Shown: piece by piece, positions 1 to 64,000 of the stretch
How positions within the stretch are numbered: the first letter of the stretch is position 1
Layout: each line of letters begins with the position of its first letter
Source: Shewanella putrefaciens
GTDB lineage: Bacteria; Pseudomonadota; Gammaproteobacteria; Enterobacterales; Shewanellaceae
Reading direction: 5' to 3'
Assembly: GCF_016406325.1 (NCBI RefSeq)
Contig: NZ_CP066370.1
Location: 3,658,001 to 3,722,000 of the forward strand
DNA length: 64,000 bases
Notes under the pieces: generated by a model
The model's database searches: none
What the model saw: the letters and a program-made list of their open reading frames with translations, nothing else
Told to the model about the DNA's origin: nothing
Translations under genes and position numbers: made by a program

Positions 1-1912
1 CTGGCTCAATTAAATAAGCCGTCATTAAGCCAAACTGCGTGCGTAGCTCTGCGGCATTAGTGCTAATCTCGCCGCCAAAACTTTGCTCACGCAGGCCTAA
101 GTTGATGGAAATATCTTGCCCAGCAAAAATATCCTGCAGACTGTCATAATCATGGGCCTTGAGCCTACCCTGCACAAACGCACTGTTAAACAGATAAGAC
201 AAACCATCCAACTCAGGGAATGGCACTTCACCAAAGCCAATGTTTAGGCTGACCAATGTGGTGCCTTTGTTAAAGTTGGTAGGCTTAAGATTAAGGCGCA
301 CGCCATTGGCAAATTGCAGTTGGCGAATCCCCGTTTCCTTATCGCGACTGTCGGCAACTAACTTGCCTTGCTCGCCAAACTGAGTATAAGCAAACTCATC
401 AATCGCCTTGATTGCTGGTGCGCTCACCGCTTGTTTACGGCTTTTCTCGTAGCTGGCGATAAGCTGTTTTTCAGCATTTTCAATGGGCTTATTGCTCGTC
501 AGATACAAATACGGCGTGGCGTTCCATGTTTGATTAAACACTTGGCTTAGCTTTTGCGGTGTCACTGTTGGCATTATTTTTTCAAAAAATGCGAGCTGCC
601 AATCGGGTTCGACAGGGACGCGATTGCCTGCCACCGAATACACTAGACTCTCGGCAATATTCACACTGTGAATGGTACTGCTACCCGCGACACTTAGCTG
701 ATATCCCTTATGCATACGTTTGATTTGCTGGTCAATTTCCTGCTGGCTAAAACCAAACTCTTTTGCTTGACGCAGGGTTTTCTCCAAGAGTGCGATTCCC
801 TCTTGCCAGTTATTTTCCTGCGTACCTAGGCTCATTTGTGTGCCATAGGCAATATCAAACTGCGGCCCAACCTGCAGGTTTACACCATATAAACCTTGGC
901 TATGCAGTAATTGCGACTCCATACGACGATACAAGATGCCGTGGGCAAGCTCGAGCAACATTTCCTGCTCCCGCACAGCAGGGCTATCGGTAATCGCTGA
1001 GATGGGTTTTAGCATGCCAAGGGAAACTGACGTTGACAGACTTGGATCAAAAAATGCCGCCGCATCGACACTTTGGCGCTCTGCGACAGTACCAATAGCT
1101 TGTTCCTTGGTTTTAGCGGCCAAAGGCGCGGCTTTCCAACTGGCAAACTGTTTTTTTATCTTTTGTTCTACCGCGGCTACCTCGATATCACCCACCACAA
1201 TTAAAGTGGTGCGTGAGGGCGTATAAAAACGCTGATATAAAGACAGCAACGTCTCGCGATTGGCATTACTGATACTGTTCGCCTCACCCACGGGGAAGCG
1301 CTTTGACAACAATGTGTTTGGCATTAAAAACTGTAATTGATGACGGTAATTCTCAAGATCCGCACCGCTACGTTCACGCAGCTCAGACAACACCACCGCT
1401 TTTTCACGTTCAATTAGCGCAGGATCGAGTAATAGATTACTGGCAATTTCTCGCATTAAAAACAAAGCGGTATCGACTTTATCTTGGCTATTACTCGGCA
1501 AGTTAAATTGATAGACCGTCTGCTGAAACTCTGTCACGGCATTGGTATCGGCGCCAAAACTCAGGCCAAGGCGCTGCAAAGTAGGGATCATCTCCCCCGC
1601 GGCCAACCCCGTCGAGCCATTAAAGGCCATATGTTCAAGAAAGTGAACTAACCCTTGCTCGGTATCTGATTCCACCAAAGAGCCCACATCCACCCGCATC
1701 CGCACTATGACCGCCTGCTCCGGCGTCTTATTGCTCACCAATAAATAACGCGTGCCATTAGTAAGTTCACCAGTATGGATGCGTCCGCTCATAGGTAAAT
1801 CAGCAGTCCCCATCCACAGCGGATCTTCGCTCGCCTGCAGTGGCAACGCCATACTCAAAAGCGCCAGCAGTAACCACTGACGTACAAAACGAATTACCTT
1901 GAAATTGTTCAT
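1..1912 (-). CDS. M16 family zinc metallopeptidase, N-terminal 637 residues (runs off the window)
   Basis: Read on the minus strand, an open frame starts at ATG 1912 and is still open at base 1, so the C-terminal part is missing. A signal peptide (MNNFKVIRFVRQWLLLALL..., processing likely after QAS) predicts export to the periplasm or outer membrane. The inverted zinc motif HxxEH of pitrilysin/insulinase peptidases is at residues 90-94 (H90, E93, H94, followed by MAFNGS). Typical M16 phrases follow, such as TPSRTTLIVVGDI. The family degrades peptides using a clam-shell pair of M16 domains; full-length relatives of this type have about 940 residues. The gene is separated from the pseudogene upstream by about 140 bp. 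The family call is firm; the substrate is unknown. Confidence 0.9.
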   Translation of the reverse strand, partial: MNNFKVIRFVRQWLLLALLSMALPLQASEDPLWMGTADLPMSGRIHTGELTNGTRYLLVSNKTPEQAVIVRMRVDVGSLVESDTEQGLVHFLEHMAFNGSTGLAAGEMIPTLQRLGLSFGADTNAVTEFQQTVYQFNLPSNSQDKVDTALFLMREIASNLLLDPALIEREKAVVLSELRERSGADLENYRHQLQFLMPNTLLSKRFPVGEANSISNANRETLLSLYQRFYTPSRTTLIVVGDIEVAAVEQKIKKQFASWKAAPLAAKTKEQAIGTVAERQSVDAAAFFDPSLSTSVSLGMLKPISAITDSPAVREQEMLLELAHGILYRRMESQLLHSQGLYGVNLQVGPQFDIAYGTQMSLGTQENNWQEGIALLEKTLRQAKEFGFSQQEIDQQIKRMHKGYQLSVAGSSTIHSVNIAESLVYSVAGNRVPVEPDWQLAFFEKIMPTVTPQKLSQVFNQTWNATPYLYLTSNKPIENAEKQLIASYEKSRKQAVSAPAIKAIDEFAYTQFGEQGKLVADSRDKETGIRQLQFANGVRLNLKPTNFNKGTTLVSLNIGFGEVPFPELDGLSYLFNSAFVQGRLKAHDYDSLQDIFAGQDISINLGLREQSFGGEISTNAAELRTQFGLMTAYLIEP

Positions 1913-2053
1913 TAAAATTCGCACTTTTCCCCCAAAATCAAACAAGAAACCTAGGAAGCGCTCACCTATGTTTCAGATAAAATAAGCTTTCACTATAGTA
2001 CTTAAAGCACTTTAAGTCACAAAATCAATACCTTATGCCGTACCAAAAATAGT

Positions 2054-2674
2054 TTATCGCCTTGAAATATAGTCAGAATATGCTGAAAAATAATGCGTAA
2101 GGAAGGAAAGCTGACTAACTGAGCAACGCCACCGATCATATGATTCATCAAGACGATAGCTCACCCCTTGATATTGCCACTCCAAGGGTAACATTAACGC
2201 GCTACGGTTTAGCTTCATATAAGTTTGCGCATTCGCCCCCGAAAAAGTATCCACCCAAATCAGGCGATTTAATCAAGTGCAGGCTTTTTCCAACAGATCT
2301 CGGCTTTGGGTCGTGGCGGTAATGCTCTGTAACCCTTTATCGCTCAATTGCACTTGCAGCATAATCTCTGCTGTTTCATCGTCAAAATACACAGGTACGG
2401 GCAACAAGTGCTTGGCCCTGTCTTCTAACCGATGACGCTGCTCGACCGCGCTCCCTTGGCGCAATGTTTGCCAATGTGCTTGTTCGGCGCTGCGGCCAAT
2501 TAACAAGGGATGCGATAACACGCTGGCACATTCGCTTTCTTGCCAACTGCATTGGCTAAAGTAGTAGCGGGCTTTGTCTAAGTCGCGCTCGGTATTGAGG
2601 TAATACACGCCAAGGTTATATTGAATATCGCTATCATAGGGATAGAGCTTAGCGGATAACTGCCAATAACACAT
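2054..2674 (-). pseudogene. Broken C-terminal remnant of a TPR-repeat protein
   Basis: The minus frame from 2674 reads a TPR-like segment (YDSDIQYNLGVYYLN, then LDKARYYFSQC), meets TGA at 2273-2275, and continues in the same frame without another stop to 2054. The continuation (LIWVDTFSGANAQTY...) is protein-like, so the TGA looks like a nonsense mutation in one reading frame. Upstream, the frame is closed by TGA immediately before ATG 2674, and the sequence changes to AT-rich DNA with a different coding frame. The original N-terminus is therefore missing. The best reading is a truncated gene whose 5' end was replaced by the neighbouring foreign segment. The original function cannot be recovered from what remains. 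Confidence 0.6.
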
Positions 2675-2883
2675 TCACGTTGTTGTATAAGTGATTGTAT
2701 TGTTTTATTAGCCTGAATAAGTTCAGCCTGAAATGACTTCACCTTTGCTTTGTATGTGCGCGTTAACTTTGCCAAATAGAAAGACAAAACCAAGATGATA
2801 GTGAGAGAAAGAACCCAAGAAAATGATGACAACAGTGCTTCTCCAATAGACACATGTAGCGATGGGATAGTAGCCATTCCCAT
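2578..2883 (-). CDS. Small membrane protein with one helix and a short coiled coil (uncertain)
   Basis: From ATG 2883 (MGMATIPSL...) the frame encodes about 101 residues. It has one strong transmembrane segment (SFSWVLSLTIILVLSFYLA) followed by a charged helical stretch, KAKVKSFQAELIQANKTIQS, that could form a coiled coil. A longer form from TTG 2958 is possible but has a poor start. The last 35 residues overlap the TPR remnant in another frame and look like out-of-frame reading, so the natural end of the protein was probably lost at the junction near 2680. It may be a fragment that joined the remnant by rearrangement. I recognise no family. Confidence 0.35.
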   Translation of the reverse strand: MGMATIPSLHVSIGEALLSSFSWVLSLTIILVLSFYLAKLTRTYKAKVKSFQAELIQANKTIQSLIQQRECVIGSYPLSSIPMIAIFNITLACITSIPSAT

Positions 2884-3046
2884 TGTGAGAACTTCTTTAT
2901 TTATGGCAATCAACTTTAGTAGGTCAATATCACATTTTGATATGAACGAATCGCTCAACTACACCACTTAAGCACTTCAACATGATGAGCAAAGATAAAC
3001 TAGCCCCCGAGATAGAATATTGAACGTCATCAACTAAAATGATAAA

Positions 3047-3583
3047 TCACTCACTAATATATTTAAATTCAAACCCTTTAAGTTTTTCGCATTGTTCTTT
3101 AACTGCATTGTTCACAATAATATACCCATGTTTTTCTTTTAACGAAAAAATTGAAGCACTTCCGACCTTATTCATATCAATAATGAGATTTTTTATTGTC
3201 ATCCACAGTCGATTACCATAATTTTTGTAGGAAATGTGGGATCTGACAAAATCGACACATTCATAACAGGTTAGAACCTGTAAGGCATAAAAATGACTAT
3301 TTACCCTGCCCTCGCTATCCATAATAACCGCAGGGATTAAATTAATTTCCTTACCCAATTTATCTTTAAATAAATCAAAAAATCGCTGACTAACGAGAGG
3401 TAAGCCTAAGGTAGGTAAAATATCATATTGGTTAACGATATCATCCAGACAGTCTACATCATAATACATGTTATCTATTTTGCTTGAAGTCGATTTTAAT
3501 GCATCAACATAAGAAATAGCATTTTTATCCGAGTAACAGAAATAAATATCTTTATAATAAAACTCCTGCATTTTAAAAAACAT
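3047..3583 (-). CDS. Probable Imm11/Imm43-like (DUF1629-type) immunity protein, orphan
   Basis: This 178-residue soluble protein starts at ATG 3583 behind a clear ribosome site (AGAGGAA about 4 bases upstream). The middle reads LPLVSQRFFDLFKDKL, then IPAVIMDSEGRVNSHFYALQVL. This resembles the 'S-x-R-hhphh ... hPh-h-d-x-x-G ... hYhLpVh' pattern of the DUF1629/Imm11-type proteins that neutralise polymorphic toxins; that is a recollection of the family pattern, not an alignment. The gene is AT-rich compared with its neighbours and sits in a scar between conserved genes. No toxin gene lies beside it, so it would be an orphan immunity gene or a remnant of a toxin cassette. The call is moderate; a plain hypothetical protein is the alternative. 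Confidence 0.5.
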   Translation of the reverse strand: MFFKMQEFYYKDIYFCYSDKNAISYVDALKSTSSKIDNMYYDVDCLDDIVNQYDILPTLGLPLVSQRFFDLFKDKLGKEINLIPAVIMDSEGRVNSHFYALQVLTCYECVDFVRSHISYKNYGNRLWMTIKNLIIDMNKVGSASIFSLKEKHGYIIVNNAVKEQCEKLKGFEFKYISE

Positions 3584-3742
3584 ATATTCCTCTTTATATA
3601 TTTACCTATTTATGAGTAACCCTAGTAAACAGACTGTTACTAATTTAAATAAATCAATATATTATATAATTATGTTAGCCATTAAAATAGCTATACGCGC
3701 TTTTCTGAACATTAACCAAACATATTAAAGTTTAGTAAGGGT

Positions 3743-3772
3743 ACAAAAAAGCCAGTCATATGACTGGCTTAG
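3743..3772 (-). terminator. Rho-independent terminator after sspB
   Basis: The inverted repeat AAGCCAGTCATATGACTGGCTT at 3749-3770 is followed, reading leftwards, by a run of T (the A run at 3745-3750 on the plus strand). It lies 35 bases past the sspB stop, so it closes the sspA-sspB unit. Confidence 0.85.
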
Positions 3773-3805
3773 TTTTAATCTTAGCAATACATGACAGCGA
3801 ATTAA

Positions 3806-4243
3806 CTACTTTACAACAGTTAAGTGACTGCGACGCTTAGGAGGCTGATCTGTCGGATCCTTTGGTTTATCCGTTACATCAACAACAGATAAAACTGATT
3901 CGGCTTCATCCTCCATCAGATATGCATCTTCAACATCGAAAACAGTACCAGCACCATTTTCTCGGGCATAAATAGCAATAATCGACGCCATTGGCAGCAA
4001 TACCTGTTGAGGTACGCCACCAAAACGCGCATTGAACTCCACAAACTCATTGCTAATTTGCAAATTGCCCACAGCGCCAGCAGCAATGTTTAACACTATC
4101 TGGCCATCCTTCACATACTGCTGTGGTACTTGGGTGCCTTTAACAAAGGCATCAACCACAACGTGAGGCGTTAATTGGTTATCCATCAACCAATCGTAGT
4201 AAGCCCTAAGTAAATAAGGACGATTTGGAGTCAAAGATTTCAT
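3806..4243 (-). CDS. sspB: ClpXP protease specificity-enhancing factor SspB
   Basis: SspB is the adaptor that binds ssrA-tagged polypeptides and delivers them to the ClpX ATPase. The protein has 145 residues. The N-terminal two-thirds matches the SspB substrate-binding fold (NRPYLLRAYYDWLMDNQLTP, IVLNIAAGAV, VEFNARFGG). A variable acidic linker follows, and the extreme C-terminus (RRSHLTVVK) is the short basic/hydrophobic tail that docks on the ClpX zinc-binding domain. The start overlaps the sspA stop by one base (TAATG), implying translational coupling. A hairpin terminator follows. The length is slightly below that of the E. coli protein, with the difference in the linker. Confidence 0.95.
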   Translation of the reverse strand: MKSLTPNRPYLLRAYYDWLMDNQLTPHVVVDAFVKGTQVPQQYVKDGQIVLNIAAGAVGNLQISNEFVEFNARFGGVPQQVLLPMASIIAIYARENGAGTVFDVEDAYLMEDEAESVLSVVDVTDKPKDPTDQPPKRRSHLTVVK

Positions 4244-4872
4244 TACATGCCCATACGCATTTCGCGTTCAGCTTCAGTCAAAGAAGCTTTAAACGACTCA
4301 CGTTCAAAAATACGTGTCATGTAAGCTTTGATGTCTTTCGCTACGCGGCTGTCTAACTCGATGCCTAATACTGGCAAACGCCATAATAGTGGGCCGAGAT
4401 AGCAATCCGCTAAACCAAATTCTTCACTCATGAAATAGGGCACTTCGCCAAACACAGGAGCAATAGCAACCAAACTTTCAGTCAACTCTTTACGAGCGGC
4501 TTCAGCACGATCACCTTTGCGAATGCGATCAACCAGCGCATACCAGTCAGTGTCTATGCGATGCATCATCAAGCGGCTTTGGCCACGTGATACCGGATAG
4601 ACTGGCATCAAAGGGGGATGAGGGAAACGCTCATCCAAATATTCCATGATAATGCGTGATTCGTATAAAACGAGTTCACGGTCTACCAAAGTGGGCACTG
4701 AATTATAAGGATTGACTTCAAGCAAATCCTCAGGCATTTCATTAGGGTCGACCTGCAAAACATCAACAGTAACCCCTTTCTCAGCTAACACGATACGTAC
4801 TTGATGGCTATACAGATCATCAGCACCTGAAAACAGTGTCATGATAGAGCGTTTGTTGGCAGCAACAGCCAT
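4243..4872 (-). CDS. sspA: Stringent starvation protein A (SspA)
   Basis: SspA is an RNA polymerase-associated protein with a glutathione S-transferase fold that accumulates in starvation and stationary phase. The 209 residues show the thioredoxin-like N-terminal half (MTLFSGADDLYSHQVRIVLAEKG, NSVPTLVDRELVLYES with the cis-proline) and the helical C-terminal half. The SspA-specific surface segment with PHPPLMP is present at about residues 84-90. It lacks the catalytic residues of true glutathione transferases, as is normal for SspA. It heads the sspA-sspB pair, 31 bp after the terminator of the petABC operon, so it should have its own promoter in the short gap 4873-4968. Confidence 0.95.
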   Translation of the reverse strand: MAVAANKRSIMTLFSGADDLYSHQVRIVLAEKGVTVDVLQVDPNEMPEDLLEVNPYNSVPTLVDRELVLYESRIIMEYLDERFPHPPLMPVYPVSRGQSRLMMHRIDTDWYALVDRIRKGDRAEAARKELTESLVAIAPVFGEVPYFMSEEFGLADCYLGPLLWRLPVLGIELDSRVAKDIKAYMTRIFERESFKASLTEAEREMRMGM

Positions 4873-4891
4873 TGATACCCTCCAGAATCGA

Positions 4892-4932
4892 AATAAAACA
4901 AAAGTAAACGAGGGGCAAAGCCCCCCGTTTAC
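4892..4932 (-). terminator. Rho-independent terminator after petC
   Basis: A 13-bp stem with one mismatch (left arm 4904-4916, AAA loop, right arm 4920-4932) lies just beyond the petC stop. In the leftward direction it is followed by a T-rich tail, the complement of the A-rich 4892-4903. It separates petABC from sspA. Confidence 0.85.
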
Positions 4933-4968
4933 ACTATGCGGATATTACATTTTACCCGTTATTGGTGC

Positions 4969-5667
4969 CTAGTGTACATCTTTCCAATACTCTTTCTTCA
5001 AGAGGTAGGCCACAATAAAGAATATAAATAGGAATCCGAGTACCCACCATCCCATCGCTTCACGCTCTAGTCTAACAGGTTCAGCCGAATAGACTAAGAA
5101 GCCCGTGATATCACGCACCGCTTGGTCATACTCTTCTGCGTTTAATTTACCGCCAGTCACCACAATACTGCCATCTTCTTGCTTAACAGGCGTGCCTTGC
5201 AGCTCTTCGAGCACATGTGGCATACCGACAGATGGAAATACAGTGTTATTCACACCAAATGGGCGACTAGGATCTTTATAAAAACCCTTTAAGTATGAAT
5301 ACACCCAATCTTCACCACGAACACGAGCAACTAAGGTTAAATCAGGTGGAGTAGCACCAAACCATTTAGCCGCATCTTTAGCAGGAATAGCGCTTTGCAT
5401 CAGCTCACCAATTTTAGCATCGGTAAACATATACTTGTTACGCATATCATCAGCAGAGATACCAATATCATTCGCTACACGCTCATAACGCTGATATTGA
5501 GTGCTATGGCAACCTGAACAGTAGTGTTGGAAAAGATCCACACCACGCTCTAGGGAAGCTTTATCATGTAAATCAACTTTTGCGTCTTCTAAATGTACAT
5601 TATGTCCGCTCGCGGCCATCGCCAGCGTCGGCAACAAGGTAACTAATGCAATCAATAATTTTTTCAT
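4969..5667 (-). CDS. petC: Ubiquinol-cytochrome c reductase, cytochrome c1 subunit
   Basis: Cytochrome c1 takes electrons from the Rieske protein in complex III and passes them to soluble cytochrome c. The 232-residue precursor has a signal peptide (MKKLLIALVTLLPTLAMA). It has one covalent haem-binding motif, C50-S-G-C53-H54, and a single C-terminal transmembrane anchor (WWVLGFLFIFFIVAYLL) followed by a short basic tail. The distal haem ligand should be the Met in the VFPSVGMPHVL segment. The start overlaps the petB stop by one base. It is the last gene of the petA-petB-petC operon and is followed by a terminator. Confidence 0.97.
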   Translation of the reverse strand: MKKLLIALVTLLPTLAMAASGHNVHLEDAKVDLHDKASLERGVDLFQHYCSGCHSTQYQRYERVANDIGISADDMRNKYMFTDAKIGELMQSAIPAKDAAKWFGATPPDLTLVARVRGEDWVYSYLKGFYKDPSRPFGVNNTVFPSVGMPHVLEELQGTPVKQEDGSIVVTGGKLNAEEYDQAVRDITGFLVYSAEPVRLEREAMGWWVLGFLFIFFIVAYLLKKEYWKDVH

Positions 5668-6881
5668 TAGTGTGTCAACCTCGCTGGAACAGGTTTAGTT
5701 TTTTCGTTCTTGCTGTATAACCACAGCGCCAAGAAGAAACCAAAATAAGTAACAGTAAATATTTGCGCAACAATCGTTAGGATTGGTGTAGCAGGAACAA
5801 CACCTAAGTAACCTAACACAATGAAAGAAATTGCAAATTGTGCAATGTTCAACTTGTGCAGCGTACTACGGTAGCGCACTGACTTCACCTTACAACGATC
5901 TAGCCAAGGCAATACGAACAACACAGCAATCGATAGCCCCATCATCACTACACCACCCAGTTTGTCGGGTACTGCACGTAAAATGGCGTAGAAAGGAGTG
6001 AAGTACCACACTGGCGCAATGTGCTCAGGTGTCTTCATTGAGTTTGCCGCTTCAAAGTTTGGCTTTTCAAGGAAGTAACCACCACCTTCAGGCATAAAGA
6101 ACAACACATAACAGAACACAATCAGGAAGCCCGCAACACCCATAATGTCTTTAACTGTGTAGTATGGGTGGAATGGGATGCCATCGACTGGCCAACCGTT
6201 CTCGTCTTTGTTCTTCTTGATTTCAATACCGTCAGGGTTGTTTGACCCTACTTCGTGCAGTGCAATTAAGTGTAAGAACACTAATACGACTAACACTAAT
6301 GGCAGCGCGATAACGTGCAGCGCAAAGAAACGGTTCAGTGTCGCGCCAGAGATCACGTAGTCACCACGGATCCACAGGGTTAAGTCATCGCCAATAACAG
6401 GGATTGCACCGAACAGAGAGATAATTACCTGCGCGCCCCAATATGACATTTGACCCCATGGTAGCAAATAACCCATAAAGGCTTCGGCCATCAACACGAG
6501 GAAAATTAACATACCGAACAGCCACAGTAGTTCTCTAGGCTTCTGATATGAACCGTAAATTAAACCACGGAACATATGTAGATAGATCACAACGAAGAAG
6601 GCTGATGCACCCGTTGAATGCATATAACGCAGCAACCAACCGTACTCAACATCACGCATGATGTATTCAACAGAAGCAAATGCGCCTTCTGCTGTGGGTA
6701 CGTAATTCATGGTTAGCCAGATACCTGTCAGTAATTGGTTAACCAATACCAACATTGCTAACGAACCGAAAAAATACCAAAAGTTGAAGTTTGTTGGTGT
6801 AGCATACTGACCCACATGACGGTTATAAGTTGCCGTCATTGGAATACGTGCATCAATCCAATTAATTAGATTCTTAACCAT
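5667..6881 (-). CDS. petB: Ubiquinol-cytochrome c reductase, cytochrome b subunit
   Basis: This is the membrane core of complex III, carrying the two b haems and the Qo and Qi sites. The 404 residues form eight transmembrane helices. Helix B carries the haem ligands (RYMHSTGASAFFVVIYLHMFRG) and helix D carries the second pair (NRFFALHVIALPLVLVVLVFLHL). The Qo-site sequence PEHIAPVWYFTPFYAILRAVPDKLGG contains a PVWY variant of the usual PEWY motif. It is a full-length bacterial cytochrome b and is not split into b6 and subunit IV. It overlaps both neighbours by one base, so the three subunits are translationally coupled. Confidence 0.97.
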   Translation of the reverse strand: MVKNLINWIDARIPMTATYNRHVGQYATPTNFNFWYFFGSLAMLVLVNQLLTGIWLTMNYVPTAEGAFASVEYIMRDVEYGWLLRYMHSTGASAFFVVIYLHMFRGLIYGSYQKPRELLWLFGMLIFLVLMAEAFMGYLLPWGQMSYWGAQVIISLFGAIPVIGDDLTLWIRGDYVISGATLNRFFALHVIALPLVLVVLVFLHLIALHEVGSNNPDGIEIKKNKDENGWPVDGIPFHPYYTVKDIMGVAGFLIVFCYVLFFMPEGGGYFLEKPNFEAANSMKTPEHIAPVWYFTPFYAILRAVPDKLGGVVMMGLSIAVLFVLPWLDRCKVKSVRYRSTLHKLNIAQFAISFIVLGYLGVVPATPILTIVAQIFTVTYFGFFLALWLYSKNEKTKPVPARLTH

Positions 6882-7471
6882 TACGCCACTCCTTTATCTA
6901 CACCGATAATCACGGTGCCATCATCAACGTATTGATGTGGAGGGACAACTAGGTTCAATGGAGCTGGTACGCCTTGGAAAACGCGACCAGCCATATCGAA
7001 CTTAGAGCCATGACATGGACAGAAGAAACCAGAAGTCACACCTTCAACTTGCTCACCAAATGAATCAGGTAAGTAAGTAGGTGAACATCCTAAGTGTGTA
7101 CAAATACCGACAGCAATAAAGAACTCTGGCTTAATTGAACGCAGAGGATTCGTTGCATAATCAGGCTGCTGCATTTCTACAGAAGCAGGGTCTCTTAACT
7201 TATTATCGTGTTTTGGTAGGGCGTTGATCACATCGTCTGTACGACGGACAACCCATACAGGTTTTCCACGCCATTCAACACGGATCAGCTGACCTGGCTC
7301 TACTTTACTGATATTTACTTCGACCGGTGCACCTGCAGCTTTCGCTTTGGCACTCGGATTCCATGACTTGATGAAAGGAACCGCTACAGCGACGGCACCA
7401 GCACCACCTACTACGGCGGTTGCGGCTGTCAGGAATCTGCGACGTCCGGTATCGACTGGCGCATTGCTCAT
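6881..7471 (-). CDS. petA: Ubiquinol-cytochrome c reductase, Rieske iron-sulfur subunit
   Basis: The Rieske protein carries the 2Fe-2S cluster that moves between cytochrome b and c1. The 196 residues begin with a twin-arginine type signal anchor (GRRRFLTAATAVVGG, residues 9-23) that stays in the membrane. The two cluster loops are intact: C124-T-H126-L-G-C129 and C151-P-C153-H154-G-S. C124, H126, C151 and H154 bind the cluster; C129 and C153 form the disulfide. It is the first gene of petABC and has a probable promoter about 100 bp upstream. This complex supports respiration with oxygen and other acceptors that are fed through cytochrome c. Confidence 0.97.
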   Translation of the reverse strand: MSNAPVDTGRRRFLTAATAVVGGAGAVAVAVPFIKSWNPSAKAKAAGAPVEVNISKVEPGQLIRVEWRGKPVWVVRRTDDVINALPKHDNKLRDPASVEMQQPDYATNPLRSIKPEFFIAVGICTHLGCSPTYLPDSFGEQVEGVTSGFFCPCHGSKFDMAGRVFQGVPAPLNLVVPPHQYVDDGTVIIGVDKGVA

Positions 7472-7568
7472 CCACTTATCTCCCAGAGGGTGTTGGAATT
7501 TTTGTTTTTCAAAGACTTTCCGCCCGGGTCATCACCATGGGCAAAAATCGAAGTTTGAAGCGGGGCTC

Positions 7569-7574
7569 ATTATA
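7569..7574 (-). promoter_or_regulatory. Candidate -10 element for petABC
   Basis: On the minus strand a perfect TATAAT, in the context GCTATAATG, lies 98 bases before the petA ATG. The -35 region at 17-18 bp spacing is weak. This is a motif-based prediction only. Confidence 0.4.
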
Positions 7575-7780
7575 GCTAAAAATTAGAAGCAGATCATAGT
7601 GAAAAGACGCAAGTAAGTTAGGGAGATTGCGTGTTTTTTAAAAAAAGTTCAAAAAAAGCACAACTATTAACCTATTTCTATCCACATGAATGGTATTTGG
7701 AACATGAAAGGATTGAGATCGGCATAAAGCATACTTTACTAATATGCATTAATTCCCCGATTTTAACTCTATCAACTTGA

Positions 7781-7813
7781 GATAAAAAATAGGCCCTGCA
7801 AAACAGGGCCTAT
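7781..7813 (-). terminator. Rho-independent terminator after hflC
   Basis: The arms TAGGCCCTG (7790-7798) and CAGGGCCTA (7804-7812) form a 9-bp GC-rich stem. In the leftward direction a T run follows (the complement of 7782-7789). It lies about 20 bases past the hflC stop and ends the large nnr-to-hflC cluster. Confidence 0.9.
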
Positions 7814-7834
7814 TAAAATGAGCTTTATATCGTA

Positions 7835-8728
7835 TTACTTCTTAGGTGATGTACTCTTCATATATTTGAAGAACTCACTATCAGGCTCTAAGACCATGAT
7901 ATCTGAATTACCAGAGAAACTTGCACGATAAGCCTCTAAACTACGCATAAAACCAAAAAATTCAGGATCTTTGTTGTAAGCATCAGCATAAATCTTTGCG
8001 GCTAATGCATCCCCTTCACCACGAATAGTGAGTGCTTTACGTTCAGCTTCAGCAATCTTAACGGTGACATTAGCGTCAATAGTCGCACGGATAATTTCAG
8101 ATTGCTCTTTACCCTGTGCTCTATGCTCTTTTGCCACAGCCTGACGTTCGGCACGCATACGTTGATAGATACTGTTACTGACGTTCGCAGGTAAATTGAT
8201 TTGCTTTACACGTACGTCAACAACCTGAATACCTAAGTCTTTTGCACTTTCAGATGCATTTGCGAGCGCATCGTTCTGCAATTCATCGCGCTTACCTGAA
8301 ACAATTTCTCTGATAGTGCGGCGACCAAACTCAGTACGTAAATCGTTGTTTATCTTACGTTGTAATAGCGATTCTGCATTCGCTTTAATACCACCATTTG
8401 TGGACAGGTAGTATTTTTCGAAATCATAAATGCGCCATTTAACGTAGGAATCCACCATCAGATCTTTCTTCTCTGAGGTAACGAAACGATCCGCAGCACC
8501 GTCCAATGTCTGAATACGAGCATCAAGTAACTTAACTTTATCAATCACTGGCACTTTAAAGTGTAATCCAGGACCGAAAACGCGAGTCATAGGTTTGCCA
8601 TCAACGTTATCTTTCACGATTTCGCCGAAACGTGCGACGATAGCTCGCTCACCTTCACTCACAACCATCACAGAAGATAGGACAACACCTAAAACGATGG
8701 CGATAAGAATAATACCTAATCTACCCAT
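7835..8728 (-). CDS. hflC: Protease modulator HflC
   Basis: HflC is an SPFH/prohibitin-family inner-membrane protein that forms a large cage with HflK around the FtsH protease and modulates its activity on membrane proteins and on regulators such as phage CII. The 297 residues have an N-terminal transmembrane segment (LGIILIAIVLGVVLSSVMVV), an SPFH domain, and a long helical region (IRATIDANVTVKIAEAERKALTIRGEGDALAAKIYADAYNKD). It starts only 3 bp after hflK and is the last gene before a strong terminator. Confidence 0.96.
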   Translation of the reverse strand: MGRLGIILIAIVLGVVLSSVMVVSEGERAIVARFGEIVKDNVDGKPMTRVFGPGLHFKVPVIDKVKLLDARIQTLDGAADRFVTSEKKDLMVDSYVKWRIYDFEKYYLSTNGGIKANAESLLQRKINNDLRTEFGRRTIREIVSGKRDELQNDALANASESAKDLGIQVVDVRVKQINLPANVSNSIYQRMRAERQAVAKEHRAQGKEQSEIIRATIDANVTVKIAEAERKALTIRGEGDALAAKIYADAYNKDPEFFGFMRSLEAYRASFSGNSDIMVLEPDSEFFKYMKSTSPKK

Positions 8729-8731
8729 GAA

Positions 8732-9874
8732 TTAATCCCTCCCTTGGCGAGTACGATCATCGCGGGACGGACGTCCACTCAAAGGCTCACTACTAATGCG
8801 AGTCGTTGATACAGATGAAGAATTGACATTCTGCTGAGGTTTAGGCTCAAGTTCAGGTGTCGCAGGCTTCTCTTTCATTAACTTATCTAACGGCAAGTAC
8901 ATCAAGTTACCATTGTTCTTAGCATCAATAAGTACTTTGTTTGTATCTGTCATCACTTGTTGCATTGTATCAAGATACAAACGCTTACGGGTTACCTCTG
9001 GCGATGCTTGATACTCAGGTAACAACAACTCGAAACGAGCCACTTTACCGCGAGCCTCTAAGATTTCACGTTCTTTATAAGCATTAGCTTGTTGTGCCAT
9101 GCGCTCAACTTCACCACGCGCTTTAGGTTCAATCTCACGGGCATAAGCTTCAGCTTCACGAATAAAACGCTGTTCATCTTCCTGGGCAGAAATCGCATCA
9201 TCGAAAGCATCTTTCACTTCTTCAGGTGGACGTGCCGGTAAGAAGTTAACATCCACAACCGAGAGACCCAATTTGTATGGTTCAAGGATACGTTCTAATT
9301 CTTTCCACGTATCGCGGCGAATAGCATCACGACCCGTCGTTAAAATATCATCCATCTTATTGTGACCAATCACATAACGCAGGGCGCTATCTGTTGCTTC
9401 ACGTAAGCTGGCGTTCGCATCGACAGCACTGAACAGGTATGAATAAGCATCTAAAATTCGATACTGTACATCGAGTTCTACCTTCACGACGTTTTCATCG
9501 GACGTCAGCATACTACCAGACGCAGGAATAGAGCGAACCGATTGAATGTCGACGGGATAAATTTCATCAATAAAAGTCGCTTTCCAGTGAAGTCCTGGCC
9601 CAATCTCACCAATGTGTTTACCAAAGCGCAATGCCACACCACGCTCGGCCTCTTTAATTGTATAAAAACCCGAGAGTCCCCAAACAGCTAAAGCAATGGC
9701 AAGTATGATGATTAAGCTTAGCGAACTAAAAGATTGGCCTGAACCAGTCCCTTTGCCGCCAAAGCGCTTTGAAAGATTACGAAAAACCTCATCAAGGTCC
9801 GGTGGTCCTTTGTCGTTACCACCTTTATTTCCCCAAGGATCATTACCCTTGTTACCGGGCTCATTCCAAGCCAT
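8732..9874 (-). CDS. hflK: FtsH protease activity modulator HflK
   Basis: HflK is the partner of HflC in the FtsH-HflKC complex. The 380 residues show the glycine-rich cytoplasmic N-terminus (MAWNEPGNKGNDPWGNKGG), one transmembrane helix at about residues 50-70, the SPFH domain, and the long coiled helix EAEAYAREIEPKARGEVERM. The C-terminal tail is proline- and serine-rich and variable. The gene lies between hflX and hflC in the order conserved in enteric bacteria. The gap from hflX is 36 bp, so co-transcription is likely. Confidence 0.96.
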   Translation of the reverse strand: MAWNEPGNKGNDPWGNKGGNDKGPPDLDEVFRNLSKRFGGKGTGSGQSFSSLSLIIILAIALAVWGLSGFYTIKEAERGVALRFGKHIGEIGPGLHWKATFIDEIYPVDIQSVRSIPASGSMLTSDENVVKVELDVQYRILDAYSYLFSAVDANASLREATDSALRYVIGHNKMDDILTTGRDAIRRDTWKELERILEPYKLGLSVVDVNFLPARPPEEVKDAFDDAISAQEDEQRFIREAEAYAREIEPKARGEVERMAQQANAYKEREILEARGKVARFELLLPEYQASPEVTRKRLYLDTMQQVMTDTNKVLIDAKNNGNLMYLPLDKLMKEKPATPELEPKPQQNVNSSSVSTTRISSEPLSGRPSRDDRTRQGRD

Positions 9875-9910
9875 TTAGCACTCCATAAGTGGATGAAATA
9901 AATTAGATTA

Positions 9911-11218
9911 TTAACAAACAGCCTTTTCTATCGACGCATCGAAGATAAAGGTTTCTAACTCACCCTGACTCTGTTTAGCTAACCGGCGCCAATCGGCGTC
10001 CGATAAACGAACAGACAAAATACAGTTCCCCAGATCGTCGTACTCTTTCTGCTGTATCGCATCCAGTCGATAAAACTGGCCAAGATAATGTCCAGCAGTT
10101 GCCGGAATTCTAAGTGTAAGCTCCCTAATCACCTCACCGATAAGCTCGGTAATCGCTTTCAACAGCAAATCAAATCCCAAACGCTTCTGTACTGAAACCC
10201 AAACTCGAATGGGTTTGCCTTGATCATCATACTCAATTCGAGGCGTAACATCTTCGAGTAAATCGATTTTGTTACACACAATTAATTGCATAACTTCATC
10301 GGCTTCGATGTCTTTCAGGACAGATTGCACTTGTTCAAAATTATCCGCCATATTTTCATCTGCACAATCAACGATATGCAGCAATAGTTCGGCCTGACGT
10401 GTCTCTTGCAATGTCGCCTTAAAAGCGGCAACGAGATCATGTGGCAAATGGCGAATAAATCCAACGGTGTCAGCTAAAATAACGGCACCATCGGGTAAAT
10501 CTAACTTTCTAAGCGTTGGATCGAGCGTAGCAAATAGCTGATCTGCGGCATAAACATCGGATGAAGTTAGCGCATTAAATAACGTAGATTTACCCGCATT
10601 TGTATAGCCGACTAATGACACCGTTGGCATTTCACTGCGTTTACGTGCTCGTCGGCTCTGCTCACGCTGTTTATCAACCCGCTCTAAGCGTTTATTGATA
10701 TTTTTAATGCGGCCCCTAAGAAGGCGTCTATCGGTTTCGAGTTGAGTTTCCCCTGGACCACGTAAACCAATACCGCCTTTTTGACGCTCAAGGTGAGTCC
10801 AACCTCGCACCAGACGAGTTGACATGTGGCGCAATTGCGCTAGCTCCACCTGCAACTTACCTTCGTGGGTTCGTGCACGCTGGGCAAAAATATCAAGAAT
10901 AAGCGTAGTGCGATCGAGTACACGACACTGACATACTTGCTCAAGATTACGCTCTTGAGCTGGACTCAACGCGTGATTGAAAATAACCACATTCGCCTCA
11001 GTAGCAGCCACAAGTGCGGCTAACTCTTCGGCTTTTCCAGATCCCACAAAAAACTTACGATCTGGAGAGCGTCGACTTCCAGTAATGACCCCGACAGAGC
11101 GTGCTCCAGCTGATTCAACTAATAGCTGCAGTTCGACTAAGTCTTCTCGGCGTTCCTCATCGGAAAAGTCGATATGGACAAGAACCGCTGTTTCTCCCGC
11201 CTCATAACGATCAAACAA
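9911..11218 (-). CDS. hflX: Ribosome-associated GTPase HflX
   Basis: HflX is a GTPase that binds 50S subunits and can split stalled 70S ribosomes after heat or antibiotic stress. The 435 residues have the HflX N-terminal domain (SRRSPDRKFFVGSGKAEEL, the glycine-rich RLVRGWTHLERQKGG helix-loop) followed by a GTPase domain. Its P-loop is GYTNAGKST, the G3 motif DTVGFI, and the G4 motif NKID. The gene starts 23 bp after hfq and precedes hflK, the canonical arrangement. Confidence 0.96.
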   Translation of the reverse strand: MFDRYEAGETAVLVHIDFSDEERREDLVELQLLVESAGARSVGVITGSRRSPDRKFFVGSGKAEELAALVAATEANVVIFNHALSPAQERNLEQVCQCRVLDRTTLILDIFAQRARTHEGKLQVELAQLRHMSTRLVRGWTHLERQKGGIGLRGPGETQLETDRRLLRGRIKNINKRLERVDKQREQSRRARKRSEMPTVSLVGYTNAGKSTLFNALTSSDVYAADQLFATLDPTLRKLDLPDGAVILADTVGFIRHLPHDLVAAFKATLQETRQAELLLHIVDCADENMADNFEQVQSVLKDIEADEVMQLIVCNKIDLLEDVTPRIEYDDQGKPIRVWVSVQKRLGFDLLLKAITELIGEVIRELTLRIPATAGHYLGQFYRLDAIQQKEYDDLGNCILSVRLSDADWRRLAKQSQGELETFIFDASIEKAVC

Positions 11219-11241
11219 GAAGCAAACTCCTCAAATAACGC

Positions 11242-11514
11242 TTATTCGCCACTAGGCACATCGTCTTGCGGACCATATCCACCCTGGGCATTTTGGTGAC
11301 CAGTGACATTGAATGGGCGAGCAGGAACAACCGTAGAAATAGCGTGCTTGTATACCATTTGGCTCACTGTGTTTTTCAACAGAATGACAAATTGATCAAA
11401 CGACTCTACCTGTCCTTGGAGTTTAATGCCGTTTACTAAGTAAATTGATACAGGAACGCGCTCGCGGCGTAGTGCGTTCAAAAATGGGTCTTGTAAAGAT
11501 TGCCCCTTAGCCAT
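11242..11514 (-). CDS. hfq: RNA chaperone Hfq
   Basis: Hfq is the hexameric Sm-like protein that anneals small RNAs to mRNAs. The 90 residues contain Sm1 ([27 protein letters not shown]) and Sm2 ([14 protein letters not shown]), including the proximal-face YKH motif. The C-terminal tail is short, about 20 residues, compared with E. coli, as is common in Shewanella. A good ribosome site (AAGGAAAT) precedes ATG 11514. The 90-bp gap from miaA could hold an additional promoter. Confidence 0.98.
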
Positions 11515-11604
11515 TTTATTATTTCCTTTTTAATTTATAAAAATAAATCTATATCAGTGAAGTTTTTTGTTTAGTTTTAGTATTATACAGCAAGGGCTAA
11601 TAAG

Positions 11605-12531
11605 CTAGCGGCAATGACGCATAAGTGTAACTAAATTCCCCTCAGCACCACTTTCAAGCCAATTTAACTCTGGCCAACTACGTAACCATGTTAATTGACG
11701 CTTCGCTAATTGCCTAGTAGCTGCAACTGCTTTTTCGACCATAGTATCATAGTCGAATTCTCCATCGAGATGTTGCCAACATTGCCGATATCCAACACAA
11801 CGCATTGATGGCAAATCTAAATGTAAGTCTCCCCTTGCCTTAAGTTGAGTCACTTCGCCAATAAAACCTTGCTGTAACATTATGCGAAAACGCTGCGCAA
11901 TTAAGTCATGTAATACTTTACGCTCTCGCGGTGCAATGGCAAATTGCACCACATCGTAAGCTAAAGGTGCAGACTTAGTCTGTGTAAGCTCAGTTAAACT
12001 CTTACCGCTTATTCTATAGACTTCCAGCGCTCTTGAAAGCCTTTGTGGATCATTAGGATGAATTCTTTCCGCCGACACGGGATCAATATCCCGTAATTGG
12101 TCATGCAAGGTTTCCCATCCTTTCGCATCAGCCTCCGCCTGAATGTCGGCACGAATGGCGTCATCGGCACTCGGAAGCGGTGATAACCCTTCTAATAGCG
12201 CCTTAAAATACATCATGGTTCCACCAACGAGTAATGGTGTTTTCCCCATGCGAATAATTTGCTCAATTTCAGCTAAAGCATCTGCTCTAAAATCGGCGGC
12301 AGAATAGCTCTCGCTAGGATCGCGAATATCAATCAATCTATGTGGCCCGCGCGCTAACTCCTCTATAGAAGGTTTTGCACTACCAATATCCATACCGCGA
12401 TAAATGAGTGCAGAATCAACTGAGATAATCTCGCAGTTATGGTTTTCGGCTAATTCTAGTGCTAAAGCCGTTTTTCCAGAGGCAGTAGGCCCCATAAGAA
12501 ATAACACTTTAGGCAGCAATTCTGTATTCAC
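11605..12531 (-). CDS. miaA: tRNA dimethylallyltransferase MiaA
   Basis: MiaA transfers a dimethylallyl group to the N6 of A37 in tRNAs that read codons starting with U. The 308 residues show the P-loop [12 protein letters not shown] at 13-24, the catalytic segment [19 protein letters not shown], and the family motifs [18 protein letters not shown] and [15 protein letters not shown]. The C-terminal region with [13 protein letters not shown] is the tRNA-binding part. It lies 3 bp after mutL and upstream of hfq, the order also found in E. coli. Confidence 0.97.
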
Positions 12532-12534
12532 TTA

Positions 12535-14460
12535 TTACTCTTCTAGCCATGATTGCCAAGGTAAGGATATCGCTTGATTAGCAATATGCTGTCTTGTTTC
12601 ATCCGTTAGCAAGGAAAAAGCCGCCCAGATTTCTGGTGCCGACACAAATCCACTTAAACTTTGTTTTGCCAACCACTTAGCCAATGCATTGGGCGATGGC
12701 GTTTCAAAACGCAGCGATTGTAACCACTCTGGTATCAGCTTCGCTAATTGGCTTTCCCTCAGATATGGGGGCACTTTTTTAATTATCAACTGCTGGTAAC
12801 GAATTGTAAGTTCTAAGCCTATTTGACGTATTAATTGCTCATTTTCATCGAGCAATGATTGCCAGTCTGGATCGGCTACAACTGATACCGGCATCAACAA
12901 TGGTTGACCAATGAGACCCGTTGCCAGCTTAGCTTCTATTTCTTGGGCGCGAGTTGCCAATGCGACTGATTTTATGGGTAAAAGACGAAGATGATTTGCT
13001 TCGACGACGACCCAATATTGGCCATCTAAAATAGGTGGCATAGGGGCTACTGGCTGATAATCTTTATCTTTTACGTTATAAGATGGTGTTTGCAATAAAG
13101 CACCATAACTCACTATTGCCGACTTTGAAGGTAATTCAGCGCGCTGCCGAGCTTCACCACCTGAAAAACTGCGGTAATGGCTATCTCTTGGCTGTGCCAT
13201 ACTGCCAAAAGCATTTTTCTGGATGCCAAAACCTGAACGAACTGATGTCACGGCTTGCGCTTGGGGAGACTCAGTGAATCGCTCCTGAGAAGCCGTAACA
13301 GGGCTTGCGTCTCGAATACGTTCAATCTTGTCAGTTTGATCACTGATACTTGCAAGTTCAAATAATCCTGAGGGTTCAATCGCCTTAGCGCACTGTGTAT
13401 CCATACATGCAGCTTCAGGTTCGGTTAAATTACCATTGTCCGTAAGGCAGAGTTCCCCCGCCTCTTCGAGGGCCGATTGTAATGCTTGTAAAATATAATC
13501 ATGAACATAACGACTCTGATGGAATCGAACTTCATGCTTAGCGGGATGCACATTCACATCCACCTGATGGGGATCAATTTCTAACATCAACACATAACCG
13601 GGTTGTTCAATTTCGGCTTTGTGTGCAAAAGCTTGGCGCACTGCATGATTCACTAAACGGTCGCGAATTAAACGACCATTTACATAAAAATAGTGAGTGT
13701 CCGTTAACACGGTCGACCAAGGCGATTGCAAATAACCGCTTAGTCGTAAATCATCGTGTTGGCACTCAATTTTTAAAGCGTGTTCCGCAAACTGTCGCCC
13801 TGACACCTGCGTTAAACGCTGTAAGTATTGGGATTCATTTACCGCTGGGCGGTAATTACGCACAAGTTTACCATTATGCGTCAGCGTAAAATGGATATCG
13901 CCACGCACTAGAGCAATACGCTTTAACCACTCGTCAATGTGAGTAAATTCGGTTTTATCACTCTTTAAAAAGCGCCGTCTTGCTGGGGTATTAAAAAATA
14001 AATCAACGGCTTCAATTGTGGAGCCTACGGGATGTGCTGCTGGCATAATTTTAACTGCCATATCAACACCTTCCGCATAGGCTTGCCATGCTTCGGTTTG
14101 TTCAGCAGTGCGAGAGGTTAAAGTCAAACGTGAAACCGAGCTTATACTCGCGAGCGCTTCGCCGCAAAATCCAAAACTGAGTATGGCCTCAAGATCATCC
14201 AATGAATGTAACTTTGACGTCGCATGGCGTGATAAGGCCAAGGTCAGTTCTTCCTTAGGAATTCCGGAGCCATTATCCCGAATTTTAATCAGCTTACTGC
14301 CGCCTTTATCGATTTCAATATCAATTCGAGTCGCACCCGCATCAAGGCTATTTTCAACCAACTCTTTAACCACTGAGGCGGGCCTTTCAACCACTTCGCC
14401 CGCGGCGATCTGGTTGGCTAATTGCGGCGGTAAGATCTGAATACCCATAGATTTTTCCAT
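12535..14460 (-). CDS. mutL: DNA mismatch repair protein MutL
   Basis: MutL links mismatch recognition by MutS to strand incision and helicase loading. The 641 residues begin with a GHKL ATPase domain (ENSLDAGATRIDIE, DNGSGIP, and FGFCGEALASISS as the ATP lid). The linker is long and low in complexity (about 350-450), and the C-terminal dimerisation domain ends at SWLEE. The metal-binding endonuclease motif DQHAAxER is absent, as expected for a MutH-type system. The preferred start is ATG 14445 (MGIQILPPQLANQ); the listed start at 14460 adds five residues. Confidence 0.97.
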   Translation of the reverse strand: MEKSMGIQILPPQLANQIAAGEVVERPASVVKELVENSLDAGATRIDIEIDKGGSKLIKIRDNGSGIPKEELTLALSRHATSKLHSLDDLEAILSFGFCGEALASISSVSRLTLTSRTAEQTEAWQAYAEGVDMAVKIMPAAHPVGSTIEAVDLFFNTPARRRFLKSDKTEFTHIDEWLKRIALVRGDIHFTLTHNGKLVRNYRPAVNESQYLQRLTQVSGRQFAEHALKIECQHDDLRLSGYLQSPWSTVLTDTHYFYVNGRLIRDRLVNHAVRQAFAHKAEIEQPGYVLMLEIDPHQVDVNVHPAKHEVRFHQSRYVHDYILQALQSALEEAGELCLTDNGNLTEPEAACMDTQCAKAIEPSGLFELASISDQTDKIERIRDASPVTASQERFTESPQAQAVTSVRSGFGIQKNAFGSMAQPRDSHYRSFSGGEARQRAELPSKSAIVSYGALLQTPSYNVKDKDYQPVAPMPPILDGQYWVVVEANHLRLLPIKSVALATRAQEIEAKLATGLIGQPLLMPVSVVADPDWQSLLDENEQLIRQIGLELTIRYQQLIIKKVPPYLRESQLAKLIPEWLQSLRFETPSPNALAKWLAKQSLSGFVSAPEIWAAFSLLTDETRQHIANQAISLPWQSWLEE

Positions 14461-14461
14461 T

Positions 14462-15892
14462 CTAACTCTCAGGAATAACGAGTGTTTGCCCTAGTTGCAC
14501 TACATCGGTTTTCATCCCATTCGCACGTTTAATACTCGACATTGGGACTTGATAACGCTGCGCAATGGCTGAAAGCGATTCACCGCGGCTGACTTTATGT
14601 TTGACCGTACCAGAAGATCTAACACTTGGCCTTGAACTTATTCCTGTAGATGCTGATTTAGAACTAGATATAGGACTCGGCCTTGCCCCATTTTGTTTGG
14701 CTATCAGAGTATCTGCCGGCGGATTGCTATGGAAATATCGGCTAACCCCTTTATAAATAGCTGTTGCAATACTTTCTTGGTGTTGGTGACTGGATAAGAG
14801 TCGCTCTTCCTTTGGATTAGAAATAAAGCCAGTCTCAACCAAAATTGAGGGGATATCCGGTGACTTTAGCACTGCAAAACTGGCTGATTCGGGCCGACTT
14901 TTATGCAACGTCGTCACAGCGCCTAAATCCTTGAGAATATCCCCCGCAACCGCATGACCAATAGCCATAGAACTGTTCATCGACATATCGAGTAATGTCA
15001 TAGCAAGATATTGTTCATTATCGGTATTTTGGATAATTTCCCCCGCACCGCCAAGTAGTTCAGAATGCTTTTCTTTTTGCTCCAACCAGCGACCAATTTC
15101 ACTGTTTGCACGACGCATAGACAATACCCACACAGACGCACCGCGAGGATTGGGCGAAGTAAACGCATCCGCATGGATAGAAATCAGCAAATCAGCTTTA
15201 CTGTTGCGGGCAAGTTCAGAGCGCTTATTTAAATTAACAAAGTAGTCGCCACTGCGGATCATAACGGCACGCATTCCAGGGGTGTCGTTAATTTTACTCG
15301 CAAGGCGCCGAGAAATTTCGAATACCACTTTTTTCTCATAAAGGCCCGATGGACCAATTGAGCCGGGGTCGTCACCACCATGTCCAGCATCGATAGCAAT
15401 TACAATATCGCGGGAGGATTGCATACTTTGAGTAACGGACTTTTTAACTGGAGTTGAGCTGGCGGCAGGTGGTGCCAGTGTGACCGTTTTATCTTCAAGG
15501 TCAACTACAAGACGATTACCATAGGGAGCCGTAACGGGAAGTGAAAACAAGTTAGCATTAAGAGGCTTTACAAGGTCAATCACCAAACGCAAATCACCCT
15601 TCGTTGGAGATTGACTAATGCGCACCCCTTTAACGAGCTTGCTGTTATTGTCGATATTTTTAAGGGTGAGTTTAGTTGAAGTCTTTTTAAGATCGACCAC
15701 TAAACGGTTAGGCCCTTCTATTGAAAAATAGGTATAGTTCGGCGCTTCACTGAGATCAAACACTACACGGGTCGATTCAGGGGCAGCCCAAATACGCACA
15801 CCTTCTAATCGATTTGCCCCATGGGCAGATACAGTAAAAAAAGTGCATAAAAAAAGAGTAATAAGATGAAAATAGTGATTAATTTTAGTCAT
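14462..15892 (-). CDS. N-acetylmuramoyl-L-alanine amidase with AMIN and LysM domains (AmiB/C type)
   Basis: This periplasmic zinc amidase cleaves the peptide from MurNAc in septal peptidoglycan during daughter-cell separation. The 476 residues comprise a signal peptide (ending VSAHG), an AMIN domain for septal targeting (about 30-135), an Amidase_3 catalytic domain (about 165-385) with the metal ligands in AIDAGHGGDDPGSIG, SIHADAF and VLVETGFISN, and a C-terminal LysM repeat (HKVSRGESLSAIAQRYQVP). This is the AmiB-like member encoded between tsaE and mutL, as in E. coli. The gap to mutL is 1 bp, so translation is likely coupled. Confidence 0.95.
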   Translation of the reverse strand: MTKINHYFHLITLFLCTFFTVSAHGANRLEGVRIWAAPESTRVVFDLSEAPNYTYFSIEGPNRLVVDLKKTSTKLTLKNIDNNSKLVKGVRISQSPTKGDLRLVIDLVKPLNANLFSLPVTAPYGNRLVVDLEDKTVTLAPPAASSTPVKKSVTQSMQSSRDIVIAIDAGHGGDDPGSIGPSGLYEKKVVFEISRRLASKINDTPGMRAVMIRSGDYFVNLNKRSELARNSKADLLISIHADAFTSPNPRGASVWVLSMRRANSEIGRWLEQKEKHSELLGGAGEIIQNTDNEQYLAMTLLDMSMNSSMAIGHAVAGDILKDLGAVTTLHKSRPESASFAVLKSPDIPSILVETGFISNPKEERLLSSHQHQESIATAIYKGVSRYFHSNPPADTLIAKQNGARPSPISSSKSASTGISSRPSVRSSGTVKHKVSRGESLSAIAQRYQVPMSSIKRANGMKTDVVQLGQTLVIPES

Positions 15893-15900
15893 TGTTGTTT

Positions 15901-16359
15901 TTATTTTATCGCAGCTAATAACTTTTCACCTGATTTAGACAGGGCTTGAATATGGATTTCACGGCCCGAATTTACATAACTCAAATGCAAATGGATATCG
16001 GCATCTGGCAGTAAACCTTCCCCTTTATCGGGCCATTCCACTATGCAAAGACTCTTATCTGAAAAGTAATCGCGGATCCCCATAAATTCGAGTTCTTCAG
16101 GATCGTTGAGGCGATACAAATCAAAATGATAAATTTCGACACCGTTAAGTTCATAAGGTTCAACGAGTGTGTATGTAGGACTTTTTACCGCCCCTTGATG
16201 ACCAAGCCCTTGAATTAACCCTCGACTCAGTGTCGTTTTTCCTGCGCCTAAATCACCCGTTAAATAAAGAGTTAACGGCGCTTTAATATAGCGAGCCAGT
16301 TGCTGCCCTACCGCAATAGTGTCGTCTTCATTATTTAAGAAAAAGGTTAACTCTATCAT
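15901..16359 (-). CDS. tsaE: tRNA threonylcarbamoyladenosine biosynthesis ATPase TsaE
   Basis: TsaE is the ATPase of the TsaB-TsaD-TsaE complex that makes t6A37 in ANN-decoding tRNAs. The 152 residues carry the P-loop GDLGAGKTTLSRG at about 34-46, the KSPTYTLVEPY segment, and the Walker B-like region FDLYRLNDPEELEF with EW in CIVEWPDKG. The length is normal. It is 8 bp upstream of the amidase gene and 88 bp downstream of nnr. Confidence 0.96.
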   Translation of the reverse strand: MIELTFFLNNEDDTIAVGQQLARYIKAPLTLYLTGDLGAGKTTLSRGLIQGLGHQGAVKSPTYTLVEPYELNGVEIYHFDLYRLNDPEELEFMGIRDYFSDKSLCIVEWPDKGEGLLPDADIHLHLSYVNSGREIHIQALSKSGEKLLAAIK

Positions 16360-16447
16360 TTCCGCTTATATCACTGCTGTTAGTAATGGAGGAAGCAACT
16401 CAAGCACAAAAATCAACCATCTTCAGCACTTGAGTCTCACATATCGC

Positions 16448-17947
16448 CTAGAGTAAATCACTATTCACTAATTGGCGAATAAAAGGCATTAAATCACTTG
16501 CTAACATACCGCGCTCACCCTGTGTAGCCGCAAGATCGGCAGCACAACCATGGACAACTACGGCGACAATTGTTGCCTGCATATTATCCATACCTTGTGC
16601 CATGAGCGCGCCTATAATACCAGATAACACATCCCCACACCCACCACTTGCAAGGCCGGGATTACCCACAGGTGCAACGACCATGGTTTTACCATCATAA
16701 ATCACAGTTCCTGCGCCTTTTAATAACACAACTCCACCATATTTTTGCTGCATTGCAAGCACCGCAGCAAATCTATCCTGCTCGATTTCAGCGACAGAGC
16801 AACCAAGTAAACGAGCAGCTTCACCGGGATGCGGTGTCAGTACCCAGTTACTTTGACGACGAGGTTCATGGCTAAGAAGATTTAACGCATCGGCATCTAG
16901 TACACAGGGTTTATCACTCAACCCTGCTGCCTTAAACAAATTATAACCCCAGTCATGCTTACCCAAGCCTGGCCCAAGTACTATGACCTGCGCCCAACCG
17001 AGGCGAAGATAGACTTCCATATCAACCAGATCGCAGCCCCAAAACATCAATTCAGGGCGAGAAACATTCACAGTGAGTTGATGTTCAGGACGGCTAATTA
17101 CAGTTACAAGTCCTGCTCCTGCACGCAAACAAGCCTCGCTCGCAAGACGAATCGCACCTGCCATACCAAAGTCACCGCCAATAACAGTGACCTTGCCTGA
17201 CTGACCTTTATGACTATCTCGTGCCCGAGCCGCAAAGTAATCCTTCAGGATTTCACGCCCAACACGTTGCGCGCTGGATTGGGTAAAAAATGGGGTTAAA
17301 CCTAATTCGGCAAACTCGATAAGTCCACTATGATGCCGTGCTTTACTGGTAAGTAAACCTTGCTTGATCCCCCCAAAACAGAGGGTAACATCTGCCATTA
17401 CAGCAACATTAGCCACAGCACCCGTATCCGGATTAATTCCTGAAGGCAAATCGAGGCTAAGCACCCAAGCTGTACTTTGATTAATAGCATTGATTAATTT
17501 AGCGGTGTCATCACGCACTTCACCTTTCACACCCGTACCTAATAAACCATCCACGATGATTTCAGCTTGTGAAATCAGATTAATATCGATTTCTTGAGTT
17601 AAACCACCTTGGTTAACGTAGGCTGTGAGTGCCCGCTCATACTCCACACTACCTGTCGTTTTAGTCAGCATCACAGAAACAGTATTACCCGCTTCGAGTG
17701 CGAGGCGTGCACAGACTAAGGCATCAGCACCATTGTTACCACTGCCAACAAGCATAAGCAGAGGAGTTGATGCTGTACCATGCTCTGTTGCAATATGTTT
17801 TGCTAAATATTGAAACGCCGCATATCCCGCCCTCTCAACCAACTCATAAAGTGTCGCTGCACCCTGTGAAACAGCGAGTAATTCAGCTTCCCTAACTTGT
17901 TGCTGGGTATAAAGCGCTGTGGGTAGTCTAGATAAATCTTGTGCCAT
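16448..17947 (-). CDS. nnr: Bifunctional NAD(P)H-hydrate epimerase/dehydratase
   Basis: This metabolite-repair enzyme has two activities. The N-terminal YjeF domain (about 1-215) epimerises R-NAD(P)H hydrate. The C-terminal ribokinase-like domain (about 225-499) dehydrates the S form with ADP. Motifs seen are GSGNNGADALVCARL and LDLPSGINPDTG in the first half, then HPGEAARLLG and GNPGLASGGCGDVLSGIIGALMAQG in the second. It is the first gene of the leftward cluster that ends at hflC. The start ATG 17947 has an AGGA-type ribosome site. In many gammaproteobacteria queG lies upstream, but it is absent here. Confidence 0.95.
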   Translation of the reverse strand: MAQDLSRLPTALYTQQQVREAELLAVSQGAATLYELVERAGYAAFQYLAKHIATEHGTASTPLLMLVGSGNNGADALVCARLALEAGNTVSVMLTKTTGSVEYERALTAYVNQGGLTQEIDINLISQAEIIVDGLLGTGVKGEVRDDTAKLINAINQSTAWVLSLDLPSGINPDTGAVANVAVMADVTLCFGGIKQGLLTSKARHHSGLIEFAELGLTPFFTQSSAQRVGREILKDYFAARARDSHKGQSGKVTVIGGDFGMAGAIRLASEACLRAGAGLVTVISRPEHQLTVNVSRPELMFWGCDLVDMEVYLRLGWAQVIVLGPGLGKHDWGYNLFKAAGLSDKPCVLDADALNLLSHEPRRQSNWVLTPHPGEAARLLGCSVAEIEQDRFAAVLAMQQKYGGVVLLKGAGTVIYDGKTMVVAPVGNPGLASGGCGDVLSGIIGALMAQGMDNMQATIVAVVVHGCAADLAATQGERGMLASDLMPFIRQLVNSDLL

Positions 17948-18190
17948 AGAGGATCTCCTGCGCTATTAAGAATGAATTTCAAGGTGAGACACTGTAAATT
18001 TGCCACCAAGCTCTTAAATGATGGCAACCTATCAATCTGATATCCCTGTTGAGAAAGTCGAAGTTAAAATCAACCAATAGTCCAAGAAAGTAGCAAAATT
18101 TGCTTTATAAAATCATGACGTAAATCAGTTGATGCGCGAAAATGCGCTTAAAGTCTCGCAATCCACGAATTTGCGATGCATATAAAGACA

Positions 18191-18217
18191 ACAAAGCCAG
18201 CACTATGCTGGCTTTGT
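18191..18217 (-). terminator. Rho-independent terminator after the 18241 gene
   Basis: The arms ACAAAGCCAGCA (18191-18202) and TGCTGGCTTTGT (18206-18217) form a 12-bp perfect stem with a 3-base loop. It lies 24 bases past the stop of the leftward gene at 18241-18696. The tail is only weakly T-rich. Confidence 0.7.
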
Positions 18218-18240
18218 TGAGAGAATGGCGTGCAGGAGAT

Positions 18241-18696
18241 CTAGATATCATCCATCCGAATGGTGCTATGCACTAGACGTTGCTGTTGCGTTTTTTCTAC
18301 GCGGATCAAATTGGCTAACGCATTACGCGCATCTTCCGCAGTGGTTGAGTTAACGGTTTTTTCTAACAAGCCTATCAGACGATTTTCTAAATCTAAGTGC
18401 AAATTGAGCACATCGTCTTCATTCATGTTTGCAGGCAACATAGTATCTTGGCAACGCTTAGTAAAATCTTCAAAAGTAAAGTCTTTATACCAAGTATCAA
18501 GAATACGATGTGGTGCTTCGTCCATATAGTCGCGCAGTTTCTCAGCCATGGTTTTTTGGTGCGACTCAAAATACTCTAGCATCATTTTAACTCGGGCCGA
18601 GTCGGCTTGATTGATAAGACGGCCATAGAGTTGCGCCATATCTAAGCGGCAATTTGCCACATACTCAAGTAGATCACGTAATTGTTGAATACGCAT
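18241..18696 (-). CDS. Conserved-looking helical protein of unknown function
   Basis: ATG 18696 (MRIQQLRDLLEYVANCRL) is preferred to GTG 18705 because GGAG lies 8 bases before it. The 151 residues are almost all helical, with no signal peptide or membrane segment. Acidic helices such as KMMLEYFESHQKTMAEKLRDYMDEAPHRI and LHLDLENRLIGLLEKTVN could form a ferritin-like or PA2169-like four-helix bundle. I see no clear paired ExxH metal motif, so no function is assigned. It is a single-gene unit with a hairpin after it. Frequent E, D, K and Q residues suggest a soluble cytoplasmic protein. Confidence 0.75.
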   Translation of the reverse strand: MRIQQLRDLLEYVANCRLDMAQLYGRLINQADSARVKMMLEYFESHQKTMAEKLRDYMDEAPHRILDTWYKDFTFEDFTKRCQDTMLPANMNEDDVLNLHLDLENRLIGLLEKTVNSTTAEDARNALANLIRVEKTQQQRLVHSTIRMDDI

Positions 18697-19081
18697 ATAA
18701 AGCACTCCACTGTCAGGCCAACAACTTGGCGCTATTAACTTTGTCTGGAACCATTATGTAAGTAAACGCATTACGATTATTTGAACAAGGTCATAATTTG
18801 CCTTTCCAAAATACATCTAATTTAGGAAAACTTGAAGAAACACAGCGCAGATCACGCATTAAACTCTGTGTTTTATTTTCCATAAAATGAAAAAACAAGT
18901 TAAAAAGAAAAGGTTTGCTCGCAGCCTCACCAACGCTTGCATCCATCACAGACTAAAACTGTTGCTAAAACCCGAACTTACTCACTGTGACTGATAGAGT
19001 GCTAGCTTGAAGAACCGCAAAATTAGGTACATCAACAAAATGTAGATTGATTATATTTATGAAAAGATTTGATAAAAAAAT
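18697..19081. other. Intergenic region upstream of the 18241 gene
   Basis: This is a 385-bp AT-rich stretch between the helical-protein gene and the tRNA array. I see no convincing ORF, strong hairpin or regulator site. It must hold the promoter of the leftward gene and the 3' flank of the degenerate tRNA. Confidence 0.5.
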
Positions 19082-19183
19082 TGGAGTGACGTGATTTTGA
19101 TCAAGAGCGGTTCGAACCGATGACCTATACCTTGGAAAAAAGAAGGTACCGCCATATTAAGAGCGCAACTGAGCTAATGTTGG
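19082..19183 (-). pseudogene. Degenerate tRNA-Gly copy
   Basis: The T-loop and anticodon-arm part (TTCGAACCGATGACCTATACCTTGG) and the D-arm part (ACTGAGCTAATGT) match the intact tRNA-Gly genes next to it. The acceptor stem is destroyed (TGACGTG for CGACATA, TTGG for TCGC). An A/G-rich insertion also interrupts the anticodon stem, so it cannot fold as a tRNA. Confidence 0.85.
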
Positions 19184-19206
19184 ATTGACATTTAGAGATT
19201 GGAATT

Positions 19207-19282
19207 TGGAGCGACATATCGGGTTCGAACCGATGACCTATACCTTGGCAAGGTATCGCTCTACCAACTGAGCTAATGTCGC
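19207..19282 (-). tRNA. tRNA-Gly(GCC)
   Basis: The minus strand reads GCGACAT...ATGTCGCTCCA, giving a perfect 7-bp acceptor stem and an encoded CCA end. The anticodon is GCC in the loop TTGCCAA. The D-loop (AGCTCAGTTGGTAGAGC) and T-loop (GGTTCGAACCC, one variant pair) are normal. It is 76 bases long and identical to the two other intact copies in the array. Confidence 0.97.
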
Positions 19283-19324
19283 ATAATCTGTATTAATGAT
19301 CTGGTGAATCACTAAGTTTTAATT

Positions 19325-19400
19325 TGGAGCGACATATCGGGTTCGAACCGATGACCTATACCTTGGCAAGGTATCGCTCTACCAACTGAGCTAATGTCGC
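19325..19400 (-). tRNA. tRNA-Gly(GCC)
   Basis: This second intact copy is identical to the one at 19207-19282, with anticodon GCC and an encoded CCA. It is separated from that copy by a 42-bp spacer that recurs, with a few changes, before the third copy. Confidence 0.97.
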
Positions 19401-19406
19401 ATAATT

Positions 19407-19479
19407 ATCGCTGTCACATTTGCCTTCAACATTCACAAAGGTATCGCTTATCAACCTTTATCAACTGAGCTAATGTCGC
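19407..19479 (-). pseudogene. tRNA-Gly 5'-half remnant with spacer
   Basis: Positions 19437-19479 carry the acceptor 5' strand and D-arm (TCAACTGAGCTAATGTCGC) joined to a shortened, rearranged anticodon region. No T-arm is present. The same 73-bp block, with a few differences, recurs at 19604-19677. Confidence 0.8.
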
Positions 19480-19521
19480 ATAATCTGTATTAATGATTTG
19501 GTAAATCACTAAATTTTAATT

Positions 19522-19597
19522 TGGAGCGACATATCGGGTTCGAACCGATGACCTATACCTTGGCAAGGTATCGCTCTACCAACTGAGCTAATGTCGC
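19522..19597 (-). tRNA. tRNA-Gly(GCC)
   Basis: This is the third intact copy, identical over 76 bases to the other two. It lies exactly 197 bp from the second copy, and the intervening block is a near-duplicate of the block that follows it. It is the first copy transcribed in the leftward direction. Confidence 0.97.
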
Positions 19598-19603
19598 CTT
19601 TTG

Positions 19604-19677
19604 CATCGCTGCTACATTTGCCTTCAACATTCACAAAGGTATCGCCTATCAACCTTTATCAACTGAGCTAATGTCGC
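19604..19677 (-). pseudogene. tRNA-Gly 5'-half remnant (second copy of the block)
   Basis: This is a near-copy of 19407-19479. It has the tRNA 5' acceptor strand and D-arm, no T-arm, and a garbled anticodon region. It marks the end of the second 197-bp repeat unit. Confidence 0.8.
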
Positions 19678-19786
19678 GTTCAATCTAAATGACTAGAACA
19701 TCCGTTCGCATCAAAAAGTCGAGGCCGCATTATATGAAAAATTCATGCGGCTGCAACCCCTTCTTTCAGATTTATCTGCTAATCGG

Positions 19787-20332
19787 TCAAATTTTAAATA
19801 CTTTGCTGCGGTAATACTGTAATTCTGCAATCGACTCTTGGATATCTTGTAGTGCTTGATGGGTATTTTGCTTCTTAAAGCCCTCCATAATTTCTGGACT
19901 CCAGCGCTTGACCAGTTCTTTTACTGTGCTCACATCAAGATTGCGATAATGGAAATAATCCTCCAGTTCGCGCATATAGCGATTGAGGAAACGTCGGTCT
20001 TGACCAACGCTATTGCCACACATAGGTGAAGCGCCCTTAGGCACATATTGCTCTAAAAATGCAATGGTCTTTGCCACGGCTTGCGCTTCATTATCTTGGC
20101 TCGCTCGAACGCGATCAATCAGTCCAGACTCACCATGATGCTTTTGATTCCAATCATCCATTGCCGCCAGCACTTCATCTGGCTGATGGATAGCAATTAC
20201 GGGGCCCTGACCAATAATATTGAGTTCTTGATCCGTCACTAAAGTGGCAATTTCAATAATTCTGTCGACATCAGGTTCTAGCCCCGTCATTTCAAGATCG
20301 ATCCAAATGAGATTATTTACATTCGCCGTCAT
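19787..20332 (-). CDS. orn: Oligoribonuclease
   Basis: Orn is a DEDD 3'-5' exonuclease that degrades RNA dinucleotides, including pGpG from c-di-GMP breakdown. The 181 residues show Exo I ([13 protein letters not shown], with D and E ligands), the Exo II region ([17 protein letters not shown]), and Exo III ([30 protein letters not shown] with H and D). Length and motifs are standard. It diverges from rsgA, the usual arrangement in gammaproteobacteria. It should feed on the products of the c-di-GMP enzymes encoded later in this window. Confidence 0.97.
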
Positions 20333-20444
20333 AAATCAGCCTTATCATGTCAGTTAGCCTAAATTCAGGCTTTTTTATTCAAGAGCGTGTATCATACTGC
20401 TTTTTTCCAACACAAAAAATAATCTAATTGACGAAGACGAATCA

Positions 20445-21509
20445 GTGAGTAAAAAGAAACCCCTAAGCCAAGGTCAATTACGCCGTATGCGCGCTAATCA
20501 CGAGAAACGACTCAATCGTGACAGCGGTGAAAAAAATACGCCAGAGCTACAGGATAGTTCACTTGGTGCCGAACAGAGCGGCACTGTGATTTCCCGTTTT
20601 GGCCAACATGCCGACATCGAAACCGAAGACGGCCAAATAGTACGATGTAATATTCGCCGTACGATTAATAGCTTAGTCACTGGTGACAAGGTCGTCGTAC
20701 GCTTAGCGATTGAGAGCCAAGCAAATAGTGGCATTGCTGGTATCGTTGAAGCCGTACATCCGAGACGATCTTCACTTACGCGTCCCGATTTATACGATGG
20801 CGTAAAAATTATCGCTTCGAATATCGATCAAATCTTGATTGTATCTTCAGTGTTACCCAGTTTTACCACCCAAATTATCGACCGCTATTTAGTCGCCGCC
20901 GAAGATACCAATATTCCACCTATCATTATTTTAAATAAAATTGACCTATTAAATCCGCAAGAAGCACCGGTAATCGAAGCTGCACTTAAACGCTATCAGG
21001 ACATTGGTTATCCTGTGTATAAAGTCAGTAGCAAGTTAGGTGAAGGTATCGATACCATCAAAGGTTTACTTAAAGACAAGGTCAGTGTATTTGCCGGACA
21101 ATCTGGTGTAGGGAAATCTTCGATAATCAACGCGCTACTACCTGATGCAGACTTATTAGTGGGTGATGTGTCAGATAACTCAGGCCTAGGGCAACACACC
21201 ACCACCACAGCTAAGTTGCTACATTTAGCCAGCGGTGGCGATTTAATTGACTCACCCGGTGTACGCGAATTTGCGCTTTGGCACTTACCTGCTCAACGGG
21301 TTGGTTGGTGTTTTATTGAATTCCGTGAGTTTCTCGGTGGCTGTAAGTTCCGTGATTGTAAACATGGTGATGATCCCGGTTGTGCATTAAAAACTGCGGT
21401 GGATGAAGGTAAAATTAGCGAAGATCGCTTCAACAATTACCATCGGATTATCGCCAGCCTTGATGAGCAACGCCATGCTCGGCATTTCCGTGCGGCCACC
21501 GATGAATAA
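20445..21509 (+). CDS. rsgA: Ribosome small subunit-dependent GTPase RsgA
   Basis: RsgA is a circularly permuted GTPase that checks late 30S assembly. The 354 residues have a basic N-terminus (MSKKKPLSQGQLRRMRANHEKRLNR) and an OB-fold (about 45-110). The GTPase domain has its motifs in permuted order: NKIDLL (G4) first, then GQSGVGKSS (G1), TTTTAKLLHL and DSPGVREF (G3). A C-terminal zinc finger follows (C-x5-CKHGDDPGC). The start is GTG 20445; there is no better ATG in frame. It diverges from orn and is followed by psd. Confidence 0.96.
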   Translation: MSKKKPLSQGQLRRMRANHEKRLNRDSGEKNTPELQDSSLGAEQSGTVISRFGQHADIETEDGQIVRCNIRRTINSLVTGDKVVVRLAIESQANSGIAGIVEAVHPRRSSLTRPDLYDGVKIIASNIDQILIVSSVLPSFTTQIIDRYLVAAEDTNIPPIIILNKIDLLNPQEAPVIEAALKRYQDIGYPVYKVSSKLGEGIDTIKGLLKDKVSVFAGQSGVGKSSIINALLPDADLLVGDVSDNSGLGQHTTTTAKLLHLASGGDLIDSPGVREFALWHLPAQRVGWCFIEFREFLGGCKFRDCKHGDDPGCALKTAVDEGKISEDRFNNYHRIIASLDEQRHARHFRAATDE

Positions 21510-21577
21510 CGACTGATTGATACATAACAACGGTCTCAGTAAAATTTGAGCAGTAAAGTAAGAAGAAGGAATTAAAA

Positions 21578-22447
21578 TTGGATAAAGTCAAAATTGCTCT
21601 GCAGTACATGCTGCCAAAACATTTATTATCACGTCTAGTGGGTAAACTGGCTGCGGCTGAAGCGGGCACGTTAACAACTGCGGCGATTAAATGGTTTATC
21701 AAACAATATAAAATCGACATGAGTGAAGCGGCACAAAGCGAGCCACAGGCCTATAAAAGTTTTAACGATTTTTTCACCCGCGCATTAAAACCGGGGATTC
21801 GTCCGATAAATCAACATACGCATATTATGGTGCATCCGGTTGATGGTGCCGTTAGCCAACTTGGTCCAATAAAAGAAGGTCGAATCTTCCAAGCAAAAGG
21901 TCATCATTACTCATCTCTCACTTTACTTGGCGATCAAGCTCAAGATGCCAAACGTTTTGAAGGCGGGGATTTTGCGACAATCTACTTAGCACCGAAGGAC
22001 TACCACCGAATTCACATGCCGATAAAAGGTACATTATCAAAAATGACCTACGTTCCCGGTGAGCTGTTTTCGGTTAATCCGCTAACAGCAAGACATGTAC
22101 CCGGCCTTTTCGCCCGTAACGAACGTGTGGTCGCCATTTTTGAAACCGAACATGGCCCATTAGCCATGGTATTAGTCGGCGCCACTATCGTTGCCAGCAT
22201 CGAAACCGTCTGGGCAGGCACAATCACGCCACCGACAGGTAAGCAAGTCTTTACTTGGGAATATCCCACGGTTGGCCCTGATGCCATCACCTTAGACAAG
22301 GGCGATGAAATGGGTCGCTTTAAGTTAGGCAGTACTGTCGTCATGTTATTTGCTAAAGACGCTATCGATACCTTCGCTGAAGGAGTGGAAGCCGAAGCAG
22401 TTACACGCATGGGTCAAGCCTTTGCTAATCTTAATAATCCGAAGTAA
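21578..22447 (+). CDS. psd: Phosphatidylserine decarboxylase proenzyme
   Basis: Psd makes phosphatidylethanolamine from phosphatidylserine at the inner membrane. The 289-residue proenzyme has the catalytic [10 protein letters not shown] region, the [10 protein letters not shown] histidine motif, and the self-cleavage site LGST near the C-terminus. S252 becomes the pyruvoyl group of the alpha chain. The start is TTG 21578 behind a strong AAGAAGGA site. The gene follows rsgA by 68 bp and precedes the EamA transporter by 15 bp, so the three are probably co-transcribed. Confidence 0.96.
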
Positions 22448-22462
22448 ACGGACTAACCGTTC

Positions 22463-23347
22463 TTGGGGTCAATAACGAAACCTTCGGGATTAATTGAATT
22501 ACACTTAGCTGTGCTGATGTTTGGTGGCACAGCTTTGTTTTCAAAATTAATTCCATTAAGTGCCCTTGATATCACCTTTTGGCGTTGTATCGTCGCAGCA
22601 CTGATTTTGGCTTTATTGATTAAATTCAGCCGAAAACCACTCAGCTTAGAACACAAACACGATTACCTGATTGCTATTGCACTCGGTATTATTGTCAGCC
22701 TCCATTGGGTGACTTACTTTGCCGCCATGCAACTCTCCTCCGTCGCTATTGGCATGATTGCCTTCTTCACTTATCCAGTAATGACTGTTATCGCTGAACC
22801 GCTATTGACTGGTAATAAAATCAAGTTAATCGATATGATAAGCGGGATCCTCGTTTTTATTGGCGTTATCTTACTGATACCTGAAGCAAATTTTAGTAAT
22901 GATACAACCTTAGGTATCGCGATTGGTATTCTCTCTGCCATGTTATTTACCGCACGAAATCTGCTCCAGAAACGCTACTTTACTCAATATAGCGGCCCGC
23001 ATGCGATGTTTTACCAAACCTTAGTGGCGGCGGTGTTTCTTATGCCTTGGCATGAAACGCCCCTGAATAGCATCACATTGGATGTATGGGAATTAATCAT
23101 TTTACTGGGCATCGTATTTACGGCTGCGCCACATGCATTATTTACTTCTGCCCTAAGGCAGTTAAGCGCAAAAACCGTTGGCCTCGTTTCGTGTTTACAG
23201 CCTTTTTATGGTGCAATGCTAGCACTGATGATTTTAGGTGAAACCTTAAATCTTAATACGCTTCTTGGGGGGACTATCATAGTCGCTACCGCCATCTTTG
23301 AAACCCATCAATCCCATCAATCACTAAGACGAAAAAAGAGGATCTGA
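22463..23347 (+). CDS. EamA/DMT family inner-membrane transporter
   Basis: This 294-residue protein has about ten hydrophobic helices in two EamA repeats (for example FWRCIVAALILALLIKF, YLIAIALGIIVSLHWVTYFAAM, and LVSCLQPFYGAMLALMILGE in the second repeat). The glycine/proline signature of drug/metabolite exporters is seen in the last repeat. The start is TTG 22463; no in-frame ATG precedes the first helix. Substrates of the family range from amino acids to nucleotides, and none can be assigned here. It sits 15 bp after psd. Confidence 0.88.
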   Translation: MGSITKPSGLIELHLAVLMFGGTALFSKLIPLSALDITFWRCIVAALILALLIKFSRKPLSLEHKHDYLIAIALGIIVSLHWVTYFAAMQLSSVAIGMIAFFTYPVMTVIAEPLLTGNKIKLIDMISGILVFIGVILLIPEANFSNDTTLGIAIGILSAMLFTARNLLQKRYFTQYSGPHAMFYQTLVAAVFLMPWHETPLNSITLDVWELIILLGIVFTAAPHALFTSALRQLSAKTVGLVSCLQPFYGAMLALMILGETLNLNTLLGGTIIVATAIFETHQSHQSLRRKKRI

Positions 23348-23416
23348 AACATACCCATTTAGCCCTATTTTGGGCTAAGATGAGAGCGTCTTTTGTCCCT
23401 AAGTATATCTGCCTAT

Positions 23417-26400
23417 ATGCCACGTATTTTATTGTTCATTATTGTTTTTCTCTCATTTTCTATCCAAGCCAACTCTCCCCTACAGTTGGATAAACGTCTT
23501 GGACTCAATAATAAAAATCAGCAGCAAACCGCAGGTATTGATGAGCAAATTACAGAGTTAAAGAACAACATAGATAAGCTGGCAGCCAATGCAGCCAGTT
23601 TTCAACAAGCACAATTGGACTTTGAAGATAATAAAAAAGAAATTAACCAAAAGTTAAAAGAAGCCTCAAAACCCTTAAAACTCAAAAAAAACACCGATCT
23701 TAGCCAGCAAGCATCAATCGCTTATTCACACCTTTCTGAGCTCAAAGAAAGCGAGGCTGCATTAGGTAACCAAGTTAATGAATTGCTGCAACGCCACAAT
23801 CTTTTACCCTCGGTGATCGCGACTGCCAGACAAAATGTGGTGCAGAATAAAAAAAACGGAGTTGGCCCCCTTAGATACTCCTTCGGGCGAGTTACAACAA
23901 ACCCAGCGACTCTTCTTTGAGCAAAGCCTTGCAACTAGTGAGGCTGAGCTGGCGAGTAGTCAAAAGCGCATCGAATTAACTCAACTAAAATTACAGTTAG
24001 TACGCCAACAATTAATCCAACAAGAGGTGCTCATTGAAACAATCAATAAGGCAATTAATAAGCAGCGCCAGCAGCAAACTGATGCAACGCTTGCCAAAAA
24101 CCTAGTCGATACGGATAGCAAAGAGTTAGATCCTGTTACACGCAACATTGCTGATACCAATCAAATTTACGGTCAGAAATTACAAACATTAACCTTACAA
24201 ATTAATAATGTAGTTGAGCAACAAGAACAAGCCGAGATCCAATATCAGTCTCAAGCTAAGCAGCTCGCCAATATTCAAGAGCAAATTACTTGGGTCAAAA
24301 TGAACTCAGCTTTTGGGGAGCGTTTTTTGCAAATGCTGCAATCGCTACCTAAGCCTCCAAACCATGAAAAGCTACAAACCTTAATCGCCGATGCGCGCTT
24401 AGACAGATACCATTTAGAGCAGCAACAAGCCCTGAATGACCAAGAGTTAGGACAATCAGGACTCTATAATGACAGTCAAATTAAGCTGTTAACTTCCCAA
24501 CAAGCGCTTATTGCACAGTTAATGCAAAGCTATGACCAATATTTAAGTGAACTTGGCAAACTTAAAGTTAATTATCAGCAACTTAGCCAGCAAAATCTTA
24601 CCCTAAAAAATACGCTAAATGAGCACTTATTTTGGGTTCCCAATGCTGCCAGCATCAATAAACTATGGTTTACCGATGTGCAACGCAGCACGATTTGGTT
24701 AGCCCAAACAGCGCAATGGGGACAACTCACGAAAGCGTGGCAAGAACAAAATGATTATTGGTCTTGGTGGATTATATTGCTGATACTTTGTTTAATGACC
24801 CAAGATCTGGTTACTCCTAAATTCAATCAGCTACTAACACATTACACCACCTATGTTGGCAATGTGACGCAAGATAAGTTTATTTATACCCTAAAAGCCC
24901 TGCTTTGCAGTGTTTGTTATGCCTTGATAAAGCCATTACCCGTTGTGATTGCGGGATTGATTTTTTATCAGTCCGAACGCAACTTCGTGCAGGCCATTGG
25001 CATGGGAATTTTAGTTATTGGATTAGTTTACCTACTGTATCGTCTGATTTTTGTACTGGCTCTTGATAAAGGCGTGCTTGTCGGTCACTTCAGACGTCCT
25101 TCAAAACTAATTCAAGCGGGTCAATTTAGATTAAAGCACTTTGTATTAGTGGCTAGCCCACTACTGGGTTTAATGGGTTTTACTGAAGTACTCGATGCAT
25201 CCTTGGTTCGTAATAGCATAGGGCGCGGGGCATTTATTCTTTTTTGTATTATTTTATTCTTGTTATATAAAGATATTTTTGTGTTAAATCGCCAAAATAT
25301 CGATTCTAAGATGGACGGTAAAAACAAAAAACTCCTTCAAAAAATGCTTTGGGCTTTGTTAATTGTTGTACCTCTGTTCAGTGCTGGACTTGCATTTAGA
25401 GGCTATTATTTCACCGCGTTTCAAATGTTGTTACAACTACAACTCTCCTTAGTATTAGGTTTGGGATTCTTACTCTTATATCAACTCATCAAACGCTGGA
25501 TGCTGATTGAGCGCCGACGCATTGCGTTTGATCGCGCAAAAGCTAAACGTGCAGAACGATTAGCTCAAAGAGAAAAACACGAAACACACCATCTCTCAAG
25601 TGATGGCCAAGATACCTATGAAGAACCCGTTGTCGACTTGGAAACGATTTCGAGCCAATCATTAGGCCTTGTTCGCTCATTACTTTTATTGGCCTTTTTA
25701 GCCAGTTTAATTGGCTTGTGGACTCAAACCCATACGGCATTATTCTCCTTCCTTGATGGCATAACATTGTGGACAACCAACACGAGTGTCAATGGGGTAG
25801 AGCAACAACTACCTATCACAATGAAATCCCTCATGTTTGGTTTAATTGTTGTTGGCTTTTCATTAATGGTCGCGACAAATCTGCCCGGCTTGCTAGAACT
25901 GATGATCCTCCAACGGCTCGAGCTTTCACCCGGCACCGGTTTTGCTATTACCACAGTCAGCCGCTATTTAGTGGTCTTCTTAGGGTTATTGATCGGCTTT
26001 TCAAACCTAGGGATGGAATGGTCCAAACTGCAATGGTTAATCGCGGCGCTCTCACTTGGTTTAGGTTTTGGTTTACAAGAGATTTTTGCCAATTTTATTT
26101 CAGGTTTGATTATTTTATTTGAAAAACCTGTACGGATTGGCGATACCGTCACTATCCGGGAGCTAACGGGCACCGTCAGTAAAATCCAAATCCGCGCGAC
26201 CACGATTATCGATTGGGATAGAAAAGAAATTATCATTCCAAACAAAGCATTTATTACTGAGCAATTAATCAATTGGTCATTATCAGATCCTATTACTCGG
26301 GTTATTGTCTATGTGTCGGTGGCACGGGATTCTGATCCCGCAAAAGTCGAAGCAACCCTCTATCAAGCAGTGCAGGAGTGTGAAGATGCACTCCCAACGC

Positions 26401-26624
26401 CAGAGCCTGAGGTCTGGTTCGCAGGCTTTGGTAAACATACACAAGACTACGAGGTACGCGCCTATGCTAAAGAAATGTCGTCTCGCTGGCCTCTACGCCA
26501 TGATTTGCATAAACGAATTACCAGAAAGCTGAAAGAAAACAATTTAGAACTCGCCTACCCTCAGATGGAAATCCATATCAAAAATGGTCAAAATCGGGAT
26601 CAGGTCGGTATCATTAGAAGCTAA
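23417..26624 (+). CDS. MscK-type mechanosensitive channel, reading frame interrupted by a one-base shift
   Basis: The first frame runs from ATG 23417 (signal peptide MPRILLFIIVFLSFSIQANS) to a TGA at 23918. The rest is in the +1 frame to TAA 26624. The shift falls at a run of eight A (23849-23856), after which the second frame continues the same helical, Gln-rich periplasmic domain (ELQQTQRLFFEQSLATSEAEL). The whole would be about 1068 residues: periplasmic coiled domain, many membrane helices, then the MscS pore and beta domain (LSLGLGFGLQEIFANFISGL, FEKPVRIGDTVTI). These channels release solutes on osmotic downshock. Without slippage or correction the full protein is not made; sequencing error or a true mutation are alternatives. 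Confidence 0.85.
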
Positions 26625-26638
26625 CAGGATAGTAGAAA

Positions 26639-27361
26639 ATGCTTATTTTTGCTCACCGCGGTGCTAGCGGTTATCAGGTCGAAAACACCTTAGCCGCAAT
26701 GGCAAAAGCACTAGAACTAGGTGCAAAAGCAATTGAATTAGATGTACATAATGTTGAAGGCGAGTTAGTGGTCTTTCACGATAGACGCCTAGATAACAAA
26801 AGCTCGGGTACGGGTGTTATCCATACTGTGACTAAAGATTATTTGGCTGGGATAAACGTAAAGGGCGAACCCATACCAACATTGTGGCAAATACTGGAAC
26901 TGATTGCCGGACGCTGCACTGTCAATATCGAATTAAAAGGGATAAATACCGTTCAGCCCTTAGTCGACTTATACCCAAAAGTGTTGAGTGAACTAGGATT
27001 TACTGAAGATCAGCTATTAATATCCTCCTTTAATCATCCCTATCTAAGTGACATTAAGCGCGCATTACCTCAGGCTCTAGTTGCCCCACTACTCGCCAGC
27101 ATTCCACTGGATGGGGCTACAGTAGTGAGCCAACTTCGTGCTTACTCTTTACATTTAGATGTCAGTTTTATCAGCCAAGCACTCGTGGACGATGCTCACC
27201 AAAGGGGCGCAAAAGTGTACGTGTATACTGTAGACCATAGCGATGATATTCATGCTCTAAAGCAAATGGGAGTTGATGGTATTTTCAGTAATTATCCCGA
27301 TCGCGCTATGGAGGCCCTAACTCAAACACCCTCGCTCAATTACCAAGGCTACTTTGAGTAA
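26639..27361 (+). CDS. Glycerophosphodiester phosphodiesterase (GDPD family)
   Basis: This cytoplasmic UgpQ-like enzyme hydrolyses glycerophosphodiesters from phospholipid turnover to glycerol-3-phosphate and an alcohol. The 240 residues show the TIM-barrel motifs HRGASGYQVENTLAAM (catalytic His and Glu), ELDVHNVEGELVVFHDRRL (metal ligands and second catalytic His) and NIELKG. No signal peptide is present, unlike the periplasmic GlpQ. It starts 14 bp after the channel gene and ends the rightward cluster. Confidence 0.93.
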   Translation: MLIFAHRGASGYQVENTLAAMAKALELGAKAIELDVHNVEGELVVFHDRRLDNKSSGTGVIHTVTKDYLAGINVKGEPIPTLWQILELIAGRCTVNIELKGINTVQPLVDLYPKVLSELGFTEDQLLISSFNHPYLSDIKRALPQALVAPLLASIPLDGATVVSQLRAYSLHLDVSFISQALVDDAHQRGAKVYVYTVDHSDDIHALKQMGVDGIFSNYPDRAMEALTQTPSLNYQGYFE

Positions 27362-27376
27362 GCTTCAGTGACAAGA

Positions 27377-27721
27377 TCAAGCTTGGTTGTTTCGCTGAGC
27401 CCAATAGCCGATAAAAATAAACATAGAAACAATTAATAGAAACATCCAATGTGGTGGCATGGCAACAATATGCCTAGCTACCCAAGGTGTTGTTTTTATG
27501 ATTAAAAGACCATAACCAAAAGCGTTTAGAATGATAAAGACGAAAGTGCGCAGTACAAAAGAATATCCTAAGAGATGACGTCTTAAAATGCGGTTTACAT
27601 CCGCGGAAAACACCAAAATCAGGCACACCACCATAGCGGTGGCAATATCAAATGCCCAAGGGCGAAGCATATTACCCAATTGGGCGATAATGGCAACTAA
27701 CTGTTCAAACATAATATTCAA
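27377..27721 (-). CDS. Small inner-membrane protein, DUF3392-like
   Basis: This 114-residue protein has three to four hydrophobic helices (IATAMVVCLILVFSA, FVLRTFVFIILNAFGYGLLI, WMFLLIVSMFIFIGYWA) and a conserved-looking polar turn DVNRILRRHLLGYSF. It resembles the DUF3392 family of marine gammaproteobacteria, judged from memory of the pattern. Translation probably starts at ATG 27712 (MFEQLVAI) or 27721. It is convergent with the GDPD gene at a 15-bp gap. No function is known. Confidence 0.7.
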   Translation of the reverse strand: MNIMFEQLVAIIAQLGNMLRPWAFDIATAMVVCLILVFSADVNRILRRHLLGYSFVLRTFVFIILNAFGYGLLIIKTTPWVARHIVAMPPHWMFLLIVSMFIFIGYWAQRNNQA

Positions 27722-28108
27722 CCTAGAAAGCTGTTCTCAAACCATAATACTGGCTAAGACAGTGTATTGAAAAATAACAATAACAAGCATAAAGGGAGAT
27801 GCTGTGAGGCACAAGTGACTCTTACTCTCCAAAGCAAATGCACTCCATCGCCAATGAATTGGGGGCAAAATTCCCCCAATCTAGTTTGACTCAATGATAA
27901 TTCTGTCAATGTTGCAAGCCTACATAGTGGATGAGCTGATCTTAAACGGGCGCTCTCTTAAAACCCCACAGTCACAACTATAGTGGTGACCATCAAGTAG
28001 CAGATGAACGATCACTATAACCAACCAATTGATTTTTAATAGCTATTAAAATAAAAAAGGCAATAGCCACGCTTATTGCCTTTATGCTACCGCATTTGAT
28101 TAAAGCGA
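27722..28108. other. Intergenic region between the DUF3392-like gene and the chemoreceptor gene
   Basis: This 387-bp region has no credible ORF. It contains a hairpin at 27858-27880 (ATTGGGGG / CCCCCAAT) that belongs to neither flanking gene, and the chemoreceptor terminator at 28053-28084. Confidence 0.6.
28053..28084 (-). terminator. Terminator after the chemoreceptor gene
   Basis: An AAAGGCAATA-type arm pairs with TATTGCCTTT around a short loop. Leftwards it is followed by T6 (the A run at 28051-28057). It lies about 25 bases past the stop at 28109. Confidence 0.8.
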
Positions 28109-29683
28109 TTAAACCTTAAAACTACGCTTTAAGAATTGACCAACTAATACCGAATGGGAATCCATTTCTTGAATAACGTCATCATTTAAACTCACCATTT
28201 CACTGCCAAGCTGATGACTTAAATGGGTAAACTGCGCCGTATTCACCACACTTCGGTTCATTTCATTCGCCACACTCGATTGTTCTTCCACTGCACTAGC
28301 AATGTGGTGAGTCATATCGGTAATAGTCGCGATGGCTTCACGAATCGTTTGTAGCGCTGCCCCCGCCAGATCGGCAGTCGAAATACATTGTGAGGCCGCC
28401 ACTAAGCCATGCTGCATACTCTCAACGGCCTTACTGGTTCCTTGCTGCAATAAGCTAATCATGCTGTGAATTTCTTTAGTTGCATCATGGGTACGTTGCG
28501 CTAATGCACGCACTTCATCGGCCACCACTGCAAATCCTCGCCCCTGCTCTCCGGCTCGAGCCGCTTCAATTGCCGCATTCAGCGCCAGTAAATTAGTTTG
28601 ACCCGCAATACTCTGAATCACGTCAAGCACAGTACCTATATCTTTACTGTGGCTTTCTAATTGAGTAATCACCTTAGCAGTCTCCTGTAACTGCTCAGCC
28701 ATAGCCTGAATAGAGCTAATCGTACTCGCAACCCTTTTATCACCATTAATGGTTTCGGCCGATGCCATTTGAGACGCACTGGCGGTATCGGCGCAATTGG
28801 ATGACATATCCCCTAACGTGGCAGTCATTTGCTGCATGGCGGTAGCAACTTGTTCTATTTCAGAAAGCTGAGACTGACTTGTTCTCTGTATTTCCAACCC
28901 CTTAGCCGCCGAAACTTTAGCCTGCTCAGCGACGTTATAGCAGGAGTCTGATGCGCGGCCAAGAATCGACTTAAGCTCCGAACTCTGCATTTGTAGGGCC
29001 AAATCTATCGCGCCAAGATCATCACAGTTACCACTATAAATATGTGCCATCAGAGGGCTATCGTAGATCCGCTTCGCTTTTTCAACTAAGGCATAGTAGC
29101 GACCAAGCACGAGATGCCCTCCCACAAGCAATACAATGAAGCTAAAGATAAAAGCAATAAATCCAACCAATCCAACTTTAATCGCTAGGTACAAAACAGG
29201 TAGCAAAGCAATTAAAGCGATCAGCAGTAACTTGGTTGGCATACTTAGGGTAAGCTTTAATGCCTTGATACTGCCTGTTTTATTCAATTCACTATAGGCA
29301 GCTTCTGCTCGCTTAACTTGCTCGCGACTAGGCTTAGTACGTACCGATTGAAACTCAACGACTTGGCCATTAATGGAAATAGGTGAGACATAAGCATCCA
29401 CCCAATAATGATCGCCATTGGCACAACGGTTTTTGACGATGCCCTTCCATGGCTCCCCTTTTTTGATTTTTTTCCACAGATCTTCAAATGCCTGTGGTGG
29501 CATATCCGGATGACGAACCATATTATGGGTCTGGCCTAACATGGCATCGAGCTCATAACCGGAGACCTTACAAAATGAGGCATTCGCGTAGGTGATATGA
29601 CTCTGAGTATCCGTTGTCGATAATAATATCCAATCTGCCGGATAGTCATATTCACGCTGTGTAACTGGTAAGTTTTTTCTCAT
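28109..29683 (-). CDS. Aer-like PAS-domain methyl-accepting chemotaxis protein
   Basis: ATG 29683 ([15 protein letters not shown]) is chosen because AAGG lies 5 bases before it. The 524 residues have a cytoplasmic PAS domain at about 20-120 with the Aer-type sequence [40 protein letters not shown] paired hydrophobic segment at about 155-200 anchors it without a periplasmic loop. The MCP signalling domain then follows, with the hairpin tip [28 protein letters not shown]. The PAS probably binds FAD or haem and senses redox state for energy taxis. There is no C-terminal CheR-binding pentapeptide. Confidence 0.93.
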
Positions 29684-29883
29684 GATCACCTTATGGAATA
29701 ACGATTAATATTTTTAGTCATCCATGAGGCATCACCCTGAGCAGTTGCTTATCTTTAATTAAAATTGCCACTCCATTTCTAGGCACTGAGCCAAGAGAAT
29801 AGCCTAAAAAATGTGCGCAGAGTAACAAATCATTAAACTTTCTAGCACTCTCTTATATCCTTTTTTAATACTGTATTGCATTT

Positions 29884-29902
29884 GATAAGCGTTTTCATTT
29901 AG
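29884..29902 (+). promoter_or_regulatory. Probable Fur box upstream of bfd
   Basis: GATAAGCGTTTTCATTTAG matches 11 of 19 positions of the GATAATGATAATCATTATC consensus. The conserved GATAA and TCATT blocks are intact. It lies 31 bases before the bfd ATG, a typical repressor position for this iron-regulated gene. Strand is arbitrary because the site is near-palindromic. Confidence 0.6.
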
Positions 29903-29933
29903 AATTAGACCAATTCATTTTGGAGACTAATAT

Positions 29934-30125
29934 ATGTACGTTTGTCTTTGCCATGCCATCACAGATACGCAGATTAAAAACGCGGTAAGCCAGGGCGATA
30001 GTTCCCTTGCCGATGTGAAAAAGCGTTTAGGTGTTGCAGATCAATGTGGCAAATGTGCAAGAATGGCCGTACAGATAATCCAAAATCAATTGGAGCTAGA
30101 ACCTAAATATTATGAAGTGGCGTAA
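29934..30125 (+). CDS. bfd: Bacterioferritin-associated ferredoxin
   Basis: Bfd is a 2Fe-2S ferredoxin that docks on bacterioferritin and donates electrons to mobilise stored iron. The 63 residues show the ligands C4, C6, C38 and C41 in the expected C-x-C ... C-x2-C spacing (MYVCLCHAITDTQI, ADQCGKCAR). A GGAG ribosome site precedes the ATG. It stands alone, with no bfr gene nearby, and a probable Fur box lies just upstream. Confidence 0.95.
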   Translation: MYVCLCHAITDTQIKNAVSQGDSSLADVKKRLGVADQCGKCARMAVQIIQNQLELEPKYYEVA

Positions 30126-30379
30126 GTCATTTAAAGTTAAGTTTTAAATAGCAAAAAAACCGTTAAATATTAGTCGTTATAATCACAACACGCCTTACGA
30201 CTGTATCTCACCAATCCGCAGACCAAACGGTTGTCATTAGCGCGACTTATCCCCATAAAAATATTTGTAAACCTGCCTATCAACACATTAACTTTTAATC
30301 AAAAACACCTCATCAAACTCAAGCTTTAATTAATAAAACATTATTATTCAATGAGATGTATTCAAAATCTAATATCGTG

Positions 30380-31036
30380 CTATTTACGTTTCAAAAGATA
30401 GGCGGCTTCATTTAACCAAGGAACCTCTTTTTTAACGAATCGAGGGTTATCGGCTAATACATCTTGGCAAGCGAGTGCTTGGATCTCAAAATCATCGGTT
30501 AAATGGGCTTCAATCCAATTGGGCGACACAGCAAATGGCGGGCCGTTTAAGGTTTCTTGTGGATAATCTAGGGTAACAAGCAAACCAAGGCTGCCGCTAG
30601 GTAATAAATTGGCCAGTTGCTTAGCATACTGTGCGCGCATCTCTTCGGGCCAAGCAATTAACGCCGCACGATCATAAAATGCCGTCACATCTTGGGTAAT
30701 GCGCTTAGGTAAGGTGAAAATATCACCCTGATACAAACTGACTTGCTCGGTTTGATAGTGTTGATGCTCACCCTCAACAGTTTGTGTCATCTCGAGTTGG
30801 TTATCGCTAAAGAACTGCTGCACCGCTAATTCATTCAACTCACATCCTATAACTTGGTGCCCCTGCTCTGCCAAGAAACACATATCTAAGGATTTACCAC
30901 ACAAAGGCACAAACACTTTAGCCCCGGCAGGCAATGCTAACCGTTGCCAATACTGAACGAGGAAGGGATTAATATCCTGTTGATGAAAGCCTATCTGCTG
31001 CTTGTACCACTTTTCATGCCAAAAACCGGGTTCCAT
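30380..31036 (-). CDS. tpm: Thiopurine S-methyltransferase
   Basis: This SAM-dependent enzyme methylates thiopurines and, in bacteria, selenium and tellurium oxyanions. The 218 residues have the family opening [19 protein letters not shown], the SAM motif [27 protein letters not shown], and [16 protein letters not shown]. The length and motifs match bacterial TPMT. It is a single gene, convergent with bfd across 254 bp of AT-rich DNA. Confidence 0.95.
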
Positions 31037-31139
31037 AGGAATATCTCAAATAACGAAAGTAGCCCTACTCTAATGGCATTTCCAAATAGATGCAAAACCG
31101 CTAATGTAAGCAACTCTTCCTCGCTGTGTAAAAACTAAC

Positions 31140-31481
31140 TTACTGATCTAACGCCTCTTGCACCTTACGAAGCCATACACAGTTATCGCATTGACACTGA
31201 CGACGAGATAGATGATGTGGACTCAATGAGGAATCAATAAAATCAACAGCGATCAGTAATTGCTGTTTTAACTCAGCAATCGATTTTTTCTCCACTGCAA
31301 CCAGTTCATCATTTTGGTTCATCCAAATACATTCCATACCCTGATGACAGGTTAAACATTGCTCATCACTGTCATTAAAAAACACGGCATGGGGACAATG
31401 GGTGACTTCCATCGACTGTAAAATACGCTTACGTGGATATTCCAATAACTCGATCAATAACGCTTTATATTGGGTGGGCAT
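31140..31481 (-). CDS. Small cysteine-rich protein of unknown function
   Basis: The 113 residues have seven cysteines: C29, then C42-x2-C45-x5-C51, and a C-terminal C96-x-C98-x2-C101. This arrangement could bind zinc or an Fe-S cluster. No signal peptide or membrane helix is present. It starts at ATG 31481 and diverges from the Ser/Thr kinase gene at 31730. A probable FNR/EtrA site lies between them, so the pair may share redox control. I recognise no named family. Confidence 0.75.
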   Translation of the reverse strand: MPTQYKALLIELLEYPRKRILQSMEVTHCPHAVFFNDSDEQCLTCHQGMECIWMNQNDELVAVEKKSIAELKQQLLIAVDFIDSSLSPHHLSRRQCQCDNCVWLRKVQEALDQ

Positions 31482-31577
31482 ATGCCCTCCTTTAATGCAC
31501 TCTGTCTGTGGGTTTTCTTAACCAAAATTTATCCCATCCAATGCCACAAAGATTACCTATAGTTGCCACTATTTAAC

Positions 31578-31591
31578 TTGATATAAGTCAA
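31578..31591 (+). promoter_or_regulatory. Probable FNR/EtrA-type site
   Basis: TTGATATAAGTCAA matches TTGAT-N4-ATCAA at nine of ten conserved positions. It lies 97 bases before the Cys-rich gene start (leftward) and 139 bases before the kinase start (rightward). Shewanella uses EtrA, an FNR homologue, and CRP for anaerobic control. Confidence 0.55.
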
Positions 31592-31729
31592 AGTCAGCGA
31601 CGAAATGATGCGATAGGCAGCCTATGACTTGCGCTAATACCTAAGCAACCTCAAAATGCAAGTTCCACTTCACTCGATAGCGATATTTCCGCTCAATACC
31701 GGTGAAGTGGCAAAATAAGGAGCAGAATT

Positions 31730-33538
31730 TTGCAAACACCCCAGTTACAGCATTTTTACATTTCTGAAGAGCAATCTATTTATTTGCTCAAAGCCAATGA
31801 TGCCCGCAAGCACAAGGCGTGGATCCGTCTATGTAAACAACAATTAAGTAAACTGGGTTATTCCGATATTGAATTCATCGGCAAGGGAGCTTATGGCTTC
31901 GTGTTTGCAGGTATTAATCTGGAAGGTGAAGCCCATGTATTTAAATTTTCAAGGATTAACCTTCCACAACATATTCAGGATAGGCTCGAAGAAGAAGCCT
32001 TTATGCTGTCCTTACTCACACACCCTAATATACCCAGAGCGATCAAATTTGAGCGAGTTGGTAGACAAGGTATTCTTGTGATGGAACGCGCTAAAGGAGA
32101 AGATCTTGAGCAACTTTGCCGTCGTTTAGGTGCACTTCCCGCTGCGATGGTAATGAGCATTGCTCGCCAACTCGCTGATATTCTTTATTATCTACGCACA
32201 GGTAAACCACTGGTTCATGGCGATATCAAGCCATCAAATTTAGTCTACGATATCCAAAGTCAGCATTTGTCTTTGATCGATTGGGGATCGGCAGTATTTG
32301 CCCAACGCGATGAATATAATAAGCCAGTTGAAGACAATGTAATGGCACTGATGTCGAGCGATCAGCAACATACCAATGCCCGCATGGGTGATGTGTATTT
32401 TATTGGTGAAGAACAGCTTAATGGCGGACTCTCAAGCCCACGCTTTGACGAACAAGGTGTGGCTGCCACCTTATATGCACTCGCATCAGGACAAGCAAGC
32501 CGCTTCGGCGCTCAAGTTATTCCTCCCACCAGCATAGGTTTACCCGTGGAACTCGCTCGTACCTTAGAAGGTATGCTCAGTAGCGATCCTCAGCAGCGTA
32601 TTATTGCTGGCGATTACTTTTTAAAGAGCATGAGACACAGCCACCGATTGCATTTGCCTGAGTTGCCTAAAACTGAATTACAGGGCGAAATCCCCGTATG
32701 GGTACAATCCCGCGACAAAGATGTAGAAACGGTTAGCTATAGCTCACGTAAATCCTTTTTAAAGGAGCATAACGCTCAAGATCCTATCGCTAAGATGGAT
32801 GATATTCAGCTCGAAAAGTATTATCGAAACTTTTTAGCGGGCATGGGGGATACCGAAAAGGGGTTTATCGCTGCTGTTGGTCGTTTGGCTCAATACCCTA
32901 TCGTGGGAGGGCTGGCAATTCACTGGCGGGAAAGTGGTGTGTTTATCGATTCAAATCTTGCCATTTATGATGCTCAACAAAAAAGTGCCTTGGTCATCGC
33001 AGTCAATAATATGGTGACGCTAGCGCGAGGGATTAAACGTATCGGGGTTTTTAAAGCCTGTTTCTTTAACGCAAGAGACACGCTGCATATTGAACGGGCT
33101 AGCACCAATGAGCCTTTTGTCGCCAGTGCCGATCAGCAATTACCTTTTGAAGTCGGCGATGTGCCCACCCTAGAAGATAAATCACGCTTACACTCCTACT
33201 TTGAGGATGGTAAAGATCCCGATGAAAACCTCGAATTACCCGTCGAAATAATGGAAGAACTGGCGCGTATCAACCAGATCCATCATACAGGTTGCATCAT
33301 TTTTGAGGCGCTGCCGAATCACTTAAAAATTCACAGTTACTTAAAGCTACTCAATCCACGTAAACAGGCCGCATTTCGTGCTAGCCTAGATCGCATTTTG
33401 CACCATGTGGGTAAGATCCAAGGTCATGGTGTCTCTGGTTTTATGAAATTGCCCTATAAAAATACCCGTCGCTTTACTCATCTTGAGCGTCAAGCTGATC
33501 ACTTTTATCCCAAAAATCCAAAAGAAATAGGCGCCTAA
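31730..33538 (+). CDS. Ser/Thr protein kinase with a large C-terminal domain of unknown function
   Basis: The 602-residue protein starts at TTG 31730, with AAGGAG about 8 bases upstream. The Hanks-type kinase domain spans about 45-300: G-loop GKGAYGFVFAG (51-61), the lysine in VFKF (K72), catalytic loop HGDIKPSN (163-170, D165), and DWGS (184-187) in place of DFG. The catalytic loop has HGD instead of HRD, typical of kinases without Arg-dependent activation. Residues about 310-602 form a soluble domain I cannot assign. No transmembrane segment is seen. It faces the Cys-rich gene across a probable FNR box. Its targets are unknown. Confidence 0.9.
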   Translation: MQTPQLQHFYISEEQSIYLLKANDARKHKAWIRLCKQQLSKLGYSDIEFIGKGAYGFVFAGINLEGEAHVFKFSRINLPQHIQDRLEEEAFMLSLLTHPNIPRAIKFERVGRQGILVMERAKGEDLEQLCRRLGALPAAMVMSIARQLADILYYLRTGKPLVHGDIKPSNLVYDIQSQHLSLIDWGSAVFAQRDEYNKPVEDNVMALMSSDQQHTNARMGDVYFIGEEQLNGGLSSPRFDEQGVAATLYALASGQASRFGAQVIPPTSIGLPVELARTLEGMLSSDPQQRIIAGDYFLKSMRHSHRLHLPELPKTELQGEIPVWVQSRDKDVETVSYSSRKSFLKEHNAQDPIAKMDDIQLEKYYRNFLAGMGDTEKGFIAAVGRLAQYPIVGGLAIHWRESGVFIDSNLAIYDAQQKSALVIAVNNMVTLARGIKRIGVFKACFFNARDTLHIERASTNEPFVASADQQLPFEVGDVPTLEDKSRLHSYFEDGKDPDENLELPVEIMEELARINQIHHTGCIIFEALPNHLKIHSYLKLLNPRKQAAFRASLDRILHHVGKIQGHGVSGFMKLPYKNTRRFTHLERQADHFYPKNPKEIGA

Positions 33539-33566
33539 TCGCGCCTACTTAAACACTATTTTGAAG

Positions 33567-35969
33567 TTAAATCGGTGCGCCTGGCGGTAATATTAACGGC
33601 TTAACAATAAGTTTGGCCTTAGCATCGGTTAGCCCCTGATTGAATCCCTGCTGCAGCCAATTATAATGGGCTGCACGATTCATATTCGCTCGATTTGCCT
33701 TAGCTTTTAATTGTTTAATCGCAAACTGAGCGCGATCGTTCATTACCGCTTTTACCTCAGGGGAAGTGTGCGGATCGTGCAGCGTTGCCAGTACTTCATC
33801 AATCACGACGGCATTAACCCGCATCCATACACCTTCGATAAGCCCAAGCTGATTTTCTTGGTACAGCGTGGCCGCAAATAGTTTATCCAATAAACTGGCT
33901 ACTGAAAGCTGTTCATTATCCGCCATCGATGCTTGGCTCACACGGTTTAAACGCTTCGGCATCAATAACAAACTAACCGTATGGCGACTAAATCCCTCTG
34001 CCATAGCTAAAGGATCACTTATTGCACCGAGACCCGAATCAAAGGATTCGCGAGTAGTGCGATAATTCCCCGCCTTAGGTACTAAGCTATCGAGCAAAAG
34101 CGGAGGTACAGTTAAACTAGTTGCATCTAAGGTTTTTAATAATGTATCTAATGCCGTTAGCTGTAACTGTGGAGCGATATAACTCCAGCGACTGCCTTCA
34201 CCAATGGACTGATAATTGTAGTCAGTGCCACCAATAAACTTAGCAACTGCATCAATTTGGTAACGCGTTAGCAAATAAATAGGCGCAAAGGCATCGGCTA
34301 ATTCCCCTAGCGGTTCACTAGGATGTAGCGCTGCACTGGAAAAACCTTCAATGGCTTTTGTACGAATTTTATCGAGCATCACCAGTTGAACAATAGGATC
34401 TTCCCCACTATCCCACAGGCTTGCATAGGCTTGGCTAGCATCCTTTTGGCGTGAATCGCTCTCACCAATGTAACGTAGGCCCTTTTTCGCTACCTCAGCC
34501 AATAATTGGGTTTGGAGATTTTTTTGCGCAATAGCATCCCCTTCATCACTGTAACCATAGGTAATTGCAAAATAATCCCAAGGGCCAATCCCAGTCGTAT
34601 AAGGAGCTGAGATATCAATATCATTGCCCTTTAGTTGGATCTTAGGATGAGGGTAATCCATCACGGAGGCATCCTGATTGGTCGAAGCCGCAAAGTTATG
34701 ATCTAGCCCTAAGGTGTGACCCACTTCATGGGCCGCCAATTGTCGAAGACGCGCTAAAGATAACTCTGTGGCAGCTTGTTCTGCCGCGACCCTATCCCGC
34801 CAAGCTGCGGTTAACCCTTTGGCAATGAGATAATCCTGACGAACGCGTAAGCTACCCAGCGTAACTTGACCTTTAATAATTTCACCCGTACGCGGATCAG
34901 TTAACGCCGCGCCATAGGACCAGCCCCGAGTTGCTCTGTGCACCCATTGGATCATGTTGTAACGAATATCCTGTGGATCGGCATCCTTTGGCAATAATTT
35001 CACTTGAAAGCCATCAATAAAACCCGCTCGGGTAAATGCACTCTCCCACCATCTGGCACCATCAAGTAAGGCAGAACGAATAGGCTCAGGTACACCGGGA
35101 TCAAGATAATACACTATCGGCTTAACCACTTTGCTTGGTAAAGGGCCTGGCGTCAGTTTCTGCAAACGGTGCCTTAACATAAATCGCTGTACGAGAGGTT
35201 GATCAAAATCGGTCGCATAATCCTGATATTCATCGGATAAATAACCACTCATCGGGTGATAAGCCCTTGGTTGATAACCCTCATCGGGGAGTTCAACGAA
35301 AGAGTAACGCATCCTAACTGACATCAGAGTGCCATCGGGAGTGACCTTAGCAACCTCTTTCCCTGCAACAGCATTATGAAACGTAAGCTGGACATCAACA
35401 TCGGCATTTCTTTCAAAGGATTTGACTCCAGCAGGTAAGATGGCTGAGCGACTCAAATCGAGCTGATAATCCCCCTGTGATGTTTGTTGTAATACCGACG
35501 ATACGCCATGTAAATCATTGAGAACGAGATTATTTATCGCCACAAAATCAGGTTTACCCTCAATGACCTTCCCTTGCCATAAAACTGAGTCCGCAAAGGC
35601 TTCTTTAACCGCCCTCAGCTCTGCTATATCGAGGGTATTAGCACGATATTGGGTATTGAGTTGCTTAAGTATTATGTAGGGGCCTTGCCGCTCAAACTGC
35701 ACCATACGGCTTTGACCAAGCTGACCGCGATCTAAGCCTATATCATTTGAACCAACGCCCTCAGGGAGGCTAGTGACTAATAAGAAGGGCTGATTGAGAC
35801 GATCGACTTCAAGGTATAACTGTCCCTGAGACGTTTCGTAGTAAAGGTTAAGAAACCCTTTAGCCTCTTGGCTCTGTTTAATGATCTTAGTGCTAGGTTC
35901 ACTAGCCGCGACACTCATAACAGGTAAGCCTAAAAGAATTAAGGCTAAGGCTAAGTTATAGGGTTTCAT
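33567..35969 (-). CDS. Secreted zinc-dependent metalloprotease (DUF5117/DUF4953 family)
   Basis: The 800-residue precursor has a signal peptide (MKPYNLALALILLGLPVMSVAA). The gluzincin/metzincin-like site HEVGHTLGLDHN is at residues 414-425, giving the zinc ligands H414, H418 and H424 with E415 as base. The upstream part (LYYETSQGQLYLEVDRLNQPFLLVTSLPEGVGSNDIGLDRGQ) is the DUF5117 N-terminal region. The family is broad in marine and environmental bacteria and its substrates are not known. It ends 28 bp from the convergent kinase gene and its start is 69 bp downstream of the hybrid kinase gene, so the latter two may be co-transcribed leftward. Confidence 0.93.
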   Translation of the reverse strand: MKPYNLALALILLGLPVMSVAASEPSTKIIKQSQEAKGFLNLYYETSQGQLYLEVDRLNQPFLLVTSLPEGVGSNDIGLDRGQLGQSRMVQFERQGPYIILKQLNTQYRANTLDIAELRAVKEAFADSVLWQGKVIEGKPDFVAINNLVLNDLHGVSSVLQQTSQGDYQLDLSRSAILPAGVKSFERNADVDVQLTFHNAVAGKEVAKVTPDGTLMSVRMRYSFVELPDEGYQPRAYHPMSGYLSDEYQDYATDFDQPLVQRFMLRHRLQKLTPGPLPSKVVKPIVYYLDPGVPEPIRSALLDGARWWESAFTRAGFIDGFQVKLLPKDADPQDIRYNMIQWVHRATRGWSYGAALTDPRTGEIIKGQVTLGSLRVRQDYLIAKGLTAAWRDRVAAEQAATELSLARLRQLAAHEVGHTLGLDHNFAASTNQDASVMDYPHPKIQLKGNDIDISAPYTTGIGPWDYFAITYGYSDEGDAIAQKNLQTQLLAEVAKKGLRYIGESDSRQKDASQAYASLWDSGEDPIVQLVMLDKIRTKAIEGFSSAALHPSEPLGELADAFAPIYLLTRYQIDAVAKFIGGTDYNYQSIGEGSRWSYIAPQLQLTALDTLLKTLDATSLTVPPLLLDSLVPKAGNYRTTRESFDSGLGAISDPLAMAEGFSRHTVSLLLMPKRLNRVSQASMADNEQLSVASLLDKLFAATLYQENQLGLIEGVWMRVNAVVIDEVLATLHDPHTSPEVKAVMNDRAQFAIKQLKAKANRANMNRAAHYNWLQQGFNQGLTDAKAKLIVKPLILPPGAPI

Positions 35970-36037
35970 GCTTCCTCCTAATAGTGCTGGCTGCAGGGCG
36001 TATGCCTTGCGAGGCCATCACTGGCCCCAAGCAAAAA

Positions 36038-39000
36038 TCAACTATGCTGGTTCTTGTGCTGGATCCAGTGATTTAACGTCTCAAATAGCTCATTGAGCAC
36101 TATGGGTTTAGTAATATGGGCGTTCATTCCCGCTGCCAAACTTTTTTCCCTATCGCCTGACATTGCATGGGCGGTCATCGCAATAATAGGCAGTTCTTCT
36201 GGACTATAACGTTCACGCAACGCCCTTGCAGCCGTTAATCCATCCATCACTGGCATTTGAATATCCATCAACACCGCATCAAAGGGACGGGAATCGATAA
36301 TATCCAACGCGACTTGACCATTATCGGCTAGCACCACTTCATAGCCTGCGCTCTTAAGTAATTCAGTCGCCACTTGTTGGTTGATAAAGTTATCCTCTAC
36401 CAGCAACACTAAACCTGTATGCTCGCCAACGTCAGTTTCTTCCATGGACTGAACCACATTTAATCTCGGCTCATCGGCAAAGGCGGCGATGATCTCATCA
36501 AACAAACTCGATGCTTTAAAAGGTTTTTGCAGCACAGCAAATACGTTGGCGCTTTCCACCTCATACTGCAAAGGTTCTGCAGAGTAAGCCGTCATCATAA
36601 TAATTACAGGGCGCTTATCCAGCCTGCCTTCAGCGACCATAGTATCGATAGCACTGATCACATCACTGCCATCCATTTCGGGCATCATCCAGTCGAGCAA
36701 TAATAAATCGATAGGATCCCGTGACAGTTTATACAGGGCTTCGGCGCCACTGGCGGCAGTATCCACTTCAAAGTGGAAATCCCGCATCACAGCAGAATAG
36801 ATTTGCAGTGCAGTTGGATTATCATCAACTACTAACGTACGTAAATTATTGAGTTTTTCAGGTACGACTAGCGGCTCAACCTTAGCTTCTTCGGCAATTT
36901 CAAAACTGATGGTAAAACTGAAGGTACTACCGACGCCAAGCTCACTTTGTACTTGCATCTTACCGCCCATCATAGACACGAGATGCTTACTTATCGATAA
37001 ACCTAAACCTGTGCCCCCATATTTACGCGTCGTGGAACCATCGGCTTGGGCAAAGGCATCGAAGAGTTTTTCCTGCTGGTCTTTGCTAATACCAATACCG
37101 GTATCTCGCACCCAGAATTTAAGGGTAATGCGATGATCTCGCTCGCCGACATCCTCACAACCCAGTTCAATTTCACCCGATTGGGTAAATTTGACCGCAT
37201 TCGATAATAGATTTATCAGCACTTGGCCTAGACGCAGCGGATCGCCCTTAAGAATAAGCCCTGCAGTGACGGGGGCATAGAGTAAGAGTTCAACCCCCTG
37301 CTCCTGAGCCTTGAGCGCATTAAGATCAAGCGCATGGTCAAGCACTTTATCCAGTGGAAATGGCACCCGCTCAAGCTCAAGCTTACCCGCCTCAATTTTA
37401 GAAAAATCAAGAATATCATTAATAATTCGTAATAATGATTGGGCAGAGAAACCCGCCTTTTCGAGATAATCTTTTTGCTGCGGCGTTAATGAAGTGCGCT
37501 GCGCTAACTGCAACATACCGATAATAGCGTTCATTGGCGTGCGGATCTCATGGCTCATATTCGCCAAGAACTCACTCTTGTAGAGGTTTGCCAGTTCCGC
37601 ATCTTGTTTAGCTTCTAACAGGGCAACTTCATTACTCTTTTGTCTGGTAATATCTTTATGTGTCCCCAGCATCCGCTTAGGTTGACCATCGGCGGTAAAT
37701 TCCACCACCCGACCACGACAAAGCACCCAATGATAGGTACCATTCTTGCCTAACAGTCGAAACTCAATTTCATAGGCATCAACCGGATCTTGTAAATACT
37801 GGTTACGATATTCCTCCACCCGAATACGATCATCTGGGTGAGTTAAATGATCAATTGCCGATACCAACGCTGGGAACTCATTTGTTTTATACCCCAGCAT
37901 CGAATAATACGCGGGGTTACAGATGATTTGCTCAGAATCTAAATACCAGTCCCACAATCCATCCTCTACCGCATCCATAGCTAAGTGGTAACGCTCCTCA
38001 GATAAGCGTAATTGTTCAGCAGATTCATATTCTCGCGTCACATCACGCCATACGGCGATTAATCCGAGCAACTCACCGCGGCGGTTATAAAATGGCAATT
38101 TGAGAGTATCGAGTAACACGGGTTTACCCGCCAACTCGACCTTTTCTTGATAACGCAGCGGTGTACGATCTTTAAGTACTTGTTGATCTTCGGCGCGAAT
38201 ACGGATCCCCATTTCCGGTGAGGTAAGATCCTCTGATGATAGGCCAATCATCTCACTCTCGGTGTAACCCAGCATGCGCTCTGCAGCCTTGTTACAACCT
38301 AGGTAGTTGCCTTCTTTATCTTTGAAGACAATAGCCTCAGGAATCGAATCAAGGAGCGAACGCAGCAGTGCATACTCACGTTCACGACGCTCAGTGGTGT
38401 CTTTCAAGCGCTCAGTACGCCGCGCCACAAGTTTATCGAGACGCTTATTCTGCTCAGCAAGATGATGAGTATATTGTTTATTTTCTTCAAAAATCCGACT
38501 CACCAACAAAAACCAAGGCTCCCAACCCTGAGTAATTTTCTCAGGCGGTTTGCGCGGTTCTTGAGAACATCCCTCAAGGTGCGACAAAAGACGTGATGCA
38601 GGACTAACAAAAGAACGACGCGTTTGCCAATGCACGATAGTCACCAGCACTGAGAGCGCAATCACCACTAAAATAAACGTCAGTTGCAATTTTTCCCACG
38701 AATCTTGGAATAGGTCGTCTTCATCTTGTAAGTACAACAAACGCCAAGGCGCGTTATGTAAGGCGACTGAGTGGATATAGTAGCCATTACGGATCATGCC
38801 TTCATGGGCATCGAACAGTTCAGACTCAGGTAAAGAATGTAATTCAGATGGAATGCGCTGACTGATGTGATACACCCGATTAATATCGGAACTGTCAAAA
38901 TCACTGTGGGATAAAATATTGTTCTGTTGATCGAGCAAAATCACAGTGCCGGGCATTCTAAAATAAACGCGGATTTGCCGCGCAAGTGAAGCAAGGGTCA

Positions 39001-39742
39001 TATCTAAGTTAATAGAACCAATAAACTCATCATCTAGATAAATTGGAACGCCCAAAGTAGTGAGCAAACCTTTGCCCGTTGAATCAATGTAGGCCTCACT
39101 CCAAAACACACTGCGCTGCGGGTTCATCGCTGGAGTCGCATACTGGAACTGTTTCTTATTGAGGAGTTCATCCCTAAATCGCAAATCATCATTGGTCCAA
39201 GGAAAATAGGACATGATTCTTTGTCTGGATAAATAATAAATAGCTGACGCTTTAGGGGCGGCTTCTTTCGCGACGGGAAAAGACAAAGATAATTCAAATA
39301 ACATCTCAAGTTCTTGATAAAACTTGTCACTACGACCATCAAGCGATCCAGCACCAGTAATCCTTCCCATATTAGTGAAAGGCTTGCCTCCCTTGGCATA
39401 ACTGGGTTCAAGGGTAAAATATTGACCACTTTCGTTAAATTTACCGTACTCAGGTAAACGGTCTTTCCGAACTAGCTCACCTAAGCGTAAATGATCGACT
39501 GCAACATCACGCAGACTTTTTACGGCACGAATACTCGACTCAAGCAACAGATCAATTTGCAACACATGTCGTTCAACTTGCTCTTCACGCTGTTCCATCT
39601 GCTGGGTTTTCTGGCGGTCAAAAAACACCCACGCAGTTAATAACGACATGACGATAACGCCTATGTACGTATAAAAAACGGCACGGTTGTAATTCTTTTG
39701 GATCGGCGATTTTAGTTGAAGATCCGGCTCACTCGATTTCAT
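36038..39742 (-). CDS. Hybrid sensor histidine kinase with two receiver domains
   Basis: The 1234 residues comprise a transmembrane helix at about 20-42, a periplasmic dCache-like sensor to about 350, a second helix at about 352-375, then a coiled segment. Two PAS domains follow (about 470-590 and 600-715). HisKA contains the phospho-accepting H731 in [18 protein letters not shown], and the HATPase domain (about 835-950) has [16 protein letters not shown]1 has D1017 in [12 protein letters not shown] and REC2 has D1160 in [13 protein letters not shown]. There is no C-terminal HPt domain, so output must go through a separate phosphotransfer protein. The ligand is unknown. Confidence 0.94.
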
Positions 39743-39908
39743 CCACTACCCTTGATTGCAGCGCTTTATTTTAGCTCTCTGTGACAAAAGCTATAGGGCT
39801 AATATAGTAGCAGGAAGAAACCACCAATCACATTAAATAATTGCCGAACTAATGCTATCCATGCCCATGATTCATCGATTAAAAAAGTGTAAATGGGTGC
39901 AGAAAAAC

Positions 39909-39932
39909 AAAGGCCTCAAAGACGAGGCCTTT
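39909..39932 (-). terminator. Terminator after the PhoH-family gene
   Basis: The arms AAAGGCCTC (39909-39917) and GAGGCCTTT (39924-39932) form a 9-bp stem. It lies 22 bases past the stop at 39954, and the leftward strand continues with T-rich sequence. Confidence 0.85.
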
Positions 39933-39953
39933 TGGTCATATTCAAGGGTTCAG

Positions 39954-41348
39954 TTAAAGGTGTTCTTCGGCATATTCAGCCAAACGTGAACGTACAACCC
40001 CATTGAGGTACAAGTTAGCACTACCTTCAAAGTCTTTAAAACGCTCAACAATGTAGGTCAGCCCTGAGGTAACGGCAGTTAAATAATTAGAATCGATTTG
40101 CGCTAAGTTACCGCAACAAATCAGCTTTGTACCTTCACCCATACGGGTAATCATAGTTTTAATCTGCGAAGCGGTGAGATTTTGGCACTCATCCAATAAT
40201 ACAATTGAGTTTTGAATCGAGCGGCCACGCATAAAGTTAATCGACTTAAACTGAATATTGGCCTTTTCCATAATGTAATTGAGGCTGCCCGTGGGATTCA
40301 CATCATTCTTGTGCAGCACTTCTAAGGTATCTGTGATGGCGGCGAGCCACGGCATCATTTTCTCTTCTTCTGTGCCGGGTAAAAAACCAATAGACTCCGC
40401 TATTTCAGGCGTGTTACGGGTGACTATCACCTTGTCGTAGCGATTACGCTCAACCACAAGCTCAAGGGCTGCAGCCATAGCAAGCAGGGTTTTACCACAA
40501 CCTGCGGGACCCGTTAAAATCACGAGTTCGATATCGGGATCGAGTAGCGCCTGTAATGCCATGCCTTGATAGACATTTTTCGGTTTAACCCCCCAAGCCT
40601 CAAGGTTTTTCATCCGCTCACGACCTAAATCTAAGATATGTAGGTGAGTATCAGTACGCCCCGTGACTCGGCCACAAAAATCCGACTCTGTATCGATAAG
40701 GTATTGGTTAATATAAAATTGATCGTTTTCCAGATCCTTAAGTGGCACTTCATGGATAATATGTCTGCCATGGCGCTCGGTAGAAACTTTATTTAAATGT
40801 TCCCAAAAATTGCCTTCAAATTGGTAAAAACCTTTACTGAGGAAGCGAATATCATCAATCAACTGGTCGGTACGGTAATCTTCCACTAATTGAATGCCAG
40901 CACCTTTGGCTTTAAGGCGCATATTAATGTCTTTAGTGACTAATACGACGGTACGTGGATGGTGGAGGTTTTGTAGGTGAAGTGCAGTGTTGATAATGCG
41001 GTTGTCGTTTCCATCCCCCGGCAAGCTGCCTAAGGTAAAATCAACAAGGTGATCAGGGAAAATAGAGAGCGCTCCTATCGCATCGGCATGACCCTCTCGA
41101 CTCGGCAGTGGTACACCATTAATAATCTGCTCAGGTGTGGTATCACCTCCTAGGGTATCTTCCAACGCCCTGATGGCCACCCTAGCATCCCGACTCACAT
41201 CACTCTTTCGATCTTTTATCTGGTCTAGCTCTTCTAGCACTGTCATCGGAATGACCACATCGTGCTCTTTAAACGAATAGATCGCCAAAGGTTCATGCAG
41301 TAACACATTGGTATCCAGTACAAACAACTTTCTGTCGTCTTGTTCCAT
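39954..41348 (-). CDS. PhoH family ATPase with N-terminal PIN domain (PhoH2 type)
   Basis: The 464 residues fuse a PIN ribonuclease domain (about 1-150; acidic site begins FVLDTNVLLHEP, with later Asp in TKDINMRLKAKG) to a PhoH ATPase domain (about 245-450) with Walker A GPAGCGKTLLA and Walker B SIVLLDECQN. PIN-PhoH proteins have been described as RNA helicase-RNases related to toxin-antitoxin components. The name PhoH comes from phosphate-starvation induction in E. coli. A strong Pho-box-like site with a spaced -10 lies upstream on the same strand (41575-41592), which is consistent with such control here. The gene stands alone between two terminators. Confidence 0.93.
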   Translation of the reverse strand: MEQDDRKLFVLDTNVLLHEPLAIYSFKEHDVVIPMTVLEELDQIKDRKSDVSRDARVAIRALEDTLGGDTTPEQIINGVPLPSREGHADAIGALSIFPDHLVDFTLGSLPGDGNDNRIINTALHLQNLHHPRTVVLVTKDINMRLKAKGAGIQLVEDYRTDQLIDDIRFLSKGFYQFEGNFWEHLNKVSTERHGRHIIHEVPLKDLENDQFYINQYLIDTESDFCGRVTGRTDTHLHILDLGRERMKNLEAWGVKPKNVYQGMALQALLDPDIELVILTGPAGCGKTLLAMAAALELVVERNRYDKVIVTRNTPEIAESIGFLPGTEEEKMMPWLAAITDTLEVLHKNDVNPTGSLNYIMEKANIQFKSINFMRGRSIQNSIVLLDECQNLTASQIKTMITRMGEGTKLICCGNLAQIDSNYLTAVTSGLTYIVERFKDFEGSANLYLNGVVRSRLAEYAEEHL

Positions 41349-41750
41349 GGCGCCTCCAGAGTGCTTGATTGATGTCTACGCTACATCCTGTCTCACGTTA
41401 GATTGCATGGCTCCTGTCATTAGCTTAGATAAGGTTAGAATGATCTTTAGGTTCAAACATCTAGCTCGAAAAAAGCTAAAGGCTTAAATTAATACTGGCA
41501 CCAAACTCACCAAAGCTCAATTAAGTTTGCCATTGTTTAAGTCTGTGACTCGAGGGCAGTGTAGGTCCCTCGATATGACAGTAGCATGACAAATCGATGG
41601 CCGACTACGACAATTTTCTGACTTGTTCAATTTGTAATCTAGCGTTTGGGGAATTAGGCTCTAACGGGTGAGAGGGCGATTCAAATATTGCCAGTATTGG
41701 TATAACATACGCGCCCTTTGTTAAAGTCCGCCCAGAAATGAGAATTTAAG
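41349..41750. other. Divergent intergenic region between the PhoH-family gene and rapA
   Basis: This 402-bp region has no ORF of note. It holds promoters for two divergent genes. A Pho-box-like direct repeat for the leftward gene is at 41575-41592. I did not find a confident sigma-70 promoter for rapA; the nearest -10 candidate is TATAAC at about 41701. Confidence 0.6.
41558..41592 (-). promoter_or_regulatory. Pho box and -10 element upstream of the PhoH-family gene
   Basis: On the minus strand TTGTCATGCTACTGTCAT (41592 down to 41575) contains two TGTCA repeats with an 11-bp period, as in the PhoB consensus CTGTCATAAATCTGTCAC. After 11 bases a -10-like TACACT follows (41563-41558). PhoB promoters place the -10 about 10 bp after the box. 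The gene start is 226 bases further on, which implies a long leader. This is a motif-based prediction. Confidence 0.55.
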
Positions 41751-44657
41751 ATGCCGTTCGCCTTAGGTCAACGTTGGATAAGTGATACCGAGTCAGAGCT
41801 TGGTTTAGGAACTGTGGTTCAAGTAGAAGGCCGTATGGTCACGGTGTTATTCCCTGCAACGGGTGAGAATCGCATGTTCTCCCGAGCAGAAGCCCCTCTG
41901 ACACGCGTCACCTATAATCCCGGCGATACGGTTGAAAGCCACGAAGGTTGGAGCTTAACCATTGAAGAGCTTACTGAAAAAGACGGCTTAGTGATTTATC
42001 ACGGTATTCATAGTGAAACGGGCGAGCAAGTTACTCTGCGCGAAACCTTGTTAAATCACAATATTCGCTTTAATAAACCCCAAGACCGTTTGTTTGCCGG
42101 CCAAATTGACCGCCTCGACCGTTTTGGTGTGCGTTATCAGTGCCAAATGCTACGCCATAAACTGGCAACCTCTGATTTACTCGGTCTGCAAGGTCCGCGA
42201 GTTGGCCTGATCCCACACCAAATGTGGATTGCCCATGAAGTCGGCCGCCGTTATGCACCGCGGGTATTGCTCGCCGACGAAGTGGGTTTAGGCAAAACCA
42301 TTGAGGCAGGCCTGATTATTCATCAACAACTGTTGACCGGTCGCGCCGAGCGAGTACTCGTTATCGTCCCTGATACTCTGCGTCACCAGTGGTTAGTCGA
42401 AATGCTACGCCGTTTTAACCTGCGTTTTTCAGTGTTTGATGAAGACCGTTGTGTGGAAGCCTACGCCGACCATGACAACCCTTTCTATACAGAACAGTTA
42501 GTGATTTGTTCACTCGAATTACTGCGTAAAAAGAAACGCCTCGATCAAGCCTTAGATGCCGATTGGGATTTATTAGTCGTCGATGAGGCGCATCATTTAG
42601 AGTGGACCGAAGAAGCACCAAGCCGTGCCTACCAAGTGGTTGAAGCTTTAAGTGAAGTCGTGCCCGGCGTATTACTATTAACGGCAACGCCAGATCAACT
42701 CGGCCACGAAAGCCACTTTGCGCGTTTGCGCCTACTCGATCCAGATCGTTTCTATGATTACGATGCCTTCCTCGCCGAAGAAGACAGCTATAAAGACGTC
42801 GCTATGGCCGCAGAAGCCCTCGCAGGCAACGCAAAATTACCCGATGCTGCGATTAATAGCCTGACCGAATTACTCAGCGAAAAAGACATAGCGCCTAGCA
42901 TTCGCTTAATCCAAGCCGACGGCATAGATAGCGAACTACAACAGGCCGCCCGCAGCGAATTACTGCAAGAACTGCTCGACCGTCACGGCACGGGTCGCGT
43001 GCTCTACCGTAACAGCCGCGCCTCGGTAAAAGGCTTTCCAAAGCGCTTTTTTAATCCGCATCCTCAAACCATGCCAGAGCAATACCTCACGGCTGCGCGC
43101 GTGAGTAGTATGATGGGCGGGCATAAAACCTTAGAGGCCAAAGCTGCGCAAGCCTTAAGCCCTGAAAAACTGTATCAAGAATTTGAAGATAACAGCGCCA
43201 GTTGGTGGAAATTCGATCCCCGTGTGGATTGGTTGATCGCGTTTTTAAAATCCCACCGCAGTAAGAAAGTGCTTATCATCGCTAGCCAAGCGGAAACTGC
43301 ACTCAGCCTTGAAGAAGCCCTGAGAACCAGAGAAGGTATTCAAGCAACCGTATTCCACGAAGGCATGTCGATTATCGAGCGCGATAAAGCGGGCGCTTAC
43401 TTTGCCCAAGAGGAAGGTGGCGCACAGGCACTGATCTGTTCTGAAATTGGCTCAGAAGGTCGTAATTTCCAGTTTGCCAGCCACTTAGTACTGTTCGATT
43501 TACCGCTCAACCCTGACTTGCTAGAACAACGTATCGGGCGTTTAGATCGTATCGGTCAAAAAAATGATATCCAAATTCACTTGCCCTACCTTGAAGATAC
43601 CGCCCAAGAACGCCTAATGCAGTGGTATCACCAAGGGCTCAATGCCTTTGAACTCACTTGCCCAAGCGGCCATGTGCTTTACGCTGAATTTGCTGAAGAT
43701 TTGCTCAATGTACTTGTGGGTGATGACGCGGATGAACTCACGAATCTGCTCAACCATACTCAGACCCGCTATAAAGAACTCAAGCACGCCATGGAACAGG
43801 GCCGCGATAAGCTGCTGGAAATCAACTCCCACGGTGGCGATAGAGCAAAGACCATTGTTGAGCGTCTTGCCCAAAACGATGAGAACACTCAACTCATTGG
43901 CTCAGTGATCCGTCTATGGGACATTATCGGTGTCGATCAAGAGGATAAGGGTGAGAATTCCATTATCCTGCGCCCGAGTGAACATATGATGTTCCCAACA
44001 TACCCTGGCTTACCAGAAGATGGCGTAACTGTGACCTTTGACCGCGACACAGCACTTTCGCGTGATGATATTGCGCTGATCACCCAAGAACATCCATTAG
44101 TGCAAACGGGCTTAGATTTGATCACAGGCTCAGAAACGGGTACTACCAGTGTCGCAGTATTAAAGAATAAAGCCCTGCCTGCTGGCACATTATTCTTAGA
44201 ACTCATCTACATGGCCGATGCTTCTGCGCCTAAGTCGAGCCAGTTATACCGTTACTTACCACCCACACCTATCCGCATCTTGCTGGATAAAAATGGGAAT
44301 GATCTGTCGGCCAAAGTGGATTACGCCAGCTTTGATAAGCAGCTGAGTGCGGTAAATCGGCATATCGGCGGAAAGTTAGTGACTGCATCACAACCAATCT
44401 TGCATCCACTGTTTGCCAAAGGTGAAGAATACGCACAGGCCGCTGTAGATGAGTTAGTTATACAAGCGCGTGAGAAAATGACAACACAACTCACGGGAGA
44501 ATTAGACCGCTTAGAGTCTCTCAAAGCCGTCAACCCCAATATTCGTGAAGAAGAGTTGGAATACCTACGTAACCAAATGCAAGAGCTAAACACCTATCTT
44601 GACGCCAGTCAGCTACAGCTTGATGCCATTCGTATGGTATTGGTCAGCCATGTGTAA
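41751..44657 (+). CDS. rapA: RNA polymerase-associated protein RapA
   Basis: RapA is the Swi2/Snf2-family ATPase that recycles RNA polymerase after transcription. The 968 residues start with Tudor-like N-terminal domains ([36 protein letters not shown]). The helicase motor follows: motif [15 protein letters not shown], motif [10 protein letters not shown], and motif VI-type [11 protein letters not shown]. The RapA-specific C-terminal region (about 600-968) is present in full. The length equals that of E. coli RapA. A terminator follows the stop at 44657. Confidence 0.97.
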
Positions 44658-44689
44658 ACACACAGCCAGATAGACTTAGTACTTAAAAT

Positions 44690-44727
44690 AACGCCCAGCG
44701 TAATTATACTCTGGGCGTTTTTATTTT
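44690..44727 (+). terminator. Rho-independent terminator after rapA
   Basis: The arms AACGCCCAG (44690-44698) and CTGGGCGTT (44711-44719) are followed by TTTTATTTTAA. It lies 33 bases past the rapA stop. Confidence 0.9.
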
Positions 44728-44826
44728 AAGGATGACACTATTATCTAAAACATCGCCCACTGATAAGTGTTCAGGTTATACTCAAGCGAAGTAATTTGTA
44801 ATACTACACAGTGGGTTATCCATCCT

Positions 44827-45711
44827 ATGGCACACATCTTTTTAGCTTTTTGGGTTTTGTCCTTAAGCCTGATGACGTTACCTTGCCTAAGTGCAGAGCC
44901 TAATACGTCCACTGAAACTCCTAGAGCTAACCCCACGAGGAACTATCTACCCGCTAATGAAGTAAAACAAATCACCATAGATAACAAACCCTATGAATTA
45001 TTAGTTCGCCCATGGGAAGGAAAAAAGAAACTCGGCGCAACCATTATTTTACCCGCTACCAATGGTACGGCTGATTCCCCCGGCCTAATGGCATTTTTGC
45101 GCCGTAATATTAATCCTGCGGGTTGGGCAAGCTTAAGTTTAACGCCGCCCAAAGAATTGCCAGCCCCCAATTTTGCAACTGCAGCAGCGGAAGTCACCAC
45201 CGCTGGGGCAGCACAATTAGCAACACCATCCAATAAGCCCAGTCAGAAAATTAAACCTGAAGACAGCAATAAACACCTACAAGAACAAGAAGAATTTTTA
45301 ATTAAAACCATGTCACAGCTCGATGGCATAGGTACAGACTATCCGGGTAAGCGAGTCCTTATTACTGCGGAACAAAGTGCGGGAATATTGATAAGCCTAC
45401 TAAGCCAAAAGAAGATTGCCGATCCCGACGTATTGATTGTCATTAATCCCTACAATGAAGATGAGACACGCAATCAAGCCATTGCAGAAAAACTGGCTAA
45501 ACTCACGATGCCAATCCTAGATATTCAATCGCCCGATGGCCACCCTGCCTCACTAGAGACAGCCGAACAACGCAAAATACTGGCTGTGACCTTAGGGACT
45601 CCAAACTACCGCCAAACTACGCTGGTACTCAACTTAGATAATGAAAGTGCTTGGCAAAATTGTTTGAACACGATCAAGGGGTTCGCCGCCAGAATGAGCG
45701 GCGCACACTGA
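44827..45711 (+). CDS. Secreted DUF3530-like protein with an alpha/beta-hydrolase-like fold
   Basis: The preferred start is ATG 44827, giving MAHIFLAFWVLSLSLMTLPCLSAEPN, a clean signal peptide. The upstream-extended frame from 44767 has a weak start. The 294-residue precursor is exported. It contains KKLGATIILPATNGTADSPGLMAFLRR, WASLSLTPPKELPAP and the helix-turn LITAEQSAGILISLLS. These resemble the DUF3530 family, which has a hydrolase-like layout. The usual nucleophile elbow GxSxG is replaced by AEQSAG, with S at the expected place. A Pro/Ala-rich insert (about 115-160) looks disordered. The enzymatic role is unknown. Confidence 0.75.
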   Translation: MAHIFLAFWVLSLSLMTLPCLSAEPNTSTETPRANPTRNYLPANEVKQITIDNKPYELLVRPWEGKKKLGATIILPATNGTADSPGLMAFLRRNINPAGWASLSLTPPKELPAPNFATAAAEVTTAGAAQLATPSNKPSQKIKPEDSNKHLQEQEEFLIKTMSQLDGIGTDYPGKRVLITAEQSAGILISLLSQKKIADPDVLIVINPYNEDETRNQAIAEKLAKLTMPILDIQSPDGHPASLETAEQRKILAVTLGTPNYRQTTLVLNLDNESAWQNCLNTIKGFAARMSGAH

Positions 45712-45769
45712 GAGATAGGTTTTTACGAAATATCTCATCTATTCCTAAGTGCGTTCAACATTCCCAGTA

Positions 45770-46576
45770 TTACCAACCAGACTGGCGATCCTGATAAGGT
45801 TTTTCAGGATCTTTAAGCTGCCGTACCGCTGCAATAGTACGATTTTTGCCTAACAAGAGCCGAATTTGGCTCAATGACTCACGGCTTAAGAGGCTACGTA
45901 CTGAGGCCGTCCAACTCCTATTAATGCTGAGCTTAATCGCCGCGGTAGCATCGGGTGATGTCTTGATTAGCTCTCTGGCTAATTGCTCTGCAGCAGCCAT
46001 TGGCTGCTCAGATAACTGAGTGACTAGTCCAAGAGCGAAGGCTTGTTCCCCTGAAAGAACCTTAGCAGTCAAACTTAATAACATCGCTTGATCTTTAGGC
46101 ATAATTTGCCTAAGTGAAACTAATCCCGCCATATCGGGCACTAACCCCCACTTAGCCTCCATAATCGATAATTGACAGTCATTGGTGGCAATACGTATAT
46201 CTGCGCCGAGCGCAATCTGCATACCACCACCAAAACAACATCCATCAAGCACGGCAATAACAGGGACGGGTAAGCGCTGCCAGCCAAGGGAAACGCGCTG
46301 AGCAAGATTAGCGTTCCCAGGTAACCATTTAAAAAGTAATTTCACCGGTTGCATCGGTGCGGACATAACACTTTTAACATCAAGCCCTGAACTAAAGTTT
46401 CCCCCAGCGCCTGAAAGAATAACCACTCTAATGGCTCGATTTTTCTGAATTTTCTTAATTGCTCTATCTAATTCGCTAAACATTAAATAGTTAATCGCGT
46501 TCATTTTTTCAGGACGATTAAGCTGCACATAGGCAATGCCATCGCTGATAGTGACTTTTACACATTGGGTACTCAT
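45770..46576 (-). CDS. Crotonase/enoyl-CoA hydratase-isomerase family protein
   Basis: ATG 46576 (MSTQCVKVTISDG) is chosen because GGAA lies 7 bases before it; the frame also opens at a TTG one codon earlier. The 268 residues have the crotonase opening AYVQLNRPEKMNAIN, the first oxyanion segment GAGGNFSSGLDVKSV, and the second, DGCCFGGGMQIALGADIRIA. The segment MEAKWGLVPDMAGLVSLRQIMP has one acidic residue at the general-acid position, as in several isomerase-type members. The exact substrate cannot be read from the sequence. It stands alone on the minus strand, convergent with the DUF3530-like gene. Confidence 0.9.
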   Translation of the reverse strand: MSTQCVKVTISDGIAYVQLNRPEKMNAINYLMFSELDRAIKKIQKNRAIRVVILSGAGGNFSSGLDVKSVMSAPMQPVKLLFKWLPGNANLAQRVSLGWQRLPVPVIAVLDGCCFGGGMQIALGADIRIATNDCQLSIMEAKWGLVPDMAGLVSLRQIMPKDQAMLLSLTAKVLSGEQAFALGLVTQLSEQPMAAAEQLARELIKTSPDATAAIKLSINRSWTASVRSLLSRESLSQIRLLLGKNRTIAAVRQLKDPEKPYQDRQSGW

Positions 46577-47094
46577 CAAATATTCCGTTACTGGTCAGTC
46601 CAGAACAAATGTTAACACATTTGGTCTAATCCACTAAAAGATATAACATAAACCTTAATTTTGACCTTAGTCAAAATATTGTCAGCCTTAATAAATTTTG
46701 GGTAGTGTTTATGTTAGGCTGTAACAACTAAACCTGATAACTACAACTATCAGCAACTTACGCAATTTATACCCCAATTAGGGCATAGATTGGTGGTAAT
46801 CACACACTCTGATGGCAAAATCTAGGTTAATAAATACCAGCACAAAGCATATCAGCGGTCAAAAATGATATGAATACTGCAACGCTTTTTACAGCTAAGA
46901 ACAAGAGTTTATTCAGTTACATATAAAATTAATTGAGGAATTTATCCCCATTAATTAGCCATATTAACTAATAAAATCTGCAAGTTATAAATAGAAGATA
47001 TAAATCAGATTTGCCCGAAGACCGCAATTCATCCGTCGGACCTGAAAATAAGTGTTATCTTCAATAAATGGGCAAATAAGGATCACCAGTCAGC
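46577..47094. other. Long intergenic region before the response regulator gene
   Basis: This 518-bp AT-rich region lies between the divergent crotonase and response-regulator genes. There is no ORF I would support. It holds the palindrome at 46658-46677 and a ribosome site (AAGGATCACC) before ATG 47095. Confidence 0.6.
46658..46677 (+). promoter_or_regulatory. Perfect palindrome resembling an FNR/DNR-family site
   Basis: ATTTTGACCTTAGTCAAAAT is an 8-bp inverted repeat around a 4-base centre. Its core TTGAC-N4-GTCAA differs from the FNR consensus TTGAT-N4-ATCAA only at the inner pair and fits the FixK/DNR-like TTGA-N6-TCAA pattern. It lies 82 bases before the crotonase start and 418 before the response-regulator gene, so it more likely serves the crotonase. 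Confidence 0.45.
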
Positions 47095-48090
47095 ATGACA
47101 ATATCTGTACTCATCTGTGACGATTCCGCTATGGCGCGCAAACAAATGGCTCGCACCCTACCAAAAGAGTGGGATGTGGAGATTACTTACGCCACCAACG
47201 GTGCCGAAGGGCTAGACGCCATACGCGCAGGTAAAGGAGAGGTCGTCTTTCTCGACCTCAATATGCCTGTGATGGATGGCTATGAAGTACTGCAAACGGT
47301 ACAACAAAACGACCTCCCCGCCCTTATTATCGTGGTTTCAGGCGATATTCAAATCAAAGCCCATGAACGGGTAAAAGCACTAGGTGCATTGGATTTTATT
47401 CAAAAGCCCGTTAGTGCCGATGCCATTAGTAATATCTTGCAGGAATACGGCATTCTGACTCTGACGCAAAAAGCGCTCGAAGATGAAACTCCGATGATTA
47501 AGGTGGATATGCGCGATGCTTGCCAAGAAATAGCTAACGTTGCCATGGGGCGCGCTGCCGATCTGCTTGCCAAGTTACTCGATGTATTTGTATTGCTGCC
47601 TATTCCAAATGTGAACGTACTTGAGGTGAGTGAACTCACCATGGCTCTAAAAGCAACAGAGGAAAGTTCAACTGTTTCAGCTCTTTGCCAAGGGTTTATT
47701 GGCGCAGGCATTGCGGGTGAGGCTCTACTGCTATTCCATGATTCCAGTTTTCAGGATATGGCAAAACTAATGAGACTCGCCGATCCTGAAGATAAAAACA
47801 CCGAAATTGAAGTGCTTATCGATACTGGTAACGTGCTAATTGGTGCATTCCTGAACGGGATTTCCGAGCAACTCGATATGAAATTTAGCCAAGGGCATCC
47901 AGTTGTGCTTGGACGCCACTGCACAGTCAATGATCTTATCCACGATAATTCAGAAAAATGGCAGAGAACACTCGCAATGGAAATAAACTATCGTATTGAA
48001 AACCATGATATTCAGTGTGATTTATTATTGCTCTTTACTGAAGACTCGATCCCGACACTCAGCTATAAACTTGGCTATTTACTCGATTAA
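47095..48090 (+). CDS. Response regulator with a C-terminal CheC-like phosphatase domain
   Basis: The 331 residues have a receiver domain (1-120) with D9/D10, the phospho-acceptor D54 in VFLDLNMPVMDG, and K104. It is followed by a CheC/CheX-type domain (about 135-331). The first catalytic-type motif is complete (D141-x3-E145-x2-N148 in DACQEIANVAMG). The second has Asp for Glu (E239-x3-D243-x2-N246 in EVLIDTGNVLIG). CheC-type domains dephosphorylate receiver domains such as CheY-P, so it may act on its own receiver or a partner. It is 18 bp upstream of a PAS-GGDEF gene. Confidence 0.9.
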   Translation: MTISVLICDDSAMARKQMARTLPKEWDVEITYATNGAEGLDAIRAGKGEVVFLDLNMPVMDGYEVLQTVQQNDLPALIIVVSGDIQIKAHERVKALGALDFIQKPVSADAISNILQEYGILTLTQKALEDETPMIKVDMRDACQEIANVAMGRAADLLAKLLDVFVLLPIPNVNVLEVSELTMALKATEESSTVSALCQGFIGAGIAGEALLLFHDSSFQDMAKLMRLADPEDKNTEIEVLIDTGNVLIGAFLNGISEQLDMKFSQGHPVVLGRHCTVNDLIHDNSEKWQRTLAMEINYRIENHDIQCDLLLLFTEDSIPTLSYKLGYLLD

Positions 48091-48108
48091 CCAGTTGGAT
48101 TTAACTTT

Positions 48109-49083
48109 ATGTCAAACGACCAAAGCGCAATGAACGAACTACACTGGCTCATTGATATGGTACAAACCATTGAAGTAGGCTTGGTGGTGTTAGATCGGCA
48201 TTACAATATCCAACTATGGAATGGCTTTATGGAGAATCACAGCGGTGTTTCTCCAAATTCAATCAAAGGCCAAAATGTATTTACGCGTTTCCCCGATCTA
48301 CCCGCAACTTGGTTAAAGCAAAAAATGGAATCGGTTTTTATGCTCAAAAACCGAGCATTCATCAGTTGGGAGCAGCGCCCATACGTGTTCCAGTTTAAAA
48401 ATTACCGTCCTATTACTGGTCGCGCTGACTTTATGTACCAAAACGTAACACTCCTCCCGCTGGCCTCATTAACGGGCAAAATCACCCACATCAGCGTGAT
48501 TGTGTATGATGTCACTGATATTGCCGTCAACAAGTTACAGTTAAAAGCGGCAAACGAACAACTCGAACGCCTAAGCCAAACCGATGGACTCACCCAACTG
48601 CATAACCGTCGGCACTGGCAACTATGCCTAGAGCATGAATTTGACTTATATGCTCGCTATAACGATATCGCGAGCCTAGTGATGATAGACATAGATAACT
48701 TTAAATACATTAACGATACCTATGGTCATGTCGCTGGGGATAAAGTGATCCAACATATAGCCCATATTCTCAGCCAATCTTTACGGGAAACCGATTGCGC
48801 AGGACGTTATGGAGGGGAAGAGTTCGCAGTTGTTATGCCAAAAACCAGCGGTGAAGATGCCTTACATTTTACTGAACGTCTACGGGAAAAAATTGCTGAG
48901 TCGACCATAGTGTATGAGAGCCTAAAAATAAAAGTGACTGTCAGCTTAGGGGTGTGCGAGATAGGCAAGCATATTAGTAGTAGCTCAAGTTGGATTTCCT
49001 GCTCTGATAAAGCACTATACGAAGCAAAGCAAAAAGGTCGTAACTGTAGTGTACTACATACTGAAAAAACAATAATTACATGA
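48109..49083 (+). CDS. PAS-GGDEF diguanylate cyclase
   Basis: The 324 residues carry an N-terminal PAS-like domain (about 10-140; MVQTIEVGLVVLDRHYNIQLWNGFMENHSG) and a GGDEF domain from about 155. The active site is GGEEF, with the product-inhibition site RETD (R-x-x-D) five residues before it. All substrate-binding positions look intact, so it should make c-di-GMP. No membrane segment is present. It follows the REC-CheC gene by 18 bp and forms a two-gene module with it, ended by a shared hairpin. Confidence 0.93.
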   Translation: MSNDQSAMNELHWLIDMVQTIEVGLVVLDRHYNIQLWNGFMENHSGVSPNSIKGQNVFTRFPDLPATWLKQKMESVFMLKNRAFISWEQRPYVFQFKNYRPITGRADFMYQNVTLLPLASLTGKITHISVIVYDVTDIAVNKLQLKAANEQLERLSQTDGLTQLHNRRHWQLCLEHEFDLYARYNDIASLVMIDIDNFKYINDTYGHVAGDKVIQHIAHILSQSLRETDCAGRYGGEEFAVVMPKTSGEDALHFTERLREKIAESTIVYESLKIKVTVSLGVCEIGKHISSSSSWISCSDKALYEAKQKGRNCSVLHTEKTIIT

Positions 49084-49092
49084 TTTTAAAGA

Positions 49093-49124
49093 CAATAAAG
49101 CCCATCTCAATGGGCTTTTTATTA
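49093..49124 (+). terminator. Terminator between the diguanylate cyclase gene and rraB
   Basis: The arms AAAGCCCA (49097-49104) and TGGGCTTT (49111-49118) are followed by TTTTATTAT. The A-rich left flank gives a T-rich tail for the leftward gene as well, so the hairpin probably acts in both directions. Confidence 0.85.
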
Positions 49125-49154
49125 TCTTTGTGGATGCTTAACATTTAATCTAAA

Positions 49155-49559
49155 TTAATGCGGAAATCCGTCATCTTCTTCGTCTTCATCCTCGTCATCC
49201 ATATCATCGCCAACAAAATAAGTGCCCCAACCATCGTAGTCCACTTTCTGTTTAGCGGCTAACTGTAGCAATTGCTCAGTCGCTTTATCGATTAATGCTA
49301 CATCTAACTTATGGTGAGCCACTGCATCGAAACAGAAGATCACAGAACCATCTTCTAACTCCATTTCTTCGGCATCGTTGACTTCAAAGCCCAGTTTAAA
49401 GGCATCTACTGCTGCTTTTTCGAGGCGATCAAAGTTGGTTGATGAAAAATGATGCTCAATCACATACTCCGCATCAGGCTCAGAGCCATCATCGAGTAGG
49501 GCTTGCACTATGTCGCGATTCTCGGCAAGTTGTGCTTTTAACTGACTTTCAATAGACAT
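49155..49559 (-). CDS. rraB: Ribonuclease E inhibitor RraB
   Basis: RraB binds RNase E and restrains its activity on a subset of transcripts. ATG 49559 ([22 protein letters not shown]) is preferred over the longer frame from 49616, because GGAGACAC lies just upstream and the extension overlaps the acyltransferase gene. The 134 residues have the RraB core (DYVIEHHF-type [38 protein letters not shown]) and the characteristic very acidic C-terminus [17 protein letters not shown]. It is convergent with the diguanylate cyclase gene. Confidence 0.95.
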
Positions 49560-49602
49560 AAACGTGTCTCCGTTAAGATAAATCTGGCTCAAATTGAGGC
49601 TA

Positions 49603-50388
49603 TTATACGCCATCATCCATAGGAGTTTTACCCATTAATGTTGCCGCTTCTCGGTTTATCTCATTAAATTTTGCCGACATACTGTCATAAATTTGTGCAG
49701 AAAAAGCTTTAACATCCGCTTTGTCTATATCCGCAGTGGGTATTGGCGCCATCATTTCGATAATAACAACCCCATTATCCCAACGATTTAAATTAATATG
49801 GCTCTGACAGGAAGCTAACACGGGCACAATTGGGACACCTGCTGCAATCGCTGTATGAAAAGCCCCTGCCTTGAAGGGTAATAAACCACGTCCTCGAGAA
49901 CGGGTGCCTTCCGGAAAAATCCATACAGATAAACTTTTTTGCTTAATTTTCTCAACTGTCTTCGCCATCGTATCAAAGGCACTGTGTCGATTTTTCCGAT
50001 CAATGAGAATATTGCCCGACAACCAATAAATTTGGCCAAATAGTGGCATCCAAACCAAACTTTTCTTACCTAAGCTAACCGTGCCCTTAGGAACGGCCTT
50101 AGTGTGAGTAAAAAGATCGAAGTTATTCTGATGATTTGCTAAGAAAATATAGGGGCCATCCTGTACCTCTTTATGCCGACGAACGATCACTTTTATCCCT
50201 AAGATCGGTGCAACAGAAGAGAAGATCTTGGCGAACATATGTACATTGTCACGGTGTCGAGGTCTAAGTAAACACACCAATCCACCAAAAATAAAGGCAA
50301 GCAACAAAGACACCGCCAACAGCATAGATCTGACGATTAACAGCACAGCATACTCCAACGATAAAATTGGCGACAGTATAGCCAGCAT
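49603..50388 (-). CDS. 1-acyl-sn-glycerol-3-phosphate acyltransferase family protein
   Basis: PlsC-type enzymes add the second acyl chain to lysophosphatidic acid. The 261 residues have an N-terminal membrane helix ([20 protein letters not shown]) and the acyltransferase motifs NHQNNFDLF (an NHxxxxD variant of HxxxxD, with H and D kept), [11 protein letters not shown], and the proline motif GVPIVPVLA. The start could be ATG 50388 or ATG 50328 at the helix; neither has a strong ribosome site. It lies downstream of the zinc cluster but after its terminator, so it is probably a separate unit. Confidence 0.9.
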
Positions 50389-50440
50389 GGCCTATGGACT
50401 CAATATATTGTTTACATCTGTAAGCCGATTCGCTAACAAA

Positions 50441-50486
50441 AAAAAGCCCATCAACTCATTGTAAATACAGTGTGTTGATGGGCTTT
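50441..50486 (-). terminator. Strong terminator of the zinc-uptake cluster
   Basis: The 13-bp perfect arms AAAGCCCATCAAC (50443-50455) and GTTGATGGGCTTT (50474-50486) are followed leftwards by T8 (the A run at 50438-50445). It lies 12 bases past the stop of the permease gene. Confidence 0.93.
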
Positions 50487-50497
50487 AATTTCAACAT

Positions 50498-51286
50498 CTA
50501 ATGTTTAGAGGCGATTTGAGCAGAAAAAGTCCCTAATTTAGCTAACCACCAACGAAATACCAGCGCACTCACGGCCAATGTAGCAACAATCGCCGCACCG
50601 CTGGGTAAATCGAAAGCTGCAGAAAGCACGAGTCCAAGTAAATAGCCAATTAACCCCACAAGGTAGGCATAAAATAATTGACCTTTTCCACGGTATTTAT
50701 TCAGTGCTAGCGCGGGCAAAATTAAGGTGCTGAAGACCAGATATACACCAACAAGCTCAACTGAGAGGGTGATAACCAGCGCAAATAACAAATAAAATCC
50801 TGCGCCATCAAGGATTTGAGGGCGCAGAAGAAATGTTAATAGCACAACAGCATAAACCACAGTAGGTAAGATTAACTGTGGCCAACTGACCCATAGGATC
50901 TGCCCTGACATCAATTGTTTTAGTAACTCAGCCCCATGGGGGTCGTTTGCCAACAACAACATAGCTGCAACCGCTGACAACACGTAAAAACAACCAATCA
51001 TCGCTTCTAGCTCATCCGCCATACGCTTAGATAACCAAGCAATAAACCCTGCGCCTGCAAGGGCAAACACCGCTGGCATCCACACATGAGAAAAAGGTAT
51101 ATCTTCTACCCTGTGATCCATATGAGCGACGATGGCTCCCAAAGCCGCCACTTGTGCTATGGCTAAATCAATAAAGATAATGCCACGCTTTAGAACTTGT
51201 CTTCCGAGTACAACATGAGTCGACAACACTAAAACCCCAGCAGCAAATGCTGGCAGCAAAATCGACATCAGCTCCAGATCAAACAT
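50498..51286 (-). CDS. Zinc/manganese ABC transporter permease (ZnuB-like, ABC-3 family)
   Basis: This 262-residue inner-membrane protein has about eight helices and the ABC-3 family layout (GVLVLSTHVVLGRQVLKRGIIFIDLAIAQVAALGAIVA, LVGVYLVFSTLILPAL). It should pair with the binding protein encoded 5 bp upstream. The ATP-binding subunit is absent from this cluster. Zinc is the likely substrate because of the neighbouring His-rich outer-membrane protein, but manganese permeases look similar. Confidence 0.9.
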   Translation of the reverse strand: MFDLELMSILLPAFAAGVLVLSTHVVLGRQVLKRGIIFIDLAIAQVAALGAIVAHMDHRVEDIPFSHVWMPAVFALAGAGFIAWLSKRMADELEAMIGCFYVLSAVAAMLLLANDPHGAELLKQLMSGQILWVSWPQLILPTVVYAVVLLTFLLRPQILDGAGFYLLFALVITLSVELVGVYLVFSTLILPALALNKYRGKGQLFYAYLVGLIGYLLGLVLSAAFDLPSGAAIVATLAVSALVFRWWLAKLGTFSAQIASKH

Positions 51287-51291
51287 AGGCG

Positions 51292-52200
51292 TTATTTCAC
51301 TCCATTTAAGAGGGAAATCACACTGTCATAAAGGCTGAAGAGATCCTTACTGCTATCATTACCACCCACTGACATGGGTAGCATTAGCACTGGCAAATGG
51401 GATTTTTCACCTAACCATTTTGCACCGCGCTCATCTTGATAAGATGCCACAACAACGGCCAAAATATCACCTTGCTCAGCGCGCGTTAACAAGCTAGCTA
51501 AATGCCCGCTAGTTGGTGCTAGACCAGGTTTAGGTTCTAAATCAGCCACTTGCTCTATACCAAGCCAGTTAAATAAGTATCGAAAACTAGAATGGTAAGC
51601 GATCACTTTTTTACCCTGTAGCCCTTTTGCTTGCTCTTCCCAACGCGGAATGGCAGCTTGCCAGCGCGCGGTAAAATCCGCTAAGGACTGTTGGTAATGC
51701 GCTTCACTCGCAGGATCAAGCTGAGCCATCTTACTGGTTAAAGCTGTGGCAACCTGAAGCAAACGCATAGGATCAAAATGCAGATGCGGATTTCCTTGGG
51801 CGTGTACATCCCCCATACTACGATCAACACTGGCTAATTTATCTAGTGTCTCAATGTGATCGGCAGCAAAGAATAGGCCCTTTTCCGTTGATTGCACCTT
51901 AGCGTTTGCCGATTTCATTTGTAACATAGGTAACCAACCTACCCCCAAATCAGCCCCCGCACAAACTACAAGATCTGCTTGGCGCATTTTAGCAATCAAA
52001 CTCGGGCGCGCTTGCACTTGGTGAGGATCCTGTAATGCAGTTGTCGCCGAATAGATGTTAGCCGTGGGCGCTAATTCCTTCGCCAAGGCCGCATACTCAG
52101 GTTCACAGGCAAACACATTCAGCTCAGCATGGGCCAACCCCATATAAGCTGCAGAGAGCGCCACTGCAGCCAATTTCACTAATTTAGAATTGATGCGCAC
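51292..52200 (-). CDS. Zinc-binding periplasmic protein (ZnuA-like, cluster A-I)
   Basis: The 302-residue precursor has a signal peptide (KLVKLAAVALSAAYMGLAHA). The metal ligands of the family appear as H in ALQDPHQVQARP, H in GNPHLHFDPMR, and H in VIAYHSSFRYLFNWLG. The fourth position is in VVASYQDERGAKWLGE. The acidic/His-rich loop found in many ZnuA proteins is missing. Its start overlaps the end of the porin gene by 17 bases, and the permease gene follows at 5 bp, so all are co-transcribed leftward. Confidence 0.9.
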   Translation of the reverse strand: MRINSKLVKLAAVALSAAYMGLAHAELNVFACEPEYAALAKELAPTANIYSATTALQDPHQVQARPSLIAKMRQADLVVCAGADLGVGWLPMLQMKSANAKVQSTEKGLFFAADHIETLDKLASVDRSMGDVHAQGNPHLHFDPMRLLQVATALTSKMAQLDPASEAHYQQSLADFTARWQAAIPRWEEQAKGLQGKKVIAYHSSFRYLFNWLGIEQVADLEPKPGLAPTSGHLASLLTRAEQGDILAVVVASYQDERGAKWLGEKSHLPVLMLPMSVGGNDSSKDLFSLYDSVISLLNGVK

Positions 52201-53362
52201 CGTGAGCCCCCAACGTCATAATATACTGAATAGTAAAGATGTTATCGTCTTCAATGCCATCAAAATTCGTCCCTTTTTGATTAGTATACTGAAAACGAAC
52301 CGTCGAGAAATGGCTCGAATGCCATGCCAGTGTGACCTCTGATTCCTTCAACTTTTGTGCATGAAAATGATCGCCATGGAGTTCTTGAGTATCAACTTCA
52401 CCATAACGCACTCCAGCAGACCAACTTGGTGTAAATTGGTACACACTACTCAAATACCAACCTTGATGATAATCCTTGCTCGGAGCATCTTCTGGATGCA
52501 AATCTACTGGCGTAAAATCCGTCACACGAAAATATTCACCGCTCAAGGTTAAATTTTGGTATTTGTAGTTACCATTAGGTGCCCACTTATAAACAAAATC
52601 AGCCCCATAGGTATTTTTACCCGTATAAGATGCCGCATGGCTATGATCATGTCCTTCTTCATGTTCATGTTCATCTTCTTCACCTTCCTCATGGGCGGTC
52701 ACTTGACCATTTTCGTTACGCAAGTAACTTAAACCTGCTTGCCATGAGCTGTTATCGCCAATGTCACCACCGATTTTGCTGTATAAAGTGTAAACCCCGA
52801 CATTTTCAAATTCACGCTCACCATGCTCATCGGCCGCACGTAAACTTTCTCCTTTAAAGGCTTCTACACCCATAGTCCAATAAAGATCGGTTGGAGCAAC
52901 AAAGTTTAAGCGCACACCATCATCAAAGTAATGACCACCTAAAAAGGCACGGTAGGCGATAGGACGATCGGTGAAAGAATCAGTATGTAAGTGTTGGTTA
53001 TTAAGGTAACCAATATCCGATAAAAAACGACCACCACGAATAGAAAATCCCCCTGGCATCGCCATCGTCTGGATAAAGGCTTCTTCAAGGTTGAGCTCAC
53101 TCTCACCATCATGGATTTCAACAACGGCAGTCACCTTGCCATAGAACATATCATCAATATTGGCACTCATGGCTAATTCAGTTTCACCTAGACCAAAACC
53201 TTCAGAGGTTTCAGATAAAGGCCGTTCGCCCGTTTGGTAATAACCATTTAATACCGCGCTAATATTAGGGTTGGTCAAGCTAGAATCAGCGGCAAACAAC
53301 GAAGGTGAAGCAAACGCGCAGGCTAATGCCACCAAAGAAACTTGGGTGTTAAAAACTGTCAT
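52184..53362 (-). CDS. Outer-membrane beta-barrel protein with a His-rich loop, zinc cluster
   Basis: ATG 53362 (MTVFNTQVSLVALACAFASPSLFAADS) is preferred: it gives a signal peptide and GGAG lies 6 bases before it. The longer frame from 53416 does not. The 392-residue precursor has alternating beta-strand patterns and ends with a C-terminal Phe (GAHGAHQF), typical of outer-membrane proteins. Residues about 224-242 are a His/Glu-rich segment (HEEGEEDEHEHEEGHDHSH), probably a surface loop that gathers zinc. No TonB box or plug domain is visible, so it looks like a zinc-selective porin. It is encoded directly before ZnuA. Confidence 0.85.
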   Translation of the reverse strand: MTVFNTQVSLVALACAFASPSLFAADSSLTNPNISAVLNGYYQTGERPLSETSEGFGLGETELAMSANIDDMFYGKVTAVVEIHDGESELNLEEAFIQTMAMPGGFSIRGGRFLSDIGYLNNQHLHTDSFTDRPIAYRAFLGGHYFDDGVRLNFVAPTDLYWTMGVEAFKGESLRAADEHGEREFENVGVYTLYSKIGGDIGDNSSWQAGLSYLRNENGQVTAHEEGEEDEHEHEEGHDHSHAASYTGKNTYGADFVYKWAPNGNYKYQNLTLSGEYFRVTDFTPVDLHPEDAPSKDYHQGWYLSSVYQFTPSWSAGVRYGEVDTQELHGDHFHAQKLKESEVTLAWHSSHFSTVRFQYTNQKGTNFDGIEDDNIFTIQYIMTLGAHGAHQF

Positions 53363-53439
53363 AATATCTCCAAAATACAACAAACGCTCGATGGTGAAAA
53401 CCATCAAGAAATACAATAAGTTAAAATATGTAAGTTGAT

Positions 53440-53730
53440 TTAGAGTAAAACAGGTGGAGCGCGACTACGATAAACACTGATGTGTTTTGAGAGGAAAACC
53501 GGTAGAACAAACTCAACAACATCAAACCGCTGTACGGCTAAATTAAGCACCAGTGGTTGAGTCAATAAGATTTTATTAAATTGATGCTGGTGGAAGCAGA
53601 GGGTGCAGTGAGTCTTAGCACCATCATCAAGGTGCGTCACACTATGGGCTGAGGCAGCAAAAGACAGCAAAATCAATAGGGCCGCAAGCCATATTGAAAT
53701 CATGCGTCTAATGTGACTTGGAAGTCTCAC
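53440..53730 (-). CDS. Small secreted protein with a Cys/His motif, zinc chaperone-like (DUF2607 type)
   Basis: This 96-residue protein begins at GTG 53730 (GGGGAT 6 bases upstream) or ATG 53703. It has a signal sequence (MISIWLAALLILLSFAASAHS) and the putative metal motif H-C-T-L-C-F-H-Q-H-Q (residues about 41-50). The C-terminus carries a basic SRAPPVLL tail. It resembles the small DUF2607-type proteins that accompany zinc transport genes in Vibrio and Shewanella, judged from memory of the pattern. It is the first gene of the cluster and likely binds zinc in the periplasm. Confidence 0.7.
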   Translation of the reverse strand: MRLPSHIRRMISIWLAALLILLSFAASAHSVTHLDDGAKTHCTLCFHQHQFNKILLTQPLVLNLAVQRFDVVEFVLPVFLSKHISVYRSRAPPVLL

Positions 53731-54016
53731 TCAGTCATCCCCATAGTTAAAAAGTGACACAAGTTTATGTCAGGCGCATAGTAAGTTGCAATAAGACAAC
53801 CTACCGCCAATACGTTACAAGATATTTGTCTTTGATATGTTTAGGTTAAAAACCGCGAGAAATACCCGTTAAGCGGAACAAACTCTCACAAAATAGGCTA
53901 TTTAAGATTAGCTTAAGTGAGTGTAACTATAGTGTATTTAGTTTTATGTCGATGAAAGCTCCTCCGTGAATTCTCGGCATTCGTCTCTTTTTCCATCCAC
54001 CAAAAGGCAACTAGAA

Positions 54017-54142
54017 ATGCTAGCATTTTTCCGTGAAAACTTAGGAATTATCTTAGGTGTAGTGATTTTCGGCGCATTAATTTTGGGCGGGATTTACTAC
54101 GTAGAGCATTCGTTAAAGAGCCAAGAACAAGTTATACAATAA
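54017..54142 (+). CDS. 41-residue single-helix membrane protein
   Basis: The frame ATG 54017 to TAA 54142 encodes MLAFFRENLGIILGVVIFGA, then LILGGIYYVEHSLKSQEQVIQ. There is one hydrophobic helix (about 9-28), with a charged N-terminus and a polar C-terminal tail. An AAAGG-type ribosome site lies about 10 bases upstream. A strong rho-independent terminator begins 13 bases after the stop, which supports a real transcript. The gene diverges from the zinc cluster. No function is known; small proteins of this shape often regulate membrane complexes. Confidence 0.65.
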   Translation: MLAFFRENLGIILGVVIFGALILGGIYYVEHSLKSQEQVIQ

Positions 54143-54154
54143 CACTTAGCATAC

Positions 54155-54197
54155 ACTCTGAGCCCTAGGTTAAGGCTCAGAGTTTAGTTTTAGTTTT
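54155..54197 (+). terminator. Terminator after the 41-residue ORF
   Basis: The arms ACTCTGAGCC (54155-54164) and GGCTCAGAGT (54174-54183) form a 10-bp perfect stem followed by TTAGTTTTAGTTTT. Its position and direction fit the small ORF ending at 54142. Confidence 0.88.
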
Positions 54198-54316
54198 ACT
54201 TTGACTATTGACACTATTATGCAAGCCTAAAATCAGCCCCAATCCATGGTGACAAACAATCAACCCACTGCGGCGATACCATTCATTTTAAGCACTAGCG
54301 ATGACAACCTCAGCAC

Positions 54317-56029
54317 CTAACCTAAACCAATAATCTCTCCAGCCTCATCAATATCAATCTTGAGATAACCTGGCTTTATACCAAGACCAGGCATTGTCAT
54401 CACATTGCCCACTAATGCTGTAACAAAACCAGCCCCCGCATTCAGCACTAAAGCGCGGATTGGCACAATAAAATCTTTCGGGACGCCCTTTTGTATAGGA
54501 TCGTGACTAATCGATAGGGGTGTTTTTGCCATACACACGGGTAAATGAGCATAACCGAGCGAAGTAAACTCCCTCACTTGTTGCTTAGCTTCATCCGAGA
54601 GACTGATGCCCGCCGCACCATAACCAACCTCAGCTAAAGTGGATAACTTAGCCTCTAAAGAAGCATCATCCGGATATAACAACCTAAACTGGCTCTGAGT
54701 GTCAGCGGCGCGAACCACAGTATGTGCAAGTTCAATAGCTCCCGCTTCACCTTGGCTAAAAGCATCACTGACCTCACAACCAAATGCCGCAGTTTGGTTA
54801 ACGGCGTTGATTAACCATTGCAACTCGGCTTCGGTATCCGTGGCGAAGCGATTGATTGCCACGACGACAGGAATGCCATAGCGTGCCACATTGTTAATAT
54901 GCCAGTGTAAATTAGCAAATCCTGCCTCTAGACGAATCTCATCGGGAGTATTGATATCTGTGTCTGACTCAATACCGCTATTTGCCTTAAGCGCTTTTAA
55001 TGTCGTCACTAACACCGCGGCACTTGGGACTTGCCCGGACTGACGCACCTTGATATTACAGAACTTTTCGAATCCCATATCGGAACCAAAGCCCCCTTCG
55101 GTGATCACATAGTCCACAAGTTTTAAAGCGATATCATCGGCAATAATCGAGGAGTTTCCGTGGGCAATATTGGCAAAGGGGCCAGCATGAATGAGGCATG
55201 GTGCGCCATTTAAGGTCTGCATCAATGTGGGTTTAATCGCATCCACCATAATCGCCGTCATAGCGCCTGCGACCCCTAAATCTTCTGCGCTTATCACCTG
55301 CCCTTGGCGATTAAGTGCTAGAACTAATCGCCCAATGCGGGCCCGCATATCCGCCAAATTAGCGCTCAAGGCCAAAATAGCCATTAATTCAGATGCTGCC
55401 GTAATATCAAAACCAGACTCATATACAGGACCGTTGTTTTCTCCTAGTCCAACCTGAACCTGCCGCAGGCAACGATCATTATGGTCAAGCACCCTATGCC
55501 AGCGGATCTGCGCAGGATCGATATCCAAAAAAGCTTGCCCAGATTGCGCCTCAAATTCCACTTTACCTAAACGTGACTCATGGAAAAGCCTCGCCGCAAT
55601 CGCGGCGGCACCTAAATTATGGGCACTGCTGACAGCATGAATATCACCCGTTAAATGCAAGTTAAGTTCCTGCATAGGTACAACTTGCGCATAACCGCCA
55701 CCCGCTGCGCCACCTTTGACGCCAAAGACGGGCCCCATACTCGGTTGGCGAATGCAGGCACAGGCTTTTTTACCTATGGCCTTTAAGGATTGAGTTAGCC
55801 CAATACTTGTCACTGTTTTACCTTCACCGTGGGGTGTTGGGGTGACAGCAGTGACAATAATCAGTTTTCCCCGACTTTGACCCGCTAAACGCTGCTGAAC
55901 ACTTAAATCTACCTTAGCTTTTGTGCTACCAAATAGAAGCATTTCTTCCGGTAATAAGCCTAACTCTGCGCCAAGCTCTGCCACATTTGTTAAACTGGCA
56001 CGGCTTGAAATCTCCATATCGGTCAGCAT
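54317..56029 (-). CDS. fhs: Formate--tetrahydrofolate ligase
   Basis: Fhs makes 10-formyl-tetrahydrofolate from formate, THF and ATP. The 570 residues carry the ATP-binding motif [15 protein letters not shown], the [19 protein letters not shown] segment, [16 protein letters not shown], and the C-terminal [25 protein letters not shown]. The length matches the bacterial family. The start is ATG 56029 or 56014 ([11 protein letters not shown]); the first has a better upstream GGAG-type site. It is a single-gene unit. It links formate, a common fermentation and respiration product in Shewanella, to one-carbon metabolism. Confidence 0.96.
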
Positions 56030-56203
56030 GCGTCGGTTTCTCCTTTGAAGTATTCCGGATAAATAGGTGTGATTGTAATAAACAACATCGCTTGAATATG
56101 GCGGATATTAGGTGATTGATCTTAAGAGATACAGTCGCCGAAAAGGTTAATTACTGATTTCTTATAAGCAAACAGCGCCATCGGCGCCGTTTATTGTTTA
56201 ATA

Positions 56204-57067
56204 CTAAAAATATATTTCACCGCTCAGATGTGGACGGCGACCTTTACTGTCTCTAAGCTCAAACACCCAATTATCCTCGTTTTTCTCATAACCAAACCCG
56301 ACCTGTGCAGGCATTAAGAGTGGCAGCTTAAATGTCACATCGACAGTGAATGGGCGAGTACCAAGTTCAGGCATTAACTCAGCCAAACAGCGGGCTTTAG
56401 ACCACATACCATGGGCGAGTACGCGATCAAAGCCAAATCGCTTTGATAACAATGGATGCAAATGGATCAAGTTATAGTCACCGGATGCCTTTGCATACCG
56501 ACGGCCCAGATCTTCCCCCAGCTCCCACGCTTGCGGAGCATCCCATTCCATTTCAATTGCCTTAGGTGGGCGAACGCGGCGACCTGCGGTTTCAATACGA
56601 TATAAATAGGTCGAGAGTGATTCCCACACTAACTCCTCACCAACATACACTTTAGAAACAAATTCAAACTCCAAGCCTGAATCCGTTTCACGACTTGTCG
56701 TTAACGCACACTCAAAGGAATATTTTTCGTTGACTGTGGTTGGACGATATACTTGGATACGGTTTTTAAGGTGGATCATGCCAAGTAATGGAAATGTAAT
56801 ACCATCATGGGTAAAAATCACCGCGTGTAAACGAAACGCCATCACGTATAAATAAGTTGGAGGTAGCAGGTTACCATCAAACTGGAAACCACAAACTTGG
56901 GCGTATTGACTCACTTTTGCTTCTGAGACGGTAACATCAGGTGCAGTCACTCTAATGTGAGGCAATGGCTGTTGATCCCAACCTGGTTTGCGGCCAAAAA
57001 ATATCTTGCGATAAAGAGAAAGCAGCGACGGCATCGCGTTCAACTCAACACAATATGCATTATTCAA
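56204..57067 (-). CDS. MaoC-like dehydratase family protein
   Basis: The 287 residues look like a double hot-dog protein. The N-terminal half (about 20-150) is degenerate. The C-terminal half (about 180-287) carries the hydratase signature in AKASGDYNLIHLHPLLSKRFGFDRVLAHGMW, with D and H of the 'D-x-N-x-h-H' type motif. Such proteins hydrate or dehydrate 3-hydroxyacyl or enoyl thioesters. The listed start is ATG 57067, with a possible alternative at ATG 57043 (MPSLLSLYRKIF). The substrate is unknown. It diverges from cmoM across 375 bp. Confidence 0.85.
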   Translation of the reverse strand: MNNAYCVELNAMPSLLSLYRKIFFGRKPGWDQQPLPHIRVTAPDVTVSEAKVSQYAQVCGFQFDGNLLPPTYLYVMAFRLHAVIFTHDGITFPLLGMIHLKNRIQVYRPTTVNEKYSFECALTTSRETDSGLEFEFVSKVYVGEELVWESLSTYLYRIETAGRRVRPPKAIEMEWDAPQAWELGEDLGRRYAKASGDYNLIHLHPLLSKRFGFDRVLAHGMWSKARCLAELMPELGTRPFTVDVTFKLPLLMPAQVGFGYEKNEDNWVFELRDSKGRRPHLSGEIYF

Positions 57068-57442
57068 GTCTGTGTACCTTTTAATTAACTATCCCTTAGC
57101 ACAGATAGCCATAAATTACCTCGCTCAGACGGGTGACATCTGATAAATCAAGCTAAAAACGAGTGTAAAACGGGCTGTGCTGCGTCTTAAAAAGGGTGAT
57201 GCAGACTCTTTGAATGGACAGCGAAAGAGTCAGGTTTGTTGAAAACGGCGTGATTATAACCTAGGGGATAGAGTTCTGTGTATCCCTAAGTTTAGTAGGA
57301 ATATTTACCATCAATAAAATCATTGTGTTAGCTAATTTTATGAGTGAATAAGTAAGCTAACTTGAAAGATAATACCTACAGAGTGCGAAAATATTTCGTC
57401 TGTGCCACACTATTACCCCACACTCTTTAAGTTAATTTACAC
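57068..57442. other. Divergent intergenic region between the MaoC-like gene and cmoM
   Basis: This 375-bp region has no supported ORF or clear regulator site. It must hold both divergent promoters; a TATAAC at about 57255 is the only -10-like element I noticed. Confidence 0.5.
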
Positions 57443-58216
57443 GTGCAAGATAAGAATTTTGATAAGCTCGCGCACAAGTTTGCGAAAAATATTTATGGCA
57501 CCCCCAAAGGGGAAATTCGTGCAGCCGTACTATGGCGAGATCTCAGCTCTGCGTTAGCCCCATTTGGCGATAAAAAACTCCGAATTTTAGATGCTGGCGG
57601 TGGCTTTGGTTTCTTTAGCCAAAAGCTGGCACGCCTTGGCCATGAAGTCGTACTTTGCGATATCTCACAAGAGATGCTTATCCAAGCCCAAGCACATATT
57701 GATGCCTCTACCGAGCCTTTAAATATTGAGCTTATCCATGCCCCTATCCAAGCATTATCAGTTGAACAGAATGGTGTTTTCGATCTCATACTGTGCCATG
57801 CCGTAGTCGAATGGCTTACCGATGCTCAGCGTACTATGGAAGGATTGCTGACGATGCTCAAACCCAATGGTTTGTTTTCACTGATGTTTTATAACAAAGA
57901 AGCAATGCGTTTCCATGCCTTAATATCAGGAAATTTTGACTACGTGGCCGCAGATCTTAAAGTAAAGAAAAAAGTGAGGCTAACACCCACACACCCGCTT
58001 TATATTCAAGAGGTTAAGCAATGGTTTATGGATTGGGAAATGACGTTAATAAGCCAATCTGGGGTGAGGGTTATCCACGATTACTTGAAAAAGAGCCAAG
58101 CCGCAGATTTTGATTACCAAAAACTTCTGCAGATGGAACTCGAATATTCCCAGCACGAGCCGTATATATCACTTGGCAGATATGTCCATTTCTTAGGTAT
58201 TAGTCGAGGAACATAG
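57443..58216 (+). CDS. cmoM: tRNA 5-carboxymethoxyuridine methyltransferase CmoM
   Basis: CmoM methylates the carboxyl group of cmo5U34 to give mcmo5U in several tRNAs. The 257 residues start at GTG 57443 (MQDKNFDKLAHKFAKNIYGTPKGEIRAAVLWRDL, the CmoM-specific opening). The SAM motif I is RILDAGGGFGFFSQKLA, followed by VVLCDISQEML and DLILCHAVVEWL. The length is standard. The gene is convergent with the TraB/GumN gene. Confidence 0.93.
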   Translation: MQDKNFDKLAHKFAKNIYGTPKGEIRAAVLWRDLSSALAPFGDKKLRILDAGGGFGFFSQKLARLGHEVVLCDISQEMLIQAQAHIDASTEPLNIELIHAPIQALSVEQNGVFDLILCHAVVEWLTDAQRTMEGLLTMLKPNGLFSLMFYNKEAMRFHALISGNFDYVAADLKVKKKVRLTPTHPLYIQEVKQWFMDWEMTLISQSGVRVIHDYLKKSQAADFDYQKLLQMELEYSQHEPYISLGRYVHFLGISRGT

Positions 58217-58240
58217 CACCTCGACTGAACCAACGTGATG

Positions 58241-59140
58241 TTAAAGACAAGTATCACTCCAACAGGCGGTCACCTTAGCACCCGCCTGTTTAAGTAACTG
58301 CACAACACTCTTATCACCCACAACATGACCAGCCCCAATCACCACAAATAACGGTGCTGGCACATCACTGGCATCCATAAGCTTAAGAATACCCTCAGCC
58401 ATTGTGTGATTTCGCTGCCATAGGATCTTATCTATAATCCGAGTATCACCCTCGCCGCCCATCTGTTCTTGCATAATAGTATCAAGTTCGGTCTCGTCAC
58501 CCGAACGCCACGCCGTTATCAGCGATAAAAGCTCATCATCCGACACACTAATCGCATCTCGCACCATAGACCACTGCTCTTGGCTGTCGAACGTAGCTAA
58601 CAACTGAAATTGAGATTCTGCAGTTTCCAGCTCAAACACTGGCAGTGTTTTATTACGAGCCATCAACTGTGCATCAACACCATAATCAGTGCTATAACCT
58701 AAGCCATTGTAACGTAAGAGATTGAGTTGAGTCGCCTGTAACCAAGGTGCAAATGATTGAATTGACTGACATACACTTGCTCTACTCGCACAGTAAAGCG
58801 TCATACTCTCAACAGTTTGCTTATCGCGGTTCTGCCAATCTAAGCCCTTAGTGCCATCTGCCATCCCATACTTTTGCAATAGCGCGCGGCTATCGACTTT
58901 ATTCATATCGACTTCAACCACTAACCCCTTGGCTTTGCTAAACGCTGTTTCAATTTGCTCAGGTAAGGGATAAAAATCGCGATTACCAATATGAATTGAT
59001 CCCAATAAATAGGCACTTTTACCCTGCCACTGCACTTGATAAAACGGCGGTTTATCGCTTGGTGCCGCAAAAATTGCGGCATGAAAAAATAATGTCACAC
59101 AACTGATTGCGGCGATGAGTCGTCTGTGGCTTGTTGCCAT
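58241..59140 (-). CDS. TraB/GumN family protein
   Basis: The 299-residue precursor has an N-terminal signal sequence (LIAAISCVTLFFHAAIFA). The family core is clear: YLLGSIHIGNRDFYPLPEQIETAFSKAKGLVVEVDM, with the GSxH motif, and later FVVIGAGHVVGDKSVVQLL, with the second GxxH motif. Together they suggest a Tiki-like metal-dependent peptidase fold. The N-terminus reads DKPPFYQVQWQGKSA, typical of secreted GumN-type proteins. Its substrate is not known. It diverges from the small gene at 59189. Confidence 0.92.
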   Translation of the reverse strand: MATSHRRLIAAISCVTLFFHAAIFAAPSDKPPFYQVQWQGKSAYLLGSIHIGNRDFYPLPEQIETAFSKAKGLVVEVDMNKVDSRALLQKYGMADGTKGLDWQNRDKQTVESMTLYCASRASVCQSIQSFAPWLQATQLNLLRYNGLGYSTDYGVDAQLMARNKTLPVFELETAESQFQLLATFDSQEQWSMVRDAISVSDDELLSLITAWRSGDETELDTIMQEQMGGEGDTRIIDKILWQRNHTMAEGILKLMDASDVPAPLFVVIGAGHVVGDKSVVQLLKQAGAKVTACWSDTCL

Positions 59141-59188
59141 ATCCTTTGCCCCTTATAATTCCTGCAAATTTTACAATGAGACGCTGTT

Positions 59189-59497
59189 ATGCCACACACT
59201 AAGGTTATAGAGCAACTGAAAGAAAACCTTCAAACCGCCTATCGCCAAGCCATAGATGCCGACGCTAAATTAGATGAACTGAAAAAAGCGGGCTATGGAA
59301 AATTCACCAGCATCTTTACGGCAGATCAAGGATTTATCATTTCGAGTAATCGTTTTTTGCCCTACGTGCAAGAGCTCGTTGATGATTTAACCACATTAGA
59401 GAGCCAACCGACGCTCGATCCTGTCGCACTTGAAACCTATGTGCGCCAATTAGGTATCCTATTGAAAACACTTCAGGTCTTTAAAAAACAGAGCTAA
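59189..59497 (+). CDS. Small helical protein of unknown function
   Basis: The 102 residues form a soluble, helix-rich protein (KVIEQLKENLQTAYRQAIDADAKLDEL, then SNRFLPYVQELVDDLTTLESQP). A GAGACG ribosome site precedes the ATG. The phrase KFTSIFTADQGFIISSNRFLPYVQEL is weakly reminiscent of PriC-type replication restart proteins, but it is too short and divergent for me to assign it. It stands alone upstream of the EAL-GGDEF gene, with a weak hairpin between them. Confidence 0.7.
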   Translation: MPHTKVIEQLKENLQTAYRQAIDADAKLDELKKAGYGKFTSIFTADQGFIISSNRFLPYVQELVDDLTTLESQPTLDPVALETYVRQLGILLKTLQVFKKQS

Positions 59498-59509
59498 CTT
59501 CTTTATCTA

Positions 59510-59540
59510 AGCGCTAAAATTTTTCGTTAAGTTTAGCGCT
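59510..59540 (+). terminator. Weak terminator after the 59189 gene
   Basis: The arms AGCGCTAAA (59510-59518) and TTTAGCGCT (59532-59540) form a 9-bp stem followed by TTCCCTTTCC, a poor T tail. Confidence 0.55.
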
Positions 59541-59598
59541 TTCCCTTTCCTCTTTACCCTGTTAGCGCCAGAGAAAACCCCTTTTAACGCCACAAAAA

Positions 59599-59632
59599 TT
59601 GTCATCATTTTGTCATTTCTAAGTCATAGACT
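59599..59632 (+). promoter_or_regulatory. Pho box and -10 element upstream of the EAL-CBS-GGDEF gene
   Basis: TTGTCATCATTTTGTCAT (59599-59616) holds two TGTCA repeats with an 11-bp period, and a third near-repeat (AGTCA) continues the period at 59622. Ten bases after the box a -10-like TAGACT (59627-59632) follows, as in classic PhoB-activated promoters. The start codon is 28 bases further on, with AAGGGG as ribosome site. This is a motif-based prediction. Confidence 0.65.
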
Positions 59633-59660
59633 CCGCAAACACAGACGAAGGGGCTGAATA

Positions 59661-61415
59661 ATGACAAGTTTAGATCTCGCTAAAGAGCTTGATAAAATAA
59701 TTTCTAAAGGGGCTATCAGTCCATTATTCCAGCCTATTTTCAATATATTAGAACATAAGATCCATGGATTTGAGGCCCTAAGTCGCGGCCCAGAACACAG
59801 CCCATTATATTCACCCGTTCCCCTTTTTCAGACCGCCGAACATCAGGGTAAACTCAGTGAACTCGAAACCCTCTGTCGACGGATTTCACTTGAGCAATTT
59901 AAATTCCGTCAGTTTCAGGGGCGACTATTTATCAATATCTCACCCAAGGCGCTGTTAGATCCCTGCCACCCCAAAGGTATGACACTGCAACTATTGCAAC
60001 AGCTTGGGATTTCACCTTCACAGGTAGTTATTGAACTCTCGGAGCAATATCCTGCGGATGATATAGACCTGCTTAAATCCTGCTTAAATCACTATCGTAG
60101 TCAAGGATTTATGACGGCAATTGACGATTTAGGTGCGGGATATTCTGGCTTAAGACTCTGGTCAGAATTGTCACCCGATTATGTGAAGATTGATCGTCAC
60201 TTTATCCATCAGATCGACTCAACCCCAGTAAAACAAGAATTTGTGCGATCCATTGTTGAACTCTGTCAGAGTTTAACCTGTAAAGTGATAGCCGAAGGGA
60301 TTGAAACTCAAGAGGAATTAGCAGTACTTAAACAACTTGGCATTGTGTATTGCCAAGGTTATTTACTCGGTCGTCCTGAGGCTATGCCCTGCAGAGCAAT
60401 GAAAGCCACCTTAGTTCCCAATAATACCCAAGCACAACCCCGATATAGTGAGTCAGCAGAAAGCCTCTGTTGCAGTGCCGTTACCGTTCTACCAAACCTA
60501 AAGCTTAAACATCTAAGTGATACTTTTATCTCCCAACCTGCACTGCAAGCAGTTGTTGTGGTTGAAGATCAAGTACCCCAAGGTATTATTAGCCGTGCAA
60601 CATTACTTGAGCTTTTTAGCACCCCCTATGGTCGAGCATTACATGAAAATCATGCCGTTAGCGAGGTCATGGATCCTCAGGTACTGCAGATAGAAGCCAA
60701 TGAACCCCTTTCGACTGTTAGTCAGCTACTAACGTCAGAAAGTGCAAATACCGTGGCACAGCAATTTATTATTCTGCGCCGTGGCAAATTGCTCGGCATT
60801 GGTCACACCAAAGATCTATTACAGCGCATAACTGAGCACAGAATTAAAATGGCACGCCATGCTAATCCACTTACGGACTTGCCGGGAAATGTGCCTATAC
60901 AAGAAGAGCTAAAGCGACTAAGAATTCAACAAAAGTCTTTTTACCTCGCTTATTTCGATCTGTGTCATTTTAAACCCTACAACGATATTTATGGTTTTTG
61001 TCGTGGTGATGAAGTGATTTGCGAAGTGGCCAATTTATTAATGAAATATAAAAGTGATAACTGCTTTATTGGCCATGTGGGAGGCGATGATTTTGTGATA
61101 ATTAGTACATGCGATCAAATCGTAACTCGTTGTCAGCGGATATTGACTGACTTTGAACACCATAAACAATTGTTCTATAGTGCCGAACATTGGCAAGCAC
61201 AACAAATGCTGGCAGATGATAGACAGGGGCAAGCCTGCTACCACAAACTTATAAGCCTATGCGTTGGCTTACTCTCGCCGGAACATACCCATAATTGCAA
61301 TGAACATAGCTTGTCCACTCTGAGTGCGAGGGCAAAAAAACAGGCAAAATCCGCAAGTAATGGATTTTGCCTGTTGGAAAATAATGCACTCAATCCACAC
61401 GCATTAATCGCTTAA
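59661..61415 (+). CDS. EAL-CBS-GGDEF protein, probable c-di-GMP phosphodiesterase
   Basis: The 584 residues run EAL (about 15-250), a CBS pair (about 270-395) and GGDEF (about 405-570). The EAL catalytic set is intact: E38-A-L, N in LFINISPKAL, E in VIELSEQ, the DDLGAGYS loop, K in DYVKIDRHF, AEGIE and QGYLLGRP. The GGDEF motif is GGDDF (474-478) and no clear RxxD site precedes it, so cyclase activity is doubtful and a regulatory GTP-binding role is possible. There is no membrane segment. A Pho-box-like promoter lies directly upstream. Confidence 0.92.
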   Translation: MTSLDLAKELDKIISKGAISPLFQPIFNILEHKIHGFEALSRGPEHSPLYSPVPLFQTAEHQGKLSELETLCRRISLEQFKFRQFQGRLFINISPKALLDPCHPKGMTLQLLQQLGISPSQVVIELSEQYPADDIDLLKSCLNHYRSQGFMTAIDDLGAGYSGLRLWSELSPDYVKIDRHFIHQIDSTPVKQEFVRSIVELCQSLTCKVIAEGIETQEELAVLKQLGIVYCQGYLLGRPEAMPCRAMKATLVPNNTQAQPRYSESAESLCCSAVTVLPNLKLKHLSDTFISQPALQAVVVVEDQVPQGIISRATLLELFSTPYGRALHENHAVSEVMDPQVLQIEANEPLSTVSQLLTSESANTVAQQFIILRRGKLLGIGHTKDLLQRITEHRIKMARHANPLTDLPGNVPIQEELKRLRIQQKSFYLAYFDLCHFKPYNDIYGFCRGDEVICEVANLLMKYKSDNCFIGHVGGDDFVIISTCDQIVTRCQRILTDFEHHKQLFYSAEHWQAQQMLADDRQGQACYHKLISLCVGLLSPEHTHNCNEHSLSTLSARAKKQAKSASNGFCLLENNALNPHALIA

Positions 61416-61429
61416 GGTGGCTTTTACAT

Positions 61430-61954
61430 CTAAATCTTAGGGGCGATGGTCTTTTTTAACCAGTCGTTTAGCATCTGTGTTTCATACATAAAAGGTTTAT
61501 CGTTTAAGGGCTGAATACCCGTTAAAAACCCCATATCAGATAATTTTTCATCCCCAGCAACGATCACTTTATCATTCTCTAACACCTGGTAGCTAAAGGT
61601 GATTCGTGGTGGGTAAATATCCTTCACAACCCGTAAATCATTTGCCGTTGCACCAAATGTTGGACGCATATCCCCCGCTAAATCCACATCGGTAACCATC
61701 ATTTCAAGCTTTTGATTGGGTTTTAAAATTTTAGCGGCTTCTTTATTGATATTCTTGGTTAAGGTCTCAAATAAGCGAGTCTCATAACGGGATTGAACTT
61801 CCCCCGATGATTTAATATCGCGAAAATCCTTCGGATTTTGCCAAACAATTTTTACCACACCATCTTCCGTGACAGGATGGGTTGATGTTTCATCTGCGGC
61901 CCACACTGCACTGCAACTTAATACCCCTGCGAGTAAAAGGAATTGAACTTTCAT
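61430..61954 (-). CDS. Secreted DUF3016-like protein
   Basis: The 174-residue precursor has a signal peptide (MKVQFLLLAGVLSCSAVWA). The body matches the DUF3016 pattern as I recall it: VKIVWQNPKDFRDIKSSGEVQSRYETRLFETLTKNINKEAAKIL, MVTDVDLAGDMRPTFG, and PRITFSYQVLENDKVIVAGDEKLSDMGFL. No catalytic residues are evident. It is likely periplasmic. The gene is convergent with the EAL-GGDEF gene at a 14-bp gap. No role is known. Confidence 0.8.
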   Translation of the reverse strand: MKVQFLLLAGVLSCSAVWAADETSTHPVTEDGVVKIVWQNPKDFRDIKSSGEVQSRYETRLFETLTKNINKEAAKILKPNQKLEMMVTDVDLAGDMRPTFGATANDLRVVKDIYPPRITFSYQVLENDKVIVAGDEKLSDMGFLTGIQPLNDKPFMYETQMLNDWLKKTIAPKI

Positions 61955-62226
61955 GCTTGCCTCCTAGGCCTAATCATTTCTATATTGACAGTACAAAATC
62001 TAACCTGAACTAAAGCTTAACGCAAAACAGTCTCAAGAACATAAAATAAACACAAGCATTTGTATAATAAACAAAATATTTCACTTTGCTGTAAATTGAC
62101 ACGTATCTTTTTGTATCGACACTGCACTAAGTAAGTGCAGCGTTATAAATTTGTGATCATTTTGCGCGCATCTTGATTAAAAACACGTTATTCTTCGCCT
62201 ATTGTTTATATGGCTACGATTAGAAA

Positions 62227-62535
62227 ATGAAATTCCCCGTTGTACCTGTGTTCATTCTTATTCTTTTTACCTGTTTCGCCAGTGCGATTTGGTTTATCTC
62301 CCCAGACAGTAAAGATGACCATCACCAAACTTGGTCATCCTTTATCTACACCCATGGGTATGACTCTGGAAAATACAAAAAAACAGATAATTTTGATCAT
62401 TATGATGCCTGCCGAGATTTTGCCCGGGTGCAATCTTCTCTCTATGATAATGTCCCTTGGGAATGTGGTTTAAATTGTGAATTTGATCCACGCAAACAAG
62501 GGTTTCAATGCAAAAAAATGAAAAATGACAATTAA
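62227..62535 (+). CDS. Small membrane-anchored or secreted protein, Cys-containing
   Basis: The 102 residues begin with a hydrophobic signal/anchor (FPVVPVFILILFTCFASAIWFI). The outside part contains four cysteines (Y-D-A-C-R-D, PWECGLNCEFD, GFQCKK) that could form two disulfides. ATG 62227 follows an AT-rich leader with only a weak ribosome site. No family is recognised. It is convergent with the DUF4240-like gene. Confidence 0.65.
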   Translation: MKFPVVPVFILILFTCFASAIWFISPDSKDDHHQTWSSFIYTHGYDSGKYKKTDNFDHYDACRDFARVQSSLYDNVPWECGLNCEFDPRKQGFQCKKMKNDN

Positions 62536-62566
62536 GGCCTATTCCACAGAGATTAATGATTAACGT

Positions 62567-63076
62567 TTAAAATGGAAAACGGGCACTTAACTCAGGATAT
62601 TGCTGTTTAAGATCCTTAGGTTTAGTGCTAAATTTTTTACCAACAGGAGTCGCTTTACCCGATGGCATAAAAGGTAACTCTTGACCCGTCCTATCTTCAT
62701 ATAGCTGCCCAGCAATTAAGTCGTACTCATCGACAAAGGGATAGGCATATCCGTCTTTCTCTGGCCATGCGGATAAACGCGCTAGGCTATCAGGATGTGT
62801 AATAACTGCATCATAACGCTCTTGCCCTAAAGAAATAAGAAAACATCTAAACTCCGCAAAAGCATATTCAGAATCACACCCAGTGATAATATAAGCCGCT
62901 CCCCATACTGACCATAAATAGCTACGCCGCATCTGTTGGCTAAATATTTTATCGAAAGCTTTTAATTCTTCATTACTGAGTTCGGTGAGTTTTTGCTTGA
63001 GTGCCTGCACTAAAGATTCCTGTGGTTGTGCAGCCTCAGTACGCGTAACCAATGCCCAAAATTCAACTTCTGTCAT
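62567..63076 (-). CDS. DUF4240-like protein
   Basis: The 169 residues open with MTEVEFWALVTRTEAAQ and continue ALKQKLTELSNEELKAFDKIFSQQMRRSYLWSVWGAAYIITGCDSEYAFAEFRCFLISLG. This is the pattern of the DUF4240 family, found also in Streptomyces and other bacteria. It is a soluble helical protein with no signal peptide. No function is known. The start at ATG 63076 is 45 bp from the divergent gene at 63121/63205. Confidence 0.85.
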   Translation of the reverse strand: MTEVEFWALVTRTEAAQPQESLVQALKQKLTELSNEELKAFDKIFSQQMRRSYLWSVWGAAYIITGCDSEYAFAEFRCFLISLGQERYDAVITHPDSLARLSAWPEKDGYAYPFVDEYDLIAGQLYEDRTGQELPFMPSGKATPVGKKFSTKPKDLKQQYPELSARFPF

Positions 63077-63204
63077 AACCTAAACCTATTAACTATACCC
63101 GTGCAAAGGCAATATTCTACATGATAATGCGGTTATGCTGGACTCAGTTCAGCGCTTTTCCTACACTGCCTCATCCTAAGACCACGAAATCCATCAGTCA
63201 TTCA

Positions 63205-63585
63205 ATGCCTAAACGTCTCATTTTACTCACCGCGCTCTATTGCCTCTTTAGCATAGTCGCACTATGGCGAGCAATAACAACCCAATCCTTTGATTTATTT
63301 ACCTTAGGAGTGCTTCCCGTACTAGTAGGTATCCTGATGCGAGCCCCTTGGTCAAGCCTAGTGCTTAAAATCTATCTTGGAATGCAAACCCTCGGTTTTT
63401 CAGCGCTTGGTATCACTGCGGTGATTGCCTACCGTATCACACCAGAAGACGTAAAAGTGTTCTTTGCAGGTAAGCAAATTCCGATGCTACCACTTGTTAT
63501 CGGCATAATTGCTATGTTGTTAGTACAATATTGGGCAGCATTTTCTAAAGTCACTTACCAGTATTTAAGTGGTAAAACAGAGTAA
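63205..63585 (+). CDS. Small inner-membrane protein of unknown function
   Basis: ATG 63205 (MPKRLILLTALYCLFSIVALWRAIT) is preferred to 63121, because the upstream extension is polar, lacks a ribosome site and nearly overlaps the divergent promoter region. The 126 residues contain four hydrophobic helices (residues 4-20, 33-50, 60-78 and 96-113 approximately), with a short loop TPEDVKVFFAGKQIPMLP. No family is recognised. It lies 82 bp before the receiver-domain gene. Confidence 0.6.
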   Translation: MPKRLILLTALYCLFSIVALWRAITTQSFDLFTLGVLPVLVGILMRAPWSSLVLKIYLGMQTLGFSALGITAVIAYRITPEDVKVFFAGKQIPMLPLVIGIIAMLLVQYWAAFSKVTYQYLSGKTE

Positions 63586-63667
63586 TAGCGGATTTATTGC
63601 TAAGCTGTTATTTATAGCGTAGCTTAACAATCCTATAAAAGACCCTCAGCTAATACCGACGAAAACT

Positions 63668-64000
63668 ATGAGTCATCTATCACCCAACGAATTATCCATT
63701 CTCTTAGTAGAGCCTTCGGATACGCAACGCCGAATCATTATTCAGCATCTACAACAAGAAGGGATTGTCAGCATTCAAACGGCTGCAAATATCGAAGAGG
63801 CTAAAGCCGTGGTTGGCCGCCATAAACCCGATCTCATCGCCAGTGCAATGCATTTCGAAGATGGCACTGCCATCGATCTACTCAGCTATTTACGTGTAAA
63901 TAGTGACTACAAAGACATTCAGTTTATGTTGGTGTCGAGCGAATGCCGTCGCGAGCAATTGGAGATTTTTAGACAATCAGGCGTAGTCGCTATCTTACCT
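63668..64000 (+). CDS. Receiver-domain protein lacking the phospho-acceptor Asp (N-terminal part)
   Basis: The open frame from ATG 63668 runs off the right edge, leaving 111 residues. It has the receiver fold (LSILLVEPSDTQRRIIIQHLQQEGI, KPDLIASAMHFEDGTAIDLLSYLR, FMLVSSECRREQLEIFRQSGVVAILP). The acidic pocket is reduced (VEPS for the usual DD pair), and the phospho-acceptor position reads S-A-M in place of S-D-M, so it should not be phosphorylated in the normal way. Such pseudo-receivers often act as protein-binding modules. The output domain lies outside the window. Confidence 0.8.
   Translation, partial: MSHLSPNELSILLVEPSDTQRRIIIQHLQQEGIVSIQTAANIEEAKAVVGRHKPDLIASAMHFEDGTAIDLLSYLRVNSDYKDIQFMLVSSECRREQLEIFRQSGVVAILP

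Follow-up and report, generated by a model that had tools for sequence, protein, structure and literature searches.

The closest described systems, as far as the available portions of the reports cited here go, are those of RapA and PA3258. In Pseudomonas fluorescens Pf0-1, low phosphate induces RapA through PhoB; RapA then depletes c-di-GMP and, by way of LapD and LapG, causes the adhesin LapA to be released (PMC3032545). PA3258 of P. aeruginosa has the domain order EAL-CBS-GGDEF, is called homologous to RapA and gives phosphodiesterase-type phenotypes in a heterologous host (PMC12900916); its name does not occur in the main text of PMC8041468. In Vibrio cholerae, PhoB is reported to lower biofilm and to modify the c-di-GMP pool (PMC4741415). 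In Escherichia coli the PHO box is a pair of direct repeats, each 11 bases long and with CTGTCAT as its core (PMC4415409).

LrbR of Shewanella putrefaciens CN32 is also a Shewanella EAL phosphodiesterase, and tunes the BpfAGD adhesin under nutrient limitation. It is, however, controlled by LrbA and cAMP-CRP and is a response regulator, unlike the EAL-CBS-GGDEF protein considered here, and on this description, from the available part of that report, we rejected it as the same gene (PMC12415220). DdpB (BB2957) of Bordetella has two CBS domains between its enzymatic domains and a GGDDF signature, as the Shewanella protein appears to have, but it carries ESL instead of EAL, and the available part of the report describes neither activity nor Pho control for it (PMC12805831). 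In the open-licence literature we found no statement on Pho control of the EAL gene in Shewanella or on a family-wide box. Hence the kind of system is already known from RapA, while the breadth of the linkage between box and gene was not found in print in that literature.

On the + strand of the window, by which we mean the whole 64-kb stretch of DNA that was analysed, a gene for an EAL-CBS-GGDEF protein of 584 aa (59661..61415) is preceded by a 33-bp element (59600..59632) with the form of a PhoB-type promoter core, namely three GTCA repeats in an 11-bp register followed by a -10 element. Repeat 1 (TGTCA, 59600..59604), repeat 2 (TGTCA, 59611..59615) and repeat 3 (AGTCA, 59622..59626), a weaker unit that abuts the -10 element TAGACT (59627..59632), have GTCA cores starting at 59601, 59612 and 59623, which is an exact 11-bp spacing, and 28 bases separate TAGACT from the ATG at 59661. 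A preliminary description had named two TGTCA repeats, a near-repeat, TAGACT and the 28 bp to the ATG, and every one of these coordinates is confirmed in the sequence.

At promoters of this type the -10 element lies about 10 bp after an 18-bp Pho box that stands in place of the -35 element. The same is seen here, with direct repeats at an 11-bp period and a -10 element about 10 bp past the 18-bp box. A promoter scan listed no sigma70-type promoter on the + strand from 59400 to the ATG of the EAL gene, as expected if PhoB replaces the -35 element. Further upstream, a hairpin with a weak T tail (59509..59541, + strand; -12 kcal/mol, z -4.3, 1/200 shuffles as good) follows a 102-aa ORF and is possibly its terminator; it is absent from the output of a consensus terminator scan. 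Since the hairpin lies between this ORF and the box, the EAL gene may be its own transcription unit.

Judged from the sequence, the 33-bp element is with high confidence a PhoB-activated promoter that would serve a predicted RapA/PA3258-type c-di-GMP phosphodiesterase when phosphate is short. Phosphorylated PhoB would bind the repeats in tandem and bring in RNA polymerase, substituting for the -35 contact. Hydrolysis of c-di-GMP by the EAL domain would follow, and with less c-di-GMP the cells would give up adhesion and tend towards a free-swimming state; the CBS unit or pair of units and the GGDDF domain probably tune the enzyme through bound nucleotides. Starvation for phosphate would probably induce the enzyme, which may loosen biofilms, by analogy with RapA in P. 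fluorescens. The Pho control reported for RapA and the EAL-CBS-GGDEF order reported for PA3258, in the available portions of both papers, match the predicted control and the domain order of the Shewanella gene. The proposed mechanism thus has precedents in other bacteria, and we consider the gene very likely to be their counterpart in Shewanella, a likeness drawn from the published descriptions of RapA and PA3258 and from homologues in Pseudomonadaceae.

The protein comprises an EAL domain at residues 9-239 (59685..60377, + strand; Pfam 1.9e-52 and a fold match), a CBS domain at residues 333-390 (60657..60830, + strand; Pfam) and a GGDEF domain with a GGDDF signature at residues 404-501 (60870..61163, + strand; Pfam and alignment). 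A predicted model (mean pLDDT 88.9, pTM 0.57, with an uncertain domain arrangement) has EAL-domain structures as its best fold matches, and its secondary structure suggests a second CBS-like unit at around residues 264-330. Among the 25 NCBIfam families shown of 26, only the generic GGDEF model TIGR00254 is above its cut-off, and no equivalog is.

We counted residues over 161 translated proteins of more than 500 aa, named distant loci included. E38, N92, E125, D155, D156, K176, E212 and E215, which we take to be the catalytic residues of the EAL domain, are unchanged in 161/161 aligned members, and the EAL triplet reads ESL or EGL in 6/161. The protein had been described as a c-di-GMP phosphodiesterase; as a prediction, this is supported by the eight EAL positions and by the RapA and PA3258 precedents, to the extent that the available reports describe them. 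In the family of Pseudomonas sp. Bc-h (Pseudomonadaceae), a match at 1e-40 is found in 121/148 genomes. Full-length matches there show 38-45% identity nearly end to end, the best 30 lying at 43-45%, and some weaker matches cover the EAL part only. The genome of Pseudomonas sp. Bc-h itself has EAL-region matches only, and no full-length match. Assignment to the RapA/PA3258 type draws on the EAL-CBS-GGDEF order, the full-length homology with Pseudomonadaceae proteins, the catalytic residues and the upstream Pho box; the alignment used for order and homology comprised 63 of the 64 sequences picked.

The alternative that survives best, although we regard it as unlikely, accepts that PhoB controls the gene but places the net effect elsewhere than in a fall of c-di-GMP, the GGDDF/CBS half making a bifunctional or effector-type protein with a nucleotide-dependent output. 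The unusual GGDDF signature (residues 474-478, window 61080-61094) is invariant in 161/161 aligned members, so this domain is under constraint; yet the EAL residues presumed to be catalytic are likewise all kept in 161/161. The literature bears on both sides. PA3258 with an inactivated EAL motif shows residual apparent cyclase activity in the heterologous host (PMC12900916), and DdpB, with GGDDF and ESL, has no activity in the available part of its report (PMC12805831), whereas RapA lowers c-di-GMP in its own host, P. fluorescens (PMC3032545).

A 33-bp matrix was built from the upstream regions of 30 Shewanella pstS orthologues (23 unique) out of 60 found; it comes from pstS promoters only and is independent of the EAL gene. 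A scan with a Shewanella PhoB matrix had been put forward as a check on the Pho box, and with this one the EAL-gene site scores 26.8, compared with 0.0 for the next best place on both strands of the window. None of the 26 other EAL loci of the genome (96,042 bases) is above -2.0. The Shewanella pstS promoters have the same repeat-plus-minus-10 anatomy as the EAL-gene promoter, reading TGTCA-N6-TGTCA-N7-G(T/A)CATAGA-N-T in 30/30 loci (one with TGTAA as first repeat), with the G(T/A)CATAGA segment at the position of repeat 3 in 30/30. The two differ in the distance of the element from the ATG, which is 95-112 bp for pstS and 61 bp for the EAL gene, and in a further TGTCA after the -10 element, which is present in 29/30 pstS promoters but absent at the EAL gene. 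In the same genome PhoB is above its curated cut-off at 1,359,454-1,360,131, 1.6 kb from pstS at 1,361,748; a phoB gene and an anatomy common to the core Pho gene pstS are therefore both found.

Exact TGTCA-N6-TGTCA occurs twice in the 64-kb window versus 0.10 expected, a count of 2 being reached in 0/100 shuffles, and at 13 places in the 4.39-Mb genome versus 6 for the same pattern reversed. Among these 13 are places before PstS, before a PhoU_div/PHO4 phosphate transporter and before a PhoH-family gene. The last of these lies in the window (39954-41348, - strand) and matches NCBIfam PhoH2 and PhoH, both below cut-off. Its pair, at 41576-41591 (- strand), is about 240 bases before the ATG and has TACACT after it, at a spacing one base longer than that of the -10 element at the EAL gene. 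The exact 11-bp core pair is kept in 23/30 genus loci (30 of 58 matching genomes taken), so that the earlier count of two Pho-like promoters in one window stands, the PhoH site being conserved too. The stringency of the 33-bp pstS matrix is too high for other Pho sites of this kind (-4.6 at the PhoH site and 6.7 at the phosphate transporter), and outside the genus we therefore counted 11-bp pairs.

It is very improbable that the repeats bind another OmpR-type response regulator in place of PhoB. Related regulators are many, as 56 places in the genome match the PhoB model, 1 of them over the cut-off, but the EAL-gene anatomy recurs before pstS in 30/30 loci, similar sites lie before other phosphate genes, and the E. 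coli box too is documented as a pair of 11-base direct repeats around CTGTCAT (PMC4415409, available portion).

An orthologue of the EAL gene was found at 1e-60 in 77/129 Shewanella genomes. The other 52/129 have no match at this threshold, hence the circuit is dispensable, and the gene may have been lost repeatedly in the genus. Three genomes (G033, G067 and G098) have the gene in two pieces or as a partial match. All 77 orthologue upstream regions were read, the best match to the pstS matrix being sought in the 200 bases before the ATG with 100 dinucleotide shuffles each. At 72/77 the score was not reached in 100 shuffles; the remaining 5/77 failed the test, one with 1/100 shuffles and four with 16-25. 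In 64/72 the match falls between -59 and -67 relative to the ATG; the other eight are at -77, -98 or -107. One identical 33-bp element is carried by 17/77 orthologues, among the closest relatives, and the genus rows are therefore not independent, with 46 unique sites among the 72.

Over these 46 sites, repeat 2 is the most conserved unit, with 1.74-2.00 bits per column, and repeat 1 has 1.01-2.00 bits. The T, the A and the final T of the -10 element are invariant in 46/46. The second spacer drifts, its columns 18-23 (59617-59622), before the third GTCA, holding 0.06-0.20 bits. Not every spacer position drifts, as the first spacer is partly kept, with an invariant T after repeat 1 and then 0.29-0.95 bits. 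Repeat 3 is weaker (G in 38, C in 38 and A in 39 of 46; the second core letter is T in 28 and C in 16), and from these letters it is better called a conserved segment beside the -10 element than a full third site. As far as columns can tell, the pattern is the one expected of a PHO box under selection. A comparison with related Shewanella had been suggested at the outset, and in it the repeats and the -10 element are kept, and the flanks and the second spacer change.

Beyond the genus we counted GTCA pairs with at most 1 mismatch in 150 bases upstream, alongside shuffled controls. The class set comprised 28 scored of 33 matching genomes, one of which (L342) shares coordinates with a Pseudomonadaceae place so that the sets overlap, and the Pseudomonadaceae set comprised the best 30 of 122 places in 121 genomes. 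At period 11, pairs were found in 76/77 genus loci, 47/60 loci of the order outside the genus, 20/28 of the class outside the order and 28/30 Pseudomonadaceae, versus shuffled means of 5.2, 2.3, 1.6 and 1.1, respectively. Other one-mismatch sense periods are also above the shuffles, namely 8 (19/77) and 13 (18/77) in the genus, 13 (16/60) in the order, and 14 (25/30) and 8 (11/30) in Pseudomonadaceae. The antisense strand gives period 11 with one mismatch in 6/77, 7/60, 8/28 and 11/30 of the genus, order, class and Pseudomonadaceae sets. Because these other periods and the antisense strand rise as well, the one-mismatch counts overstate specificity, most of all outside the genus, and the exact counts are cleaner. 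Exact GTCA-N7-GTCA at period 11 is present in 59/77 genus, 17/60 order, 13/28 class and 21/30 Pseudomonadaceae loci, and the exact sense counts at the other periods from 6 to 16 are 0 or 1 in the genus and 0-2 across all four sets. Furthermore, when the pstS matrix was applied to the 60 order loci, 38/60 had scores reached by 0/100 shuffles and 47/60 by at most 5.

A FastTree tree was made of 94 dereplicated members, near-copies and proteins outside 520-700 aa having been removed; its 'Class' rows include named loci, some of them from outside the class. Shewanella forms one clade, which the order rows adjoin. The box is present in 74/94 members, with at least 14 changes needed on the tree, and 15 of the 20/94 members lacking it are among the distant rows. 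These data suggest that gene and box were inherited together, the box being lost or degraded in some lines, and vertical inheritance with repeated loss would be the simplest reading of the tree. That the repeats are a product of chance or a purely phylogenetic leftover with no present function is the least credible alternative of all, since the element shared by those 17 closest relatives, in itself no proof of selection, and the degraded boxes of some lines are outweighed by cores that stay while columns 18-23 fall to near zero information, by exact counts in which only period 11 stands out and by a box in 74/94 dereplicated members. The Pho-box reading of the preliminary description is upheld, at the level of sequence, by repeats and a -10 element kept across the genus, by an 11-bp pair that extends well beyond it and by a matching anatomy at pstS.

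A broader proposal is offered tentatively, as one that we judge slightly more apt to fail than to hold in its entirety. Under it, a PhoB box before an EAL-CBS-GGDEF phosphodiesterase would be an ancestral, vertically inherited gammaproteobacterial circuit that predates the split of Pseudomonas and Shewanella, and not a speciality of P. fluorescens; in addition, the CBS unit and the invariant GGDDF would form a second gate, the enzyme firing only when phosphate and nucleotides are both low. The interest of the locus comes mainly from how far the linkage seems to reach beyond the one case studied so far. If true, the best-understood connection of phosphate hunger with biofilm release would pass from a single pseudomonad case, RapA, to a conserved one, open to tests in Shewanella, which serves in the laboratory as a model of biofilm growth on minerals and electrodes. 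A further gain would be a condition in which to seek the missing phenotype of PA3258.

On the output side, LapD is present in the genome as a gene that looks intact. In the stretch read it is accompanied by parts of a type I secretion system, a protein of the OmpA family and a portion of an RTX-repeat protein, with a LapG-like ORF in between and next to LapD. The RapA pathway runs through LapG, whereas the LapG-like gene here is split, its ORF falling into two frames at a stretch of eight G (L428:9982-10693, outside the window), with a C93 peptidase match in the second piece only. The split may be a real break or a sequence error. Given the split, a working promoter may not be enough for LapG to bring about release at low phosphate in this strain, and dispersal is the least sure part of our reading. 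A lower c-di-GMP level may also act on other outputs, motility among them.

The leaders of the homologous genes also differ. The Shewanella promoter is pstS-like with a short leader. Pseudomonadaceae leaders often hold a GC-rich hairpin downstream of the Pho box and ahead of the ATG, in many cases with T-rich sequence after it. Of the 28 Pseudomonadaceae leaders with a box, 25 show a GGCC-type stem pattern; the hairpin might act as a terminator or attenuator, or serve as a stem that stabilises the 5' end.

We also scanned the genome with a loosened PHO-box pattern, in which the EAL-gene site is the sole zero-mismatch place, a result that we discounted as the pattern was written after the site had been seen. 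At up to 3 mismatches it gave 503 places versus 414 for the reversed control, and the pattern alone is not specific. At least 4 of the 13 exact matches to TGTCA-N6-TGTCA seem spurious: one before a presumably MraZ-like gene (L080), one beside a DUF1302 gene on the other strand (L085), one with no clear target (L086) and one inside an ORF (L087). Elsewhere in the genome, three TGTCA units in an 11-bp register (2327101-2327127, - strand) lie before a choice-of-anchor I / DUF7151 gene, which, going by this arrangement, is likely a further Pho target.
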